A stretch of DNA of 64,000 nt. It comes from Roseibacillus persicicus. GTDB taxonomy: Bacteria > Verrucomicrobiota > Verrucomicrobiia > Verrucomicrobiales > Akkermansiaceae. Position 1 is the stretch's first letter. Each line of letters opens with the position of its first letter. Below the pieces are notes generated by a model. It ran no database searches and was not told the DNA's origin. It saw only the letters and a program-made list of their open reading frames with translations. The stretch spans positions 166,600 to 230,599 of the forward strand of contig NZ_BMXI01000010.1 of NCBI RefSeq assembly GCF_014651675.1, given 5' to 3'. The translations under genes and the position numbers were made by a program. This document shows positions 1 to 64,000 of this stretch, piece after piece.

Positions 1-161
1 CGGTTTCCGCTGAGGAGACGGTGGTCATTCTCGAAGCGATGAAGATGGAGATGGCGGTTCCCTCGGTGGGGGCTGGAAAGGTGGAACAGGTTTTAGTGAC
101 AGCGGGTGGTCAAGTGAAAGCTGGCGACGGGCTGATGATTGTGAGAGTGGAGGCAAGTTGA
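1..161 (+). CDS. C-terminal end of a biotin-dependent carboxylase, probably urea carboxylase (partial)
   Basis: Only the last 52 codons are in the window; the frame opens at base 3 and stops at 159-161. The peptide is a biotinyl (lipoyl-like) domain with the biotinylation motif EAMKMEM, Lys being the site where biotin is attached, followed by the usual second half ending in a short tail. The stop codon overlaps the ATG of allophanate hydrolase by one base (TGATG), which implies translational coupling. In known systems the carboxylase that precedes allophanate hydrolase is urea carboxylase, which turns urea into allophanate with ATP and bicarbonate. The identity is inferred from that partnership, because the carboxylase domains lie outside the window. 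Another biotin carboxylase is possible but less likely. Confidence 0.75.
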   Translation, partial: VSAEETVVILEAMKMEMAVPSVGAGKVEQVLVTAGGQVKAGDGLMIVRVEAS

Positions 162-1897
162 TGAAGACGATAAGGGATTACCGCGAAGCGTATCAAGAAG
201 GGCAGTCAGCAAGCGAAGTCTTGCGCCCGGTTTGGGAAATTGAGGCCGAGGCTGTTTTCATCCGTAAGGCGACTTGGGCGGAAGTGGACGAGCAGATTGC
301 GGCCCTGGGTCCTCCTGAGGAGTGTCCCTTGTGGGGGATTCCTTTCTTGGTGAAAGATAATATCGATGTGGCGGGATGGGAGACCACGGCTGCGTGCCCG
401 GACTATGCCTACGTTGCCGAAGAAGATTCAGCAGTGGTTGCGCTTTTGCGAAAGGCGGGGGCCATTTGTTTGGGAAAGACGAATCTCGATCAGTTCGCCA
501 CAGGATTGGTGGGGGTGCGCACACCCTATGGAGTTCCAAAGAACCCTTTCGACGAGGGTTACTTGCCCGGGGGCTCCAGTTGTGGTTCGGCAGTAGGGGT
601 GGCGCTCGGAATGGCGGCGTTTTCTCTGGGCACTGATACCGCCGGGTCTGGAAGGGTCCCCGCGGCATTCAACGAACTGGTAGGGCTGAAACCTACGCGG
701 GGTTTTCTTTCTACTAGAGGAGTCGTAGATGCCTGCAAGTCTCTCGACTGCGTTTCCATATTTGCCAATAGCTGTGGGGATGCGGACGAGGTTTTGCGAG
801 TGGCGGCGAAATTAGATTCGGAGGAGGCCTGGAGCCGGGAGGTGCCTGCGGAGTGGCCTCGCATCGGGCGGCAGTTTCAATTCGGAGTTCCAGCCCTTTC
901 CCAATTGGAATTTTTTGGATGGGACGAGGCTGCGGATCTTTTCACCAATGCGGTGGCGGAGCTCGAGGAAATGGGAGGGACTGCGGTCGAGATCGATTTG
1001 GAGCCGTTTGTGGAGGCTGCCAAGTTGCTCTATGAGGGGCCGTGGGTCACGGAGAGATTCGTCGCCATCGAGGAATTCTTGAAAGACAAGCCAGACTCGG
1101 TTTGGCCAGTCACGCGTGGAATCATCGCAGGGGGCGAGAAGCCCTTGGCGTCTGATTTCTTCAAAGCCAGTTACCGTTTGGCCGACTGCAAGCGTCGCGC
1201 CGATCAGGCGATGGACGGTTTGGATTTTGTGGTGCTTCCGACGACTCCGCGGAACTTTACTTTGGAGGAAGTGGAAGCCGAACCGGTGCTGCGCAATTCG
1301 CAATTGGGAACCTATACGAACTTCATGAACTTGCTGGATTACTCGGCTTTGGCCTTGCCTGCAGGACGATATCAGGGGCGCTTGCCGTGGGGAATTACGC
1401 TCTTTGCTCAGGCGGGGCTTGACCGGGGTTTGTTGGAGTTGGGTGCGCTCTACGAAGAACATATCGGGAGAGATGAAGCGCCCTATTTCGGGGATGACTG
1501 GGATGAGGTGGCGGTTGCGGTTTGCGGGGCTCACTTGGAAGGTATGCCGCTGAACTGGCAGCTGACCGAGCGCGGAGGGCGCTTCGAGTTCGCGGGTAAG
1601 ACAGCGGACTGTTACCGGATGTATCTGATTCCTGCAGGGGATGGTTTGCCTGAGCGTCCGGCCTTGGTGCGAGTGGCGGAAGGGGAGGGTGCGGCTATTG
1701 ACTTGGAGGTCTGGTCTTTGACCAAGAATGCCTTTGGAGAATTCGTTGCGGGGATTCCGGCACCCTTGGGTATGGGGAAGGTGAAGTTGGAAGACGGGAG
1801 TGAAGTTCCGGGCTTCATTGCGGAAGCACGCGCTAGCATAGAAGCGCGAGACTTGACCGAATTCGGAGGTTGGCGCGGATGGGTGGCCTCGAAATAG
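161..1897 (+). CDS. atzF: Allophanate hydrolase
   Basis: Cytoplasmic amidase of 578 residues that splits allophanate into ammonia and CO2, the second step of the urea carboxylase route. The N-terminal two thirds is an amidase-signature domain with the Ser-cisSer-Lys triad context: LVKDNID (Lys, about residue 66), the glycine/serine-rich GGSSCGSA stretch near 128 and TDTAGSGRVPA, the form typical of allophanate hydrolases. The last 120 residues (from CGAHLEGMPLN) match the small C-terminal domain of this family, so it is full length and not a general amidase. I chose the ATG at 161 over an in-frame TTG three bases earlier because it overlaps the carboxylase stop. It is followed after 58 bases by ureC, an unusual neighbour. 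Confidence 0.93.
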   Translation: MKTIRDYREAYQEGQSASEVLRPVWEIEAEAVFIRKATWAEVDEQIAALGPPEECPLWGIPFLVKDNIDVAGWETTAACPDYAYVAEEDSAVVALLRKAGAICLGKTNLDQFATGLVGVRTPYGVPKNPFDEGYLPGGSSCGSAVGVALGMAAFSLGTDTAGSGRVPAAFNELVGLKPTRGFLSTRGVVDACKSLDCVSIFANSCGDADEVLRVAAKLDSEEAWSREVPAEWPRIGRQFQFGVPALSQLEFFGWDEAADLFTNAVAELEEMGGTAVEIDLEPFVEAAKLLYEGPWVTERFVAIEEFLKDKPDSVWPVTRGIIAGGEKPLASDFFKASYRLADCKRRADQAMDGLDFVVLPTTPRNFTLEEVEAEPVLRNSQLGTYTNFMNLLDYSALALPAGRYQGRLPWGITLFAQAGLDRGLLELGALYEEHIGRDEAPYFGDDWDEVAVAVCGAHLEGMPLNWQLTERGGRFEFAGKTADCYRMYLIPAGDGLPERPALVRVAEGEGAAIDLEVWSLTKNAFGEFVAGIPAPLGMGKVKLEDGSEVPGFIAEARASIEARDLTEFGGWRGWVASK

Positions 1898-1955
1898 TCA
1901 ATTGCGGGATTTATTCCAAAGGCCCGATGGATTAGAAGCTGCTTAGGAAAACGTT

Positions 1956-3728
1956 ATGCCACTGAGAATATCGAGACAGACCTACGCCGAGCACTACGGA
2001 CCCACTGTGGGTGACCAGGTGCGATTGGGTGACACCGAGTTGTTTATCGAGGTTGAGCGGGACTTCATTGCGGAGGCCGCTGGCTATGGCAATGAGGTCA
2101 AGTTCGGTGGCGGGAAAGTGATTCGCGATGGCATGGGGCAATCGTCGACCGCGCTGGATGCCGAGTCGCTCGATCTGGTCATCACCAATGCCACCATCAT
2201 CGATGCTGAGTTGGGGATTATCAAGGCGGACATCGGGGTGCGGGGCGGTCGCATCGTGGGGATCGGGCACGCGGGAAATCCGGGGATTCAGGACGGAATC
2301 GGTTCCTTGATTGCGGACCCCGCGACGGGAGAATTCGATTCCATGATCATTGGGGCGGGCACCGAGGCTATTGCGGGGGAAGGGGCCTTGGTGACAGCGG
2401 GTGGAATCGATGCCCACATTCACTTTATCTGTCCCCAACAAATCGACGAAGCTCTCGCCAGCGGGGTGACCACGATGTTGGGCGGCGGAACCGGTCCCGC
2501 AACGGGAACGAACGCCACCACCTGCACCCCGGGCAAGTGGAATATCCACCGCATGATCGAGGCCGCGGATGAGTATCCCATGAACTTGGGATTTTTAGGT
2601 AAAGGCAATTGTGCGACGCCGGAGCCTTTGCGCGAACAGATTTTGGCCGGAGCGATTGGATTGAAGCTGCACGAGGACTGGGGGACGACCCCGGCCGCGA
2701 TTGATGTCTGTCTCTCGGTAGCCGACGAACTCGATGTGCAGGTGGCGATTCACACCGATACGCTCAATGAGTCGGGCTTTGTGGAAGATACTATTGCCGC
2801 GATCGGAGACCGGACGATTCACACCTATCACTCCGAGGGCGCGGGTGGGGGCCATGCTCCCGATATCATGAAGGTGTGCTCCTTCTCCAACGTGCTGCCG
2901 TCTTCGACCAATCCGACCCGACCGTTCACGGTCAACACGCTCGACGAGCACCTCGACATGTTGATGGTTTGCCATCACCTCGACTCCAAGATTCCCGAGG
3001 ACGTCGCTTTCGCTGAGTCCCGCATCCGTCCCCAGACTATCGCGGCGGAGGACATTCTTCACGACCGGGGAGCCATCTCCATGATTGCCTCCGACAGTCA
3101 GGCCATGGGCCGGGTGGGGGAGGTGGTCTCGCGCACGTGGCAGACGGCGCACAAGATGAAGGTGCAGTTTGGAGCCCTGAGCGACGAAAGCGGAGAGCAT
3201 CCGGCGGCAGACAACTTTCGGGCACTGCGTTATGTTGCCAAATACACCATCAACCCGGCTCTGACCCACGGAATGGCAGGGGAAGTGGGCTCTTTGATGG
3301 TCGGGAAGCTGGCGGACATCGTGCTTTGGAAGCCGGCCTTCTTTGGGGTTAAACCGGAGTTGATTCTCAAGGGCGGAATGATCGCGATGGCCAATATGGG
3401 TGACCCCAATGCCTCCATTCCCACCCCGCAGCCGACTTTCTATCGACCGATGTTTGGCGCGCAAGGAAAGGCGAAGTTTCGCACTTGCGTAACCTTCGTG
3501 AGCCAAGCTTCTTTGGACGCAGGATTGGAGAGCGAGCTTTCCGTCGGCAAGAAGCTGGTCGCGGTTAAAGAGACGCGTTCAGTGAAGAAAGAGGACATGC
3601 TCTTCAACGCGAGTTGCCCCCGCATCGAGATCGATCCGGAGAGCTATACCGTGATGGCGGATGGAGAGATTTTGACTTGTGAACCCTTGGAAGAAGTCCC
3701 TCTCGGACGCCGTTACTTCCTCTTCTAA
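1956..3728 (+). CDS. ureC: Urease alpha (catalytic) subunit
   Basis: Nickel amidohydrolase that hydrolyses urea to ammonia and carbamate. All active-site landmarks are visible: HIHF (first two nickel His), GLKLHEDWG (the Lys that is carbamylated, then His), [22 protein letters not shown], the flap Cys-His in MVCHHLD, and SDSQAMGR carrying the last nickel Asp. At 590 residues it is some 20 longer than the common form; part of the excess is an acidic insertion around residues 108-125 ([14 protein letters not shown]) just before [16 protein letters not shown] lies seven bases before the ATG. The gamma and beta subunits (ureA, ureB), normally directly upstream, are not between atzF and ureC, so they must be farther upstream or elsewhere. 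Confidence 0.97.
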
Positions 3729-3731
3729 AAG

Positions 3732-4160
3732 ATGTCGAAAGCTATTCTGTTAGACCAAATTGCGGAGGAAGAAGTGGCGGACGCGGTCGCGCTCCCTGTC
3801 GCTCGCATTGTACTGTGGACGCGGCGTTGGCGGGGGACGGCGAAGGATGGCACGGTAGTGGCGGTTGCGTTGGAGAAGGCCGCCGCCAATGGCAATATTC
3901 TGCTGGGAGGCGGGCGGGCTTTTCGCATTGAGCAGATGGAGGAGGAAGTGGTGGCCATCGCCATGCCGCAGGACCCTTCCATGGCGGCCAAGATTGGATG
4001 GTATCTGGGAAATCGGCATCTTCCCATCGAGGTGCGCTCGACCGAAATTTTATTGGAGCTCTTTCCTACCCTAACAGATTCGCTGGACCGAATCGGAATC
4101 GCCTATCAGGTCCGCACCGATCTCTTGAACTGTCGCCCGCACTCGGAGCACACCCACTGA
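3732..4160 (+). CDS. ureE: Urease accessory protein UreE
   Basis: Nickel metallochaperone of 142 residues that delivers nickel to the urease apoprotein-UreDFG complex. The second domain shows the family signature GWYLGNRHLPIEV, whose His binds nickel at the dimer interface. The C-terminus is short and only mildly His-rich (HSEHTH), unlike the long polyhistidine tails of enteric UreE, so it should bind few extra nickel ions. It starts 3 bases after the ureC stop and ends 11 bases before ureF. Confidence 0.92.
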   Translation: MSKAILLDQIAEEEVADAVALPVARIVLWTRRWRGTAKDGTVVAVALEKAAANGNILLGGGRAFRIEQMEEEVVAIAMPQDPSMAAKIGWYLGNRHLPIEVRSTEILLELFPTLTDSLDRIGIAYQVRTDLLNCRPHSEHTH

Positions 4161-4171
4161 ATGAGCGCAAG

Positions 4172-4858
4172 ATGAGCACCACCAAACCAGATACCAGTTG
4201 GCTCGGTCTCGTGCTGCCCTTTGCCGATACCGCTGCACCGGTCGGGGGCTACGCGCATTCCTACGGGTTGGAAGGGCTGGTTCAAGATGGGGCGGTGAGA
4301 ACCTTGGAGGAGTTTCGCCTGTTCCTGCGCCGCGACGTGTGGGCCTCCCTGCAGAAGGTCGATCTTCCTCTCATGGAGCTGACCTACGCTGCGGCAGAGT
4401 GCGAAGACTGGAGCGAAGTGCGAGCTATTGATGAGCTGGCGTGGGCGCTGCGTCCGACGCGGCAATTGCGGGAGGCAGCAGGCAAAGTGGGGCGCCAGCA
4501 GTGGCGGCTTTTTCAAAGAACGTGGGGCAAGGATGAGGAAGAACCGGATTGCTTTACAAGCTATCAAGCACCGGTGGTTGCGGGGGTGGTTTTTTCGGCA
4601 CGCGGAGTTCCCTGTGAGGGTGGGGTTCGCATTCTGGCCTACCAAACCTATTCCGCCCTGTTGCAATCGGCGCTCAAGCTCCTGCCGGTGGGGCCCATGG
4701 CGGTGCAGGAATTGCTCCATGAGATGATGCTTTTGTTAGAAAGCCGCGAACAGGATTCGAGGCCGGTGCGGAAGGAGGATTTGGGAACTTTTAATCCCTT
4801 GTGGGATATCGCGGCCAGTCGCCATGAACGGGCGGAGGCGCGACTCTTTTTATCATGA
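4172..4858 (+). CDS. ureF: Urease accessory protein UreF
   Basis: All-helical accessory protein (228 residues) that bridges UreD and UreG in the urease activation complex. The N-terminal signature [13 protein letters not shown] corresponds to the conserved PxGGFAHSxGLE block of the family; the rest is the usual helical body. A longer open frame begins at 3998, but its extra 58 residues lie inside ureE in another frame and do not resemble UreF, so the ATG at 4172 is preferred. The last four bases overlap the ureG start (ATGA). Confidence 0.93.
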
Positions 4859-5472
4859 AAAAGAAAGCAGTGAGAGTGGGCATCGGAGGACCGGTAGGTT
4901 CGGGGAAATCGACCCTTTGTCTGGAGCTTTGCCGTCGCTATGGCGAAAGCAAGAACATGGCGGTGATCACCAATGATATCTACACTCGAGAGGATGCGCG
5001 CATGTTGATTCGGGAGGGTGCCTTGCCCGAGGAACGAATCGTCGGAGTGGAGACCGGGGGCTGTCCGCACACTGCCATTCGCGATGATATTTCCATGAAC
5101 CTCGATGCGGTGGAAGAGCTGGAAAAGCGACTTAAGGGATTGGAGTTGATTTTGATTGAAAGCGGAGGGGACAACCTGACCGCGACCTTTTCGCCCGAGT
5201 TGGTGGACATCTTCATCTACGTGATTGATGTCACCGAGGGCGATGACATTCCGCGCAAGGGTGGGCCGGCCATCGCAGGTTCCGATTTGCTCCTGGTCAA
5301 CAAGGTGACGCTCGCACCCTATGTGGGGGCCAATGTCGAGCAGATGAAGGCAGACTGTCTATCCAAGCGAGGCGAACGGCCCTTTATTTTTTCCGATCTG
5401 AAAGCGGGCGAGGGGAAGGAAGCGCTCTTCAACTGGTTCGATCGCGAGGTTCTCTTTACTGATGTCGGGTAG
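4855..5472 (+). CDS. ureG: Urease accessory GTPase UreG
   Basis: SIMIBI-class GTPase of 205 residues that powers nickel insertion. Visible motifs: P-loop [16 protein letters not shown], the nickel-binding CPH in [14 protein letters not shown], the Walker-B-like ESGGDNL, and [14 protein letters not shown]. One oddity is that the guanine-specificity motif, almost always NKTDLAPYVGA, reads [11 protein letters not shown] here (bases 5299-5331), so the Asp that contacts guanine is a Thr. The reading is unambiguous in the DNA given. The gene overlaps ureF by 4 bases and ureD by 11, so it is cotranslated with both. Confidence 0.95.
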
Positions 5473-6280
5473 TATCCAGAGCGCGATGGACTTGCGCTTT
5501 CGTCACGACGAGTCGCGTGACGTCACCATCTTGGCCGAACGGCGGGCAGGGGGATTGTGCCATGTGAGCAAGCCGTATTGGAATGGGCGGACCCTCGCCC
5601 TGCATTTGGTAAATCCCACGGCGGGGATTTTCGGAGGGGATGAATTGCAGATGCGGATCGAGGTCGAAAAGAACGCGCGGGCGACGCTGAGTTGCCCGAG
5701 CGCGAACCGCTTTCACGCGATGAGAAATGCCTCCGCACGCATCGAGCAGGACTTTGTCGTGGGCGAAGGGGCGTGGTTGGACTTTCGGCCCGAGTGGGTC
5801 ATCCCGCAGCAGGGTAGCGAGGTGGAGTTGAACACGCGCATCGAGGTGGCGGAGGGTGGACGGTTGGTCTTCGGCGACCTGCTGGCCCCGGGTCGCGTCG
5901 CGCATGGCGAGGGGCTGGACTTCCGGTTTTTCGGCACTCGCTTCGAGCTCCGGGTGGGTGGTCGTCTGGTGGTGCAAGAGCGGATGGAACTCGAGCCTTC
6001 TCGAGGAGCGTGGCCTTTCGAAGTTTCCGGTTGGAAGCATTGCTTCTATGGTGCTTGGTGGCTGGTCAATTGCCCTTTGGGAGCGGAAGAAATTGCTCGC
6101 ATCGAAAGCCTACAAAATGAGGGCCTGAAAATCGGGGTGAGTGAACTGGATGACCAGGTGATGGTGATACGCTTGTTGGCGGCACGGAGCTTGCTGCTGA
6201 AGACGTCCAGCGAAGCTTTGCGTGAAGAGCTTGCCTTGCTTTTTCCATTGCTTTCGAGGGAGGAACGGTTGTTAACTTGA
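5462..6280 (+). CDS. ureD: Urease accessory protein UreD (UreH)
   Basis: Scaffold protein of 272 residues that binds apo-urease and recruits UreF and UreG. It shows the UreD landmarks: a beta-strand-rich core, [12 protein letters not shown] (equivalent to the HPPGGVVGGD block), [13 protein letters not shown] and the Arg-Leu-rich C-terminal helix ([11 protein letters not shown]). ureD usually comes first in urease operons; placing it after ureG, as here, is also seen in several phyla. It overlaps ureG by 11 bases and ends 7 bases before the small membrane protein gene. Confidence 0.92.
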
Positions 6281-6287
6281 ACCACAA

Positions 6288-6488
6288 ATGAATAAAATGT
6301 TTTCAAAAATCAGCGTCGGAGTGATGAGTTTGCAAATGGCCTTGGTAACTGTAGCCAGCGCCCACCCTGGACCTGCAGGTCACACCCATGATGACGAGTG
6401 GCCTTTTGGGGCTGTTGCTTTATTGGGTGTTGCGATGGGGGTTGTCGTCGTGTTCGGCGTTCGATTGGCCATGAGTAAGAAAGGGTAA
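6288..6488 (+). CDS. Small His-rich secreted membrane protein, last gene of the urease operon
   Basis: 66 residues: a signal peptide ending in VASA, a periplasmic start HPGPAGHTHDDEWPFG with three His and two Asp, then one hydrophobic helix (about residues 42-61) and a positively charged end (MSKKG). The first few mature residues recall the metal-binding HPG-type start of HupE/UreJ nickel permeases, but the protein has only one helix after cleavage and so cannot be a permease alone. It lies 7 bases after ureD and just before the terminator, so it is part of the operon. A role in metal binding at the envelope is inference. An alternative ATG at 6297 would remove three residues. Confidence 0.7.
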   Translation: MNKMFSKISVGVMSLQMALVTVASAHPGPAGHTHDDEWPFGAVALLGVAMGVVVVFGVRLAMSKKG

Positions 6489-6505
6489 GGTCGCTTCGAC
6501 CTTTT
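6487..6505 (+). terminator. Hairpin terminator of the urease operon
   Basis: Perfect 7-bp stem AAGGTCG/CGACCTT with a 3-base loop followed by TT, immediately overlapping the stop codon of the small membrane protein. The T-run is short, so it is probably a modest terminator. Confidence 0.6.
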
Positions 6506-6604
6506 CTGGATGTGAGCACCACCGCTTGGAGGGCGGGGTAGACTGTCCCTCGTCGGTTGGCGACGAGTGATCCAGCCAATGGTTCCAAACCTGTCGCATC
6601 CAAG

Positions 6605-7570
6605 ATGAAAAAGAATATTTCCGCGCAAATCCTGTTCCGAGCGGTGATCGGGTTCGCAGGGTTCGCCTCCTTGCTCGCTGCCGACGAGGCAAAGCCGCAA
6701 CCCCTTTGGAAAAAGGGCATTTACCACGAGTCGGTTCCGGAGCCGACGAACGAGAACGTGCGTTATGGCCCCGAGCATCGCAACGTCCTGGATTTCTGGA
6801 AAGCTCCTTCCGATAAGCCGACCCCGGTCGTGATCTCGATTCATGGCGGGGGCTGGAACGGGGGAGACAAGGTGCAGTTGCATAGCTTCGTCGATTCCGC
6901 CAAGCTCTTGGAATCGGGGATCTCAGTAGCCGCGATCAACTATCGTTTGATCAAGCACTGCCGCGACCTGGACCCTCCGGTGCAAGGACCGCTTTCAGAT
7001 GCGGCGCGCGCGGTGCAGTTCATTCGCAGTCGGGCGGAGGACTGGAATATCGACAAGACCCGCATCGCGGCCACCGGTGGTTCGGCGGGGGCCTGCACCA
7101 GTCTCTGGCTGGCCTATCACGATGACCTCGCGGATCCGACTGCCCGGGACCCGGTCGCCCGGGAGTCCACCCGCTTGATGTGTGTGGCCGCCATCCGCGC
7201 ACAAACCACTCTCGATCCCAAGCAGATGAAAAGCTGGATTCCAAACAGCAAGTATGGCGCGCACGCCTTTGGTCTGGAGGGTTTCGAAAAGTTTCTCGCC
7301 GAGCGGGACCGGTTGCTTCCGGTTATCAATCAGTATTCCCCGGTCGCGCTTTTGGATGCGGGGGACGCCGATACCTATTTGTTCTATCCCATTGTTCCCC
7401 CGGCGGGGAAAGTGGAAAGGGACCCAACCCACTCGGCAGTCTTTGGGGTTGAGCTCCAGAAACACTGTTTGGAAAAAGGAGTTCCTTGCGAGCTGGTCTA
7501 CCCCGGCGCTCCCGAGGTCAGGCACGAAGACGCAACCGCATATCTCATCGACCGGCTCAAATCGAAGTGA
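6605..7570 (+). CDS. Secreted alpha/beta-hydrolase (esterase/lipase-like)
   Basis: 321 residues with a signal peptide (MKKNISAQILFRAV...LLAADEA). The fold is a BD-FAE/Abhydrolase_3-like esterase: HGGGW oxyanion-hole motif near residue 80, nucleophile serine in GGSAGA, and a C-terminal VRHEDATAYL carrying the likely catalytic His. This pattern is common in Verrucomicrobiota and Planctomycetota proteins acting on acylated sugars; the substrate is unknown. The ATG at 6605 is preferred over an upstream ATG at 6557 because it starts the signal peptide. The gene stands alone after the urease terminator and converges on the sulfatase at 10602-7606. Confidence 0.75.
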   Translation: MKKNISAQILFRAVIGFAGFASLLAADEAKPQPLWKKGIYHESVPEPTNENVRYGPEHRNVLDFWKAPSDKPTPVVISIHGGGWNGGDKVQLHSFVDSAKLLESGISVAAINYRLIKHCRDLDPPVQGPLSDAARAVQFIRSRAEDWNIDKTRIAATGGSAGACTSLWLAYHDDLADPTARDPVARESTRLMCVAAIRAQTTLDPKQMKSWIPNSKYGAHAFGLEGFEKFLAERDRLLPVINQYSPVALLDAGDADTYLFYPIVPPAGKVERDPTHSAVFGVELQKHCLEKGVPCELVYPGAPEVRHEDATAYLIDRLKSK

Positions 7571-7605
7571 GCAGACTCTGTTAGGATTCTTGAGGGTGTC
7601 AGGGT

Positions 7606-10602
7606 TCAGTTCTGATTACTCGCTTCCCAAGCTTCGAAGAGAGCCCGAAGCTCCGCCTTCAGGGCGATGATTTCGGGATCGTTGCTACTCGCCTGATTGG
7701 AGCTCTCTGATGGGTCAGTCGCGAGATTGATGAGTCCTTCTCGCCCCAGCAGTCTCGGATTGAAGGTGATTTGTGAGGTTGTGATGTTGATCCCTTTGTC
7801 GGAGAAAAGAAGCTTCCAGTCGCCCCGTCTAACCGCCCAGTAGTCGTTGAACCGCCAGAAGAGTGTCCGGTCTGTTTTCAGGATGGGCCGGTTTTCCCGC
7901 AGGGGGCTCAAGAGGGGAAAACCGCGTAGTTGGGGAGCTTCTTCCACGCCAGCTGCCTCCAACAGGGTGGGGACCACATCCAACGTGGAGACGATCTCGT
8001 CATAGACCTGGTTGGCGGGCAGGACCTCAGGCCAGCTCATGAGCATGGGCACCCGAATGCCTCCCTCGAACATATTGTATTTCGAGCCGGAAAGCGGTTG
8101 GTTGTTGGCTCCAGTCAAGGCTTCGCCACCGTTGTCGGAGAAATAGACGATGAGCGTGTTGTTCAATTGGCCGGTGCTTTCCAGCGAATCTAACAAACGT
8201 CCGATCTGGTCATCAAAGGCCTTCAAGTGGGCGCGGTAATACTTGCGCATATCCGCATCAGAGATTGGTCCGATGGGAGCTGGTCTACTATATTCGTAGT
8301 AGTAGGTGTTGTAGTTGGCAGGGTTGCCGGGCACGTTGGTTGTTGGGTCGTAGATGGGGAGTTCCGCTACGCCTACCTCGTCGAGGTAGCTCTTGGGAAC
8401 CTGGTGGATCAGAGCGTGCACCGAGGCGTGGGAGAGGTAGAGGAAGAAGGGTTCGCTCTCCGCTTCTTGCTCTTCCACAAAGTCGATGGCGCGATCCGTG
8501 AATTCTTGCGTCTGCCAGATCCCGTCAGCGAGGGTCTCGTAGTTGGTGGGGGCCTCGCTGTTGAGAAACTGTCCCAGGTGGGCGCTGGCCTCACCCGGCC
8601 AAGCTGGGATTGAAGAGTCGGTAATGGCTTGGGAGTGGAGGAAGAAGTCGTGGGCGTGGGCGTTGAAGCCGAAGAACTCGTCAAAACCATGGTTGCCAGG
8701 ATACTCGCGGCCTGTTGGGTAGAAGAGGTTCTGGCCAAAGTCGTTCTTGCCAATCATGGCCGTGGTGTATCCGGCTTCGTCCAAGTATTCCGCGAGATGT
8801 TTGGAAGTGGCGGGCAGCCCGGGGACCCATCCGCCGGACGGATCCCATTCGTTCTGATATCTTCCTGTTAGGAATCCGGTGCGAGAGGGACTGCAGACCG
8901 GGCTGGTGGTGTATGCTTGGGTGAAGCGAACACCGCTGGCCGCGATTCGGTCTAGATTGGGAGTGGCGATATCCGGTTGAGAATGCGCGTAGGCCGAGAG
9001 ATCAGCGTAACCGTGGTCGTCTCCTACGATCATCACGATGTTGGGCTTCACGGGAGAGCCTTTGGTTGCTGTGACTTGATAGAATCCACGCTCCGCAGGT
9101 GGTGTGCTGTCGGTGAGAGAGAGTTTGCTGTCGAAGGGGAGGGGGGAACGGCTGTCGACGGTGGTGGAGGTGTGCGAGGACTCGAGATCGGATAGTCTTT
9201 GGAGCTCATAGCCACGTAACTTCTTACCCGTGACCACCGTGCTGACGCCGTCGTCGGTGACCTCAATCGAATCAACCTGCAGATAGTCGTTCGCGTTTCC
9301 GCGGTCGGTCCCCGCTTCCGCTTCTTCCAAGTCGCTCGAACCATCACCGTCGGTGTCGTGATTGCTGGTTCGGATTTCCTCAATGGCTTCCTTATCCAGC
9401 AGTCCCTGATAGATGCGAAGGTCATCAACGAACCCGTCAAAGGGGCGGTCTAGCGCACGGGATCGACCTGCGACCAAATCGTTGGCGAGGCTTTCCCCTG
9501 GGGTCACGGCGCCGAAGTCTTCCAGCAATCCATCGACGAAGAGTTGAATACTCCCGAGGGTATTCGCGTGCGTCACGGTGAGGTGGTGCCATTTATCGTC
9601 AGTGAGAAGTGAGCGCGAAAAGAGGGTCTTGCTTCCAACGGTGAAGGCAACCCGTTCGCCCACGAGGGAAACCCCCATCCCACCGTTGCCATTCGAAGCA
9701 TCAAGCAGGACGCTGCCGTCTCTCCAACTCAGTGTGGTTCCCTCTGTCCCCAGCTCCGGGGTGCGAAACCAGAAAGACAGCGAGTAGCTAATCGGGAGTT
9801 CCATGGGAATGGTGAGTCCTCCGTCTTGAGTCTGAAAAGACTGCCCGACCCCAAAGCCCGACCCATACGAGAGCTCCACATCGGGAATGGCGCCTGTTCC
9901 GGGAGCGAGCGAGTCTTCGCTATTGCCTTCCGCCTGGTAGGAGGCGAGCAAGGCAAGCGGAAGATCCAACTCACCCTCACGATAGGCGGTGAGGGTGACA
10001 TCATCGATGATGGTGTATTCATCCCGGTCGCCCGTATTGAGTAGCCGCAATTTTACGGAGTTCCCGATCCAAGGGCTTCCCGCCAGCACGGGATCGGAGA
10101 TGAAGGTGAGGTCCTGATAGGTGCCAGTTGCGGTCAGGTAGCGAAGGCTCGATAGCAATCGCCTGGAAAAGCCCGTGCTCGAATTGGGGTCTTCGATTGG
10201 GTTTCCATTGCTATCGACGACCTCCAGGATGCACTGCAGGGCGTCTTCACTGATATCCAGATTGAAACCAGATCGGGCGGCTAACTTGACGCTAAAGACG
10301 TCTCCTTCTGCCACAGTCCACTCAGCCGCTGGAATGGTCTGGGCGGGGTGGATGCGTGTTCCGGAGCCTTGATATCCATTGACGAAACCGCGCAAGCTGC
10401 CGCTCTTGGGGTTTGTGGGGAGCACCAGATCGATTGCGTCGGCTTCCGGAAAATAGCTTTCCCAAAAGGGCGTAGTCGCGAAGGAATTACTGTCCACATC
10501 TTCGAATCCACCATTCCGAACCGTAGGAGATATGAGGACGGTCTGAGCCAACGTCGCGGAGCTGAACGCGGATAGGAAGAGAGTCGTTGCGAGGGAGTTC
10601 AT
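7606..10602 (-). CDS. Secreted multidomain sulfatase (type I, formylglycine)
   Basis: 998 residues. Order: signal peptide (1-19); a beta-sandwich, carbohydrate-binding-like N-terminal domain (about 25-210); a LamG/concanavalin-like domain (about 215-405; WHHLTVTH, LFVDG, FDGFVDDLRIYQG); a calcium-binding DTDGDGSSD element; and an alkaline-phosphatase-fold sulfatase domain from 519 (NIVMIVGDDHGYADLS). The active-site motif CSPSR has Cys570 as the residue converted to formylglycine by a maturase. It should remove sulfate esters from an extracellular polysaccharide. The start overlaps the GH2 gene stop by 4 bases, making it the last gene of a five-gene operon. The exact substrate cannot be read from sequence. 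Confidence 0.88.
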   Translation of the reverse strand: MNSLATTLFLSAFSSATLAQTVLISPTVRNGGFEDVDSNSFATTPFWESYFPEADAIDLVLPTNPKSGSLRGFVNGYQGSGTRIHPAQTIPAAEWTVAEGDVFSVKLAARSGFNLDISEDALQCILEVVDSNGNPIEDPNSSTGFSRRLLSSLRYLTATGTYQDLTFISDPVLAGSPWIGNSVKLRLLNTGDRDEYTIIDDVTLTAYREGELDLPLALLASYQAEGNSEDSLAPGTGAIPDVELSYGSGFGVGQSFQTQDGGLTIPMELPISYSLSFWFRTPELGTEGTTLSWRDGSVLLDASNGNGGMGVSLVGERVAFTVGSKTLFSRSLLTDDKWHHLTVTHANTLGSIQLFVDGLLEDFGAVTPGESLANDLVAGRSRALDRPFDGFVDDLRIYQGLLDKEAIEEIRTSNHDTDGDGSSDLEEAEAGTDRGNANDYLQVDSIEVTDDGVSTVVTGKKLRGYELQRLSDLESSHTSTTVDSRSPLPFDSKLSLTDSTPPAERGFYQVTATKGSPVKPNIVMIVGDDHGYADLSAYAHSQPDIATPNLDRIAASGVRFTQAYTTSPVCSPSRTGFLTGRYQNEWDPSGGWVPGLPATSKHLAEYLDEAGYTTAMIGKNDFGQNLFYPTGREYPGNHGFDEFFGFNAHAHDFFLHSQAITDSSIPAWPGEASAHLGQFLNSEAPTNYETLADGIWQTQEFTDRAIDFVEEQEAESEPFFLYLSHASVHALIHQVPKSYLDEVGVAELPIYDPTTNVPGNPANYNTYYYEYSRPAPIGPISDADMRKYYRAHLKAFDDQIGRLLDSLESTGQLNNTLIVYFSDNGGEALTGANNQPLSGSKYNMFEGGIRVPMLMSWPEVLPANQVYDEIVSTLDVVPTLLEAAGVEEAPQLRGFPLLSPLRENRPILKTDRTLFWRFNDYWAVRRGDWKLLFSDKGINITTSQITFNPRLLGREGLINLATDPSESSNQASSNDPEIIALKAELRALFEAWEASNQN

Positions 10603-13600
10603 TGGTCGTTGATTTCTTTCTTGGGAAGGAGGGGTTCGAGGTCTGCGAGTGAGGAAAAGGGGCCATTGTGGCTATTGAGCACGCGAAGGCTGAGCGATTG
10701 GCCGGTGAAAGGCTTTGTGAAAACAAGAGGGAACTCGGTGGAATTGAGGGGGACGGTCGCCCTCGCCAACTCTTCCCCATCGGGTGATAGCGCGACCACC
10801 TCCTTGAGTTGGCCGTTGGGATTGCCATCCTGACGTTGGGTTAGAACGAGTCCTGCGAGAGTGACCTCATCGGCGAAGTGAAGCTTCAGGGTATGCGGGT
10901 GTGGCTGAGATTTTCGCGAAAATTCGGTGTGCCAGATCTTCTTGTTAGAGCCGTCTGTTAGGTGTTCGGCGGGAAAGTTGGGTTCGGCACTGGAGGCCGA
11001 AATGGTGAGCCCGAGTTGCTGGGCCAGGGTGGGTTGCCTCAGGAGTTGGTAGACTGCGTCAGGAGTGAGTGAATGCTTGGGCTGGAAGTCTTCGCTCTCG
11101 AAGTAGCGGACCAAAGAGTGACGCAATTGGCGGGCGGCGGGGCGTTGGTCCAAGTCGCTTTTGAGGTCGAGTCCGCAGGCGAGCAATCGACCGCTTCCGA
11201 CTTGGGCCTCGAAGACGAAGCCCAGTCGTCGGGCAGTGAACCAATCATCGATGAGCTCCACCACCGGCTTGATCTCGGGATGGGCTTTAAGGATGAAGGG
11301 GCGAGCATTCTTCTGAATTTCCCACCATTGCCAGTTGGAGTGGGTGTCAGTCGGAAAGTAGCGGAAGGCTGGATGCTGCGGGTCGAGCGAAAGGCCGAGA
11401 GTATGGGGGGCTTGCCAAGTGGTGTAGGCCGTGTTCCAGAAAATCGGGGAGAAGCCCTGAAGAAGGGGGTGCTCGGGATCATCCCCGATTTGGTCTGCGG
11501 GGGGCATGAAAAAGACATCTTTGCCGTCGGCGAGGGCCCGCACGGTCTCTTCCCAGTTGTCGATGATCAAGGGCTCTTCGGCCTCGGCCAAGTTGGCGGG
11601 ATAGACAAAGAGATCCCAGCTGTTTGAAATTTCGGTGCCCGAAATCCCGACGGTGAAGGTGAGCTTGGTAGGGGCCTCCATTTCGCTGAGCGAGGTCTCC
11701 ATCGTTCCCAATTGATGCAGCTGATAGGGAGCCAGCGATTGCCTCGGGAGTTTGCCGGAAGAAAGAACCGCTTCTCCCTTCTTGAGAGTCCAGTAAGGTT
11801 GGCAATTGTTCAAGGGGAGGGGCGCAAAGTGTGAGAGCTCGAGTTCCGCAGTCAGTTTCTCATCGTTGCGAAAGACCATTTGGGGGAGGCGGGCGAGCGC
11901 CACCGTAGGCTGGCAAAACTGGCGGAACTCTTGGGCGGTGACATAGGGCTTGGGGTCCCAAAAGACATCGACAACTCCGACCGGAGCCGTCCCTTGACCC
12001 GAGAAGTCCTGCAGTCCCAAAAGCTGGAAACCACCCAAGCCCGGGGTCCGGAGAGCGGCTTCGATATCGTGTTTGTATGCGAGGACCTGCAGACGTCCGG
12101 AGTCGTGCAAGAAGGTTTCCGCTTCCTCTCCCAAGCCATTCTTTTTCGCGAGGTCGCGAAAGATTTCATAGTTCTTGGATTTGAAAAATCCGTCGAATTT
12201 TTCGATGATCTTGAAGTCGGGGTAGGCGCACCATTGGCCTGACTCGTGGGCTACAATCGGTGCATCAGGCCGATTTCTAACAATCTGTGAAAAGTCGAAA
12301 GAGGTCGAGGGCGCGATGGCATTCAGTCGCGAACGCAAGCCCTCTCCCCATTGTTGAAGGCGGGGATTGGGGATGGAGTGAAAGTCTGAACCCGGCATCG
12401 CAGTCCAACCGGAGCCGGTAGTGTAGAGGCGTCGCTTGTCCTCTTGCTGCCACTTGGCCACCCATTGTTGCAACCATTTGGCATGGTTGGGGCCGTGCGG
12501 CTCGTTGCCGTGGGCAATGAGGAGGAAGCTGGGATGATTCCCAAAGTGCTCGATCATACGCGCGGTCTCCCGCTGTGACCACTCGTCGAGAGGGCGTCCG
12601 CTGCCGATGAAGGAATCGTTGTGTGACCAAGTGGAGACCTCCGGCTGGAGGTAGACTCCAACCTCGTCTGCTGCTTGGAAGGCCGCTTTGGGCGGACACC
12701 AGGAGTGAAACCGAATGTGGTTGAGCCCATATTCGCGGCAGGTTTCCATCACCTTTTTCCACGAAGGGAGATCTGTGGGGGGATGCCCGGTCTTGGGAAA
12801 GATAGCGCAGTCCAGCGCCCCCCGGAGATAGAGCGGTCGTCCATTGATGGTGAAACCTCCGTTCTGAGAGGAGACTTCGCGAAACCCAAAAGTTTCCTTA
12901 TGAACGTCGATCGTTTTTTCCTCATTCAGGAGGGCTACGGAAACCTCGTAAAGTGCGGGATTGAATTCATCCCAAAGCTCGACTTTGCCTGAGAATTCGA
13001 GGTCAAGTTTAAGACTGAGTTCACCGTCCTCGTTGAGAGGAATATTTGCAACTTTCTTTGGCTCTTCCGTATTGTTCTTGGCGGTAACGGTTGTCACCAC
13101 CTTCATGCCTTTCTCCGCGCGGCCCAGGATAGTGAGGGAAAAGCTCCCGTCGATTCTGGGGTCAACGCGAATCGTCTGAAGATGATTTTCGGGGATGAAT
13201 TCCAGTTTGAGCTCGCCCACCACTCCATTCCAATTGCCTTGGGTGTGGTCGGTGACACTGTGCGCCGCGGTGCCGGGGTGAACAGGTTGGAGGCGGTTGT
13301 CGATGCGCAGAGTCAAGGAGTGCTCGCCCGGGGGAAGGTGTCCGAGTGAGAGTTCTTGGGGCGTGCCCAAGGCTTCTCCGGCGGCTTTCTTTTCGCCATC
13401 AACCCAGACGGTGGTTTGCCAATGGGCTCGCTCGAGATGAAGGCGGTAGCTGCCTTTTTGATCGCTGGCAGGGACGGTGAAGGTTTTCTGATACCAGGCC
13501 GGACCGACGTAGTAGCGGGGAGGCTGGAGAAAGAAGGGGAACTTGAAGTTGTCAGCTGCCTGATACTCCGCAAACATCTCACGATAGATCCATCCGCCTC

Positions 13601-13826
13601 CTGTCCATCGGGTGTTAATGTTGGGAGGCTCTCCGAAACCCTGTGCCGTCATCATCCCTGGCAACTGGAGATGATCTTTGAAAGAGACTTTGCCGGGATC
13701 AGAGAGGTCTATTTCCCCGGCGGTGGGGAGATGGAACTTCCATTCACCCGCCAAGTCGATTTCTTGTGCTGGGATAGAAGTCAATGAGGCTGCTAGAGAT
13801 GCGATAAGAGTAAGCGGGCGAAACAT
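10599..13826 (-). CDS. Secreted glycoside hydrolase, GH2-like, with C-terminal discoidin-like domain
   Basis: 1075 residues counting from the signal-peptide ATG at 13826; the open frame runs 112 codons further upstream but that part lies over the thioredoxin-fold gene. N-terminal jelly-roll (DLAGEWKFHL; YRLHLERAHWQTTVWVDG), immunoglobulin-like middle, then a TIM barrel with HIRFHSWCPP, acid/base Glu in HGNEPHG (about 440) and nucleophile Glu in VAHESGQW (about 527). The last 150 residues (PNFPAEHLTDGSNKKIWHTE) look like an F5/8-type C domain. It is a paralogue of the enzyme at 23420-26623. Likely exo-acting on a sulfated polymer with its operon neighbours; sugar specificity is unknown. Confidence 0.85.
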   Translation of the reverse strand: MFRPLTLIASLAASLTSIPAQEIDLAGEWKFHLPTAGEIDLSDPGKVSFKDHLQLPGMMTAQGFGEPPNINTRWTGGGWIYREMFAEYQAADNFKFPFFLQPPRYYVGPAWYQKTFTVPASDQKGSYRLHLERAHWQTTVWVDGEKKAAGEALGTPQELSLGHLPPGEHSLTLRIDNRLQPVHPGTAAHSVTDHTQGNWNGVVGELKLEFIPENHLQTIRVDPRIDGSFSLTILGRAEKGMKVVTTVTAKNNTEEPKKVANIPLNEDGELSLKLDLEFSGKVELWDEFNPALYEVSVALLNEEKTIDVHKETFGFREVSSQNGGFTINGRPLYLRGALDCAIFPKTGHPPTDLPSWKKVMETCREYGLNHIRFHSWCPPKAAFQAADEVGVYLQPEVSTWSHNDSFIGSGRPLDEWSQRETARMIEHFGNHPSFLLIAHGNEPHGPNHAKWLQQWVAKWQQEDKRRLYTTGSGWTAMPGSDFHSIPNPRLQQWGEGLRSRLNAIAPSTSFDFSQIVRNRPDAPIVAHESGQWCAYPDFKIIEKFDGFFKSKNYEIFRDLAKKNGLGEEAETFLHDSGRLQVLAYKHDIEAALRTPGLGGFQLLGLQDFSGQGTAPVGVVDVFWDPKPYVTAQEFRQFCQPTVALARLPQMVFRNDEKLTAELELSHFAPLPLNNCQPYWTLKKGEAVLSSGKLPRQSLAPYQLHQLGTMETSLSEMEAPTKLTFTVGISGTEISNSWDLFVYPANLAEAEEPLIIDNWEETVRALADGKDVFFMPPADQIGDDPEHPLLQGFSPIFWNTAYTTWQAPHTLGLSLDPQHPAFRYFPTDTHSNWQWWEIQKNARPFILKAHPEIKPVVELIDDWFTARRLGFVFEAQVGSGRLLACGLDLKSDLDQRPAARQLRHSLVRYFESEDFQPKHSLTPDAVYQLLRQPTLAQQLGLTISASSAEPNFPAEHLTDGSNKKIWHTEFSRKSQPHPHTLKLHFADEVTLAGLVLTQRQDGNPNGQLKEVVALSPDGEELARATVPLNSTEFPLVFTKPFTGQSLSLRVLNSHNGPFSSLADLEPLLPKKEINDQ

Positions 13827-13830
13827 GGAG

Positions 13831-14340
13831 TTATTCTTCGAGAAGTTTGAGGGCTTCTTTGAGCGCTTTACCAAACTCGTTGCCCATCGAGGCGTCTTGC
13901 CAAGCCATCGTTCCATCCGGATTGAAGACTGCAGCGTGGGGCATTCCCTCGTGGTAGATTGGTAGCCAGCCGTGCTTGCGGACGATGATGCTGGGGTGAA
14001 TGCGTTCGAGCTCTTTAAGTATATCGGCGTCCTTTTGTTCGTTCTGACGGTGAATGAGGACGATGACCAGCTTGGTCTTGTCGCGTTCGGCCTTTTTCGC
14101 AATGCGGTTGAGGTCCTTGAGACGGGCGAGGCAGTCTTGGTTCGTGATGCCAAATTCCTCAACGACTACGACGTGCCCGGCCAGCTTTTCTTTGTCGAGT
14201 TGTGGCCGTTTGTCCCCCTCAAGAGCCTCGCCCCAATTGACGGTCGAGATTGGGTGTTTGGTAATATCCTTTGGAATTTCAACTGCCGAGAGGGAAACCA
14301 TGGAAAGGAGAAGGCTGAGAATGAAGGGGAAAACTTTCAT
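13831..14340 (-). CDS. Secreted thioredoxin-fold protein without CxxC
   Basis: 169 residues with signal peptide (MKVFPFILSLLLSMVSLSA). The mature part has the beta-alpha-beta pattern of TlpA/thioredoxin proteins (HVVVVEEFGITNQDCLARL; KLVIVLIHRQ; HAAVFNPDGTMAWQD) but the usual CxxC is replaced by NQDC, so it keeps one Cys and is unlikely to be a normal disulfide reductase. It lies between the SGNH esterase and the GH2 gene with 3- and 4-base gaps, so it is cotranscribed. A helper role in folding or redox protection of the secreted enzymes is only a guess. Confidence 0.65.
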   Translation of the reverse strand: MKVFPFILSLLLSMVSLSAVEIPKDITKHPISTVNWGEALEGDKRPQLDKEKLAGHVVVVEEFGITNQDCLARLKDLNRIAKKAERDKTKLVIVLIHRQNEQKDADILKELERIHPSIIVRKHGWLPIYHEGMPHAAVFNPDGTMAWQDASMGNEFGKALKEALKLLEE

Positions 14341-14343
14341 GAA

Positions 14344-15783
14344 CTACTGGGGATAGGTGACTGCCATGCGGTAGAAGCGGCGCTGGTGGAGGGAAAGAGA
14401 ATCAGAGAGCTCGGCCGCCTCCGTCTGGGCGAGGGGGCCGAGGTTGTCGACGGTTTGCCAAGATTCAGCCAACAGGCTTTGCGAAGCTTCAAGGGCATAT
14501 TCGTGTCCTCTAAGGGCGAGCACAGGAAAGGTGATCGTCTGGTCGTTGACTTCGAATGCCGGTGCCGATAGGCGGGCTCCCGCGCCGTTGTCGACCTGCT
14601 GATACTCGAAGGAAACAAAGCTAGCCTGATTTGCCGCGTTGGCACCAGAAAAGCTAAACTCGAGATTGTTCCCATAGGAGACTGCTGGATTGGCGAAGGT
14701 GATTGCGCGCACTTCCCCGTTGTCCCAAGGCAACGACAGCGTGAGGACCTTGTTGACCGCATCCCAATTGCTCACGCCAGCTGCGCCATTGACGGTGGCA
14801 ATCGAAACTCCGGGATCATCGGCGAGTCCGGTGATATGGATATCACTCGTGGTCCAGCGCAGCGAAAAGCCGTGGAGCTGGGTGTCGGCGGCGAGGTTGA
14901 CCTGCAGGGTCTCATCGCCGTCATAGGAATTCACCTTGTTGCCGGAGCCTCCGCTGTCGCCAAAGAAGTTTCCCTGACCGCTGAAGGTGTTGGTGGTGGT
15001 GAAAGTGACCAAGCCATCCTCGGTGGTGAAGGTGTTGGTTGATCCATCGATGGGAAAGTCTGAAGTCCCGACGCTAGTCAAGTCGCTCAATCCACGTAGA
15101 TAGGTCTCATAGATCTCATCGGCCGCGAGTTGGTGACCGGTTAGATTGGGATGATTGCCTTGGCTGAGGAGAGCGCCCTCCGCAGTTCCAGCGTCCAACT
15201 CTTCCTGCCAAGCGGCCGAGACATCGGCGAGCATCACATCTTCTTCTTCCGCGAGAGTGCGGATCAGTTCAGCCCGAATTGTCAGGGGATCATCGGGATC
15301 GGTGAAGTCGGCATTGCTAGCCCCGGTAGGAGTAATGAGAACCAAAGGGATGCCGGCGTTCTTGGCGCTTGCTATCATACTGCGCCAAGCGGTCTCGACA
15401 TCGGCAATGGGGAGAGGCCGGTCATTGAGCGCGTAGTCAATGAAGATGAGGTCCGGACGGTGGGGGAGGACATCAGTCTCGAATCGGGCCGCGCCCGCCA
15501 CCGCATTCTCTCCGCCGATTGACGTGGTGATCACGTTGAACACCGCCGACTGATAGCGCTCGGCCATTGCGACGCGAAAGAGATGGGGGTAGGACTCGAA
15601 GGGCTTGACGCGGGGGGTGAGGTGATAGCCTGAGGGAACACTGTGCCCGTGGAAGACGATGTTGACGGTCCGGTTGTTCGGCCAGACTTTTTGCAACTCA
15701 GCATCAATGGCCACCGTGTCGTCAGCATACAAGAGGGGGAGGCAGACGATAGTGCCCAAAAGAAGAGGGATAGGAACCTTCAT
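14344..15783 (-). CDS. Secreted SGNH/GDSL-type esterase with shared beta module
   Basis: 479 residues: signal peptide to about 20, SGNH hydrolase domain (block I FHGHSVPSGYH with nucleophile Ser48; GGENAV; YALNDRP; GNHPNLTGH with the catalytic His), then from about 240 a beta-rich module (TFTTEDGLVTFTTTNTFSGQ, FFGDSGGSGNKVNSYDGDE, ITGLADDPG) also found in the next three upstream genes, and a C-terminal domain of the type ending in RRFYRMAV seen on many secreted verrucomicrobial proteins. Probably removes acyl groups from polysaccharide. Gaps of 3-4 bases tie it to both neighbours. Confidence 0.8.
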   Translation of the reverse strand: MKVPIPLLLGTIVCLPLLYADDTVAIDAELQKVWPNNRTVNIVFHGHSVPSGYHLTPRVKPFESYPHLFRVAMAERYQSAVFNVITTSIGGENAVAGAARFETDVLPHRPDLIFIDYALNDRPLPIADVETAWRSMIASAKNAGIPLVLITPTGASNADFTDPDDPLTIRAELIRTLAEEEDVMLADVSAAWQEELDAGTAEGALLSQGNHPNLTGHQLAADEIYETYLRGLSDLTSVGTSDFPIDGSTNTFTTEDGLVTFTTTNTFSGQGNFFGDSGGSGNKVNSYDGDETLQVNLAADTQLHGFSLRWTTSDIHITGLADDPGVSIATVNGAAGVSNWDAVNKVLTLSLPWDNGEVRAITFANPAVSYGNNLEFSFSGANAANQASFVSFEYQQVDNGAGARLSAPAFEVNDQTITFPVLALRGHEYALEASQSLLAESWQTVDNLGPLAQTEAAELSDSLSLHQRRFYRMAVTYPQ

Positions 15784-15787
15784 AAAT

Positions 15788-18700
15788 TTACGGGAATTCT
15801 GTTATCACTCGATAGAACCGGCGACCGAAAAGGCCGTCCGAGTCGCTAAGTGGGAGCGAGTCGTCGATTGTTGTCCAGGAGTCTGGCTCCAAGTTGTTAG
15901 ACGCCTCCAGGCGGTATCGTCTTTCGGCTGCAGGCGTGAACTGGAAGGAGAAGGTCCCATCATTCATGTCAAAGGTAGGCGAGAAAAAGGAGGTAGACTC
16001 CCCGGCGTCAGTTCCTTGAATCGCTTCATCGAGGTCGGATTGACCGTCACCGTCAGCATCGTTGTTAGGAGTCACCAAGGGAAGAGGGGGCTCTTCAGCA
16101 AGGGTGTTGACGTTACGGGGATAGTTCGCATCCAAGTTTTCCAATCCTTGGGACAGGAGCCAGGACATGACTGCATGCCGGTCGGCCTCCGAAGCGGTTA
16201 GGCTGTTGGTTTCGCTAGGATTATTGGCGAGGTTATACAGTTCCCACGACTTGTTGGCGTAGGTGTAGATCAACTTCCAGTCGCCCATTCGGATGGCAGA
16301 GTAGGGTTCGCCGATTTGGTTTGCGGGTGACCAATGCGGATAGTGGAAGGTGACCGGGTGTTCGCGTTTGAAGGGCTGGCCTGTTAGAAGAGGACTGAGG
16401 TCCTGTCCGCTGACATCGTGACCTGCCGGCGTGGGCACTCCTGCTTGACTGAGGAGGGTGGGGAAGAGGTCGTGGGTGACGATGGGCTCGGGGCTGATTC
16501 CCTGGGTGACGGTTCCGGGCATCCAGAAGATCCAGGGCTCGCGAATACCACCCTCGTAGCTGCCCCCTTTTCCATCTCGCAAAGGTCGGTTGGAGGTGGC
16601 GGAAAGCAACCCGCCATTGTCGGCGGTAAGAACGACCAGGGTATTGTCGGCAATGGAATCGTCGGTGAGAGGATCGCCATCAGGGTCTTCGAGGGTGTCG
16701 AGAATCGCTCCGAGTGAACGGTCGACGTGTTCAATCATGGCCGCGTAGGTGGGATTGTCCTGGCCTTGCCAATCCATGCCGGGATTGTTTGCCAATTTGT
16801 CCTGATACTTTGCCACGGTGGCGGCTGGGGCTTGGATCGGGGTGTGGACTGCGTAGTGCGAGAGATACATCGCGAAGGCGGTGTCGCTCGCCGCAGCATC
16901 TTTGATTTGCTCGACTGCTTGCTCGGTTAGAACGTCGGTGAGGTAGCTGCCCTCAGGGGCGACTTCGGGTCCAAGGTTGGGGAGGGCCGAGAAGCCATTG
17001 GCAGAGGCGAAGTAGCGCTCGGGAGCCGGAGGGGTGCCAAACTGATTGCCTCCAATGTTGACGTCAAAGCCGTGATTGAGAGGCTCGGCTTCGGGTTCGG
17101 TCCCGGAGCCCAAATGCCATTTTCCAACATGGATAGCGCGATAGCCACAGTCCGAGAGAACTCCTGGCCAGTTGGGCAGGTCGGTGGGCAATTTTTTGAC
17201 CCACTCGGCTTCCCGCACGACCTGACCGGCATCGCCGCTGCCGGTGATCCAATCAGTCAACTTGTTCAATGCCGGGGCTTGTCCAGACATCAGGGCGCCG
17301 CGAGTGGGGGAGCAGACGGGCGTCGAGGCATAGCCGTTGGGGAAGTAGAGTCCCTGCTGAGCCATGCGGTTCATGTTGGGAGTCTCATAAAACACCGAGC
17401 CGGTGCTGGCTCCGTTCTGCTCCCAATCCGCCCAACCAAAGTCGTCCAGGAAGAAGACCACGATATTCGGGTAGGGCTGATCACCGATTGCGATAGTGAG
17501 GCTTTCGCTATCGGTAATGGGAACCTCATCACTCGCGGTGAGCGTGTAGGTTGTTTTTTCCGTTGGGGTCACTGTTATCGAAGTTTGACCGGTCACATCC
17601 AGACCTCCGGGTTCAAGGATTAGACTTGTGGCATTTTCAGTGGTCCAGCTGAGTGTCACCTCGGAGCCTGCGGGAATACGGTTCTGCGGCGAGGCTTCGA
17701 AGGCGAGAATCGTCGGGCGAGGAGGGGCCTCAGCCAGCTCGGCGATGTTTCTTCCGCCGATGGCACTGTCGTAGATACGGAACTCGTCGATCAAGCCGTC
17801 GAACCCAAGAGCTGCGCCAGGCGTCGCCGAGGAGCCAATCGCAAAGAGTGCGGCCGCAGTGTCGAGGGTCACGGTTGTCGCGCCACCGGCTTGGGGGGTG
17901 AGGAGAGAACCGTCTAGAAAGATGTCCACATCGGCGAAGGTGCTGGCATCCGCATTCACGCGAATGGCCACGTGGTGCCAACCGGCATCGGTTCCGTCGA
18001 AGTCGTAGTTACTTCCGTAGGTAATGAAGCCTCCGAAGTGTCGCAGTCTGATTCCGCCTCCTTCCAAGCCGACATCAAAAGCTCGTCCTGCGCTTCCCGC
18101 GCCATAGCCGAAGAGTTTGCTTTGCCCGGTGCTGGAAGACTGGTTGAACCAGAGGGAAAAGGTTCTCGCACTCGTGCCGCTCGGAACCACGCCGGAAGGA
18201 ATGGTGACAATCCCGTCGGGATCGTCGTCAGCAGCAAACCCGAAGGATTGCTCAAAGAGACCGGACTGCGAAATTGTCGGTGCACTGGCCGAGCTGACCA
18301 GCGTGCCGGTGTGATTGTTAGGGGAGAGGTCGGTTAGGCTGGAACCCGAAACCGTGGCGTCGTCGAAGCTGTAGTGAACCAGTGGATCGGGGAGGGGAAG
18401 GGCTGGCTCTTGGTAGGAGAACTGGGTAAAGGTCGCCTGACCTTCACCGAAGCTGAAGACGAGGGTCGCTCCTTCCGAGGCGCTCGCATTGGCAAACGAG
18501 ACCAGGCGCTCAGTGCCTGCGTCCCAAGGGGTGGTGAGGGTCAACTCCTTCAGCGACTCGTTCCAACTGGCGCTCCCTCCCGTCAATCCGATTGTGGTGC
18601 CAGGATCGGAGGCAAAGCCGGTGATGGTGATCGTGGTGGTCGTCCACCGGAGGGTGAAGTCTGAGAGGCTCGTGCCCGGATCGAGCTCAATCGTGAGCTC

Positions 18701-18931
18701 TTCATCATCATTGTAGGCGTTGACCAGATTGGCAGTCGCCCCAGCGCCGCCATCCCCCATGAAGTTTCCAGTCCCGCTGAAAAAGTTGGTGGTGGAAAAA
18801 GTGAGGAGAGAGTCCGCTGTGGTGTATGTGGCCGTGACTCCATCGTTCGGGAAGCTGGTCACAGGAAGAGTCACTGCACCCAGTTGGCCGACAAGAGAGA
18901 GTTTCAGAAGGTAGGGAAATAATGGCTTCAT
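15788..18931 (-). CDS. Secreted multidomain sulfatase with N-terminal shared module
   Basis: 1047 residues from the ATG at 18931, chosen because it begins the signal peptide MKPLFPYLLKLSLVGQLG; the frame extends 13 codons upstream into the terminator. Order: signal peptide; shared beta module (about 20-175); LamG-like domain (about 185-395; WHHVAIRVN, FLDGS, GLIDEFRIYDS); an Ig-like linker (about 405-480); and a sulfatase domain from about 487 (NIVVFFLDDFGWADWE) with formylglycine motif CSPTR at Cys540; then a C-terminal domain with a calcium-type DADGDGQSD element and RRFYRVI. First gene of the five-gene run ending at 7606. The sulfated substrate is unknown. Confidence 0.88.
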   Translation of the reverse strand: MKPLFPYLLKLSLVGQLGAVTLPVTSFPNDGVTATYTTADSLLTFSTTNFFSGTGNFMGDGGAGATANLVNAYNDDEELTIELDPGTSLSDFTLRWTTTTITITGFASDPGTTIGLTGGSASWNESLKELTLTTPWDAGTERLVSFANASASEGATLVFSFGEGQATFTQFSYQEPALPLPDPLVHYSFDDATVSGSSLTDLSPNNHTGTLVSSASAPTISQSGLFEQSFGFAADDDPDGIVTIPSGVVPSGTSARTFSLWFNQSSSTGQSKLFGYGAGSAGRAFDVGLEGGGIRLRHFGGFITYGSNYDFDGTDAGWHHVAIRVNADASTFADVDIFLDGSLLTPQAGGATTVTLDTAAALFAIGSSATPGAALGFDGLIDEFRIYDSAIGGRNIAELAEAPPRPTILAFEASPQNRIPAGSEVTLSWTTENATSLILEPGGLDVTGQTSITVTPTEKTTYTLTASDEVPITDSESLTIAIGDQPYPNIVVFFLDDFGWADWEQNGASTGSVFYETPNMNRMAQQGLYFPNGYASTPVCSPTRGALMSGQAPALNKLTDWITGSGDAGQVVREAEWVKKLPTDLPNWPGVLSDCGYRAIHVGKWHLGSGTEPEAEPLNHGFDVNIGGNQFGTPPAPERYFASANGFSALPNLGPEVAPEGSYLTDVLTEQAVEQIKDAAASDTAFAMYLSHYAVHTPIQAPAATVAKYQDKLANNPGMDWQGQDNPTYAAMIEHVDRSLGAILDTLEDPDGDPLTDDSIADNTLVVLTADNGGLLSATSNRPLRDGKGGSYEGGIREPWIFWMPGTVTQGISPEPIVTHDLFPTLLSQAGVPTPAGHDVSGQDLSPLLTGQPFKREHPVTFHYPHWSPANQIGEPYSAIRMGDWKLIYTYANKSWELYNLANNPSETNSLTASEADRHAVMSWLLSQGLENLDANYPRNVNTLAEEPPLPLVTPNNDADGDGQSDLDEAIQGTDAGESTSFFSPTFDMNDGTFSFQFTPAAERRYRLEASNNLEPDSWTTIDDSLPLSDSDGLFGRRFYRVITEFP

Positions 18932-18957
18932 GTGTTTGGAGAGATTTGTGGGATGGG

Positions 18958-19007
18958 AAAAGCCCTGCAACCAAGTCCGCTACCGGACAGATTGTTGCAG
19001 GGCTTTT
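18958..19007 (-). terminator. Strong nested hairpin terminator between the PEP-CTERM gene and the sulfatase operon
   Basis: Perfect 13-bp arms AAAAGCCCTGCAA (18958-18970) and TTGCAGGGCTTTT (18995-19007), enclosing a smaller GTCCG/CGGAC hairpin (18975-18988). Read on the minus strand it lies 23 bases after the stop of the PEP-CTERM gene and ends in four T; on the plus strand it ends in six T, so it can work in both directions. Confidence 0.8.
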
Positions 19008-19029
19008 TTGGATTGCCTAGAGAATGGAA

Positions 19030-19692
19030 TTAACGGCGACGACGTAACAGAGCGAGACCGCCAAAGGCTAACAAGGCCATTGAGCTAGGCTCCGGAATGG
19101 TGTCGTATGTAATTGAGCCGATAGGGAGCTGTGCTCCTGCCTGAGTCGTGTCAGAGATAGTCAAAAGGAGAGTCTCTCCTGCGCTTGCCGCCGGATCGAA
19201 GCTGATGACGGTAGCTGTCGAGAAAAGAGCTCCGGGCAGGTTCAGCCGAACGGTGTCGACTCCGTCCCAAACAGCGAACAGGCTCGCGTCTGAGACCGAA
19301 AAGGTCACTCCGGGATCCGAATTGAATCCGGAAATGAAGACTCCGTCAGATGCTCCTCCATCGGCACGTGCAAAGTTGTAGGCAATTTGGGTGAGGCCGA
19401 CGGTAGGGGCGAAGACCATCGTCAACTCTTCGCCATTGTCATTGGTTGCATCCGTGTCGGAATCATCGAAGGCGTTGTTATTACTTCCTCCGGGAATGCC
19501 CAGAAAGTTGGCGTTCCCGCCGAATGTGGCGGGCGCTCCTCCAATCGAGGGAGTGAGTGTGACGTCACCATTGGCGAACGAAGTGTTAGTGGTGACTCCT
19601 CCGTGGATATCGCTGGGGGTGAGCGTGGTTGCGGCACTGGCAAGGCCGCAAGACGCTATCGCGACGAAGGCTGTATATGGTAATTTTTGCAT
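19030..19692 (-). CDS. PEP-CTERM sorted protein made of the shared beta module
   Basis: 220 residues: signal peptide (MQKLPYTAFVAIASCGLASA), one copy of the shared beta module (about 22-190; SFANGDVTLTPSIG, NANFLGIPGGSNNNAFDDSD, VFISGFNSDPGVTF, WDGVDTVRLNLPG, ASAGETLLLTISDTTQAGAQ), and a tail IPEPSSMALLAFGGLALLRR with terminal arginines, the verrucomicrobial PEP-CTERM signal handled by exosortase. It should be exported and processed at the envelope. No enzymatic motif is visible, so it may bind glycan or form part of the surface matrix. It starts 36 bases after the stop of the 22959-19729 gene. Confidence 0.8.
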   Translation of the reverse strand: MQKLPYTAFVAIASCGLASAATTLTPSDIHGGVTTNTSFANGDVTLTPSIGGAPATFGGNANFLGIPGGSNNNAFDDSDTDATNDNGEELTMVFAPTVGLTQIAYNFARADGGASDGVFISGFNSDPGVTFSVSDASLFAVWDGVDTVRLNLPGALFSTATVISFDPAASAGETLLLTISDTTQAGAQLPIGSITYDTIPEPSSMALLAFGGLALLRRRR

Positions 19693-19728
19693 CTGTTTCA
19701 GGTTTGTTACTGGTTTATCTGGTCGTTG

Positions 19729-22700
19729 TTATTGGGCACTCACGCGGTAGAAGGCTTTGCCTGCTGGCGCGGAGGGATCGGATACTGGAGTCGTTCCAGC
19801 GCTGGCTGTGAAGCTCGCGCCCACCGAGGTCCAGTCGCCGTCTAGGGTTAAACTGCGTTCCAGCTGATATTCACCAGCTGTATTGGTGGTGAAGTCTGCG
19901 GTGAAGGTCGTGCCGGTCCGGGCTGGATTTTCCAGAACAAGGACAGGGCCGCTTTCCGCTTCCACAATTTGCACTCCAAAGATTCCGAGGGTGAAGTTGT
20001 TCGCATTCACGGTCGTCGTGACGTCGAAGCTTTCCCCACTCAGACCACGGAAAACCGCGTAATTTGCTTGGGGGAAACCATTGGCGGTATCGCTTGTCTC
20101 CAGATAGGAACCCGGCTCTCCAGCTGCGGGAACCACTGCGGTGGTGAATGAGTAGGTCGTGCCTGCTGCCGCGATGGTGCCTCTACGTCCATTGACCTCC
20201 GAACCAAAGTAAACGTAGGCATCATAGGTGCCGTAGGGAATACCTGTTAGGGATACAGTGGCGTCGGGATTGTCTCCGGCTTCGAGAGAGCGACCGAAGA
20301 TGAAGGAGTTGAAGAGACGTCCGTAGGGAGTTTGATTGTCGGGAAAGGTCGACCACGCTCCAGAACCTGCTGCAAAGTCGACACCGACTCCGGTCGCTCC
20401 ATTGCCAATCACATTGCCGGATGAGTCGATGATTTGGCCGGCATTGGGCGTGCCAATTTTGGCAATGTCGCCGCTTGCCGCAGCAATATTGTTATCCAAG
20501 TCGATGGAGCGGTTCCAGTTCATCTGCTCCACTCCGGGAGCTCCCGCAAACATGGAAGTAGTGAAGTCCACGTTGCCTCCTGTTCCGGTAACCGAATTGA
20601 AGGCGATCGCAAAGCCATTGGGATTCGGGCCTCCTGGAGAGGAGATCGAGAAGGGATCGCTTCCGTTGGCCATCTCGTAGGCTGTGGAATATCCGTCGCC
20701 GTCCGCGTCCAAATCGAACACCAAAGGATTGGTACCGGTGTCGGAGGCACTCACGAAGACGCCCGTTCCAGTCTCGACTCCATCGAGCAATCCGTCTCCA
20801 TCGGTGTCTGCGATGCGCGGATCGGTTCCGGGATCGGAGGCATCGACGAAGATACCTGTGTCGCTTTCGACATTATCGTTGTAGCCGTCTCCGTCGGTGT
20901 CCGGCAGAGTGGGATTGGTGCCATTGTAGTATTCGTCAATGTTGCTGATGGTATCGTTGTCGAAGTCACCATTGGCTCCCTGGGTAGGGGAGGTTGGCGA
21001 TCCGTCATTGGGGTCGAGGCCGACCTCCAACTCATAGACGTCTCCCATCCCGTCTCCATCGCTGTCGATTGATTCGACAATCTGGATAGCTGCAATTCCG
21101 CCGTTGTCGACTACTCGAAGGAGCTCGATCGTTGCGTTCGGGCCTTCGAGTCCTTGAAAGACAACATGGGTTGCTTCTGGATAGTTTTCGGAAGAGTTGT
21201 CTGCAAAGTTGCTCCGGTCGAGAGAACGCGACCAGACGGGATCCTCGCCGTTCTGGTAAATCCGAGTAGTGCTTAGGGTATACTCGTTGACAACTGAGAT
21301 GGGAGTGGCCTCAACCTCGCCGACAATGACCCGTCCTACACTTCCGGAGAAAGCGACCGGGTAAACGACGATGTCATAGCGGGGATAGGGAATATCTTCC
21401 AGAAAGATCGACATTGTGAGGTCGTTGGGGTCGGCGAAGAGGTATCCCGATAGGAGGCCTCCAATGGTCTGCTCTTGGTTGAACAACAGGCTGAAACTAC
21501 CCGATGAATCTGAGGTGAAGAGCATGTCGGGGATCTCGTTCCCATTGCTATCGGCCAGTCGTCCCGGAATCGGCGCCGTTACGCTTTCTTCCAGTACGTT
21601 GCCGGTAGCGGCGGGAAGAATATTCCAGTTCTTCTGCTCATAGCCCGGGGCTCCCGCAACCATGCTGGAGGTGAGGTTGACGCCGGGTGCCTGTCCGTCT
21701 GGGGAGCTGAAGGTGATGCCGATCGAGTTGCGGCCACTGGGGCTCAAGGGCGCATCATCGGGGTCATTGGGCGCTGTACCATTGGCCACTTCGTAGCCAT
21801 CGTAGAAGCCATCGCCATCGGTATCGACGAGGAGAGGATCCGCATTGTTGACGATCTCGTCCCCATCATTCAGTCCATCGCCATCGGTATCCGGGTTGTT
21901 GGGATCCGTGGAGGCATTGAATTCATCCAGATTGGAGAGGTTGTCGCCATCGGGATCGCCCGAGTCCCCTTGGGAAAGGTCGCCAAAGTTGTCAATCTCC
22001 CATTGATTGGGGAGGTTGTCGCCGTCGTCGACTGAGGTGACTACGGTCTGGGAGCTCACCGAAGATCCCCCGCCGGAGACCGTTACCCGGTAGGTGCCGT
22101 TGGCGGTTGGGCCTGCGGTAAAGGAATAAATTGGGCTGGTGGCGTCACCGGGAGCGGTCACAAAGCCACTTCCCATGTTGACTTCCCAAAGATAACTGGG
22201 AGTGGGAAAGGCCCCTGGTTCCAAGGTGATGGAAAGTTCGGAAACAACTCCTTCAAAGGTGCTCGTCTCAGCCGGAAGACCTTCCGCGATGACGGGTGGG
22301 TTGGCGGGCACGTCATCTTCATAGGAGAAACTGGTGATTGCCAGTTGTGCTCCAGCCTGGGTCGTATCGGTGACCGCCATGGTGAGAGTTTGCCCCGCGC
22401 TCGCTGCCGGGTTGGCCAAGGTGAGAGTGCCGTCCGCATCAACGAATCCGTTGGTGATCTGGAGCTTCAAAGTGCCGGTCGCGGCATCGTAGCTCGTGCT
22501 TAGGGTCCCGGCTCCCGAAGTACTTGCCGCCGGATCAGCTGAGAATCCTGAGATGATCACGCCGTCATTGGGCCCGGGGCCATCAGCTCGGGAGAAATCC
22601 CAACTGATGCTGGTAAGTCCGGCATTGGCCTCAAATTCCATCTGCAACTTTTCCTCATTTCCATTGGCCGGGTCGGTGTCGGGGTCGTTGAAGGCATTGT

Positions 22701-22959
22701 CGTTCGTTCCTGCACCATCGATTCCCAGGCGAACAGCGGAAGCGTTGAAGGTCGACGGCGCGTTGCCGATAAACGGAGTCAGTGTCACATGGCTATCCGT
22801 ATAACTGGCTGTCGTCGTGTCCTGATTGTTAATCGTTCCTGGGGTCAGGGTGATCTCTGCCGAGAAGCTCGAAGAGCTTGTGAGGAGTAGACCTAGCGTT
22901 GCTACGAGCAGTGAGTGGCTGCGGAGCTCTCTTCTGAAGGGATTGAATTGAATTTTCAT
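19729..22959 (-). CDS. Large secreted protein with shared beta module, Ig-like domain and TSP3 calcium repeats
   Basis: 1076 residues from the ATG at 22959. Order: signal peptide; shared beta module (about 35-215, ending TQAGAQLAITSFSY); Ig-like domain; thrombospondin type-3 repeats (DPDGDNLSNLDE, DTDGDGLNDGDE, DTDGDGFYDGYE); a 215-residue module (starting NSIGITFSS); more DTDGDG repeats; a second copy of the 215-residue module (starting NGFAIAFNS); and a C-terminal domain (QLERSLTLDGDWTSVG, AFYRVSAQ). There is no PEP-CTERM tail. It is a calcium-dependent surface or secreted scaffold/binding protein by analogy; no catalytic residues are recognisable. Confidence 0.75.
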   Translation of the reverse strand: MKIQFNPFRRELRSHSLLVATLGLLLTSSSSFSAEITLTPGTINNQDTTTASYTDSHVTLTPFIGNAPSTFNASAVRLGIDGAGTNDNAFNDPDTDPANGNEEKLQMEFEANAGLTSISWDFSRADGPGPNDGVIISGFSADPAASTSGAGTLSTSYDAATGTLKLQITNGFVDADGTLTLANPAASAGQTLTMAVTDTTQAGAQLAITSFSYEDDVPANPPVIAEGLPAETSTFEGVVSELSITLEPGAFPTPSYLWEVNMGSGFVTAPGDATSPIYSFTAGPTANGTYRVTVSGGGSSVSSQTVVTSVDDGDNLPNQWEIDNFGDLSQGDSGDPDGDNLSNLDEFNASTDPNNPDTDGDGLNDGDEIVNNADPLLVDTDGDGFYDGYEVANGTAPNDPDDAPLSPSGRNSIGITFSSPDGQAPGVNLTSSMVAGAPGYEQKNWNILPAATGNVLEESVTAPIPGRLADSNGNEIPDMLFTSDSSGSFSLLFNQEQTIGGLLSGYLFADPNDLTMSIFLEDIPYPRYDIVVYPVAFSGSVGRVIVGEVEATPISVVNEYTLSTTRIYQNGEDPVWSRSLDRSNFADNSSENYPEATHVVFQGLEGPNATIELLRVVDNGGIAAIQIVESIDSDGDGMGDVYELEVGLDPNDGSPTSPTQGANGDFDNDTISNIDEYYNGTNPTLPDTDGDGYNDNVESDTGIFVDASDPGTDPRIADTDGDGLLDGVETGTGVFVSASDTGTNPLVFDLDADGDGYSTAYEMANGSDPFSISSPGGPNPNGFAIAFNSVTGTGGNVDFTTSMFAGAPGVEQMNWNRSIDLDNNIAAASGDIAKIGTPNAGQIIDSSGNVIGNGATGVGVDFAAGSGAWSTFPDNQTPYGRLFNSFIFGRSLEAGDNPDATVSLTGIPYGTYDAYVYFGSEVNGRRGTIAAAGTTYSFTTAVVPAAGEPGSYLETSDTANGFPQANYAVFRGLSGESFDVTTTVNANNFTLGIFGVQIVEAESGPVLVLENPARTGTTFTADFTTNTAGEYQLERSLTLDGDWTSVGASFTASAGTTPVSDPSAPAGKAFYRVSAQ

Positions 22960-23419
22960 GGAATAGGAATCGATTCTCTTTGAGGCGTAAAGAGCTATTG
23001 GTGAAGGAAAAAACAATCGACTGGATTGTTGAGATAAGCATGCAAGGAGATGCTCAGAGGGCAATTGTCGTACTTGGCAATTCTGTTGTCCGAAAGAGGG
23101 GTGGCGTTGTTTTAGAGAGAATTCTTAAGAAGGGTGACGAGGTGTAGTTGTCCTATTTTAAAAGACTTGTGAGAAATGGGGCTGTTTGGGGATCGGATGC
23201 GGGTTTGCTCGAGTTCGTTCTTTCTGCGGGGGGATTTCAGGGTCTTTAGGAGGAATGGCGACCTTGAATTTCGCCGCGGATGTTTCTGATTTTTTTTTGA
23301 GAAAACCCATCCGAGAGGCGCTCGTCGGCGTTTTTGAGGCTTTTTGGTGGTTTCTGGCGATTATTGGAGAAGTCGGAACTCGGTTTTGCCTCACGGGCCT
23401 GCTGGGGATCAGGCAGGAA
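22960..23419 (-). other. 460-bp non-coding stretch: promoter region of the 22959 gene and 3' flank of the 26623 gene
   Basis: No convincing gene. The part next to 22959 must hold the promoter of the TSP3-protein block and contains the putative operator at 23062-23090. The part near 23420 follows the GH2 stop; I see A and T tracts but no clean hairpin terminator. An overlapping minus frame at 23158-23505 is low-complexity and runs into the GH2 gene, so it is not called. Confidence 0.6.
23062..23090. promoter_or_regulatory. Putative operator, copy 1 (CAATTGTCG-N14-GTTGTC)
   Basis: CAATTGTCG at 23062-23070 and GTTGTC at 23085-23090, about 103 bases upstream of the ATG at 22959. The same two blocks with the same 23-base offset occur upstream of the symporter operon at 31582-31610, and several bases in the spacer also agree. 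Two direct half-sites spaced about two helical turns apart would suit an AraC/XylR-type dimer. Function is inferred. Confidence 0.4.
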
Positions 23420-26400
23420 CTAGTCGTTGAATCCTGGAATGATTCCCAGGTTGCGGGCGTCTCCGGGTGGGGCGTAGATGGGCGCGAGTTCGGCGCACGA
23501 AACATAGGGGCTACCGGCTTGTTCGCTGTGGGCTAGGAGACGGAGATGTTGCGTCTTGATCGGCTGGGGAAAGGTGATGGTTTGGATTTCGCCGTTGTTC
23601 GGGAAGGTCGCTTTGGAACCATAGTTCTTCCAGTTCGTTCCGTCGCGAGAGACTTGGATTTGGTAGCTCTTGATTCGGCCATTGGGATTGCCTTGGCGGG
23701 GCGTGTATCGCAGGCCCGATAGAACTTTTTCGCTGAGAAGGTCGAGGGCCAGGCTGGCTGGCAGCTTGGCTGACTGATCCCAGGGAGTGTGCCAGATCGT
23801 TTGCGCGTTGCCATCACCTGCGTGTCTCGCCGGGAAATCGGGGTGAGCTATGCTGGCGTGCATTTCAAATTCCTTATCACCGATGAGCGCTTGCAGCTCG
23901 GGCACCGTCAGACGACCAGTGGGCGCGAATTCGGAGGAAGAAAGATAGCGATGGAGGCTGCGCTCCAACTGCCGGGCCACGAGTCCTCGGGAGCCATTGA
24001 CCTTGGCGTTCAGATCGAGGGTGCAGACCAGCAGGCTGCCCGCGCCGACTTTGGCCTCAAAGATTGCCGCTGGCTGCGCGTTGCGATTGAACTTGTCGAC
24101 GAATCTGAAGGGGGCTTCGAGCGTGCTCTCAACACTGCTCAGGTCGACCGCCGTTGATTCCGCAGTGAGCTCCCACCACTGCCAGTTGGTGTGGGTATCG
24201 GTGGGGAAGTCTTTCCAAAGAGGGTGGTAGCTTTGGATGGAGGCTCCCAGGGTGCCGGGCTGGTTGGGGAAGTGGAGTGGTGACCAAAAGACCGGAATGA
24301 AGCGGGCGGGGATGGCCGCCTTCACTGCGCCCGGGAGAGGCTGGAGAAGCACCCGCTTTCCTGCCGCCAGGTCGGCGAGACAAGTCTCGTTCACTCCTCG
24401 ATGGATGACGAAGGGGGCGCCGACAACCGCTGGGGTTTCTGCCGGATAGACCCAGATCGGCCACGAGTTTCGGATGTTCATGTCGGAGGAATATTCCACC
24501 ACCAACTCCAACTCACCGGCGGTCGAGAGAGAAGCAAGGTCGGCTTCGAAGGTGCCGATGGGGATGCCATTGCCGAGGGGATAAGTATTCGGGTCAAACG
24601 TCTTGTTAGCGAGAACTTCGCCTTCTTGGGTTTTGAGGCTCACCTGGAACCGTCCACTCGAGAGGGGAGCGGTGCCGAAGTTGGCTAACTCCAGTTTCGC
24701 TTGAAAGGTCTCGCTGTTTTCCCACACGAATTTGTCGATGCGGGTCAAGGGCACCACTGGGGCGCAGAACTGCCGAAATTCTTCCGGAGTGATGAGCCCT
24801 TTCGAATCCCAAAAGGCATCTAACAATCCCACCGTGGCAGTGCTCTGCCCGGGGAAGTCCTGCAACTGGAGAAGCTGGATTCCGGACAGGTCCTTGGTCC
24901 GCAGGGCGCGCTCGATGTCTTCTTTGTAAAGTAGGGCTGCCAGTTTTCCCGAGTCGCGGGTCAGTCGTTCGGCTTCCGCGAGCAAGCCTTTTGAGGTGAG
25001 GTCGGCCTTGATCGCTTCCATGGCCGTTGAGCGTAGCGGAGTCTCTTCGTATTTGGGCAGTTCCGCCAAGTTGGGATAGACCACATATTGCCCCACCTCA
25101 TGGGTCACGAGGGGAATCTGGAGACAGGAAAGACCCTCCGCATAGTCGCTGTTGCTCGAGGGAAAGGTGTTGTTGAGAAAGCCTTGCCCCCGCACCCAAC
25201 CGGACTGGGTGCGCTGGGAGATGAAGAAGTCATCTTCTTTGCCGGGGAGGAGGCCCCGTGGCGAGAAGGCGTAGCTGGTGGAGGTGAAGAGTAGATCCGG
25301 AGCGAGTCCGCGGAAGTGAGCCAGAAGCGCGTCCATGCTGGTGAGCTTGCCCTTGAGCTCGTTCCCGAGGGAGAACATGACAAAGCTGGGGTGACTGCCA
25401 TACTCGCGGATGATGCGCTCTCCTTCGGCCTGGAAAAAGGCATCGACTTCAGGAAGCTCTCCCATCTTGAAAGTCCAATTGGGTAATTCGACTTGCAAGT
25501 AGATTCCGTGGCGGTCGGCGGCCTCGAAGGCTACCTGGGGAGGACACCAAGAGTGAAAGCGCAGGTGGTTCAGCCCATACTCTTTGCTGACTCGCATGAT
25601 CTTTTCCCATTGGGGACCCTCGGCGTCAGGGTGTCCGGTCTGGGGAAAGATTGCACACTCCAGATTGCCTCTCAGAAAAGTGCGTTGACCATTGATGAGC
25701 AAATGCCGTCCCTCGGCCTGAAAGCTCCTGGGGGCGAAGGGGATAGAGAATCGAGTGTCTCCGAGTTTGCTAGTCAGGGTCCAGGCTCCGGGCGAGAATT
25801 CCGACCAGAGCGGCCAGTCCTTCAGGGGAATGCTCTCCTGGTGAATGGTGACTCCGGGCTTTGCCTGCACTTGGCTTTGCTTTGAGCGGGGGGCCGTGCC
25901 ATTGAGTTGCGGAGGATGTGCGGTCAGTTGGAGAGGCAGGGTGACCGCTTGGTCGGTGGTATTCGTGACCTCCACGGTGCAGACGACTTCTTCCTTTTCG
26001 AGATCGAAGCGGGGAGAGAGGTGACTCACCCTGACCTTGGGGAGGGCCTCCAGTTTCAACTCGCCAATGACCCCGTTCCAGATGGTTTGCGTTTCCGGGG
26101 TGTAGGCGTGCCCAATGGCTCCAATCTCAACCTTCTGACGATTGTCGATGCGAAGGGTGAGCTCGTGGGTCTGCCCCGGGGTGAGGTGCTTGCTGAGGTC
26201 GTAGCGGTGGGGGACACTTAATGAGAGTTGAGGGTCACCGACTTGTTTGCCGTCAATCCAGACGCGAGATTCCCAGAGCACGCGCTCGAGGGTGAGCTGA
26301 TAGTCTTTGCCCGCCCAGTCGGCAGGGATGGAGACCTCGCGCTGATACCAGGCCGGCCCGATGTGGGGATGGCGCTGGTGCAGGTGCTGCATCGCGGGCT

Positions 26401-26623
26401 TCTCGAGGTTCAAGGCAAGCGAGAGAGGCTCTCCTTTGCCTTGCGCGGCGGTGGAGCCCGGCAGCTTGATGGAATCCGGAAAGCGCCAAGTGGAAGGTCC
26501 GGCTGCCAACCCCAAATCCTGGGGATCGAGCGCGAACTTCCATTCGCCCGCGAGCGACAGACTCTCGTCTGCGGATGCGAGGAGCTGGCTGGCAATGAAT
26601 AGGGTCAGAAGGCGGTGCAACAT
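23420..26623 (-). CDS. Secreted glycoside hydrolase, GH2-like, with C-terminal discoidin-like domain (paralogue)
   Basis: 1067 residues with signal peptide (MLHRLLTLFIASQLLASA). Same layout as the 13826-10599 enzyme: jelly-roll (SLAGEWKFAL; YQLTLERVLWESRVWIDG), Ig-like domain, TIM barrel with HLRFHSWCPP, acid/base Glu422 in SLGNELKG, nucleophile Glu509 in THEVGQY, and a C-terminal F5/8-type domain (HPDFPARHAGDGNAQTIWHT; GLRYTPRQGNPNGRI). Starts 4 bases after the DUF5107/TPR stop, last gene of the symporter operon. Specificity unknown; probably complements the other copy on the same or a related glycan. Confidence 0.85.
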   Translation of the reverse strand: MLHRLLTLFIASQLLASADESLSLAGEWKFALDPQDLGLAAGPSTWRFPDSIKLPGSTAAQGKGEPLSLALNLEKPAMQHLHQRHPHIGPAWYQREVSIPADWAGKDYQLTLERVLWESRVWIDGKQVGDPQLSLSVPHRYDLSKHLTPGQTHELTLRIDNRQKVEIGAIGHAYTPETQTIWNGVIGELKLEALPKVRVSHLSPRFDLEKEEVVCTVEVTNTTDQAVTLPLQLTAHPPQLNGTAPRSKQSQVQAKPGVTIHQESIPLKDWPLWSEFSPGAWTLTSKLGDTRFSIPFAPRSFQAEGRHLLINGQRTFLRGNLECAIFPQTGHPDAEGPQWEKIMRVSKEYGLNHLRFHSWCPPQVAFEAADRHGIYLQVELPNWTFKMGELPEVDAFFQAEGERIIREYGSHPSFVMFSLGNELKGKLTSMDALLAHFRGLAPDLLFTSTSYAFSPRGLLPGKEDDFFISQRTQSGWVRGQGFLNNTFPSSNSDYAEGLSCLQIPLVTHEVGQYVVYPNLAELPKYEETPLRSTAMEAIKADLTSKGLLAEAERLTRDSGKLAALLYKEDIERALRTKDLSGIQLLQLQDFPGQSTATVGLLDAFWDSKGLITPEEFRQFCAPVVPLTRIDKFVWENSETFQAKLELANFGTAPLSSGRFQVSLKTQEGEVLANKTFDPNTYPLGNGIPIGTFEADLASLSTAGELELVVEYSSDMNIRNSWPIWVYPAETPAVVGAPFVIHRGVNETCLADLAAGKRVLLQPLPGAVKAAIPARFIPVFWSPLHFPNQPGTLGASIQSYHPLWKDFPTDTHTNWQWWELTAESTAVDLSSVESTLEAPFRFVDKFNRNAQPAAIFEAKVGAGSLLVCTLDLNAKVNGSRGLVARQLERSLHRYLSSSEFAPTGRLTVPELQALIGDKEFEMHASIAHPDFPARHAGDGNAQTIWHTPWDQSAKLPASLALDLLSEKVLSGLRYTPRQGNPNGRIKSYQIQVSRDGTNWKNYGSKATFPNNGEIQTITFPQPIKTQHLRLLAHSEQAGSPYVSCAELAPIYAPPGDARNLGIIPGFND

Positions 26624-26626
26624 GGT

Positions 26627-29600
26627 CTAGCGGGTAACAGGCTCTAACATTTCGCGCTGCAGATCGGCAGCCCGTTGTTCGCAGAGGGTGAACGCGAGGG
26701 TCTTCTCCAGCGCCTTGGCGGCCAATTCCTCTTCTTGCAGACCATGGTGGGCGAGCGCAAGAAGGAGGTTGTTCTCGGCATCTCTTCGCTCCTGAAGATT
26801 CTCTTCAAAGACTAACAGATTGGGGAGAGAGGTGGCGAAGTAGTCGATCTTGGCCTCGGTTGCGAGTCCCTCTTGGGCGAACTGGGCGAGTGCCTGGAAG
26901 AGTTGGCGTGCTTCTTCTGTTCGACCAAGTTGTTGCAGCGAAAGGCCACGGAAGTAGCTGAGCGGAGAATGCGCGGTCACGGCCATTTCACTGAAGTCAC
27001 CGACCTCAGCGGCTGATAACTCAAAGTGCTTTTTCGCCTTCGCGCTCTCCTCGAGGGCCTGATAGGCTCGACCCAACCAGTAGTTGATGTCGGCCTTGGC
27101 TTGAAGAAGGTGATACTTTTCCCCGAGGGAATCCGGGGTCTCGGTGGCGAGTTGGAACTGGCGCAGAGCTTCCTTGGCTTGGCCTTTTTCCAAGGCTTCT
27201 TGTCCGAGGAGCAGACGGGCTGTGGTGTATTGGCGCAGGACCTGGCCTTCACCGCCTTCCCAAGGGTGGAAAGGACGGGTCATGACGAGGTCGAGTGCTT
27301 CCTGAGGACGATTGAGGAGGTTGTAAAGAGAAGCCAAAGCCACGGTGACATCGTCGCGCGTGAGAACCAGTTCGCGGCGTTCCTCCAGAAACGCGAGGCG
27401 CTCCTCGAGGGGCTCGTTCAGCCTTTGGCAAAGTTGGTCGAACTCCAGCACCAAACGCGCATCCTGAGGGTCCAGGGCGATGGCGTGCAGGTAGCTCTCG
27501 CGCGCTTCCTCCCGCTCCTGTCGAACGTTCCAAAGCGCGAGCCCCAGATTGCGGTGGGCTTGCGGGTTGTCGGCTTGGGCGGCCAGTTTCCAAGCGGCCA
27601 GCGCATCGGTATGGCGACCCAGATCGTAGTAGGTATTGCCCAATCCGTAGGAGGCGAGAGGGTCGCCGCCAGGCTGATTCTGCGCCCACTCCAAGATGGC
27701 TCGTTCTTCTGCCCGGGAGGGGAAGAAGTGCTTTGAGGCTTGCCCTTGGGCCGCCACCAAGTCCGCCGGGTCGCGGGTGAGCCACGCCTTCAGGTATTGG
27801 GTCATCTGACTCGTGGCGAGGGGATTGGGGACCGCGCATTCCTGCTTGGCCTTTTCATGATGAAGCTCGATCAGCCCCAGAGCTTCTTCGGTGAATCCGG
27901 CTTCGCAATAGTCGAAGGCGAGGTCTAGAATGGTCTGGGCGTCATTGCGGGTCGTGGTCAAAAATTCCTCCGGTTGTGCGCCCATCAAATGCAAGAGGTG
28001 AGCGCTCCAGTGGTCGAGTGGGTCGATCTCGCGCAAGTCGGTAAGCACTTTTCGAGCTTCTTCGGTCTTTCCTTTCTTAAAAGTGAGAAGCGCTATTAGG
28101 TTCTTGGATTTGTTATTGTCGCGGTTGGTAGCGAGAGACTCGTCGAGATGGGTGAGGGCGGTGTTGAAGTCGCCTTTCAAACAGTCGAGCGTTGCCAACT
28201 GATAGAAGGCACTGCTGCGCCACTCGCTGTTCCAAGTGGCTTTGTAGAAGTGGCTGTAGGCTCCGGTGGGATCGCCGAGCTGTCGCAGAACGATCCCCTG
28301 ATAATAATGGGCTTCGCCAGTCACGGGATTGGGGTGGCGGAAGGTGAGGCGGCCAATGGCCTTTTCGAGATGACCGTGGGCTTCCGTGAAGAGTCCTTTG
28401 CGAAGGAGTCTTTTCCCGAGCGCGAGATTGGCGCGCGCATCGTCGGGATCGATGGCCAAGCAACGCTCGTAGTAGGGCTCCGGCTTGCGGGTCGGGTGGC
28501 GATAGAGTTCGAGGTGCTCCCCGGTGAAGAAGAGTTCGTCCGCCGAGGAGATTTCATCAGCTTGAGGGGGCTCGGTCGCTTGGGCGCGGTCACGGGTCAG
28601 GGTGCTTTCGTCAACCGGGCGATAGTCTATCACCAGTTGCCCTTCGCGGTCGCGTAGGGTGAGATAGAGTTCATGGGCTTGTTCGCCTTCGAACTGATGC
28701 TGGTCGTTCTTCCAGACCTCGCCGGGTTGCAGGGTGATGTCGAAGCGGGCCACCTCGGCATCCAGGCGCGTGAGAACGAGTTCGCCCTCGAAGCTTTCGG
28801 AGACATTGAGGCCAAGCGCAATCTTTCGGTCGTCCCCGATGTTCAGGCTCACAGCGGCCTTTTGGTTCGCGGCATGGGCAGGTCCGATGCCCTGAATCGG
28901 CCACCAGAATTGCGAGAACGTCTTTGTCTCGTAGGGAAGCAGATAGGTGAAGTCCGGCTGGTTGTCGGTGTAGACCCCAGCCATCAGTTCGACGTAGGGG
29001 CCATTGGTGTCGGTCAATTCCCGGTCCCAAGCGTGGCCGAACTCGTGGTCTCCCCAAGTCCATTGCTTCTTCCCGGGGGCGATGTGTCGGTTTGCCACGT
29101 GGACGAATCCGCCGTCGGCTTTGAAGTCGTAGCCGCCAAAGAAATCGGCCAAGGTCTGGCACACCATGTAACTGGTGGGCACGGGAATATTGCGATACCA
29201 GGAGAGGTCGTTCGCGCCCGGCCGGTTCTGGTAATCCACCCCATAGTAAGGATTGTTCGCGACGGGGAAGGAGGAAAGCGCGCGCACCGCGTGGTCGGCC
29301 ACATAGTTGACGTCAGGCGGGAAGAAGGACTGATACTGGTCGTGAACCAGTGCCGCGACATTGGCCCACCATAGGAAGGTCTGGGTCAGGGGAGTGCGGT
29401 TGTAGAGTCGAGCGCGCAACTCAATGAGCGACGAACCCGGGCGAATACGGATCCCATGCATCCCCTTGAGACGGTTGAGAGGATCGTGCTCCGACATCCA
29501 GATGGTAGCGGCTCCATCGGCCTCGTTTTCGATATGGACATCCGTCGGCATGAAGGTGCTGGGACGGTGATGCTGGGGCCAGTTGAACTCGACCCCGCCT

Positions 29601-29938
29601 GAGATCCAAGGACCCGCGAGTCCGACCAAGGCAGGTTTGATCACATCCTGGCGATAAAAGAAATCGTAGTCTTGATTGGTCTTGTCCTGACCCAGGAAAA
29701 TGCGGCCCCCGATTTCCGGAAGCATCACGAGGCGAATGAAATCGTTCTCCAGGCGGGCCGACTGGTAGGTTTTGTCGATCGGCTCATCATAGACTTTGTC
29801 GATGAAAGGCACGGGATAGACTTTCCCGGAAGATCCCTGATAGACGCGTTTGTCAAAAAAGACCGGATTCTTCTCGGGCTCACCGACGGGATAGGTCGGG
29901 ATGGTCAAGGATTCGAGAGCAGCAGTAACTGAAGACAT
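26627..29938 (-). CDS. DUF5107 domain protein with TPR repeats
   Basis: 1103 residues, no signal peptide, so probably cytoplasmic. Residues about 40-370 are the DUF5107 domain (ENDFIRLVMLPEIGGRIFLG, PWISGGVEFNWPQHHRPSTF, a galactose-mutarotase-like beta sandwich). The rest is tetratricopeptide repeats (YYERCLAIDPDDARANLALG, SYGLGNTYYDLGRHTDALAA, SYLHAIALDPQDARLVLEFD). Such proteins accompany sugar-degradation genes in Verrucomicrobiota and Bacteroidota; a role in handling or epimerising sugars released by the neighbouring hydrolases is plausible but unproven. It sits 21 bases after the symporter stop and 3 bases before the GH2 start, in one operon. Confidence 0.85.
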   Translation of the reverse strand: MSSVTAALESLTIPTYPVGEPEKNPVFFDKRVYQGSSGKVYPVPFIDKVYDEPIDKTYQSARLENDFIRLVMLPEIGGRIFLGQDKTNQDYDFFYRQDVIKPALVGLAGPWISGGVEFNWPQHHRPSTFMPTDVHIENEADGAATIWMSEHDPLNRLKGMHGIRIRPGSSLIELRARLYNRTPLTQTFLWWANVAALVHDQYQSFFPPDVNYVADHAVRALSSFPVANNPYYGVDYQNRPGANDLSWYRNIPVPTSYMVCQTLADFFGGYDFKADGGFVHVANRHIAPGKKQWTWGDHEFGHAWDRELTDTNGPYVELMAGVYTDNQPDFTYLLPYETKTFSQFWWPIQGIGPAHAANQKAAVSLNIGDDRKIALGLNVSESFEGELVLTRLDAEVARFDITLQPGEVWKNDQHQFEGEQAHELYLTLRDREGQLVIDYRPVDESTLTRDRAQATEPPQADEISSADELFFTGEHLELYRHPTRKPEPYYERCLAIDPDDARANLALGKRLLRKGLFTEAHGHLEKAIGRLTFRHPNPVTGEAHYYQGIVLRQLGDPTGAYSHFYKATWNSEWRSSAFYQLATLDCLKGDFNTALTHLDESLATNRDNNKSKNLIALLTFKKGKTEEARKVLTDLREIDPLDHWSAHLLHLMGAQPEEFLTTTRNDAQTILDLAFDYCEAGFTEEALGLIELHHEKAKQECAVPNPLATSQMTQYLKAWLTRDPADLVAAQGQASKHFFPSRAEERAILEWAQNQPGGDPLASYGLGNTYYDLGRHTDALAAWKLAAQADNPQAHRNLGLALWNVRQEREEARESYLHAIALDPQDARLVLEFDQLCQRLNEPLEERLAFLEERRELVLTRDDVTVALASLYNLLNRPQEALDLVMTRPFHPWEGGEGQVLRQYTTARLLLGQEALEKGQAKEALRQFQLATETPDSLGEKYHLLQAKADINYWLGRAYQALEESAKAKKHFELSAAEVGDFSEMAVTAHSPLSYFRGLSLQQLGRTEEARQLFQALAQFAQEGLATEAKIDYFATSLPNLLVFEENLQERRDAENNLLLALAHHGLQEEELAAKALEKTLAFTLCEQRAADLQREMLEPVTR

Positions 29939-29959
29939 AATTGAAGAGAGGTAAAAAAG

Positions 29960-31504
29960 TTAACGGAAAATCCAAAAGAAGAGGGCGACGGCACAGATGA
30001 CCAAGCCGCCTGCAATCTTCACGACAGGTTCGGTTTTAAGGGCAACCTCTTCCCGGACCGGCAATCTGCGAGCTTCGGGAAGGGGGGAGACAATGGTGAG
30101 AACGAGCATAACGAGTGAAACGCCCACGAACGCGATGAGGACCTGATGCAGGAAAAAGAGCTCGTGTTGCTTTTGGGTCAGCTGCAGCAAACCATAGAAG
30201 AGGGGGCCGAGTACGAGCGCCAGCACGCCGGCCAGGGGCGGGGCTTTGGGCAAAAGGAAGGCACCTAAAAATGCGGCCACCACACCCGGCCAGATATAGC
30301 CTTGGAATTGTTGGATGAAGGCGAAGACCCCATTGAACTCGGGACGGGCCAGTTGGGGCGCAATCACGGAGGCGATGGCCACCACCACCACGGTAAAGAT
30401 GCGTCCCAAGGCCACCAGTTGCTTCTCGCTCGCCTGACGGTTGATCATGTTGCGATAGATATCCATCGTCGCAATGGTGGAGGACGAGTTGAGCAAGGAA
30501 GCGAGGGTCGAGGTCACCGCCCCCGCGATGGCGGCGTAGATGAGTCCGCTAATCCCGGGTGGAATGAGCTTTTTAATGAGGGTCGGGAAGGCCGCGTCGG
30601 TATTCGCGAGGTCATCGCCATAGAGTTGATTGGCCATCAGCCCGGGCATCACAATGGCGAAGGGCACCAGAAGCCAAAGCGCGCCGGCAAAGATCATCCC
30701 GAGTTGACCGTCCTTCAGGGTCTTGGCCGCCAAATTGCGCTGCACGATGAATTGGTTGAGACCGCAGTAGTAGATCATCACAATCCACATTCCCGAGAGC
30801 AAGCCAGTCCATGGCAGGTCCTTGTTATCCGCAGGGAGAAACATGTGCAGCTGGTCCGCGTTTTCTTTGGAAAAAGCACCCCAACCGCCAATGGCCTTGA
30901 GCCCGAAAAAGAAGACCAGCAACCCGCCCGCAATCAAGGCTAGTCCCTGCACCAGGTCCGCCCAAGCAATGGCCTTGAGCCCGCCAAAGGTCGAGTAGAT
31001 CATCCCCACCAGTCCGATGAGAATCACCCCCTGCCAGAGCTCGATACCCACGATGGCCTCGAGGGTGACGCCGCCGGAATAGAGCACCGCCGGGAGCATC
31101 ACCACCGCGTAGATGATGACTGTTAGAATCGCCATGATGCTGCGGGCAGTGGCGTTGTAGCGGTATTCGAGAAACTCCGGCATGGTGTAGATCCCCGCTC
31201 GCAGGAATCTGGGCAAGAGCGTCATGGAAACGATCACGATGAAGACCGAGCCCAGCAATTGCCAGGAGCTGACCGCCAGTCCGACCCCACCCGCCGCTGA
31301 CCCTGCCATGCCGACCATCTGCTCTGTGGAGATATTGGCCGCCACGATCGAGATCCCGATCAAGGGCCAGGTCAGGCTGCGTCCTCCGAGGAAGAAGTCG
31401 GAGGAATCTTCGGAGGCACCTTTGGCACGACGGCTTTTGTAAACCGAAAGGCCGATGACCACGACGAAGAAGAGGATGAAGGAAACGATGGACAGGGTGT
31501 GCAT
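29960..31504 (-). CDS. Sodium/solute symporter of the SSS (SGLT) family
   Basis: 514 residues with about 13-14 membrane helices. Family marks: FFLGGRSLTWPLIGISIVAA, SAAGGVGLAVSSWQ, YTMPEFLEYRYNATAR, GLKAIAWADLVQG, and the long C-terminal helices. The ATG at 31504 starts the first helix (MHTLSIVSFILFFVVVIGLS); the upstream 33 codons of open frame are not membrane-like and cover the promoter. First gene of an operon with the DUF5107/TPR protein and a GH2 enzyme, so it most likely imports the sugar released by that operon, driven by sodium, which fits a marine host. Probably under control of the site at 31582-31610. Confidence 0.88.
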   Translation of the reverse strand: MHTLSIVSFILFFVVVIGLSVYKSRRAKGASEDSSDFFLGGRSLTWPLIGISIVAANISTEQMVGMAGSAAGGVGLAVSSWQLLGSVFIVIVSMTLLPRFLRAGIYTMPEFLEYRYNATARSIMAILTVIIYAVVMLPAVLYSGGVTLEAIVGIELWQGVILIGLVGMIYSTFGGLKAIAWADLVQGLALIAGGLLVFFFGLKAIGGWGAFSKENADQLHMFLPADNKDLPWTGLLSGMWIVMIYYCGLNQFIVQRNLAAKTLKDGQLGMIFAGALWLLVPFAIVMPGLMANQLYGDDLANTDAAFPTLIKKLIPPGISGLIYAAIAGAVTSTLASLLNSSSTIATMDIYRNMINRQASEKQLVALGRIFTVVVVAIASVIAPQLARPEFNGVFAFIQQFQGYIWPGVVAAFLGAFLLPKAPPLAGVLALVLGPLFYGLLQLTQKQHELFFLHQVLIAFVGVSLVMLVLTIVSPLPEARRLPVREEVALKTEPVVKIAGGLVICAVALFFWIFR

Positions 31505-31581
31505 AAATAGGAATGAGCTGGAGTTGAGAGGCCCGAACTCCGGCTCAGTCGAAGAAGTCTGGTCGGAGATGGGGAAGCTTC

Positions 31582-31610
31582 CAATTGTCGGATATGACAA
31601 CAAGGTTGTC
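31582..31610. promoter_or_regulatory. Putative operator, copy 2, upstream of the symporter operon
   Basis: CAATTGTCG at 31582-31590 and GTTGTC at 31605-31610, with an additional inverted half-site making GACAAC-AAG-GTTGTC (31596-31610). It is 78 bases upstream of the symporter ATG and just downstream of the XylR-type regulator gene, whose product is the natural candidate to bind it. Same spacing as the copy at 23062-23090. Confidence 0.45.
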
Positions 31611-31726
31611 TTATTTCTCTTACCACAAGTGACAGAGAGGCATGGAGTTGTTGCCGCGCCCTCATCTCAAGCGCACCTCGACCGTCCCTTTGTCTAGGGC
31701 GATAGCTTTCAGGCGGTCCGTCGGGA

Positions 31727-32908
31727 CTAGAGGAGCGGAGGCTCTCCCGCGGAACGAAACTCGGTCGGCGTTTGCTTTTCCGCGTTCTTAAAGGCGCGGC
31801 AAAAGTGAGCAGTGGTCGCGAATCCCGAGGCCTCGGCGATCTTGTGCAACGGCCACCGCGTCTGCTGCAGGAGACACCGCGCCCGTCGAATGCGCGCCGC
31901 CGTGATCTCATCCCGAATGCTGTGGCCCAGAATTTCGCGGAAGCGGCTTTCCACCGTATTACGCGAACGTCCCACGTGCTTCAGAACGTCTTCAACTTGG
32001 GTCCGTTGGTCTGTTAGTCTCCTGATGAAGCGGAGAGCTTTCACGAAAATTTCGTCCTCGCTGGCAATCAGGTCGGTGCTGGTCCGCTCTTTGATTCCGA
32101 TAGGATCGATTAGGGCAGAGTGGGAGGGGAGGGTCTCGCCCTTGATCAAGCGATGCAGCCAGGCGGAGCCAGTGTAGCCGAGCAGCCGGGTATCGGGCTC
32201 GATGCTGGAGAGACTGGGGTTGGCGAAGCGGCAGATGATTTTATCATTGTCCACCCCCATGATTGCCAAGTCGTCGGGAATCTTGCGACCCACCGCAGCC
32301 GCAGCCGTGGTTAGCTGTTGGGCCCGCACATCATTGCAGGCGAGAATGGCTGTCCCCTTGGGGAGGTTGGAGACCCACTCGCGAATCGAATCCGAGCCTT
32401 GGGGATGCAGACCTTCCCGAGTGGCGACGTCCTGATTTTCGAAATTGGCTGGGGCTTCATAGACCGAGCAGGGAAAGCCCAGCTTCTTGAGCAAAGCGAC
32501 GAAGGCCTTCTCGCGTTGGTCCGAAAACCAAAGACCATGGAAGCCGCAGTAGGCAAATTGGGTAAAGGCCGCATTGAGGTAGAACTCCACCGCCATCTTG
32601 GCGATCCCATCCGGGTTGGTATCGAGCCAGGGGATGTCCGGATGCTGCATTCGGCCATAGAGATCGACCACGGGGCAGGGGGCCTTGGCCAACAGTTCGG
32701 CGAGCTCCGGATTGAAAGCGCGACAAAGAATGCCATCGCCTTCCCAAGTCTGAATCCACTCCGGGATGCCCCCCCGCAAATCCCGTTCCTGCACGGTAAA
32801 GCTCCAAGGTCCGTGAGCGCGAGAGTAGTCAGCAATGCCATGGAAGATTCCCCGGCCATAGGCACGGGACGTTTCGATAAGGACTGCGATTCGGAGTTGC
32901 TCGGACAC
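31727..32908 (-). CDS. XylR-type transcriptional regulator (periplasmic-binding-like sensor plus AraC DNA-binding domain)
   Basis: 393 residues. Residues about 5-270 resemble the LacI/periplasmic-binding-protein fold that binds a sugar in XylR-type regulators (IAVLIETSRAYGRGIFHGIA, GILCRAFNPELAELL, MGVDNDKIICRFANPSLSSI, YTGSAWLHRLI). Residues about 285-390 are an AraC two-HTH domain (VEDVLKHVGRSRNTVESRFR, ITAARIRRARCLLQ, IAEASGFATTAHFCRAFKN). Likely a sugar-responsive activator of the symporter/GH2 operon just downstream on the same strand (about 220 bases between), and possibly of the 22959 block through the shared site. The inducing sugar is not known. Confidence 0.9.
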   Translation of the reverse strand: MSEQLRIAVLIETSRAYGRGIFHGIADYSRAHGPWSFTVQERDLRGGIPEWIQTWEGDGILCRAFNPELAELLAKAPCPVVDLYGRMQHPDIPWLDTNPDGIAKMAVEFYLNAAFTQFAYCGFHGLWFSDQREKAFVALLKKLGFPCSVYEAPANFENQDVATREGLHPQGSDSIREWVSNLPKGTAILACNDVRAQQLTTAAAAVGRKIPDDLAIMGVDNDKIICRFANPSLSSIEPDTRLLGYTGSAWLHRLIKGETLPSHSALIDPIGIKERTSTDLIASEDEIFVKALRFIRRLTDQRTQVEDVLKHVGRSRNTVESRFREILGHSIRDEITAARIRRARCLLQQTRWPLHKIAEASGFATTAHFCRAFKNAEKQTPTEFRSAGEPPLL

Positions 32909-33125
32909 TGGTGGACTTAATACGAGAGTAACGGCTCTCCTTTTCTCGTAAAATAGGCTATTCGCGTCAATGCAGTTGTCTCAGATGTCAGTTTTTCGCG
33001 GGCAGATTGTCCATGACAGCGGGAAATTTCCTCACATGATACCGTTCGTGAAGAGAGGGAAACGCAGTGCTCGTGAGGTCTATCAGCCGCCGGGAGGAGA
33101 AAGCATTGGAGCGAGAGCTTCCGCG

Positions 33126-33695
33126 ATGCGGTCTGCCTTCGTTCGCTCTTTGATTCCAAACGTTCCGCCCTCAGAGCGCGAGTTGGCCGACGCCTTTTCC
33201 TTGCTCAAGCTCGACGCAGACGATCTCCGATGCGTCTATTGCGGAGACCCCTCCACCGAGTGGGACCATTTCTTTCCCGTGATGCGGAAGGGCCGGCCCA
33301 CAGGCTATCTGACCCGGATTCAAAATCTCGTCCCGGCGTGCGGAAAGTGTAATCAGTCAAAGGGGAATCGTGATTGGAAAGACTGGATGACGAGCGCCGC
33401 GCCACTCAGTCCGACCACCCGCGGGGTGTCTAAGCTGAGTCAGAGAATCAGACGACTGCAGGCTTTCGAAGCCTGGGGCGCGGAGGCAGTTGTTGATTTT
33501 GAAACCGTGTTGGGTAGCGATGCCATGAAGCAACACAACGACTACCTCAGACAGATTCTGAGCCTCATGAATGAGGCCGAAGCTCACTCCAAGGCTCTTC
33601 GAACCGCGCTGCTCGACGAACTTCCGTATGTGATCCAGGAAAAGAAGCTCTCGCTCTGGACGAGGTTTTGGCGGCTGGTTTTTGGCGGCCGTTGA
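33126..33695 (+). CDS. HNH endonuclease family protein
   Basis: 189 residues from the ATG at 33126 (MRSAFVRSLIPNVPPSEREL); the frame is open back to 32970 but that covers the divergent promoter region with the XylR gene. An HNH fold with zinc-binding cysteines is clear: CVYCG, EWDHFFPV (catalytic Asp-His), NLVPACGKCNQSKGNRDW. The C-terminal 90 residues are helical. HNH proteins of this kind are often small restriction or accessory nucleases; here it lies beside a type I restriction island but on the opposite strand. Target unknown. Confidence 0.75.
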   Translation: MRSAFVRSLIPNVPPSERELADAFSLLKLDADDLRCVYCGDPSTEWDHFFPVMRKGRPTGYLTRIQNLVPACGKCNQSKGNRDWKDWMTSAAPLSPTTRGVSKLSQRIRRLQAFEAWGAEAVVDFETVLGSDAMKQHNDYLRQILSLMNEAEAHSKALRTALLDELPYVIQEKKLSLWTRFWRLVFGGR

Positions 33696-33884
33696 ATGAG
33701 TTTGTTAGGTATCTCGCGCGTTGCATTCTGCTTCTGTGCGGCAAGGCTGGAAGCCCGCGCACCATCTGAAGAGGGTGATCTTAACTTTGTGGGGTAGGCA
33801 GCCGCGACTGAATATCGATGCCATTTGCTAGTTTCCAAATCCTCGCCGAGCTTGGCTCGGAATTTCAGAAACAGGGGATGAGCA

Positions 33885-35411
33885 CTACATCACTTTGGAC
33901 GAATCGAGAGAATCTTCCACCGCACGGAACTCTTCCAAGGCGACTTCGAGGGACGCCACGATGTCGGCGGCGAGTTCGGCGGGTGGGGGGAGGTTCTCGG
34001 TGTCTTCGAGGGATTCGTCTTTCAGCCAAAAGATGTCGAGGTTGGCTTTGTCGCGGGCCACGATTTCGTCGTAGCTGAACTTCTTGAAGCGGTCGCTCTC
34101 CTTGCGCTTGGCGAGGTTTTTCGGATTGTAGACTTTGATGAAGTCGGTGAGGTCCTTGGTAGCCAGCGGGTTGGTCTTGAGGGTGAAGTGTTGGTTGGTG
34201 CGCAGGTCGTAGATCCAGAGGTCTTTTGTCCACGGTGTTTCGCTCGCTTCTTTGCGTTCAAAGAAGAGGACGTTGGCCTTCACCCCTTGGGCGTAGAAGA
34301 TGCCGGTGGGGAGGCGCAGGATGGTGTGGACGTTGCAGCGTTTCAGGAGTTCGCGGCGGATGGTTTCGCCGGCCCCACCTTCGAAGAGGACGTTATCAGG
34401 AAGGACGACCGCCGCGCTGCCGCCGACTTTGAGCTCGCTGACGATGTGTTGTAGGAAGTTGAGCTGCTTGTTGCTGGTGGTGGCCCAGAACTGGTCGCGC
34501 TCGTATTCCTGCTTCTCGGTGGAGATTTTGCCATCATCGCCCACGATGGTGTAGCCGCCTTTTTTGCCAAAGGGTGGGTTGGCGAGGATGAGGTCGAACT
34601 TGGTGCCGCTCGGTTGAGCAAGGGCGTCGGCTTCGGTGATGGGGGAGTTGAAAAAAGTAGCCGAGGCATCTTGCCTCTGATCTTCGGAACTGAGGCTAGA
34701 AGCCTCCGCCACTCTACCTCCTCCGATGCCGTGCAGGTAGAGATTCATCGCACACAGACTGACCACCCCGGGCACGATATCGTTGCCACGCAGGGCGGTG
34801 GTCTTGAGATGTCTCATCTCCGGTTTGCTCAGCTTGTTGTGCTTGGTGATGTAGTCGTGGGCCGCCAGGAGGAAGCCCCCAGTGCCGCAGGCGGGGTCGC
34901 CGATGATTTGGCCGGGGGCGGGCTGCATCACGTCCACGATGGCGCGGATGAGCGGACGCGGGGTGAAGTATTGGCCCGCACCTTTGTCGGAGGAGCTTGC
35001 AGTCTTCTCTAACAACCCTTCATAGATGGCTCCCTTGATATCGACATCCATCCCAGACCAATCCTCGTCCGCAATCATCTTGATCACGCGCTGCAGGTCG
35101 GAGGGGTTGGAGATTTTGTTTTGGGCCTTGCGGAAGATGATGCCGACGAGGCCGGGTGCCTTGCCAAGGTTTTCGAGGGTGTGGCGGTAGTGGATTTCGA
35201 GCTTGTCGCCGGTCTCGGCAGCCAGTTTGGACCAGCGATAGTCTTCGGGGATGGGGTTGTCGTAACCTAGCTCGGTCATCTCATCGGCCAGCTTGAGAAA
35301 GAGGAGGTAGGTGATCTGCTCCACGTAGTCGCCGTAACCGACCCCCGCGTTCTTGAGGACGTGGGCGTAGTTCCAGACTTTGGAGACGATGGAGGCGGAG
35401 TTATCGGTCAT
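33885..35411 (-). CDS. hsdM: Type I restriction-modification system, methyltransferase subunit
   Basis: 508 residues from the ATG at 35411 (MTDNSASIVSKVWNYAHVLK). N-terminal HsdM helical domain, then an N6-adenine methylase with AdoMet motif DPACGTGGFLL and catalytic NPPFG. It methylates adenine in the target set by HsdS. Between LYLHGIGG and the normally adjacent SPI segment lies a 24-residue insertion, GRVAEASSLSSEDQRQDASA then TFFN, encoded by a palindromic repeat at 34657-34717 and absent from ordinary HsdM. The leader has a 12-bp inverted repeat (35433-35479). A broken 5' copy of the same gene lies at 37050-37242. Gene order (M far from R and S) is unusual. Confidence 0.93.
   Translation of the reverse strand: MTDNSASIVSKVWNYAHVLKNAGVGYGDYVEQITYLLFLKLADEMTELGYDNPIPEDYRWSKLAAETGDKLEIHYRHTLENLGKAPGLVGIIFRKAQNKISNPSDLQRVIKMIADEDWSGMDVDIKGAIYEGLLEKTASSSDKGAGQYFTPRPLIRAIVDVMQPAPGQIIGDPACGTGGFLLAAHDYITKHNKLSKPEMRHLKTTALRGNDIVPGVVSLCAMNLYLHGIGGGRVAEASSLSSEDQRQDASATFFNSPITEADALAQPSGTKFDLILANPPFGKKGGYTIVGDDGKISTEKQEYERDQFWATTSNKQLNFLQHIVSELKVGGSAAVVLPDNVLFEGGAGETIRRELLKRCNVHTILRLPTGIFYAQGVKANVLFFERKEASETPWTKDLWIYDLRTNQHFTLKTNPLATKDLTDFIKVYNPKNLAKRKESDRFKKFSYDEIVARDKANLDIFWLKDESLEDTENLPPPAELAADIVASLEVALEEFRAVEDSLDSSKVM
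34657..34717. repeat. REP/BIME-like palindromic repeat inside hsdM
   Basis: 61 bp running from GTAG to CTAC with two internal stem-loops (GAGGC-ATCTT-GCCTC and GAGGC-TAGAA-GCCTC), i.e. two REP units head to head. It is read in frame in hsdM (minus strand) as RVAEASSLSSEDQRQDASAT. Related copies lie in hsdR at 41834-41895 and 42476-42537, in the same orientation and the same reading frame. Confidence 0.8.
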
Positions 35412-35432
35412 AATTGAAAGAGAAGGTGGTTT

Positions 35433-35479
35433 TATAAGTGGCCATAAGTGCGTTTTTTTGGGAGATGTGGCCACTTATA
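35433..35479. promoter_or_regulatory. 47-bp inverted-repeat leader element of hsdM
   Basis: Perfect 12-bp arms TATAAGTGGCCA (35433-35444) and TGGCCACTTATA (35468-35479), 23-base spacer, with a third TAAGTG at 35445-35450. It sits between the ATPase stop (35484) and the hsdM ATG (35411). A near-identical element of exactly the same length precedes the ATPase gene. It may be an operator or a leader stem-loop controlling translation. Confidence 0.6.
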
Positions 35480-35483
35480 GGAT

Positions 35484-36899
35484 TTATTTGAAGAGGCATT
35501 CGGTCGTGATGGCGGTGTCGGCAATTTCCTGAGAATAAGCGTTTTCAGTGAGGCCATAGGTGGTGAGAAAGGTGAGGAAGACGTTCTTGTTGGTGCCCGT
35601 CACTTCGCGAAAGACTTGCCCTTTGCGACGGAGCTCCTCCGCGTAGTTTTTCTTGATGGTGAAGGGCCCTTCCGAGAACTTAATTTCGATTAAGTTGATG
35701 CTGCGATCCGCTCGATCAATGAGGAGATCGACTTGCGCGCCTTGCGGCCAGGTCTTGTTCGCACGGTGAACCCAGCTGCAATGCTCGGTCTCGATTTGAC
35801 TGATTCCGAGTTCGCTATTGATCTGCCGGATATGCTTATGGGCGATGGACTCGAGGGCGTAGCCACTCCATGCCCGCCAAGCTGGCGTCTGAAATTTTTT
35901 GGCAAAGCTTCCGGTGCTTCGCTTCCCATCCATCCACTTGAGGTAGAAAAGGGAATACTCATCGGCCAAGCGGTAGACGGTGTCCCGACTCGTATTCTTG
36001 AAGGGGTGTTGGAGACTGATGAAGCCTGCCTCCTCGAGCTCGGTGAGAGTCTGGGTCAGTCGGCCACCTGACTTGTAGGCACTGGTCAGGTCCTTGCGGG
36101 TCAGTCCTTGCGGATGTTTCGCCAGCTCACGCACGATCTCGATATGGCGCTCCGAGCTGTCAAAGAGGGAAGTGTAAAGGCGATCGAACTCATCACGGAG
36201 GAGACCTGTGGGATGGAAGCAGCTGGCATCAATGGCTTGCACTGCCGACTGTCCGGCTTGGACTTCCTTGAGATAGTGGGGGACCCCACCCATGACCATC
36301 GCCAGCGTGAGCTGATCGTAGTGAGTGAGCTTGACCCCACGTGAACGCAGAAAGTGAGAGCTTTCCGCGAGGGTGAAGGGTTCGAGTTTGATGCGGGCCG
36401 TCACCCGATTGTGAAGACCGCCTTTGTGGTCAATCACCTTGGCAATCATCCACGAGGCGGCCGAGCCACAGATGACGAGGATGAAGCGCGGGTCCTTTCT
36501 CAGAAAGCTGTTCCAGAAGTAATCGAGAGCCTGCAGGAAGCGCGAACGCGGGCTCGCTAGCCACGGCAATTCATCGAGAAAGACGACATACTTTCCCTTT
36601 CCTCGGAGCGTTCTGAGGTGGTCGGTGAGTTGCTGAAAGGCCTCCTGCCAAGACCCCGGGCATACCCGATTCTTCCGGCTGCGGTCACTGAGAGCGTGGT
36701 GAAAGTTTGCGAGCTGTTCCTTCAGGGTGCCGTCCTTCTGCCCGTTCAATTGGAAGCAAAGCTCCTTTTTGAAATGTTGCTCAATGAGAAAAGTCTTCCC
36801 GATGCGTCGACGGCCATAGAGGGCCAGGAATTCAGCTTCCTTGCTCTTCAGCAGGAGGTTGAGATTCTTGATTTCCTGTTCCCGACCGACTAGCTTCAT
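35484..36899 (-). CDS. AAA-type ATPase with C-terminal DUF234 / PD-(D/E)XK-like domain
   Basis: 471 residues, cytoplasmic. Walker A in LYGRRRIGKTFLIEQ (about residue 33), Walker B VVFLDELPWL (about 107), sensor region VICGSAASWM, a winged-helix middle (LTRKDLTSAYKSGGRLTQTL), and a C-terminal nuclease-like segment AQVDLLIDRADRSINLIEIK with the D...ExK spacing of the DUF234 family. Such archaeal/bacterial ATPases are widespread on mobile islands; their function is not settled. It lies between a broken and an intact hsdM 5' end, suggesting that it came in as a cassette. Its leader carries the 36904-36950 inverted repeat only 4 bases before the ATG, leaving no free Shine-Dalgarno. Confidence 0.85.
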   Translation of the reverse strand: MKLVGREQEIKNLNLLLKSKEAEFLALYGRRRIGKTFLIEQHFKKELCFQLNGQKDGTLKEQLANFHHALSDRSRKNRVCPGSWQEAFQQLTDHLRTLRGKGKYVVFLDELPWLASPRSRFLQALDYFWNSFLRKDPRFILVICGSAASWMIAKVIDHKGGLHNRVTARIKLEPFTLAESSHFLRSRGVKLTHYDQLTLAMVMGGVPHYLKEVQAGQSAVQAIDASCFHPTGLLRDEFDRLYTSLFDSSERHIEIVRELAKHPQGLTRKDLTSAYKSGGRLTQTLTELEEAGFISLQHPFKNTSRDTVYRLADEYSLFYLKWMDGKRSTGSFAKKFQTPAWRAWSGYALESIAHKHIRQINSELGISQIETEHCSWVHRANKTWPQGAQVDLLIDRADRSINLIEIKFSEGPFTIKKNYAEELRRKGQVFREVTGTNKNVFLTFLTTYGLTENAYSQEIADTAITTECLFK

Positions 36900-36903
36900 G
36901 GTC

Positions 36904-36950
36904 TATAAGTGGCCATAAGTGCTCAAAAAATGGACTTGTGGCCACTTAAA
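36904..36950. promoter_or_regulatory. 47-bp inverted-repeat leader element of the ATPase gene
   Basis: Arms TATAAGTGGCCA (36904-36915) and TGGCCACTTAAA (36939-36950), 11 of 12 bases paired, 23-base spacer, again with TAAGTG directly after the first arm. Same length and arrangement as the element at 35433-35479, but the spacer sequences differ, so the arms are what is conserved. Confidence 0.6.
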
Positions 36951-37049
36951 AGTGTTTCCGAAAGACGCTTTCTTTCTCGAGAATGGTAGTTTTCTCAAGT
37001 GGGAAAACAATGGTTTTTAGGAAATCTGAGGGAGTTGGCGGAGTGAGCG

Positions 37050-37242
37050 GCTGCCAGCTTGGACCAGCGGTAGTCTTCCGAGATGGGGTTGTCGTCACCC
37101 AGCTCGGTCATTTCATCGGCGGGCTTGAGGAAAAGCAGGTAGGTGATTTACTCGACGTAGTCGCCGAACCGACCCCCGCGTCCTTGGGGACGTGGGCGTA
37201 GTTCCAAACTTTAGAGACGATGGTGGCGGAGTTGTCGGCCAT
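37050..37242 (-). pseudogene. Broken 5' fragment of a second hsdM
   Basis: Reading from ATG at 37242 the peptide begins MADNSATIVSKVWNYAHVPK, nearly the start of the intact HsdM. By eye the 194-bp match to 35218-35411 has about 22 substitutions and one missing base. The missing base (after GGT in the codons for GVGYGDY) shifts the frame, and a CAG-to-TAA change adds a stop in the original frame. Homology ends near 37050. It starts 19 bases after the ImmA-like gene, where an hsdM in the ancestral operon could have begun. It is a relic of duplication or recombination around the ATPase cassette. Confidence 0.85.
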
Positions 37243-37261
37243 GTGTTTTTGAAATTATTGT

Positions 37262-38191
37262 TTAAGGAGAGCCGAATCCACCAAAGGCGGAAACAATGGC
37301 CGGAACCTCTCCCTGATGAACACCGAGGGTTAAGGCGTCGTAACCGTTATAGAAGGTCTCGAAATGAAAATTGTGGGTCGTGCCATTCTTGTCGGTGAGA
37401 AGGATTTCTCCGTTCCCAAGTGGTCCTCGATTTCCCCAACAGTAAGCTTTGATTTCGTCTTCGAGTTTTTTGAGAGAGGGATCAGGAAATTTTCTTTCGA
37501 ATTCAGGAGAGAGAATCAGGTGCCTGAAGTTTGACTGTTCGTTGTGAAAGCTCTTGGGATGTTGTCCAATCATTCCAATGAGGGGGTTCTCTTCGCCAGA
37601 ATGCTCAATGACTCGCCAGAGTGTTGTAGTGAGGGTGTTCCCATACCGTTTCTTGAGTGCCATTACAGTCTTGATTGAGGGATCGCAGTCGCGACACTCT
37701 TCTGCGAAGCGGTTACCCAGAAAGAGGAGACTACCACCCGCAAAGTTCGCTTCCGCCTCCATTTTACTATGAACCGTAACGGTTGGGGTGAGTTCATCGT
37801 CTCCTAGCATCATTTCCTGATGCCAAGGCAGAATGGAGTGCCCAATCTCGTGCGCTTGGAGCCAACGGTGTTTCGGCTTTGGAATCGTATCATCGACTAG
37901 GATGCGCTTCTGGTCCGGAATATAAAGAGCTCGCAGGTCGAACTTTTTGATGGCATCGCAGAGGAGAGTCGGGCGTCGTAGTAGCTGCTTCCCAGCTCGT
38001 TTCATTCGACTGAAGGTCTTTCTGAGGAGTCCTTCTGATTCGCTTGTGAAGTAGCCAGAGTCTAATTCTAACAGTAGACAGACATCATTGAGGTCTAGCG
38101 GTGGTTCGGGGTTGCCCAGCTCTTCAAGAATACGATCTGCGATGGACTTGATGTCCCGACGCAGTCGTGGTTTGAGGATGCGAGCTTTCAT
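37262..38191 (-). CDS. ImmA/IrrE family zinc metallopeptidase
   Basis: 309 residues. Gluzincin motif QAHEIGHSI (zinc His pair and catalytic Glu, about residue 115) with third ligand region EAEANFAGG. The N-terminal part (LDLNDVCLLLELDSGYF) is typical of ImmA proteins that cleave a partner repressor. The XRE-type gene 19 bases upstream is the obvious partner. In mobile elements such pairs de-repress transfer or act as toxin-antitoxin modules; here they may control the restriction island. It ends 19 bases before the broken hsdM copy. Confidence 0.85.
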   Translation of the reverse strand: MKARILKPRLRRDIKSIADRILEELGNPEPPLDLNDVCLLLELDSGYFTSESEGLLRKTFSRMKRAGKQLLRRPTLLCDAIKKFDLRALYIPDQKRILVDDTIPKPKHRWLQAHEIGHSILPWHQEMMLGDDELTPTVTVHSKMEAEANFAGGSLLFLGNRFAEECRDCDPSIKTVMALKKRYGNTLTTTLWRVIEHSGEENPLIGMIGQHPKSFHNEQSNFRHLILSPEFERKFPDPSLKKLEDEIKAYCWGNRGPLGNGEILLTDKNGTTHNFHFETFYNGYDALTLGVHQGEVPAIVSAFGGFGSP

Positions 38192-38210
38192 TACTATAGT
38201 TTACCTTAGG

Positions 38211-38684
38211 TTAATTTGTTAGAGCGCCGACAAATGCTTCCAAAGCCTGCCGTTCTACATCAGAGAGTTCCGCAAGGGGTTCCGAGCTTGCCGCAAAACG
38301 GATCGCTTCCTCTCTTAAATGAGGGGTGTGGGATTTGGTGAGTCCAGCGAGCTCCATCATTTTACCCGATGGAACTCCGAAGATAGACGCTAGCTTGTAG
38401 ACGGCATCGGCCTCGGGCTCACAGTGGGGATCACGTTCGATTTCCAGCACTTCTTCCGTGTCGATTCCGGCTTCGTTGGCGAGCTTTTCGGGATTCCAGC
38501 CGTTGTTACGTCGCCAAAGAGAGACAAATTGGCCAAAGGCAATCCGAGTATCAAAGGCGGTGATTCTTTCAGTGGTGTGGGGTTCGGTGGCGCTGTGGGT
38601 GGGAGGGACACCTGCACCCACCTCCGCAATGCCTTCAATTTCGGCGCTGCGTTCAAACCACTCTTTTGGGTATTCGAGTTTCAT
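38211..38684 (-). CDS. XRE-family helix-turn-helix protein
   Basis: 157 residues from the ATG at 38684 (MKLEYPKEWFERSAEIEG); 35 codons of open frame upstream overlap the GNAT gene and are not counted. Residues about 60-120 form an XRE HTH (FVSLWRRNNGWNPEKLANEA, IDTEEVLEIE, ADAVYKLASIFGVPSGKMME). The N-terminal 45 residues are extra and unlike a typical repressor. It is 5 bases after the GNAT stop and 19 before the ImmA-like peptidase, which would cleave it if the pair works like ImmR/ImmA. Confidence 0.8.
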   Translation of the reverse strand: MKLEYPKEWFERSAEIEGIAEVGAGVPPTHSATEPHTTERITAFDTRIAFGQFVSLWRRNNGWNPEKLANEAGIDTEEVLEIERDPHCEPEADAVYKLASIFGVPSGKMMELAGLTKSHTPHLREEAIRFAASSEPLAELSDVERQALEAFVGALTN

Positions 38685-38689
38685 GGTTA

Positions 38690-39292
38690 CTAGTGGTTGC
38701 GGCGGAAATTTTCCGCCTGTGTTTCGGTCATTTCGCAGTAAGTGAGATTCTGGTGTGACGAGTCCGGGCCCAAAACGGTGAACCCGCATTTGTCTCGGTA
38801 AAATCCCTCTGCTTTGGGAAGAGAATGGAGGCCAAGTCGTCCTTTATAGCCGATGTCCAAACTGGTTTGAATTGCGGCGAGGATGAAGGTTCGTCCCACT
38901 CCCCGGTATTTGGGCGGGTCTTGGAGTTCGGGTCGGTTCCAGGGAGCGGTCGCCACGAATTGGACGTAGACAATGGGCTTTCCAAATTGGTCGAGGAGAC
39001 GAGCTGAAGTGATATCGTTGGTGAGCATGAGGCCTTGAAGTTCTCCCTCGCAAACGAGGGCAAAGGACTGATATCCCAGAAGAGAGCGCCAGCTGTTCGC
39101 CTTGTGCTTCCAGTTCCAGTGCGAATCCTCTGGCGTATCTGACAAGGGAAGGTTTGTTCGGTGGGCTCGCATCAAAGGGGCCCAACTGGTATCCCAGAGG
39201 GCGAGATGGTCGTCGGTGACTTCATCAAATAATGAGGCCTCGACGACTTCGTTCGTGTCAGAATCCAGAAGGTAGACCTGAGACTCATTCAT
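38690..39292 (-). CDS. GNAT-fold acetyltransferase
   Basis: 200 residues. The acetyl-CoA loop KYRGVGRTFILAAIQTS matches the RxxGxG/A motif of GNAT enzymes, followed by GRLGLHSLPKAEGFYRDKCG, typical of motif B. It overlaps the upstream ribbon-helix-helix gene by 4 bases, the arrangement of RHH-GNAT toxin-antitoxin pairs such as TacA/TacT, in which the acetyltransferase blocks aminoacyl-tRNA. At 200 residues it is longer than TacT, so a plain metabolic or protein acetyltransferase is also possible. Confidence 0.75.
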   Translation of the reverse strand: MNESQVYLLDSDTNEVVEASLFDEVTDDHLALWDTSWAPLMRAHRTNLPLSDTPEDSHWNWKHKANSWRSLLGYQSFALVCEGELQGLMLTNDITSARLLDQFGKPIVYVQFVATAPWNRPELQDPPKYRGVGRTFILAAIQTSLDIGYKGRLGLHSLPKAEGFYRDKCGFTVLGPDSSHQNLTYCEMTETQAENFRRNH

Positions 39293-39483
39293 AGGATCAC
39301 AAGTTCACTTTTTTCATTGGTTGCCTCGTCTTCGACCAAGAGCTTCTTTCCCGGCTCGACGCGCACGTCGATAGTCTGGAGTAGGCGAAGCGCTAGTTTC
39401 ATCACCGCTGTTTTGCTCAGGTCCTTCTTTTCCGCGAGCTGTTCAAGAACGGCCATTTCCTGAGCCGTCAGATTGAGGGTCAT
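39289..39483 (-). CDS. Small ribbon-helix-helix regulator (possible antitoxin)
   Basis: 64 residues from the ATG at 39483; an ATG 36 bases earlier would add 12 residues. MTLNLTAQEMAVLEQLAEKK then DLSKTAVMKLALRLLQ has the strand-helix-helix pattern of MetJ/Arc proteins; the acidic C-terminus (VEDEATNEKSELVIL) could be the toxin-binding tail. The stop overlaps the GNAT start by 4 bases. As in other such pairs it may repress its own promoter, the A+T-rich stretch just upstream. Confidence 0.7.
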   Translation of the reverse strand: MTLNLTAQEMAVLEQLAEKKDLSKTAVMKLALRLLQTIDVRVEPGKKLLVEDEATNEKSELVIL

Positions 39484-39520
39484 CGTTCGTTTAGTGCTCA
39501 CGAAGGAAAGATGCTCCAAA

Positions 39521-39580
39521 TTAAATAATAATCAATTTAAAAATAGCTAAAAAATAGCCATTTATTGTGTAACTGTTTCC
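39521..39580 (-). promoter_or_regulatory. A+T-rich promoter-like region before the RHH-GNAT-XRE-ImmA run
   Basis: Between the hsdS stop (39600) and the RHH start there is a stretch far richer in A and T than its surroundings, with TAGCTA and TAGCCATT repeats and several TATTAT/TAATAAT-like hexamers on the minus strand. It is the only plausible place for an independent promoter of the four downstream genes. Exact -35/-10 cannot be fixed by eye. Confidence 0.4.
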
Positions 39581-39599
39581 TGCGGACTGAATTTGGAGG

Positions 39600-40976
39600 T
39601 CAAAGTTTTCCGGAGAAGGCGGTGGCGAGGGTGGATTGGCGGAGGCGGGTGGCGCGGGTGAGTTGGCGGTCGAGTTCGGCTTCGAGGTGGTCGATGGCGG
39701 TGGTTCGGGCTTCGACTTCGGCGACGATTTGATGTTGTTCGGGGAGGGGTGGAAGTGGGAGAGCCAAGGATTCCACATCGCCCACGCGGAGGTGTTGAAC
39801 TCCGACTCCGACTTGCTTTTCGCCATATTGAGATTGGAAATTGTGTGAGCGGATCACCGTGAGGAGATAGGACGGTAAGAGCAGATCATGGAAAGTGCGA
39901 AAGAGCATCATTCGCTGCCCCATGCATAAGCGTGTGTTTTCAGGTATAATTGCAGCCTCTCCTGCTGGCGCCTCTCTCGTGAACAGAATATCCCCAGGTT
40001 CTGGAGTGCAACGTTGAGACCAATGGGCTGCTGTCTCTTTGTTCACAAACTTCATCTTAGGCCAGGCCAACTTTCCGTTTCGGACATTTGTGGTTCGAAT
40101 CAGCGGGATTCCTGAATTCTCGTATGGCGGCGTCTTGTTGTGGCAGTCTACGACAAATTGGCAACTCGTCAGGAGGCTCGTGAATTTCCAACTCGGAGGA
40201 GTAGTCCAATTCGGAGGTGTCGTGAATTTGTGCCGTTTGTGCTTCGATACATGGCGTTTCACTTCCGAGTTCTCGCTTTCAGCTCTAAAGAGTGCAGCGC
40301 GTGTCTCTGAGATCCGATTGATCAACTCTTCCGCCGGTTCGGTGTCGGGGTGTTGTTCGCGCCAGTCTTGGGTGAGTTGGCCGGTGACGGCGGCGGCGAG
40401 GACGGATTGGCGGTAGCGTTGGAGTTGGGCTTTGGCGTGGCGCAAGGCGGCGACGCCGGCGTCGAGCCGCGAAAAGAGTTCCTCAATCCGCGCCACGATG
40501 CGGCGTTGTTCGGGGAGGGGTGGTAGAAGCAGCGGGACGGGTTTAAAGTTCCGTGACGAGATTCCGGTGACTGTTGTGCCGGTTCCTCGACCTGAAATCC
40601 GTCCCTGAAACTCTGGGGACATGATCTGGTACTTGAGAAACCTTGGGTGAAGTTCGTCGTGGTCTGTACGCAAAACCATAACGCGCTGTGCCAAGCAGAA
40701 CTTCTGATCCGGAACGTCGGCAACATGCCCGAGCGGAGCTTCCGTCGTGAAGAGCAGATCTCCGACCTTCGGAATTCCACGCGTCATGTATTGCTCGTAG
40801 GTGTCCTCGGTTACGTAGCGCAACTTCTCCCAAACGATTTTCCCGTCGCGGACGTTCGCGGAACGAAGATGGGGAATGCCCGTCTCGGAATACGGTGGGG
40901 TGCGGCCACGATAGTCGATGATGATCAAGGCATCGGCTACCGTAGATCGTTTCCAGCCTTTAGGAAGTTCACTCAT
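39600..40976 (-). CDS. hsdS: Type I restriction-modification system, specificity subunit
   Basis: 458 residues with the classic two-TRD layout: TRD1 (1-150), central conserved helix (LLLPPLPEQRRIVARIEELF, then LDAGVAALRHAKAQLQRYRQ), TRD2 (about 250-400), distal conserved helix (LALPLPPLPEQHQIVAEVEA). The two halves repeat the same motif near their N-termini (SGIPLIRTTNVRNGK versus TGIPHLRSANVRDGK). It sets the bipartite DNA target for HsdM and HsdR. The start overlaps the stop of a 30-residue ORF that links it to hsdR. Target sequence not predictable from here. Confidence 0.92.
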   Translation of the reverse strand: MSELPKGWKRSTVADALIIIDYRGRTPPYSETGIPHLRSANVRDGKIVWEKLRYVTEDTYEQYMTRGIPKVGDLLFTTEAPLGHVADVPDQKFCLAQRVMVLRTDHDELHPRFLKYQIMSPEFQGRISGRGTGTTVTGISSRNFKPVPLLLPPLPEQRRIVARIEELFSRLDAGVAALRHAKAQLQRYRQSVLAAAVTGQLTQDWREQHPDTEPAEELINRISETRAALFRAESENSEVKRHVSKHKRHKFTTPPNWTTPPSWKFTSLLTSCQFVVDCHNKTPPYENSGIPLIRTTNVRNGKLAWPKMKFVNKETAAHWSQRCTPEPGDILFTREAPAGEAAIIPENTRLCMGQRMMLFRTFHDLLLPSYLLTVIRSHNFQSQYGEKQVGVGVQHLRVGDVESLALPLPPLPEQHQIVAEVEARTTAIDHLEAELDRQLTRATRLRQSTLATAFSGKL

Positions 40977-41065
40977 GCCGCTAACACCTCGTTAACTTCT
41001 TTCCTCCTACGCTCTTCGATCTTCGGCGGACAAGCAATGATTTGAAATGGAAGGTTGATTGTCAT
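40973..41065 (-). CDS. 30-residue ORF bridging hsdR and hsdS
   Basis: ATG at 41065 overlaps the hsdR stop by one base (TGATG) and its TGA overlaps the hsdS ATG by four (ATGA). The peptide is MTINLPFQIIACPPKIEERR then RKEVNEVLAA. It has a GGAGG-like purine run near its end (base 41000 region on the minus strand) that could serve the hsdS start. No family recognised. It may be a real micro-protein, a remnant of a larger gene, or a device for coupling translation of hsdS to hsdR. Confidence 0.5.
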   Translation of the reverse strand: MTINLPFQIIACPPKIEERRRKEVNEVLAA

Positions 41066-44000
41066 CAGGCGACTAGGACTTCATTGAGTTCTTCGATAAG
41101 GGGTTTTGGATCTTGGCCAAAGACGCGTTTGGCGACGGCGAGGGGGACGCCTTCATCGGAGTCGACGCTTTGCCAGGCTTCGAGGTAGTCGCTCTGGTCG
41201 TCGGTGGCGAAGGCTCCGTTGAGGGCGATGTAATCCCGGATTACGGAAAGCCATTTGATTTGGCTTTCCGTAAACCGGGGAGTTGTGAGTGGTGAATTTT
41301 GAGTGGTGACTTCTGAACGAGCGGCTTCGCCCGGGGTGGGGTTTTGTTGCTGGGTGAGCCAGGCTTGGAAGCGTTGTTCGACGAGTTCGGGGAAGGGGGC
41401 GAGTGGGGTGGTCGCGGGATCGACGGTGTGGCGAACAAGGGTGATGAGATTGGTGAGGGTCTTGACGGGGTTGCGGGTGAGCGGGCGTTTTTCGAGGTGC
41501 TCGTAGGCGGACCAGACTTCGGCGGGCGCGATGTGGTAGGGCGGCCGGGCGACGGCATCGGCGAGGGCCTTGAGCTCTTCGTAGACGAGGTGGCGCTTGG
41601 CGTGGGGCTTGTTGTAGAGGATTTGCAGAGCGGTGATTTCGTCTTGGTTATCGTCGAGGAAGGTCTTCCACGAGGTGACCAACTGGCGAGCTTTTTCCTC
41701 GTCGTAGCCTGCGGAAATGACTTCGTCGCCGCTGAGGTGGTCAATGGTGACCTCGCGGTCGCGGCGCTTTTTCTCCAAGAGGTCGCGGTAGGCGGGATTG
41801 CTGGCTACCGGAGCGACTGCTTGGTTAGCGAGAGTAGCTGCTGCGTCCCGCTGCAGATCTTCCCAACGGGGGCTGAGGCAAGATGCCTCAGCTACTTTGT
41901 GGGCCCGGATGTATTCGCGGAATTTGTTCAGGCTGGCTTCGGAGCGCACGATGTGGTCCCAAGACTCCTTTTGCCAAACGGTGGGAGCGGTGGCGAGTTC
42001 CTGCGCAATCGGTAGCTTGAGAAGCTCCTTGGCGGTGAAACTTTTCCAAGAATGAAGAATTTCGCTCAGGGAGTGGTCCCCCTGCGGAGCGACGAGAATG
42101 TGCACGTGGTTGGCGGCGACGACGAACTCGTCGAGCTGATAGCGATCGCCATCGAAGTGGGTGATGGCATTGCACACGAGTTGATTGGCGGCTGCGTCCT
42201 TGAGAATCATGGAGCCGTAGCCGAGGTCGAGCCATTGCTGCAGGCGTTGCGGGAAGCGCTCGTGATACTCGGCCTTTTGTTCGGCGGTGTGGGGTTCTGG
42301 ATTCTGTTTGAGCCAGAGCTCTTTTTCGCTGGCGAAGATCTTGAGTTTTTCCTGTGGAAGAGAGTCCGCGAGTCGGAAGGTGACAAAGTAGATGACCCCG
42401 TCCTGATACCAATGAGGGAGAGAGGCTCCTTGGGTTTTGATGGTCTCGGCTTCTTGGTTGAAGAAGTTGAAGGTTGTGGCTGCTTCTTGTTGGAGTTTTT
42501 CTGCTTCGGGGGAACTGAGGCGAGACGCCTCAGCTACTTTCTCGATAGTATCGGGGTCGGTGGCTTGCAAGAGATGGGAGGCGAGTTGCTTGAGGGAGAG
42601 GCCGCCGGTGGCTTGCAATTCCCCCTTGTCGGAATCGCTGAGGGAGCGGTCGAGTCGAGCCAGACGGTTGGCAAGGCTGGTGAGGGTGTCTTCGTCGTGC
42701 AGGCCGAGGGCGACGCTTTGCAAGAGCTTGTCGAAGGGGACGGTGGGCTTGCGCTCGAGGGGGCGGGAGTCGGTCTTGTCGGACTCGGTGACGCCGACGG
42801 CATCGACGAGGACGAAGCGGGTCTTGCTGCCGGCATCGGGGGTGACGATGGCGAGGTCGGTGGCGTCGATGGTGCGGGTGCCGCGGCCTTTCATCTGCTC
42901 GAAGTAGAGCTGGGAGCGAACGTCGCGCAGAAAGAGAAGGCACTCGAGGGGCTTGATGTCGGTGCCGGTGGCAATCATGTCGACGGTGACCGCGATGCGG
43001 AACTCGGGTGCGGTGCGGAAGGCCTTGATGATGTCTTCGGGCTTGCCGCCGGCCTTGTAGGTGACCTTTTTGCAGAAGTCATTGCCCTTGCCGAACTCCT
43101 CGCGAACAAGGTTGACGATGTCTTCGGCATGCTCGTCGGTCTTGGCGAAGATGAGAGTCTTGGGCACCCAGTCGCCACTGCGGCCGGGGAAGAGGTCGGT
43201 GAAGAGTTTTTCCCGAAAGGTGCGAATGACGGTGCGAATCTGGTCGGGAACAACGACAGAGCGGTCGAGCTGGGTCTTGGCGATGGTTTGTTCCTCGTCT
43301 TGGATAGCCCAGCGCTTTTCGCGGGTGAGGCGATCGCGCTTCTGGTAGTCAAAGCCGGCATCGAGGGTGGTGCCTTCTTCGGAGATTTTGGTTTTGATGC
43401 GATAGATATCGTAGCCGACGTTGACGCCATCGGCGACGGCCTGGACGTGGGGGTATTCGGTGACGAGATTGCGGTCGAAGAAGCCGAGCGTGGCCTTGGA
43501 GGGGGTGGCGGTGAGACCGATGAGGAAGGCGTCGAAGTAGTCGAGGACTTGCCGCCAGAGATTGTAAATGGAGCGGTGGCATTCGTCGATGATCACGAAG
43601 TCGAAGGTCTCGATCGGGATGCGTGGATTGTAGGTGACGGGAAGAGTAGCAGAGCCATCTAGGCTTTGATCAGCTAAAGAGCTTTGGCTCTGATCTTTGG
43701 AGGAAAACTGCGGCGGGACGCCACAGCCACTATTGAACTCGTAGCCTGAAATCTCGTCGGCGTCTTCGTCGAGTTCGGTTCCCTTGAGTTGTGAGAAGAG
43801 GCGCTGAATGGTGGAGACGGTGACTTTGCAGACGGGATCAATGCCGCCGGGACCAAGCATCTGGACGTTGTAGAGGTCGGTGAACTTGCGGCCGTCGTCG
43901 GGGGTGGTGAATTGCTGAAATTCGTTGATGGTCTGGCGGCCAAGGTTGCCACGGTCGACTAGGAAGAGAATGCGTTGGGCGCCGGCGTGCTTGATGAGAC

Positions 44001-44604
44001 GATAAGCCTGCGTGACGGCGGTGTAGGTCTTGCCGGAGCCGGTGGCCATCTGCAGGAGGGCGCGCGGACGGTTGTCGGCGAGGGATTTTTCGAGACCCGT
44101 GATGGCGGAGACTTGGCAATCGCGCAGGGGAGCGATGACGAGAGGGTGGTTCGCGGGCAGAGTTTGCAGTCGCTCGCGGAGGGTGTCGGGTTGTTGGACG
44201 AGGGCGAGCAGGTGCTCGGGGGTGTGAAAGGCGAAGACGGAACGGGAACGAGAGTCGGGATCGCGCTGGTCGCGGAAATTGGTTTCGACGCCAGTGGACT
44301 CGTAAGTGAAGGGAAGAGGATCGGCCCAGCGCTGGGGAATCCACTTCCTGGCGTGAGAATAGCGGTTCGATTGTTCAGCGACGGAGCTGAGGGTGGTGCC
44401 TTCTTTCTTGGCCTCCACAATGCCGAGGGCTTTGCCGTCTACAAAGAGAATATAGTCAGCGGGACCGCCTTGAGACCGGACTTCGCGGATGGCGACGCCA
44501 CGGGAAGCTGAGAGGTTGAGTTGGGAGAGGTCCTGAATAGTCCAGCCAGCGGCGCTGAGTTGAGCGTCGATGTTCTCGCGGGCGATGGATTCGGGGGTCG
44601 GCAA
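41065..44604 (-). CDS. hsdR: Type I restriction enzyme R subunit with in-frame REP-flanked Y1 transposase insertion
   Basis: 1179 residues. N-terminal nuclease domain (GIVEAKKEGT), SF2 motor with ATGSGKT, DECHRS, LTATPSKAT and MKGRGTRT, and a C-terminal domain (VISAGYDEEKARQLVTSW...VWSAYEHLEKRP). It translocates and cuts unmethylated DNA together with HsdM and HsdS. Residues about 689-924 are foreign: two copies of VAEAS-LS(S/P) repeats enclosing a REP-associated tyrosine transposase (SLPHWYQDGVIYFVTFRLAD, HVH at 833-835, Tyr898 in REYIRAH). A shorter repeat-derived insert lies near residue 300-320 (SSKDQSQSSLADQSLDGSAT). No stop or frameshift interrupts it. The start is TTG at 44604, as an in-frame TAG lies two codons upstream and no ATG or GTG is available before the conserved N-terminus. 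Confidence 0.92.
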   Translation of the reverse strand: MPTPESIARENIDAQLSAAGWTIQDLSQLNLSASRGVAIREVRSQGGPADYILFVDGKALGIVEAKKEGTTLSSVAEQSNRYSHARKWIPQRWADPLPFTYESTGVETNFRDQRDPDSRSRSVFAFHTPEHLLALVQQPDTLRERLQTLPANHPLVIAPLRDCQVSAITGLEKSLADNRPRALLQMATGSGKTYTAVTQAYRLIKHAGAQRILFLVDRGNLGRQTINEFQQFTTPDDGRKFTDLYNVQMLGPGGIDPVCKVTVSTIQRLFSQLKGTELDEDADEISGYEFNSGCGVPPQFSSKDQSQSSLADQSLDGSATLPVTYNPRIPIETFDFVIIDECHRSIYNLWRQVLDYFDAFLIGLTATPSKATLGFFDRNLVTEYPHVQAVADGVNVGYDIYRIKTKISEEGTTLDAGFDYQKRDRLTREKRWAIQDEEQTIAKTQLDRSVVVPDQIRTVIRTFREKLFTDLFPGRSGDWVPKTLIFAKTDEHAEDIVNLVREEFGKGNDFCKKVTYKAGGKPEDIIKAFRTAPEFRIAVTVDMIATGTDIKPLECLLFLRDVRSQLYFEQMKGRGTRTIDATDLAIVTPDAGSKTRFVLVDAVGVTESDKTDSRPLERKPTVPFDKLLQSVALGLHDEDTLTSLANRLARLDRSLSDSDKGELQATGGLSLKQLASHLLQATDPDTIEKVAEASRLSSPEAEKLQQEAATTFNFFNQEAETIKTQGASLPHWYQDGVIYFVTFRLADSLPQEKLKIFASEKELWLKQNPEPHTAEQKAEYHERFPQRLQQWLDLGYGSMILKDAAANQLVCNAITHFDGDRYQLDEFVVAANHVHILVAPQGDHSLSEILHSWKSFTAKELLKLPIAQELATAPTVWQKESWDHIVRSEASLNKFREYIRAHKVAEASCLSPRWEDLQRDAAATLANQAVAPVASNPAYRDLLEKKRRDREVTIDHLSGDEVISAGYDEEKARQLVTSWKTFLDDNQDEITALQILYNKPHAKRHLVYEELKALADAVARPPYHIAPAEVWSAYEHLEKRPLTRNPVKTLTNLITLVRHTVDPATTPLAPFPELVEQRFQAWLTQQQNPTPGEAARSEVTTQNSPLTTPRFTESQIKWLSVIRDYIALNGAFATDDQSDYLEAWQSVDSDEGVPLAVAKRVFGQDPKPLIEELNEVLVA
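41834..41895. repeat. BIME-like repeat in hsdR, downstream flank of the transposase
   Basis: 62 bp from GTAG to CTAC with stem-loops GCTGC/GCTGC-like and CTGAGGC-AAGAT-GCCTCAG (41873-41891). In hsdR it encodes VAEASCLSPRWEDLQRDAAA, aligned codon for codon with the copies in hsdM and at 42476-42537. Confidence 0.8.
42476..42537. repeat. BIME-like repeat in hsdR, upstream flank of the transposase
   Basis: The half at 42515-42537 is a clean REP (CTGAGGC-GAGAC-GCCTCAG then CTAC); the other half (from 42476) is degenerate. It encodes VAEASRLSSPEAEKLQQEAA then TTFN, the same frame as the other two copies. Confidence 0.75.
43646..43706. repeat. Divergent REP-like repeat in the N-terminal half of hsdR
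   Basis: GTAGCAGAGCCATCTAGGCT followed by TTGATC and a second AAAGAGC...GCTCTGATC unit. On the hsdR strand it reads SSKDQSQSSLADQSLDGSAT, similar to the DQRQDASAT end of the hsdM copy and in the same frame. It lies between the YEFNSGCG segment and the helicase DECHRS motif, where HsdR proteins have variable length. More diverged than the others. Confidence 0.5.
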
Positions 44605-44825
44605 GATCTAGCAGGTTTCTGTTAGATATGTGTTACCGAATGTTTAAGAAGAAGGGAAGGCAATACAGAGTGACGTATGCAGAGTAGAAAACTTCTGAGA
44701 GGGCCGATTGGGTTGAAACGAGCCCAGATTAGTGAGAAAAGTGATCGCGGTAATCTCAAGTGAGAGTTTTCTAGAAGAAACGGTGCGAGACCGGGATTCC
44801 GTAGTGCCAATTCAAGAAGTGAAAA

Positions 44826-44900
44826 TGGCTCCGGCGGTAGGATTCGAACCTACGACCTAGTGGTTAACAGCCACCCGCTCTACCGCTGAGCTACGCCGGA
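44826..44900 (-). tRNA. tRNA-Asn (GTT anticodon)
   Basis: 75 bases including an encoded CCA. On the minus strand the 5' end TCCGGCG pairs with CGCCGGA, discriminator G, then CCA. The anticodon arm is GTGG-CTGTTAA-CCAC with anticodon GTT; the T arm contains GGTTCGAATCC. It lies 222 bases upstream of the hsdR start on the same strand, so its 3' end faces the restriction island. tRNA genes are common integration sites, but I found no duplicated 3' end on the far side. Confidence 0.97.
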
Positions 44901-45065
44901 ATTTAAGAACCGTAAGGGAGTTTTCCCTCGCGGGCGGCGACTCTCCACAGGAAGGGCACTTTTCGCAAGAAAAATCTGCCCCAAAGGCACACTTTTCAGC
45001 GAGTTTTTTTCGGTCGCTTTTTTGACTTGAACAATGGGGCGCAAAGTCGCCTTTTCGGGGCACGT

Positions 45066-46142
45066 ATGATCGACCTGAAGAAAGATGCCAAATACGCCCT
45101 TGTGATACCGACGAGTATGGGCACTCGCCTGACTCCTGTGAATGGCCAGCCGTTCCATTGCAGTGACACTTTCAAGATGCAGGCGACGAGTGCGGAGTCC
45201 AATGTGGGCGCGGTTTCGTCTTATCTGGGTCTGCCGGTGAAGGTTTTGACCGCCTTCGTGAAGGGAAGCCCTGTTTCTCGTTTCATTAAGGACAACTTGG
45301 CGAGCCGCCACATGGACTATGAAGGACCGGAGTTCGATGCCGGTGGTCCCTGGGGTCTTCGTCACCAGATCAACTTGGCGGATAGCGGGGCGGGTTCCCG
45401 TGGGCCGCGCGTGGCGAATGACCGTGCGGGTGAGGTGGGTCGCAAGCTGGCGGCCGAGCACTTTGACCTCGACCGCATTTTTGGCGAAGAGGGGGCGCAG
45501 TTCATCCACCTCTCGGGTTTGATTGCGGCGCTTTCTCCTGAGACCAGCCAGTTCTGTTTGGAAGTGGCGCGCAAGGCGAAGGAGCATGGCACTTGCATCG
45601 GTTTCGACCTCAATCACCGCGCCAGCCTTTGGGAAGGCCGCGAAGAGGAATTGGCGAAAGTGTTCCACGAGATCGCAAGCCTGTCCGACGTGTTGGTGGG
45701 CAACGAAGAGGACTTCCAGCTTTGCCTCGGCATCGAAGGACCGCCTCCAGGTGGTGAAGGCATTGCCGGCAAGATTGATGGCTTCAAGGAAATGATTGGT
45801 CGGGTGAAAAAGGAATTCCCGAACACCTCCGTCTTCGCAACGACCTTGCGGGAAGTGGTCAGCGTGAATCTTCACCAGTGGGGCGCGATTGTCTCTGCCG
45901 GTGACGAGTGGCATGTGATGGAGCCTCGCGAAATCGGCGTGCTCGACCGCATCGGAGGAGGAGACGGTTTCGTTGGCGGTTTGCTCTACGGCATCCTGCG
46001 CGAGTGGCCTATGGAAAAGGCGGCGCAGTTCGGTTGGGCCAGCGGTGCCTTGGCGGCGACTCTTCTAACAGACTACGGTCAGCCTGCGGATGAAGAGCAG
46101 GTGTGGAGCATCTGGGAAGGCAACGCCCGCGTGAAGAGATAG
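45066..46142 (+). CDS. PfkB-family sugar kinase, probably 2-dehydro-3-deoxygluconokinase
   Basis: 358 residues from the ATG at 45066 (MIDLKKDAKYALVIPTSMGT); a frame 13 codons longer starts in the tRNA-side leader and is not preferred. Ribokinase fold: SAESNVGAVSSYLGLPVKVL, GFDLNHRASLW, SDVLVGNEEDFQLCLGIEG, and the catalytic DRIGGGDGFVGGLLYG with the base Asp. The NHRASLW/NEEDFQ pattern is that of KDG kinases, which phosphorylate 2-keto-3-deoxygluconate from uronate or polysaccharide breakdown. A monocistronic gene with its own strong terminator. Confidence 0.82.
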   Translation: MIDLKKDAKYALVIPTSMGTRLTPVNGQPFHCSDTFKMQATSAESNVGAVSSYLGLPVKVLTAFVKGSPVSRFIKDNLASRHMDYEGPEFDAGGPWGLRHQINLADSGAGSRGPRVANDRAGEVGRKLAAEHFDLDRIFGEEGAQFIHLSGLIAALSPETSQFCLEVARKAKEHGTCIGFDLNHRASLWEGREEELAKVFHEIASLSDVLVGNEEDFQLCLGIEGPPPGGEGIAGKIDGFKEMIGRVKKEFPNTSVFATTLREVVSVNLHQWGAIVSAGDEWHVMEPREIGVLDRIGGGDGFVGGLLYGILREWPMEKAAQFGWASGALAATLLTDYGQPADEEQVWSIWEGNARVKR

Positions 46143-46219
46143 TTGCGACGCGGTTGAACTTTCGCCCAGAGAACGTCTCCAGCGTTCGAACATTTGAATG
46201 CCCTGTTTTTTGAAGGGCT

Positions 46220-46255
46220 AAGAAGCCAAGGAACTCTCATTCCTTGGCTTCTTTG
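46220..46255 (+). terminator. Strong hairpin terminator after the PfkB kinase gene
   Basis: Perfect 14-bp stem AAGAAGCCAAGGAA (46220-46233) and TTCCTTGGCTTCTT (46240-46253), 6-base loop, followed by a T-rich run. The convergent gene ending at 46411 could use it on the other strand as well. Confidence 0.85.
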
Positions 46256-46410
46256 GTTTGTTCGCTTTGCTTTTTTGAAAAGGGTCGGGGTTGCTTGGCG
46301 TGGGTTGAGGAAAGGCGCCAGAGAAGAACGGAACTCCCTTCGCCCAGTTGCTCATATTGGTGCGCACAGATTCCGGGATAGTCTTCAAGGACAGGAATGT
46401 CCTTGCTCTG

Positions 46411-47520
46411 TTATTGGGTCTCTTTGTTGAAGTAGACCTTGATGTAGTTCATCTTCTTCTCTTCATCGTAGCCCTTTTCCATCACCTTGTCGGGGTTGGC
46501 GACGACTTTGGGTTTGAGACGAATCTCGACCCCGGAATCGAGCTTCATGATGGATTTCATGAGCTTCTTGGCCTTGGAGACGTCCTTTTGTGAGATGTCG
46601 AAGCCTTCCGCGATGGCCACTCCGCTTTCTTCCTCGAGCTGCTTCTTCTTTTCGCGGAACGCGGCCTTTGCTTCGGGGGTGCGCAGGGCCTGTTCCTCGA
46701 ACTCGGCCATGCTGAAGTGATTCTTGTTGTCGAAGTAGGCGAGCGCCTCTTTGGCGGCGGCATTGACCTCCCAGGGTGGGGAAGCCTCGGCGTCGTCGCG
46801 GGGTGTTTCGGCGTTGCTGGCGGCAGCGGATGCGGCGGCACTCTCGGCTACCGCGCTGACCGCCATTTCGGCAACTTTCTTGGAAAGGAGAGCGTTGTCC
46901 GGAATGGCGATGACGTTGAGAAAGTCTTTCACCCAAAAGCGGCTCTCGGAGCTGCCGCGGTCAAAGGTGAGGACGTAGAATCCTTTGCGGGAAAATTGGT
47001 TCACGATCAGGCAGCCCTTGTCGATTTTCTCGGGGTTGATGCCGTGCTCGGTGCTGAGTTGCAGGTCGCCGTCTTGCGCGGAGATGCTGAGGAAGGGGGA
47101 CACGCTCTCCGACTTGAGAATGCAAATCGCGTCCACCGTTTCTTCCCCGGCTTGAATCCCCTCGATGCGGGAGATGCACAGGTCGCCGGACTTGATGTTG
47201 GGGTGGGTGGACTTGGTGTGAAGGCGGGTGGAGATTTGGCAGCCCTGCTCGAGGAGTTTTTCCGGGTTTTCGAAGATGGCGGCGGCGCAGTTGTTGATTT
47301 CGTGCTGCTCCAGCGAGCTGTGGTGATGGAATTTTTGCCCCACGAGGCTGAAGCTCTTGAAAGGGCGCAGGAAAATGCTGGAGAGGGTGGGTTGGTCCTC
47401 GGGGTCGACTTCGAAGACATGCTTGGAGGTTTGCAGGGGCTCGTCGCGGGAGGGGTTGCCGACCTTGGCGAGAACGAGTCCGGCGATGGTGGCGTTGGAG
47501 AAGTCGAGTTTGATAGTCAC
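46411..47520 (-). CDS. Nucleoid-associated protein, NdpA/YejK (NA37) family
   Basis: 369 residues from a GTG at 47520 (reading VTIKLDFSNATIAGLVLAKV as the N-terminus); the ATG at 47601 would add 27 residues unlike the family. The strand-rich N-terminal region with LQTSKHVFEV and the block NCAAAIFENPEKLLEQGCQI fit the 37-kDa nucleoid-associated proteins, which bind DNA and are conserved from proteobacteria to other phyla. The middle has an Ala/Ser-rich linker (AVAESAAASAAASNAE), the C-terminus is lysine-rich. Alone and convergent with the PfkB gene. Confidence 0.72.
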   Translation of the reverse strand: MTIKLDFSNATIAGLVLAKVGNPSRDEPLQTSKHVFEVDPEDQPTLSSIFLRPFKSFSLVGQKFHHHSSLEQHEINNCAAAIFENPEKLLEQGCQISTRLHTKSTHPNIKSGDLCISRIEGIQAGEETVDAICILKSESVSPFLSISAQDGDLQLSTEHGINPEKIDKGCLIVNQFSRKGFYVLTFDRGSSESRFWVKDFLNVIAIPDNALLSKKVAEMAVSAVAESAAASAAASNAETPRDDAEASPPWEVNAAAKEALAYFDNKNHFSMAEFEEQALRTPEAKAAFREKKKQLEEESGVAIAEGFDISQKDVSKAKKLMKSIMKLDSGVEIRLKPKVVANPDKVMEKGYDEEKKMNYIKVYFNKETQ

Positions 47521-47728
47521 GGGGTCTGCATAGAGTGGAGGGCAGGGAGCGGGCAATTCATTTCGTCTTTCTGCGGAATCGAAGCAAGGAACAGGGTTCA
47601 ATTTTGTGTTCTGTCCGGTTTCCTTCTGTCATTGGGAGGGATTTGCGGGGTAAAAAAGCTCCGCCGCAGGCGTATCCTTGCGGAGAATCGCTCGGAATCA
47701 TTTCGAGCGCCGTGAAAAGACATTTACG

Positions 47729-48736
47729 ATGAAGAACAAAGTTTTAGCAGTATTGGTAGCCGGCAGCGCGATGGCCGCTGGGCACGCGGATCATGAACAC
47801 CGGCCTGCGGGCAAGGTGGTCACCTCCGTGCAAAAGACCGGCAATGGTCAGTTCCAGTTTGAGACCGTGCCCGGCTTCGCCGCGATGCCCGAGGGCGTGA
47901 ACGTTGGACCCACCCACGGCGGAGTAGCGGTCGATAGCGCGGGCCACGTCTATGTCAGCACCGAGGCTGATCATGGGGTGGTCAAGTTCACGAAGGAAGG
48001 GGAGTTCGTGAAGAGCTTTGGGCCTGAGACCAAGGCGCTGCATTCTCTCGCGATGGCCAAGGAAGGGGATTCGGAGGTTCTCATCGGAGCCGCGGTTTCC
48101 GCTGAAAAAGTGCTGAAGCTCGATCTGGATGGAAAGGTGTTGCTGACGATTCCCAACGAGGGAACGGGCGAGATCAAAGGCGGCTTCAAGGGCGTTACCG
48201 GAGTAACGGTCGGGCCCGAGGGCAACTTCTATGTGGTCTGTGGTTATGGCTCGAACCTGATCCACAAATTCGATGCCAGCGGAAAGCTTCTCAAGACTGC
48301 GGGCGGACGGGGCAAAGATGATGGCAAGTTCACCACCTGTCACGGAATCACCCTCGATACCCGTAGCGGCGAGCCTTTGCTGCTGGTGTGCGATCGCGAG
48401 AACCGTCGTCTCGTTCATCTCGACCTCGACTTCAACTTCAAGGGTGTTCACTCCGAGCACCTGCGCCGCCCTTGCGCGGTTTCGATTCGGGGCGATTACG
48501 CGGCGGTTGCGGAGCTGGAAGGACGCGTGACTGTTCTCGGAAAGAACGGGGAGCCTCTTTCTTTCCTCGGAGACCAGCCTGACAAAAATCTCTGGGCCAA
48601 AAAGCCTGTTCCCGAGGCCCAGCTTTACGATGGTCTCTTCACCTCTCCCCACGGCCTGAGCTGGGACAACGAGGGCAACATCATCGTTCAGGACTGGAAC
48701 GTCACTGGCCGGGTGACCAAGCTGAAAAAGCTTTAG
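47729..48736 (+). CDS. Secreted NHL-type beta-propeller protein
   Basis: 335 residues with signal peptide (MKNKVLAVLVAGSAMAAGHA) followed by a His-rich start DHEHRPAG. The body is six propeller blades of NHL/SMP-30-like type (GGVAVDSAGHVYVSTEADHG, GVTVGPEGNFYVVCGYGSNL, GLSWDNEGNIIVQDWNVTGR). Such periplasmic propellers bind ligands or act as lactonases; no catalytic set is clear here. The ATG at 47729 is chosen over an upstream ATG at 47678 because it begins the signal peptide. Its leader (47650-47715) contains two small hairpins. Confidence 0.75.
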   Translation: MKNKVLAVLVAGSAMAAGHADHEHRPAGKVVTSVQKTGNGQFQFETVPGFAAMPEGVNVGPTHGGVAVDSAGHVYVSTEADHGVVKFTKEGEFVKSFGPETKALHSLAMAKEGDSEVLIGAAVSAEKVLKLDLDGKVLLTIPNEGTGEIKGGFKGVTGVTVGPEGNFYVVCGYGSNLIHKFDASGKLLKTAGGRGKDDGKFTTCHGITLDTRSGEPLLLVCDRENRRLVHLDLDFNFKGVHSEHLRRPCAVSIRGDYAAVAELEGRVTVLGKNGEPLSFLGDQPDKNLWAKKPVPEAQLYDGLFTSPHGLSWDNEGNIIVQDWNVTGRVTKLKKL

Positions 48737-48783
48737 TCATCTATCCGCGCTGCTCTCGAAAGGAGCGCTCAAAGAATTTTAAG

Positions 48784-48821
48784 ACCATTGCGTTTCCACG
48801 AGAGGCGCAGTGGTTTTTTTG
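48784..48821 (+). terminator. Hairpin terminator after the propeller gene
   Basis: ACCATTGCG (48784-48792) pairs with CGCAGTGGT (48806-48814), one G-T wobble, followed by seven T. It separates the propeller gene from corA. Confidence 0.8.
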
Positions 48822-48844
48822 TATTTGTTTGTTAGCTTGTGGCC

Positions 48845-49903
48845 ATGTCCCTGAAGCATCAGCTCACCCAATCCACCTTTGAAAGCATCCTAACTGATCT
48901 GGAGTGGATAGAAGGGCGCGCGAGTGCGCCAGCCGGGGTTCTCACCCAATATTGCCCGAAGAATGTCGATCGCCAGCCCGTGTCGGGAGTGGCGGACCTG
49001 CGGGACAAAAGTTGCGATGGCATCACTTGGCTGAACTGGAGCGGGCTGGGGGAGACCTCCAAGATGGCCAAGCTCTTCGAGCACTACGGAATCCACCCGC
49101 TCACTGCCGAGGATATCCTCAACTGCGAAAGCCGTTCCAAGCTGGAGGAGTCGTCGGAGAGTCTCTTTGTGGTGATGAAAATTCCCGTTTCCATGGAAGA
49201 GGTGGGAGTGATTGAGGCGGTGCATTTCTGCCTTTTTTGGCAGGGCAATACCGTACTGACCTTCTCAGAGATTCCGCTCAAATTTCTAACCGATCTGGAC
49301 CGTCGGCTGGATGATCCCAAGCGCAAGATTCGTAGTCATGGCGTGGACTACCTGGTGTGGGCTCTGCTCGATCTGGTCACCGATCACAGCCTGCGCTTCG
49401 TCGAGCACCTCAGTGATCGAGTGGAGGAGATCGAGGATCAGCTCATTGATGACGAGGTGGAGATCGAGATGGAGACCATCCACGAAATCAAAAACGAAGT
49501 CACCCAGACCTATCGCTTGATTCGTCCCTGTCGCGAAATCACCGCCCAGCTCAGCAGTTCGGACTCTGTAGCGATGGGGGAAAACACTGCCCGCTACTTT
49601 CGCGACCTCCACGACCACGCCGCCGAAGCCGTGGAACAGGTCGACCACTTGCGGGATAAAACCGCGAGCTTGCGGGAGCTCTACTTCACCCTCATGAGCC
49701 ATCGCATGAACGGGGTGATGAAGGTCCTGACCTCGCTCTCCGCCATCTTCCTACCCTTGACCTTTCTAGCCGGAATCTACGGGATGAACTTTGCCCACAT
49801 GCCCGAATTGGGACTGCGCTGGGCCTACCCGGTCTTCCTCGTCTTTCTGGTCAGCTTGGCGGTGGTGCTGGCGATTTACTTTAAGAAAAAGGGCTGGTTG
49901 TAG
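48845..49903 (+). CDS. corA: CorA-family magnesium transporter
   Basis: 352 residues. Large N-terminal cytoplasmic domain with long helices (VEEIEDQLIDDEVEIEMETI) and two C-terminal membrane helices with the selectivity motif YGMNF between them (FLPLTFLAGIYGMNFAHMPE), then a basic tail KKKGW. Transports Mg2+ (and perhaps Co2+/Ni2+) as a pentamer. The ATG at 48845 is preferred over GTG at 48839. Its last 23 bases overlap the convergent DCC gene. Confidence 0.93.
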   Translation: MSLKHQLTQSTFESILTDLEWIEGRASAPAGVLTQYCPKNVDRQPVSGVADLRDKSCDGITWLNWSGLGETSKMAKLFEHYGIHPLTAEDILNCESRSKLEESSESLFVVMKIPVSMEEVGVIEAVHFCLFWQGNTVLTFSEIPLKFLTDLDRRLDDPKRKIRSHGVDYLVWALLDLVTDHSLRFVEHLSDRVEEIEDQLIDDEVEIEMETIHEIKNEVTQTYRLIRPCREITAQLSSSDSVAMGENTARYFRDLHDHAAEAVEQVDHLRDKTASLRELYFTLMSHRMNGVMKVLTSLSAIFLPLTFLAGIYGMNFAHMPELGLRWAYPVFLVFLVSLAVVLAIYFKKKGWL

Positions 49904-50366
49904 TGTTCCGGGAGCGGAGCTTGGCGCGTTGTAAGTTGCCGGGGGCGCAGGCGTCGGTGGAGCAGCTTGGTTGGTAGGCTGCGACAATCGAGCCGAGTTC
50001 TTCGGGCCGAAGACGAAGCAATTGTGAGACCTTGAAGCGATTCTCCGAGAGCAAGTGGCAGGTTCTTTCCACCATGGGACGAAGGCTGGGGGCGGCCAGG
50101 AGGAACGCGAACTTGCGGTAGTCCTTGAGCGCCCAGAGGCAGGTCAGCCAAGCGGGCGGGCCCTGCCACCAGCGCCCGTCATCGGCGAGCACGACAATCT
50201 CCGCACCTGCATCGAGTTCGGCAATGAGGGGGAAGCGAGTGCGGGCTTCCTCGCTATCATAGGCGACGAATTCAATGGTGAGATAAGCTTTTTGCGAAAG
50301 CAGCCAGCGGTGAAAGTTGTGGCAAAGTCCGCAGCCGGGGTCGTGGAAGATGGTGAGAGTTTGCAT
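49881..50366 (-). CDS. DCC-family thiol-disulfide oxidoreductase-like protein (DUF393)
   Basis: 161 residues. N-terminal FHDPGCGLCHNFHRWLLSQK carries the DxxCxxC motif that names the family; thioredoxin-like fold by family knowledge. The C-terminus has an extra Cys pair (SCSTDAC). No signal peptide. Just downstream (27 bases) of a three-helix membrane protein gene, likely cotranscribed, suggesting that it acts at the membrane. The 3' end overlaps corA on the other strand by 23 bases. Confidence 0.78.
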   Translation of the reverse strand: MQTLTIFHDPGCGLCHNFHRWLLSQKAYLTIEFVAYDSEEARTRFPLIAELDAGAEIVVLADDGRWWQGPPAWLTCLWALKDYRKFAFLLAAPSLRPMVERTCHLLSENRFKVSQLLRLRPEELGSIVAAYQPSCSTDACAPGNLQRAKLRSRNTTTSPFS

Positions 50367-50393
50367 GCGATAATATCCTGTTAGAATGAGTTG

Positions 50394-50780
50394 TTAGATT
50401 CGCCCCTGGGGTGGGATAGGAGGAGCGACCGTTTCCAATTCCAGCTTTTTGCGCGTGCGGGTGAAGAGGAAGATGTTGAAGAAGTGCATGCCGCCCAGCA
50501 CGAGGAGAACAAAGCCCAGTTTGCCCGCGAGGGCCTCGAAGACATCCTGGGCCTGGGTGACCTCTTGGTTGAGTTTGAGGTAGAGGGCCACGAAGCCGAT
50601 GTTGATGAGGTAAAAGCCCACCACGAGGAGGTGGTTGACGCTGTCGGCCATCGCTTCGTCCTCGCGGAAACACTTCACGAGGAAGATACGGCCATTCTTG
50701 TGCAGGGTGCGCGCGACCCAAATGGTGAGCGGGATGGCGATGCAGAGATAGAGGCTGTAGGTGAGGATGAGTGGATTCAT
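50394..50780 (-). CDS. Small membrane protein, three helices, unknown function
   Basis: 128 residues with membrane helices at about 4-23, 50-69 and 87-106 and a charged, proline-rich tail (APPIPPQGRI). Soluble loop CFREDEAMADSVNH between helices 1 and 2. I recognise no family name. Upstream at 50832-50849 is a perfect 18-bp palindrome likely to be its operator. Probably an operon with the DCC protein. Confidence 0.7.
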   Translation of the reverse strand: MNPLILTYSLYLCIAIPLTIWVARTLHKNGRIFLVKCFREDEAMADSVNHLLVVGFYLINIGFVALYLKLNQEVTQAQDVFEALAGKLGFVLLVLGGMHFFNIFLFTRTRKKLELETVAPPIPPQGRI

Positions 50781-50831
50781 TTCTTTGTTTTCTTTTGGTT
50801 GTTACCGCTGGACTGGTTCTCAGTTCAACTG

Positions 50832-50849
50832 TTTCAGTAATTACTGAAA
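50832..50849. promoter_or_regulatory. Perfect 18-bp palindromic operator candidate
   Basis: TTTCAGTAATTACTGAAA equals its own reverse complement and lies 52 bases upstream of the ATG at 50780, in a locally A+T-rich stretch. The form (TTTCAG...CTGAAA) suits a dimeric winged-helix repressor such as a MarR/GbsR or TetR-type regulator; no such regulator gene is adjacent. Confidence 0.55.
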
Positions 50850-50991
50850 ACTCAGGAATAAAGCAAGAGGATTTTAAAACAGAGAGTTCCTTCTTTGATC
50901 GAATCTGCAGGCGCAAACGCCGGAGCCTCGGTCCGAGGCTCGGATGAATGGGCCTTACTCTGCCGCGCTCTTCTAAAGCTAAAAGAGCCTT

Positions 50992-52896
50992 TTAGTCGGT
51001 CAGCCCGAGCTCGGCCTTGCGGGCTTCGAGCTCTTCCCAGCGGGTGTAGAGAGCGGCGACGGCTTCCTTGGCGGCATCAAGCTTCGCGGTCTCCGCAGGG
51101 AGCTTGTCGAAGTTCTCGGCTTGGAAGGTGGCATCGCTGAGACGGGTTTCGATTTCTTCCACCACCCCTTCGGCTTCGAGGATGCGATCTTCGATGGTCT
51201 CGAGGTCCGAGCGCTCGCGGTTGGAGAGAGGCTTGGGTCTTTTTCCGGAGGGGGCAGCGGCTTTCTTGGCAGCGCTACTAGATTTCTCGTAGGCGGCCAA
51301 TTGCAGGCGCTCGGCGGTTTCGCGGGCCTTTCTTTTTTCCAAGTAGTAGGAGTAATTGCCGGGCTGGACCACCACGCCGCTGTCCTCGAAGGCCACGATC
51401 TGGTCGCAGATTCGGTCGAGGAAGTAACGGTCGTGGGAGACGGTGATGACGGTGCCCTTGAAGGCCGCCAAGGCTTCCTCCAGCATGCGGAGGGAGGGGA
51501 GGTCGAGGTCGTTGGTGGGCTCATCGAGCACGATGAGGTTGCCGCCGTTTTTGAGGACTTTGGCCAGCATCAGGCGGGCCCGTTCGCCACCGGAAAGAAG
51601 GTCGACGCGCTCGTTGATGCGGTCATCGCTGAAGAGGAAGCGCTTGAGGTAGGCGCGGGCGGAGAGGGTTTCTTCGCCAAAGAGAATCTTGTCGTTGCCG
51701 TTGGAGATTTCGTCGAGCAGCGAGCCCGTGCCGTCGAGCTGCATACGCGATTGGTCGATGTAGTTCACCTTCACCCGCTTGCCGAGGACCGCGTGTCCGG
51801 CGGAGGGTTTGATTTGGTCGAGGCACAGCTTCAGGAGGGTGGTCTTGCCGGTGCCGTTGCGGCCCACGATTCCGGTTGTCTGGCCGGGGCGGAATTGCAG
51901 ATCGAGATTGCGGAACAGCCAGCGCGGGGCGTCTTCGGTGCCGACATTGACCCCGGCTTTTTCCAGTTCAATCACCACGTTTCCAAGGCCGGGAGGCGGA
52001 GGAATGAGGAGGTCCATCTCGCCCTCTTCCACGGGGGCGTCCTGGTCCTTGACCTCGTAGAAGGCATCCAGTCGACTGCGGGATTTGGTGGTGCGGGCTT
52101 TCACTCCGGCACGCACCCATTCCAGCTCTTCCTTGAGAAACTTCTGGCGCTTCTTTTCGGTGTTGCTGGCGATGTCCTGGCGAATGGCCTTGGACTCGAG
52201 AAAGGCGGTGTAGTTGCCGGGGTGGGAGTAGGCTTTGCCGTTGTCGATCTCGATGATGCGGGTGGCAATGGTATCGAGAAAGTAGCGGTCGTGGGTCACG
52301 AAGATCACCGCGCCGGTGAAGCTGCGCAGGGTGCTTTCCAGCCAGCTGATGGACTCGGCGTCCAAGTGGTTGGTGGGCTCGTCTAACAGCAGCAGGTCGG
52401 GTTGGCGGACGAGGGCACGGCAGAGGGCAACGCGACGCTTTTCTCCACCGGAAAGAGAGGTGATGGGGGAGTCGAGGGGCGGGGCGCCGAGAGCCTCTGC
52501 CGTGGTCTTGATGCGCAGATCGAGGTTCCAGCCATCGGCGTGATCGATGAGGTGGAGGAGGTCGGCGAGCTCGCTCTCCGTGCCATCGCCCGCTTCGTAT
52601 CGCGTGATGGCTTCCGCGAGGTCGGCGACCCCGGTGGTGATGTTTTCGAGAACGGTGAGATTGGGGTCGAGCTCGAATTCCTGCGGCAAGTAGCCCACGC
52701 GCAGTTCGCGCCGCAGCGCGATGTCGCCGGTGTCGGGCTCGGATTCGCGGGAAAGAATTTTCAGCAGCGAGGTTTTGCCGCATCCATTGCGACCCACCAT
52801 CCCGACCTTTTCCCCCGCTTCGACTGCCAGAGTGACGCCATCGAGGAGATTTTGGTGGCCGTAGGAGAGAGTGAGTTCGTTTGCGGAAAGGAGCAC
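50992..52896 (-). CDS. ABC-F family ATPase (Uup-like)
   Basis: 634 residues, two ABC ATPase domains and no membrane part. Walker A sites GRNGCGKTSL and GRNGTGKTTL, signatures LSGGEKRR and LSGGERARL, Walker B LLLLDEPTNHLD and LIVLDEPTNDLD, and a charged interdomain linker. The C-terminal coiled coil (ERSDLETIEDRILEAEGVVE, ETAKLDAAKEAVAALYTRWE) is the extra domain of Uup. These proteins act on ribosomes or on DNA structures. Monocistronic. Confidence 0.9.
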   Translation of the reverse strand: MLLSANELTLSYGHQNLLDGVTLAVEAGEKVGMVGRNGCGKTSLLKILSRESEPDTGDIALRRELRVGYLPQEFELDPNLTVLENITTGVADLAEAITRYEAGDGTESELADLLHLIDHADGWNLDLRIKTTAEALGAPPLDSPITSLSGGEKRRVALCRALVRQPDLLLLDEPTNHLDAESISWLESTLRSFTGAVIFVTHDRYFLDTIATRIIEIDNGKAYSHPGNYTAFLESKAIRQDIASNTEKKRQKFLKEELEWVRAGVKARTTKSRSRLDAFYEVKDQDAPVEEGEMDLLIPPPPGLGNVVIELEKAGVNVGTEDAPRWLFRNLDLQFRPGQTTGIVGRNGTGKTTLLKLCLDQIKPSAGHAVLGKRVKVNYIDQSRMQLDGTGSLLDEISNGNDKILFGEETLSARAYLKRFLFSDDRINERVDLLSGGERARLMLAKVLKNGGNLIVLDEPTNDLDLPSLRMLEEALAAFKGTVITVSHDRYFLDRICDQIVAFEDSGVVVQPGNYSYYLEKRKARETAERLQLAAYEKSSSAAKKAAAPSGKRPKPLSNRERSDLETIEDRILEAEGVVEEIETRLSDATFQAENFDKLPAETAKLDAAKEAVAALYTRWEELEARKAELGLTD

Positions 52897-52960
52897 GGCC
52901 TAGACTTGGAGAGAGCGGCGGTCTGAGACCAGACTTTTCTGGTGTGGAGGGAAGCGTTTT

Positions 52961-55900
52961 TTACTGCTGGGGGGCGTAGACTGCTTCGAAGCGGTAGAAC
53001 GCTTTGGGGGAGGGAGGAGCCAGGTCTTCGAGGTGAAAGTGGCTGTCGATATTCACGTCGAGCGGGACGCCGCTCGTTTGGCCCGGGTTGTTGAAGCGAT
53101 AGATCTCGGTGAAATCTCCATCGAGAGAAGTGGACCGGTAGAGGCGCCATGAGGTTCCCCCCGGCGAGTCGAAATTGAACCCGAAGGAGACCTCGGGGTT
53201 GCCGTTGGGGCGCTGAATGATACTGATATTGCGGGGATTCTCTGGATCCGCCACCTCGGGGTTAGTTCCGAGCGCGAGTTCGGCTCCGTAGCGACTGCCA
53301 TCGGCGTCGTCGTCGGTGAACCACAGGCGGGCGAGGTCTGTAATTTCGCCTTCGTAGGCTCCGATGTCGATGGGGCCGACCATGCGGGGATTTCCGAGGA
53401 TGTCGGTCTCAAACGGGTTGTAAAAACCGTCCCCTTCATCGAGGGCCGGGGAATCCTCCTTGAGCCCGAGGTCGGCGAAAGCCACCGAAGGGGCGCTGGC
53501 TGCGTCGATGGGAATCAAGAAGAGAGGATCATTCGCCGGGTCGGTGCCATCGAGGTTGGTGGCGTTGCCCAAATCGCTGCCATCGTAATACTCGATGAGG
53601 CAATTGGAGAAACCGGTGTTCGAGCTGTTGAGGTCCGAGAAAAGAGTTCCCGTGGAGGGTGGGCCATCCCCGCGCAAGTTCCCCCACGCAAGGACGTTGT
53701 TGAAGCGGGTGATGTCGGATTGCCGGTGAATGGCACTTCCACTTTCGGTAAAGTTTCCTTGGAAACTGCAATTGGTGAACTCGCCATATCCTGTTGCCAG
53801 TCCGAGCGCACCCATGAATTGCCCGCGGTTGGCGAGGAAAGCGCAATTGTAGTAGCGCGAAGTTGAACGACTGGAATAAAGCGCCCCCGCGGAGGTGACG
53901 GCACTGTTTCCTTGGAAAAGGCAGTTGAGAACCAGAGAGGCAGAATTGCTCTCAAAAAATGCCCCTCCGGTGCTGGCCGTGTTTTCTAGAAAGAGGCAAT
54001 CCTGAAGGTAAGTGCTGGCGAAGTTCATGGCGATGGCCCCGCCGAAGGTTGCGGAATGGTTTTTCTGGAAGAGGCAGTTGGTGAAGGAGACTTGCGCGGT
54101 TGTGCTACTGGCGTAGACCCCACCTCCATCCCGGCCAACTCCGGTAGAGCCATCGGCGCGTCCGGCTTCAATTGTGACTCCGTCGAAGTGGTCGAAGCTG
54201 GAGGATTGGCTGGCGGCAATGACGTTGTAGGCATTTCCGGACGTGTCCCCGCCATCCTGGTCGTTCTGGTCAATATCGCCGGAAAGGATGGTGCGATGGG
54301 CTTGAGGATCGCGGGCGCTGAGAGGGGGATCTCCCTGCGCGGGGAATCCGCCGAGGATGAGGTGCCCGCGTTTCGGGGTGAAGGATGCGCTTCGGGAGTC
54401 ACTATCAGTCGCTCCGGACTCGTCGGGATAATAGGTTCCCGCCGCGACGTGAAGGCGGCGTCCCCCGGCAGATTGATTGAGGGCGTCTTGCAGCTTCGGG
54501 TAGGCGTTGGCCCACGATGAACCATCGGATGTGCCACCCCCGACGGCGGCGTTGACGTAGACTGGTCCCTGCTGTTCAAAGGCTCCCAAATCGACGGTGC
54601 CGACGATGCGCGGGTTTCCAAAAAAGTCGCCGCTATTGAGGGCCTCGCTATCGAGACCGGCATCGACGAGAGGAGAGTTCCCCGCGAGCCGAAGATCGCC
54701 TCCCACATTCCAGGGCGCGATTTGAGGGTTGAGAGGGGTGATGAAGAGGGGGGCGTTGGCCGGGGAAGTGCCCTCGAGGTTGCCGGTGCCCATCAGGGTC
54801 GAGGCCGACCAGTTTTCAACCAGGCAGTGGTAGAAGGCCGGGGTCGCGGCTCCATTTTTTCCCCAGGAGGATTCGGGGGACGAAGGGTCGCGTTCGGAGG
54901 CATTTTGCCAAATGATGGAGTTATAGAATTCAGGCGCGGAGTCGTTGCTATAGAAAGCCCCACCTTCCTTGAAAGAGTGATTGCCCTGAAAGGTGCAGTT
55001 GCGAATTCTGGGTGAAGATTCTTCCAAGAGAAGGGCCCCTCCTTCGTCATTGGCTTGATTGCTGAGGAAGAAGCAGTCCTGGAAAGTGCCTCCTGTGGAT
55101 GAGAGCGAGATGGCTCCTCCACCATCATTTGCAGTCAGAGCTTGAAAGGAAGATGCGGTGAGGTTGAGAGTGCCGACTTCGACCCGGATAGCTCCTCCCT
55201 TGTTATTGGCGGAGCCGTTGCGAAAGGAGCACTGGACCACTTTAGAGAGGGTTCCGTTGGTGTAGAGAGAGCCTCCATCGGCGGCGAAATTGATTGAAAA
55301 GTCGCATTCCTGATAGCTCACGCTCGAGCGGTCACTGGCGATGGCTCCCCCGGCAGTGGTGGCGTTGTTCTGGGCGAATTCGCAGGATTGATAGGAGACC
55401 GAGAAAGAGTCGTCATGGTAAGCCGCCCCTCCAGTAGCGGAAGTGTTTTCATCGAAATCCGTGCGGGTGAAAGTGGGGGAAGAGCTCTCGCTGTAGTGGG
55501 CCCCGCCTGCCAGCGTGGCGCTATTCTCAACGAACCGGCAGACCGAAAAGTCCGGGGAGGAGTAGAAGCTGTAGACCGCACCTCCCCGCGGGGCGGTGCA
55601 CTTTTCGAATTGGCAAGCAACGAACTCGGCTGCAGAGCCGTCGATGAAGATTGCTCCCCCTTTCTGAGCGTGGGAGCCCTTTTCAAAAATCAGCGACCTG
55701 AATTCCGTATCTGAATCGTCGAGTGAAAAGAGGCGGGAATTGCCATCCGCGGAAATGGTTACGCGGCCTCCGCTCGGGGAAGCGTCGATGATGAGGCTTT
55801 TGTCGCTAATCGCAATCTCCCCCGAGGTGAGCGTGATGGTTCCATTCGCGAGACCCGAGGCGAAGGTGATGGTTTCGCCATCGGCCGCGCTCGCGATCGT

Positions 55901-55999
55901 CGCACGGAGGGAGCCGGGGCCGGAATCATTGCTGTTGGTGACTTCGGCGGCAAAAAGAAAAGGAGAGCAACAGGCCAGGGCTAGGAAAAGTGTTTTCAA
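52961..55999 (-). CDS. Secreted right-handed beta-helix protein with GGA and FxxN repeats
   Basis: 1012 residues with signal peptide (MKTLFLALACCSPFLFA). From about residue 90 to 390 and again 600-800 there are rungs containing GGAI/GGAV/GGAL motifs and F-x-x-N (QKGGAIFIDG, PRGGAVYSFY, TAGGAIASDR, FLENTASTGGAFFESN). The same motif pair defines chlamydial polymorphic outer-membrane proteins, which belong to the related PVC group, but no autotransporter barrel is visible. The C-terminal 120 residues are the beta domain ending in KAFYRFEAVY found on other secreted proteins here. Likely a surface adhesin or polysaccharide-binding protein; not shown to be an enzyme. Confidence 0.75.
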   Translation of the reverse strand: MKTLFLALACCSPFLFAAEVTNSNDSGPGSLRATIASAADGETITFASGLANGTITLTSGEIAISDKSLIIDASPSGGRVTISADGNSRLFSLDDSDTEFRSLIFEKGSHAQKGGAIFIDGSAAEFVACQFEKCTAPRGGAVYSFYSSPDFSVCRFVENSATLAGGAHYSESSSPTFTRTDFDENTSATGGAAYHDDSFSVSYQSCEFAQNNATTAGGAIASDRSSVSYQECDFSINFAADGGSLYTNGTLSKVVQCSFRNGSANNKGGAIRVEVGTLNLTASSFQALTANDGGGAISLSSTGGTFQDCFFLSNQANDEGGALLLEESSPRIRNCTFQGNHSFKEGGAFYSNDSAPEFYNSIIWQNASERDPSSPESSWGKNGAATPAFYHCLVENWSASTLMGTGNLEGTSPANAPLFITPLNPQIAPWNVGGDLRLAGNSPLVDAGLDSEALNSGDFFGNPRIVGTVDLGAFEQQGPVYVNAAVGGGTSDGSSWANAYPKLQDALNQSAGGRRLHVAAGTYYPDESGATDSDSRSASFTPKRGHLILGGFPAQGDPPLSARDPQAHRTILSGDIDQNDQDGGDTSGNAYNVIAASQSSSFDHFDGVTIEAGRADGSTGVGRDGGGVYASSTTAQVSFTNCLFQKNHSATFGGAIAMNFASTYLQDCLFLENTASTGGAFFESNSASLVLNCLFQGNSAVTSAGALYSSRSTSRYYNCAFLANRGQFMGALGLATGYGEFTNCSFQGNFTESGSAIHRQSDITRFNNVLAWGNLRGDGPPSTGTLFSDLNSSNTGFSNCLIEYYDGSDLGNATNLDGTDPANDPLFLIPIDAASAPSVAFADLGLKEDSPALDEGDGFYNPFETDILGNPRMVGPIDIGAYEGEITDLARLWFTDDDADGSRYGAELALGTNPEVADPENPRNISIIQRPNGNPEVSFGFNFDSPGGTSWRLYRSTSLDGDFTEIYRFNNPGQTSGVPLDVNIDSHFHLEDLAPPSPKAFYRFEAVYAPQQ

Positions 56000-56098
56000 G
56001 GTCTAGAGGGGAAGGCCTAAAAGAGGACACTGTTAGAGCGTCTTATCAAGAAAATAGAGAGCGGGCCGGGCTGGTGGCTCTTTGCTGGAAAATAGAAA

Positions 56099-56120
56099 GC
56101 CCCAGCAAGAATGCTGGGGC
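56099..56120 (-). terminator. Hairpin terminator after the DUF1080 gene
   Basis: Perfect 9-bp stem GCCCCAGCA/TGCTGGGGC with 4-base loop, 31 bases after the stop on the minus strand and followed there by a T-rich run (TTTCTATTTT). Confidence 0.8.
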
Positions 56121-56150
56121 CTGCGAAGAAAGGATCAGATGGATGGGAGA

Positions 56151-56933
56151 CTACTGCTGGTCGTATTCGCCCAAATCGCGGACCCAGATGTTGCGGAACT
56201 CGATGGGGTCGTTGTGCCACTGCAGGTTGATGGGGCCCTTGGCGGGGTGATTCTCAGGATAGCTGGTCGTGGTCTGGTGCTTGGTTGGTCCCTGGATTTT
56301 GTAGGAAGCCTGCACCACCACGCCGTTGAAGAGGACGGTGATTTCGGCGGGCTTGACCACCTTGCCGTCTTCCGAAACGGGGGCCTTGAAGATGATGTCG
56401 TAGCTTTGCCACTCGCCCTGTGGAGTGGCGGGATTCACGAGGGGTGGGGTCTGGCCGTAGACCGCGCCTGCTTGTCCGTCGGGATAGGTGACGTTGGTGT
56501 GGCTTTCTCCGATTTGAATTTCATATCGCCCCATCAGGAAGATGCCGGAATTGCCTCCCTTTTGTCCCATGACTTCCCGGTCGGCGGGGACGCGATATTC
56601 GATGTGGACCTGGCAATCGCCGAATTCCTCTTTGGTTGAGAGGGTGCCTCTGGAGGCGATCAGGATGCCGTCTTCCACTCTCCAATTGCCTTTCCAGGCC
56701 TCGGTATTGGTGCCGTCGAACAGGACCTTGGCGTCGGAGGGCGCCTTGACCGAAACGCAGCCGCCGGACTCGACCTTGCGAGGCTGGGGACGGGTGGTGT
56801 CGTGGACGGTGTATTCCGAGCCCGGGATCAGGGGGGCGTTGGGATAGAGTTTCTTCGTGGTCTGTTCGCCATGATGGTCGGCGAAGAGAAGGCCTGCGGG
56901 CAGAAGAGCGAGAAGTGCGATTTTGGTTTTCAT
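56151..56933 (-). CDS. Secreted DUF1080 (3-keto-disaccharide hydrolase-like) protein
   Basis: 260 residues with signal peptide (MKTKIALLALLPAGLLFA). Concanavalin-like DUF1080 fold: DAKVLFDGTNTEAWKGNWRV, FGDCQVHIEYRVP, GNSGIFLMGRYEIQIGES, WQSYDIIFKAP, GPINLQWHNDPIEFRNIWVR. This family is greatly expanded in Verrucomicrobiota and Planctomycetota and some members hydrolyse 3-keto-glycosides. Single gene with its own terminator. Confidence 0.88.
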   Translation of the reverse strand: MKTKIALLALLPAGLLFADHHGEQTTKKLYPNAPLIPGSEYTVHDTTRPQPRKVESGGCVSVKAPSDAKVLFDGTNTEAWKGNWRVEDGILIASRGTLSTKEEFGDCQVHIEYRVPADREVMGQKGGNSGIFLMGRYEIQIGESHTNVTYPDGQAGAVYGQTPPLVNPATPQGEWQSYDIIFKAPVSEDGKVVKPAEITVLFNGVVVQASYKIQGPTKHQTTTSYPENHPAKGPINLQWHNDPIEFRNIWVRDLGEYDQQ

Positions 56934-56984
56934 CGTTGAGTAAAGAGACTGTCTCTCGCGAAAAAATCTTTCACCCCAAGAGCG

Positions 56985-57635
56985 CTAACGCAAGATATAG
57001 AGAATAACTGACAGAGCGTGGCAAGTGGAACCCGCGAGCACAAAGAGGTGCCAGATGGCGTGGTTGTAGGGCAGCTTGTTCCAAGCAAAGAAAATGACCC
57101 CGAAGGTGTAGGAGAGCCCGCCTGCAACCAGGAGCCAGAGGCCCGCCGGGGGAAGCTCGCGAATGACGGCGGGGAGGATGGAGACGATGAGCCAGCCCAT
57201 CACGATATAGAGTGCGGTCGAGGCCCAGTGTTCGCGGTTACCGCGCATGAGGGCCTTGGTAAGGATTCCGCCGATGGCCAGAAACCAAATCACCCCGAAG
57301 ATGCTCCAACCCAAGGGACCTCGAATGGCGACCAGGGTGAGGGGGGTGTAGGAACCGGCAATGAGCAGGTAGATTGCCGAGTGATCAAAGACTTGGAACA
57401 GCTCCTTGATCTTATGCCCCGAGAAGCTGTGGTAAAGCGTCGAGGACAGATAGAGCGTAATCATGGAAGTTCCGAACACGATGCCCGAGACCAGGGCCCA
57501 AGTGTCCTTTGCCACGAGAATCATAAAAACCAGGCAGGTGATGGACGCGGCAACTCCCAGGCCGTGGGTGATGGCCGAAGCCAGCTCTTCGCGAGGGGTG
57601 TCGCACAGGGGAGAGCGAGATTTGTTTGGGCTCAC
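56985..57635 (-). CDS. Hemolysin III / PAQR family membrane protein
   Basis: 216 residues with seven predicted helices. Family marks: EELASAITHGLGVAASI, STLYHSFSGHKIKELFQVFD (SxxxH...D), DHSAIYLLIAGSYTPL, and YNHAIWHLFVLAGSTCHALS with the His pair of the putative metal site. Role in bacteria is uncertain; linked to membrane lipid homeostasis in related proteins, haemolysis only in some. Monocistronic. Confidence 0.9.
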   Translation of the reverse strand: MSPNKSRSPLCDTPREELASAITHGLGVAASITCLVFMILVAKDTWALVSGIVFGTSMITLYLSSTLYHSFSGHKIKELFQVFDHSAIYLLIAGSYTPLTLVAIRGPLGWSIFGVIWFLAIGGILTKALMRGNREHWASTALYIVMGWLIVSILPAVIRELPPAGLWLLVAGGLSYTFGVIFFAWNKLPYNHAIWHLFVLAGSTCHALSVILYILR

Positions 57636-57726
57636 GGCGGAGACCTTAGTCGCTCGACAGGATTTGGCAAGCCACCGGGAGAGGGTGCGCTTGCTTGGAA
57701 AAAACGGGCCGGCCTCTTTGCTCTGA

Positions 57727-59472
57727 TTAAGGCTGGATCGTCACGCGGTCACCGAGTTCGGTCTCTTTCCAAAAGAATTGGGCGGTGGAGCGAGGGAGGC
57801 GGATGCAACCGTGGGAGGCAAAGCGGGAATAGGTATTACCCTCATGGAAACCGATGGCCTTGCAGGAAAAGCGTTGGAAATAGGGCATGGGGGCCTCGTC
57901 GTAGATGTTTGAGCGCTTGTGCCGGGTCTTGTCCGTAATGACGAATTCCCCGGTATCGGTGCGAAAGCCCCTCATCCCGGAGGAGATGCGCGAGGTCTTC
58001 ATCACCTTGCCGTTCTTGTAGTAGGTGACTTTCTGCTCCGAGAGATCGATGACGAATTTGCGCACCTGATCCTCGTCGCGATAGGACACCCCGATGAGCA
58101 ACTGCTGCATTTTCACATCACCATTCGCGGCCGCCATTTGGATGGGGTAGACGCCCTTGGTGGTGCCGGCGAAGCGGTCCATGCCCAGTTCCAGAAGCAG
58201 CTCGGTGACCGGGAGGTTCCTGAGCATGACGGCAGCCATCAGGGGATTGAGTCCAGTCTCGTTGCGGCAATACCAATCGAAGAGTCCCTTGCGCTCGAAC
58301 AGGTCGCGAAATTCTTCGCTCACCGGGTCAGCCATCACCACGTCGAGGTTGGGCCGATTGTCGTGGCGGAGGAGGGCCGTGATGGCCTCATCGTTTCGGT
58401 GGGCGAGGGCGTAGAACAGTGCGGGCTGTCCCTCGTTGCAGAACTGGTTGGCATCCGCTCCTGCGGAAAGAAGGGCCGTCAGGAGTGCGGGCTTGTTCTG
58501 ACGGATGGCGTAGAGGAGGGGAGTTTCGCCGCGAGGCCCGACTTCTTCCACGGGCGAACCTTTGCCCAACAGGTTCTCGATCGCGGCCACGTTGTTGTGC
58601 TGGATGGCGAGCCACAGGCAGTCGGAGACGTCGGTCACCCTTGGCAGGATGAGCTCCAAGCCCGGGCGGAAATCACTTTCCAGGGCCGCTTGAATCGGGC
58701 GTTGGCCCTTGCTGTTGGCTTTCTCCGGATCAGCTCCGGAGACCAGCAGGGTCGCGAGGACGCGGGCTGCGGCCGAGGGCTTGAGCTTCCAGTCCTGATG
58801 CTTGTCCAGCACCGCGGAGAGAGCGGGCTCTCCGAAAATGAGTCCATTGGGGTCGGCTCCTCGCTCAATCAGTTGGCACGCCAGCTCGGGTTGTCCGCTT
58901 TGCAGGGCCAGCGCGAGAGAGCTCTGGCCTTCCAAGTCCGGGGAATCAGGATTGGCTCCATGACGAAGCAGGAAAGACATGTCTCCCTGGCGTTTGGCGT
59001 GGTGGTAGCCCGGGAGAGCGAGTTCACCATTGGGGAGGGTGAAGTTGGGGCTCGCTCCTTCTTCAATGAACTTGGTGGCGATTTCGTGAAAACCCCGGTC
59101 CAGCGCGAGGGAAAGCGGGGTGTTGCCCTCTTGGTCGCGGGCATCCAGATCGTAGCCTTCCTCGCGCAGCAGGGGCAGGGCCGAGATGTGTCCGCCATCC
59201 AATGCCAGATGGAGGGCGGTACGCCCCTTGTCATCCGGGGTGTTGAAGTCGCATTGAGCCCGCGCGAGGACTTTGAGGAGGGCGCGGTCGCCCGCGGCGG
59301 CTGCCTGACGAACGCTGGCCGCAGTGGGAGGGATTGAGCGCTTCTCGAGCTCGCGCAAGGCCACCTGGGGATCGGCGAAAAACCCCTTCTTATAGAGATA
59401 TCCCCCTACGGTTCCGGCTAGGAGGAGGAAGAAGAGGCAGAAGATGAGTGAAGTCTTGAAAAAGCGCATCAT
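57727..59472 (-). CDS. Membrane-anchored ankyrin-repeat protein with C-terminal L,D-transpeptidase (YkuD) domain
   Basis: 581 residues from the ATG at 59472 (MMRFFKTSLIFCLFFLLLAG), 17 codons inside a longer frame. One N-terminal membrane anchor; from about 50 to 420 ten or so ankyrin repeats (DDKGRTALHLALDGGHISAL, DQEGNTPLSLALDRGFHEIA, GPRGETPLLYAIRQNKPALL); from about 450 a YkuD domain (KFVIDLSEQKVTYYKNGKVM) with catalytic SHGCIRLPRS. The Cys and preceding His of the active site are present, so it could make 3-3 crosslinks or attach proteins to peptidoglycan. The fusion with ankyrin repeats is uncommon. Divergent from the sigma factor gene. Confidence 0.88.
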   Translation of the reverse strand: MMRFFKTSLIFCLFFLLLAGTVGGYLYKKGFFADPQVALRELEKRSIPPTAASVRQAAAAGDRALLKVLARAQCDFNTPDDKGRTALHLALDGGHISALPLLREEGYDLDARDQEGNTPLSLALDRGFHEIATKFIEEGASPNFTLPNGELALPGYHHAKRQGDMSFLLRHGANPDSPDLEGQSSLALALQSGQPELACQLIERGADPNGLIFGEPALSAVLDKHQDWKLKPSAAARVLATLLVSGADPEKANSKGQRPIQAALESDFRPGLELILPRVTDVSDCLWLAIQHNNVAAIENLLGKGSPVEEVGPRGETPLLYAIRQNKPALLTALLSAGADANQFCNEGQPALFYALAHRNDEAITALLRHDNRPNLDVVMADPVSEEFRDLFERKGLFDWYCRNETGLNPLMAAVMLRNLPVTELLLELGMDRFAGTTKGVYPIQMAAANGDVKMQQLLIGVSYRDEDQVRKFVIDLSEQKVTYYKNGKVMKTSRISSGMRGFRTDTGEFVITDKTRHKRSNIYDEAPMPYFQRFSCKAIGFHEGNTYSRFASHGCIRLPRSTAQFFWKETELGDRVTIQP

Positions 59473-59600
59473 GGGGGTGCGAATTGGGGCTTGGCTCAGG
59501 GAAAGATACCCAAAGAGGGTCAAACAGTCACCTTTCTTTGCGTTCTGAAGCGACTTACGGATTGGTTTCTGGTCCGGAAAACGCTACGACCTCCCTCAGG

Positions 59601-60200
59601 ATGTCCGCGCCAGAAACTAGGGTCAGCTTGATCAGACGAGTGCGCGATGTGCACGACGAGGGAGCTTGGACCGAGTTCGTATCTCTTTATACCCCTGTTG
59701 TTTACGCGTTCGCGCGAAGTCGGGGGATTCGGGAGGCCGATGCTGAAGACATCACGCAAGAGGTCTTTCGCTCCTTGGCCAAAGCCTTGCCCAAGTTTCA
59801 GCTCGACCAGACCATCGGCACCTTCCGCAACTGGCTGTTCACCGTGACGCGTTCCAAGCTAAACAATCATTTGGTGAAATCGCGGAAAATCCCGGTCCCG
59901 ACCGAAAATCTCCCGGATCAGGGTGATGTCTCGGACTGGGAGAATCTCTATATGAAAGAACTTTTCCGGCACGCCTGCGAGCGGGTGGAAGAGGTGGTGG
60001 AGAAATCCAGTTGGCAGGCCTTTTGGCGCACTGCGGTTGATTTGGAAGCTCCGGAAAAAGTAGCGGCCGAGCTGGAACTGTCGGTGGCAAATGTCTACCA
60101 GAAGCGCTCCCGGGTAGCAGCCCGCCTGCGCGAAGCCATTCGATTGGCCGATGATGAAGTTTTGTCAGGAAAGGGGCAGGGAGCCGGTATACCAATTTGA
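59601..60200 (+). CDS. ECF-type RNA polymerase sigma factor
   Basis: 199 residues from the ATG at 59601 (MSAPETRVSLIRRVRDVHDE); an earlier frame to 59484 overlaps the divergent gene's promoter. Region 2: AWTEFVSLYTPVVYAFARSR, DAEDITQEVFRSLAK, FRNWLFTVTRSKLNNH; region 4: APEKVAAELELSVANVYQKR then SRVAARL. The downstream Ser/Thr kinase starts 5 bases after its stop. ECF sigma factors partnered with a membrane Ser/Thr kinase are a known PVC/actinobacterial theme in which phosphorylation, not an anti-sigma factor, controls activity. Confidence 0.9.
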   Translation: MSAPETRVSLIRRVRDVHDEGAWTEFVSLYTPVVYAFARSRGIREADAEDITQEVFRSLAKALPKFQLDQTIGTFRNWLFTVTRSKLNNHLVKSRKIPVPTENLPDQGDVSDWENLYMKELFRHACERVEEVVEKSSWQAFWRTAVDLEAPEKVAAELELSVANVYQKRSRVAARLREAIRLADDEVLSGKGQGAGIPI

Positions 60201-60205
60201 TTGAG

Positions 60206-62284
60206 ATGAGTGATCCGTTGATAGATTTGGGACCCTTCCTTGAGCAAGCGAGGAAGAATAGCCGGGAGTTCCTCCCTCCCGATTATCTGACGGTGAGGTT
60301 GATTAGCGCTCGGGGGGGAGCTCTGGAGCCCGCCGTATCCCCATTGCCCGAAGCCGAGGAACTGCCCCGTCATTTTGGCCCCTACATCTTGGAGGCAATT
60401 CTGGGTCGGGGTGGGGCCGGGACGGTCTATCGGGGGTATGACCCCGAATTGGAGCGATTGGTTGCGATTAAGATTCTCGACACCCGCCTGGCGATGGAGC
60501 GCGATGCGGGGGTGCGCTTTCTGAGGGAAGCGCGTGCGATGGCGAAGCTGGCGGATGACAATTTGATGCCCCTGCTCGCCGTGCATCAGGACACACCGGC
60601 TCCGTGTTTCACCATGCCGCTGCTGGCGGGCGAGACTCTACAGGATCGGATTGAACGTCTGGGGCCCTTGTCTGTTACGGAAACCATCACCTTGGCTATG
60701 CAGGTCGGTCAGGGCTTGGCGACCGCGCATGAGGCGGACCTCGTCCATCGGGATCTAAAGCCTTCCAATATTTTTCTAGAGGAAATCGAGGGGGGAACCC
60801 GTGCCCGGCTGATGGATTTCGGGCTCGTCAAGTCTCGGGAAGATTTCGCGATGACTCGGGAAGGCGAATTTGCCGGGACGCCAGCCTTCATGGCTCCCGA
60901 GCAGATTGATGGATTGGTGTTGGATGGCCGCGCCGACCTCTATGGATTGGGAGCGACTCTCTTCATGGCATTGACCGGGAAGCCACCATTCGAGGCGAGA
61001 ACGCTCACGGCCACACTGAAGCGGGCGGCGGTGGAAGAGGCACCTGCACTCTCACCGCTCGTGCCCGATGTGCCCTCATGGTTCGCCGCCCTCGTGGCTG
61101 ATTTGTTGGAAAAGGATCCCGAGAAGAGGCCGCAGAGCGCGCATTCAGTCCTTTCGCGACTCAGGGAGCGCAAGAGCAAGGCCACATCCACCGGGCTCTT
61201 GGCACAGAATCGATGGTTGATAGCGGCTGGTTGTGCGGCGGTCGGTCTATCGGTTTTGCTTTGGTGGACGGCTTCGATTTTTGGGGTGTTTGAACCGCAG
61301 GAGGAGTTCGCCTTTGACACCGCGCTCTCGTCCCTCAAGTCCGGTGACGAGTGGCAAGTGCCCGCCGGCACCCATGTGGTGGAAAGCCTCGATCTCGGTG
61401 GCAAAGATTTGCGGGTGGTAGGATCGCCGGAAGGAACGCGGCTGGTCTTTATCAATCTCACAGAGGCCGCCTTTCGCAATGCGGGCAACTTGGAGCTCGA
61501 AAACCTGACCATCGATTGTAGCCGGGCAGGGGAGGGGGAAAGTACTTCCCTAGTAGAGAGCTCCGGCTCGGCGGTCACCCTGGTGAATTGCCGAATCGAT
61601 CAAAGAAAGTCCTCCGGCAACTTCCCCGACCGGATGACCCTCATCGAAGTCCCGGCTGACTCCCAGACCACGATCAAGGGGTGCGAGATTTATACCTTTC
61701 AGTCGATCACCTGGCAGATGCGGGGGGGAGCCAACCTGTTGGTGGAGGATTCGCTGGTGGTTTCGCCAGGCCTGACTTTTTCCAACACCGAGCTCCAGAG
61801 CTCCGGGGAGATCGTGATTCGGAGGTCAACTTGCATCAATCAAATCGGGTTTTCCCATCTGGTGGCAGTCGAAGGTTCACCCCCGATTCATCTGCGCTGC
61901 GAGGACTCCATTTTCGAATCGAGTCACGCCCTGATTTGGTTGCCACTGGGCACGGAGGAGACTTTGCGGGGAGGAATCGATTATGAGGGACGCAAGCTCC
62001 TCCTCATGTTGGACCGGGGAATCGTGAACACTGGAGCGCGTCCCCGGATCAAGGCACGCCGGCTGGGTATTCTCGATTCCTGGCACAAGTCGGATTGGAA
62101 CGACTTTTGGTCCGACCAGCAAGAAGACGTGCGCCTTGTAGAGGGGTCCCTCATCGAGCGAGCCAAGGCTAGCGAACGGGCCACCAAAGAGATGAATGCT
62201 TTTCTACTGAATGTTCCGGACGGGAGCGGGCACCTGGGAATCGACCCCAAGGAAGTGGGCCCTCGGCTGAGTGCTTCAAAGTGA
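60206..62284 (+). CDS. Membrane Ser/Thr protein kinase with extracytoplasmic beta-helix-like domain
   Basis: 692 residues from the ATG at 60206 (a TTG at 60197 is possible). Kinase domain about 50-330: glycine loop LGRGGAGTVYRG, VAIKIL (Lys), HRDLKPSN, DFGLVKS and GTPAFMAPEQ. One membrane helix (WLIAAGCAAVGLSVLLWW, about 335-352). The outer 340 residues are short beta rungs (NAGNLELENLTIDCSRAG, SSGSAVTLVNCRIDQRKSSG, IVIRRSTCINQIGFSHLVAV) resembling a pectate-lyase type beta-helix, so it may sense or bind an extracellular glycan. Its first target is presumably the sigma factor encoded just upstream. Its last 9 bases overlap the convergent phosphatase gene. Confidence 0.9.
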   Translation: MSDPLIDLGPFLEQARKNSREFLPPDYLTVRLISARGGALEPAVSPLPEAEELPRHFGPYILEAILGRGGAGTVYRGYDPELERLVAIKILDTRLAMERDAGVRFLREARAMAKLADDNLMPLLAVHQDTPAPCFTMPLLAGETLQDRIERLGPLSVTETITLAMQVGQGLATAHEADLVHRDLKPSNIFLEEIEGGTRARLMDFGLVKSREDFAMTREGEFAGTPAFMAPEQIDGLVLDGRADLYGLGATLFMALTGKPPFEARTLTATLKRAAVEEAPALSPLVPDVPSWFAALVADLLEKDPEKRPQSAHSVLSRLRERKSKATSTGLLAQNRWLIAAGCAAVGLSVLLWWTASIFGVFEPQEEFAFDTALSSLKSGDEWQVPAGTHVVESLDLGGKDLRVVGSPEGTRLVFINLTEAAFRNAGNLELENLTIDCSRAGEGESTSLVESSGSAVTLVNCRIDQRKSSGNFPDRMTLIEVPADSQTTIKGCEIYTFQSITWQMRGGANLLVEDSLVVSPGLTFSNTELQSSGEIVIRRSTCINQIGFSHLVAVEGSPPIHLRCEDSIFESSHALIWLPLGTEETLRGGIDYEGRKLLLMLDRGIVNTGARPRIKARRLGILDSWHKSDWNDFWSDQQEDVRLVEGSLIERAKASERATKEMNAFLLNVPDGSGHLGIDPKEVGPRLSASK

Positions 62285-62722
62285 TTCGCTCAGACCTTCG
62301 GCATAGGCCTTGAAGACGAGGGTGATTTGATCGCGAATGCGTCGAAACTCGGCGAGCTTTTCCTCTTGGGTGCCGACGGCGTGAGCCGGGTCATCGAAGC
62401 CCCAGTGGTGGCGGTGGACCTGGCCGGGGAAGAGGGGGCAGGTTTCCGCCGCATCGCCGCAAACCGTAATCACGGTGTCGACGCCATGCTCCAGAAACTC
62501 GTTCCAGCTCTTCGAGGTGTGATCCGTTAGATCATAGCCAGTCTCAGCCATCACTTGAATGGCTAGAGGATGAACTTCACCTGAAGGGTGCGAGCCTGCG
62601 CTTGAGACTTGGGCGAGCTTTCCCAGTTCCTTCTTGAGCACCGCCTCGGCCATGTGGCTGCGACAGGAATTGCCGGTGCAAAGAATGAGGATGTGGCGGC
62701 GATGTTTTTCGGGAAGAGTCAT
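62276..62722 (-). CDS. Low-molecular-weight phosphatase / thioredoxin-type arsenate reductase
   Basis: 148 residues. N-terminal P-loop ILCTGNSCRSHMAE with nucleophile Cys and Arg, then SSAGSHPSGEVHPLAIQVMA, and the resolving region VITVCGDAAETCPLFPG with the two further Cys expected for the thioredoxin-coupled ArsC type (Cys triad), and FDDPAHAVGTQEEKLAEFRR. Reduces arsenate to arsenite, or acts as a protein tyrosine phosphatase; the Cys pair favours arsenate reductase. No other ars genes in the window. Confidence 0.85.
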   Translation of the reverse strand: MTLPEKHRRHILILCTGNSCRSHMAEAVLKKELGKLAQVSSAGSHPSGEVHPLAIQVMAETGYDLTDHTSKSWNEFLEHGVDTVITVCGDAAETCPLFPGQVHRHHWGFDDPAHAVGTQEEKLAEFRRIRDQITLVFKAYAEGLSESL

Positions 62723-62853
62723 ACTGTATTCTCATGCCTCCACCCCCGCTCGCAAAGAGTAGAATGAGCCTCTCCCGTCATGATTCTGTCACTTGAGAGG
62801 TCTTGCCAAACTCATCAAAAGTCCCGGCGCAATCCTTTCTGCGGAAATCGTAA

Positions 62854-62991
62854 TCAATGCGAACCGCAACTCGCGCAGCTGGTTCGGTTGCACACTGGGG
62901 AAGAGGTGTCCAAGGCGTTTCCAGAAGTTCGGGCGCAAGAAGCGAGTGCAAGAGTAGCAGCGGCGGCAAAAGCGATGAGAATGGTTTTCAT
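62854..62991 (-). CDS. Tiny Cys-rich lipoprotein
   Basis: 45 residues: MKTILIAFAAAATLALASCA with lipobox LASC, then RTSGNALDTSSPVCNRTSCA SCGSH with three more Cys. The mature part is only 27 residues. The length fits a lipid-anchored micro-peptide. An upstream ATG at 63099 gives 36 extra residues that do not look like a signal sequence, so the 62991 start is preferred. No family recognised; it could also be chance, but the signal and lipobox are well formed. Confidence 0.5.
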   Translation of the reverse strand: MKTILIAFAAAATLALASCARTSGNALDTSSPVCNRTSCASCGSH

Positions 62992-63585
62992 AAGTATAGA
63001 CTGTCCGAATGGAATTGAGATTCCAAGCTGACTCCTCTGGGAGCCTTTGTGAACCAATTTATTCCCAGGAAGTTGAAGCTGATCCCAGCGATAGCTCATT
63101 CGGGTTGCTATCGTCTCGGGGAAAAGGGGAAGTCTCAGAAAAAGGCGGGCTCGATGTTCTACAAATTCATGGCTCTAGCCGGAGAGAGGTACGTCGTCCA
63201 CTAACCGGTCTTTCACACTAGAGAAGCTCTCATCTGGCATTTGGGAAAAAGCGCGGAGCGAGAGAGTGAGTCGACCATCAGCAGTGAGACTTCCAGAGAT
63301 GTGCTTGTTTCCACCATTGGTTTGTTAGACTCCGACGCCTCTTATGAATTTTGAAAATCTCGCGCCGTGGTAAGTTGATTTTTGAGAGGGGAGAGGGCAT
63401 CACTGGGGTTCCGTGCGCCAGTGGTTCGTTTCGGTCCAAAGCGATGTTTCTATCTGTGGAAGAAAGAGTTCCTCTTCTTCATCCCCGAATTCAAACTGCC
63501 GATCTGCGAAACGATTGGTCACATGATCAATCGCCGGGGAATGATGAGCATCCTTCCGAGGAGAGCCAGCGGGGTTGAGCCATGA

Positions 63586-63774
63586 GGGGCGCTTGAAAGG
63601 GAGAATTCGACGGAGCGCGGCTTTCTCAATAATTTGTCTGTCCAGTTAGTCGTGAAGCCCAAATTGCTGGGGGTGGGGACTCTTGATTTCGACAAAATTG
63701 ATTCCGTCTACGAGCGAGCTCAGCCCGCTATCGACCAGTTCGAAGAGGAACTTGGTCGCTTGCTCGAACTCTAA
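63586..63774 (+). pseudogene. Possible 3' remnant of a protein gene
   Basis: An open frame without an ATG reads ...GFLNNLSVQLVVKPKLLGVG then TLDFDKIDSVYERAQPAIDQ and FEEELGRLLEL before a TAA at 63772-63774. The amphipathic, coding-like composition suggests the end of a former gene whose 5' part is lost; TTG at 63634 or GTG at 63652 could start a short protein instead. No family recognised. Confidence 0.35.
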
Positions 63775-63782
63775 GGCTCGCG

Positions 63783-63893
63783 GCAATAGGCTAAGGGGAA
63801 AAAGAGAATGTTCAGAGGCGTGGACTGACCCCTTTTTTTCCCCTGCAATAGGCTAAGGGGAAAAAGAGAATGTTCAGAGGCGTGGACTGACCC
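63783..63893. repeat. Two-copy direct repeat, 62-bp period
   Basis: A 49-bp unit beginning GCAATAGGCTAAGGGGAAAA and ending GGCGTGGACTGACCC occurs identically at 63783-63831 and 63845-63893, separated by a T/C-rich spacer. AGGGGAAAAA within the unit can pair with TTTTTCCCCT of the spacer. Confidence 0.9.
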
Positions 63894-64000
63894 GAATGGC
63901 ACTGCATTAAGCCACATTTCGTTGATTTTTAGGGACGGAAAGCTGGTCACGAAAACGTAGTTTTTGTGTGAATAATAACCCGCTTCTGACCAACTTTCCG

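Follow-up and report, generated by a model that had tools for sequence, protein, structure and literature searches.

How a complete predicted transposase domain came to lie within the reading frame of a restriction enzyme, and whether it serves the enzyme or itself, is the question raised by hsdR in the window, that is, the whole 64,000-nucleotide stretch of Roseibacillus persicicus contig NZ_BMXI01000010.1 (positions 166,600 to 230,599) analysed here. A preliminary description of this DNA proposed that a REP-associated Y1 transposase (RAYT) sits in frame inside HsdR between its own REP-like repeats, and offered two origins: an element that entered hsdR and was tolerated because it codes through, or a restriction motor that acquired an ssDNA-cleaving domain.

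Structure of the fused hsdR

The minus-strand frame at 41065-44604 contains no stop codon over its 1179 codons, and its parts run in order from the HsdR nuclease and motor through a REP, the RAYT-type Y1 HUH domain and a second REP to the HsdR C-terminus, which bears out the uninterrupted frame of the preliminary description. The features of the locus are the following.

41065..44604, minus strand: fused hsdR-RAYT gene, 1179 aa with a TTG start (ORF and Pfam)
44254..44490, minus strand: HSDR_N nuclease domain, residues 39-117 (Pfam)
42874..44130, minus strand: helicase/translocase motor, residues 159-577 (Pfam)
43636..43734, minus strand: second, degenerate and different REP-like in-frame insert in hsdR, residues about 291-323 (REP-like copy at 43703-43733)
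42472..42540, minus strand: left REP/REPIN of the cassette, residues 689-711, encoding KVAEASRLS..LQQEAATT
41899..42423, minus strand: RAYT-type Y1 HUH domain, residues 728-902 (Pfam, NCBIfam and fold)
42100..42108, minus strand: HVH motif, residues 833-835 (sequence and alignment)
41911..41913, minus strand: Tyr898, catalytic by homology (sequence and alignment)
41830..41898, minus strand: right REP/REPIN of the cassette, residues 903-925, encoding KVAEASCLS..LQRDAAATL, oriented as the left one
41074..41685, minus strand: EcoEI_R_C, HsdR C-terminal domain, residues 974-1177 (Pfam)
39600..40976, minus strand: hsdS of the same type I system (Pfam)
33885..35474, minus strand: hsdM of the same type I system
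34656..34715, minus strand: RAYT-less in-frame REPIN in hsdM, RVAEASSLSSEDQRQDASAT, residues 254-273

The nuclease, motor (ResIII and SWI2_SNF2 both matched, ResIII at residues 159-369) and C-terminal domains of HsdR were all matched, and hsdS and hsdM lie in the locus; with these domains present, the HsdR carrying the cassette probably still restricts. The second REP-like insert (43636-43734) is placed between motor motifs and encodes SGCGVPPQ..LDGSATLP, and the full-length model has a pLDDT under 50 at its residues 292-319. A 19-nt inverted repeat with arms 95% complementary lies in the C-terminal part of hsdR (41235-41279); an Rfam match to mir-8512 (23.3 bits against a gathering score of 90) was set aside as chance on the inverted repeat.

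Assignment of the inserted domain

Placement of the inserted domain in the Y1/TnpA_REP family, as first suggested, held at the level of Y1_Tnp (PF01797), whose curated cut-off of 23 was passed by residues 821-901 with 27.2 bits, but not at that of REP_Tyr_transpos, which gave 54.1 bits (1.5e-14) against a curated cut-off of 80 in an NCBIfam search that also matched HsdR models; the domain is thus termed RAYT-type here, as a divergent relative. The sibling domain borne by metH in the same genome passed the latter cut-off with 84.4 bits. H833, H835 and Y898 lie exactly where they had been reported. In a 52-row alignment of relatives, V834, H835 and Y898 were invariant and H833 nearly so, and in 48 RAYT rows the domain-numbered H112, H114 and Y177 were invariant. 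Since the structural match list (VIA) of the full-length HsdR-RAYT model, which had an only moderate pLDDT of 70.2, was dominated by motors and said little on the insert, the domain was folded separately, and its predicted structure alone has the Y1 HUH fold. The cassette carries the flanking GTAG-tagged REP hairpins of a RAYT and lacks the free-standing gene, being open in frame with hsdR on both sides.

If the insert were an intein or a self-splicing intron, removed once expressed, this would be in keeping with its intein-like distribution, with fixed sites, allelic lineages and patchiness. However, no Hint or intein domain was present among the Pfam matches across the 1179 aa (E up to 0.1), no group I/II or other intron family was found in Rfam at 41000-43000 (E up to 1), and the insert lacks stop codons and keeps the frame of both flanks, neither of which would be required of an intron; we therefore regard splicing as very improbable.

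Fused RAYTs in other host genes

A query with residues 640-960 matched 768 proteins, the best 120 of which were, by Pfam domains, 90 HsdR, 24 DNA methylases, one alanyl-tRNA synthetase, one PriA and four unassigned proteins, with a bias towards HsdR that stems partly from the query's own HsdR flanks. With a LeuRS-borne domain as the query, 2051 long proteins were matched (E up to 0.001), and the best 120 comprised 107 LeuRS, five methylases, three DUF1156 proteins, two IspG, one HsdR, one sulfatase and one unassigned protein. RAYT domains also occur in frame inside metH and leuS of the window's own genome, and each fused gene is the sole match there above the family cut-off (leuS_bact, 944 bits in pieces, with the next gene at 100 bits; metH, 1476 bits in pieces), the leuS and metH models breaking at 360/367 and 1042/1046, respectively; the leuS meets a gap of N near its end, and the metH is split over two frames, with a TAA closing the homocysteine module about 500 nt ahead of the 1160-aa RAYT frame. 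Between these two metH frames (L013, about 5100-6700), a short frame starting around MELNELSHAVIGAAMEVHKILGPG was observed.

The family survey covered 117 genomes and found RAYT matches in 88. Of the 150 RAYT rows considered, which are only the best-scoring part, the frame was at least 500 aa long in 51, at least 800 aa long in 49 and shorter than 350 aa in 95. Inspection of all 51 long frames (representatives by Pfam) identified 50 host fusions and one chance frame (L057), the hosts being MetH (17, one at a second site), IspG (11), LeuRS (10), AlaRS (5), a TPR/DUF5107 protein (3), other HsdR subfamilies (2) and an adenosine-deaminase-domain protein (2). The chance open frames L057 and L074 (468 aa) were kept in a 55-row set and later dropped, as was the plus strand of L059, a partial duplicate. 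For the control transposase family rve in the same genomes, none of 125 matches lay in frames of 800 aa or more and three lay in frames of 500 aa or more, the longest having 722 aa. Phylum-wide (288 genomes), seven listed top-scoring RAYT rows were in frames of 800 aa or more; this list, capped and ranked by likeness to the free-RAYT model and thus not usable as a rate, nevertheless indicates that among the top-scoring RAYTs of the phylum other RAYTs outnumber the fused class. Two RAYT domains each were noticed in P0137 (IspG), P0090 (AlaRS) and P0027 (an unassigned protein). The metH with a RAYT at a second, different site is L097, and the adenosine-deaminase-domain proteins with a RAYT in frame (L084, L088) belong to two congeners of the window's genome.

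Host and RayT are already coupled in some database protein names, and R. persicicus is named for both an HsdR fusion (P0002) and a LeuRS fusion (P0197), in clusters whose longest contig has 5.53 Mb (5,528,883 bases). As P0002 is 98% identical to the window's fused protein, a local assembly join is very unlikely. Nothing was found in favour of an assembly or gene-calling artefact; fusions also occur in genomes of 1-4 contigs (G047, G072, G081, G097), and the RAYT is under purifying selection in the measured pairs, with a conserved reading frame and a dN/dS near 0.1, a value made to look lower by the RAYT's own high synonymous divergence. We thus consider the chance of an artefact negligible.

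Empty sites and cassette ends

Relatives of HsdR were collected by a scan of contigs, from which the best 80 named loci were taken, more being present; 77 of these gave a frame over 800 aa, and L191, L224 and L243, which did not, were left uncounted. The comparison with insertion-free homologues yielded a linker, measured from the DPD motif to NPxLRxLL, of 33-58 residues in 75 of the 77 readable named relatives among these best 80 loci, versus about 260 (263) in the window; the two long spacings were those of L183 (Verrucomicrobiaceae MAG, 249) and L184 (Akkermansiaceae MAG, 255). An insert-free hsdR with a 48-residue linker occurs inside the family, in G097 (L137/L174). The cassette thus replaces or splits a variable linker. 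In insert-free HsdR proteins of other phyla (L185, L217, L227, L252), the linker holds short peptides such as VGAGLKPAPT and VRPEPVEGQ, which we take to resemble REP-coded ones, as though insertions generally tended to settle in this linker.

A 26-nt REP pattern, written from the two copies themselves, matches both of them, at 41873-41898 and 42515-42540, and gave no match in 100 window shuffles at up to 3 mismatches; the two copies flank the RAYT domain in the same orientation, in line with the preliminary description. As ssDNA, each copy forms a hairpin of 9 bp behind a GTAG (z -7.3 and -5.9), followed by a weaker second arm (..LQQEAATT on the left, ..LQRDAAAT on the right). When the 170 nt to the left of the RAYT domain were compared with the 170 nt to its right in 52 fused loci, inverted ends of the same locus had a median score of 52, compared to 17 for ends of different loci (95th percentile, 34) and 23 for the 99th percentile of shuffles, which 46 of the 52 loci exceeded. 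The palindromes vary between loci and agree inside one locus, many with GTAG or GTGG and others with GGAG.

The ends of the window's cassette match weakly when inverted (25) and score 45 in direct orientation, its two REPs being direct repeats, and its REP, with up to 2 mismatches allowed, occurs at only four places in the 5.28-Mb genome (hsdR holds two of them and hsdM of the locus a third, while the fourth lies elsewhere), suggesting that this cassette may not be active now. The REPIN in hsdM belongs to the same family as the window's REP and lies shortly before the NPPF methylase motif. The leuS-type REP has 11 places in the genome: some form three inverted pairs with a spacing of 86-87 nt, leuS itself contains two places, and two sit in frames of 871 and 1006 aa. 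This distribution of REPs is compatible with, though not proof of, mobilisation in trans by resident RAYTs. In P0035-P0039 and P0044, the HsdR-borne RAYT itself contains an additional REP-coded insert, ahead of its VWQ(K/R)ES motif. RAYT-less REPINs at the leuS site were suspected in G107 and G085 from short gaps; the pattern search returned no sequence, and nothing is claimed for them.

Selection, host sorting and exchange of cassettes

The catalytic residues are kept in nearly all fused RAYTs, and the RAYTs sort by host gene. On a RAYT tree of 120 rows, which excluded near-copies of HsdR and methylases beyond 14 and carried host labels from simple sequence patterns (six rows being unlabelled, 'x', some of them HsdR), 20 changes of host label were counted versus 82.9 in shuffles; one clade holds 14 of the 17 free RAYTs, with one HsdR-borne RAYT inside. 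Host and RAYT distances were correlated (Mantel) in HsdR (r 0.77, 48 proteins), LeuRS (0.64) and MetH (0.54), indicating much vertical inheritance, whereas r was 0.11 in IspG. Furthermore, the synonymous divergence of the RAYT exceeds that of the host in 16 of 18 pairs, so recent transfer was not seen in those pairs.

These three results agree with a single old insertion per host gene, inherited vertically and now immobile, its catalytic residues being kept for REP upkeep in trans. However, such an origin is strained by the low correlation in IspG and by the patchy leuS site in the window's genus, which is occupied in G000 and G011, with RAYTs 49% different in hosts 14% different, and intact in G024 and G034. 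It is strained too by conflicts between host and RAYT trees, for which the groups compared by AU test were picked after the distances had been seen. In metH, the host tree joined L096 with L101 and rejected L075 with L101 (p 0.0002), whereas the RAYT tree joined L075 with L101 and rejected L096 with L101 (p 0.0025); L075/L101 is one of the two pairs in which the RAYT's synonymous divergence is below the host's. A search for co-conversion near the insert in metH showed only a slightly lower divergence on its downstream side. In HsdR, P0023 and P0033 differ by 6% in their hosts and 41% in their RAYTs, their identity falling at the left REP and recovering past the right REP. The P0033 RAYT groups with those of P0029-P0032 and its grouping with P0011-23 was rejected, while a host clade of P0029-P0032 with P0033 was rejected as well (p 1.7e-6); an exclusive host clade of P0033 and P0011-23 was also rejected (p 0.0097), because P0005, P0008 and P0032 nest there. 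As read from these sequences, cassettes have been swapped between host lineages at one site, within the REP borders, and homologous recombination of the ordinary kind, spanning the cassette, could account for this. A single old insertion per host gene is thus unlikely.

Domestication, with the HUH domain taken over by the host enzyme and now working for it (in this case aiding restriction by nicking or binding ssDNA in the wake of the motor), would account for the strong purifying selection on the RAYT, the persistent occupation of one HsdR site across distant lineages and the many restriction-modification hosts (90 HsdR and 24 methylases in the best 120 of 768). Nevertheless, we judge it improbable, as the same class of domain resides in LeuRS, MetH, IspG and AlaRS, which have no common need for ssDNA cutting, 75 of the 77 readable named HsdRs do without it, the end palindromes match in most loci, and the swaps are independent of the host. 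Between the two origins first offered, the entry of an element tolerated because it codes through is consequently favoured, as one case of a widespread class, over a motor with an acquired ssDNA-cleaving domain.

Proposed scenario and known systems

Considering these results, the in-frame, REP-flanked, RAYT-type predicted transposase cassette of hsdR is a member of a widespread class at fixed sites of host genes (hsdR, leuS, metH, ispG and alaS), in which it likely persists as selfish DNA, resembling an intein but needing no splicing, and is produced together with the host protein as one of its inner domains. Its mobility and activity are what we infer in the following steps. Through the kind of single-strand cleavage that TnpA-REP and IS200/IS605 enzymes are known to perform, the element would enter beside a tetranucleotide of the GTAG/GTGG type. 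It would survive solely where the reading frame stays open across its REPs and RAYT and where the linker that receives them is tolerant. The RAYT would then be expressed from the host promoter, and the cassette would be hard to lose because imprecise loss breaks a useful gene. Still acting on its own REP ends, the RAYT may replace or move cassettes at the same allelic site and may seed RAYT-less REPINs in trans, such as that in hsdM of this locus.

Inteins and homing elements occupy fixed sites in conserved genes, form lineages sorted by site, are patchily distributed and have trees incongruent with those of their hosts. Fused RAYTs share fixed allelic sites, patchiness and host incongruence with inteins, in behaviour rather than membership; unlike inteins, they show no splicing domain among the matches found, carry an HUH transposase in place of the homing endonuclease and would remain a permanent domain of the protein. 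TnpA of IS200/IS605 (2a6m, 2xma) is a free-standing gene with its own subterminal ends, and the cassette differs from it in both respects. A more far-reaching reading, possible though less assured, would place these cassettes in a mobile-element class of their own, that of protein-resident homing transposons, which would be new: RAYT-REP cassettes would be permanent co-translated domains of indispensable enzymes at fixed sites, needing no splicing since their palindromes code for harmless linkers, and their own ssDNA nuclease would let them invade that site in alleles that lack a cassette or hold a different one, and also seed miniature copies in neighbouring genes.

The cassette shares with REPtrons, that is, RAYT/TnpA-REP genes with their REPs, the Y1 HUH fold, the HxH motif with a single Tyr and GTAG-tagged palindromes on both sides; in the available text of the two sources, REPtrons are described as free-standing genes, whereas the cassette is a stop-less internal domain of a host enzyme at fixed sites (PMC3733652, PMC8266576). 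The available account of TnpA-REP, which cleaves ssDNA REPs in dependence on the GTAG motif, underlies the insertion beside a tetranucleotide, in-frame survival, host-driven expression and allelic replacement suggested above (PMC8266576). REPs inside ORFs, including those of tRNA synthetases and repair genes, are published, with the most intragenic GTAG repeats in Opitutus terrae (Verrucomicrobia) according to the portion consulted (PMC3733652), as are Rickettsia palindromic elements inside ORFs (PMC10969869). Such elements likewise keep the frame and are translated as part of the host protein, DNA-repair enzymes and tRNA synthetases being among the hosts, but as these excerpts present them they are short and without a transposase, whereas here a whole transposase is in frame (PMC3733652, PMC10969869). 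Our literature searches, on which the novelty is based, returned no paper on whole RAYTs as resident in-frame domains. In one survey of the family, a few proteins of unexpected length were left out as gene fusions or errors of annotation (PMC6006769), a warning that fused proteins may be mis-annotated or discarded.

Given the 2051 long proteins matched by the LeuRS-borne domain, of which the best 120 were examined, a transposase may form one of the domains of enzymes for translation, metabolism and defence in many bacteria. The finding also opens to experiment the question of how RAYTs are maintained although no transposition of their own is visible. If true, it would add a third route, beside introns and inteins, by which selfish DNA may reside in essential genes, namely by being translated and tolerated.
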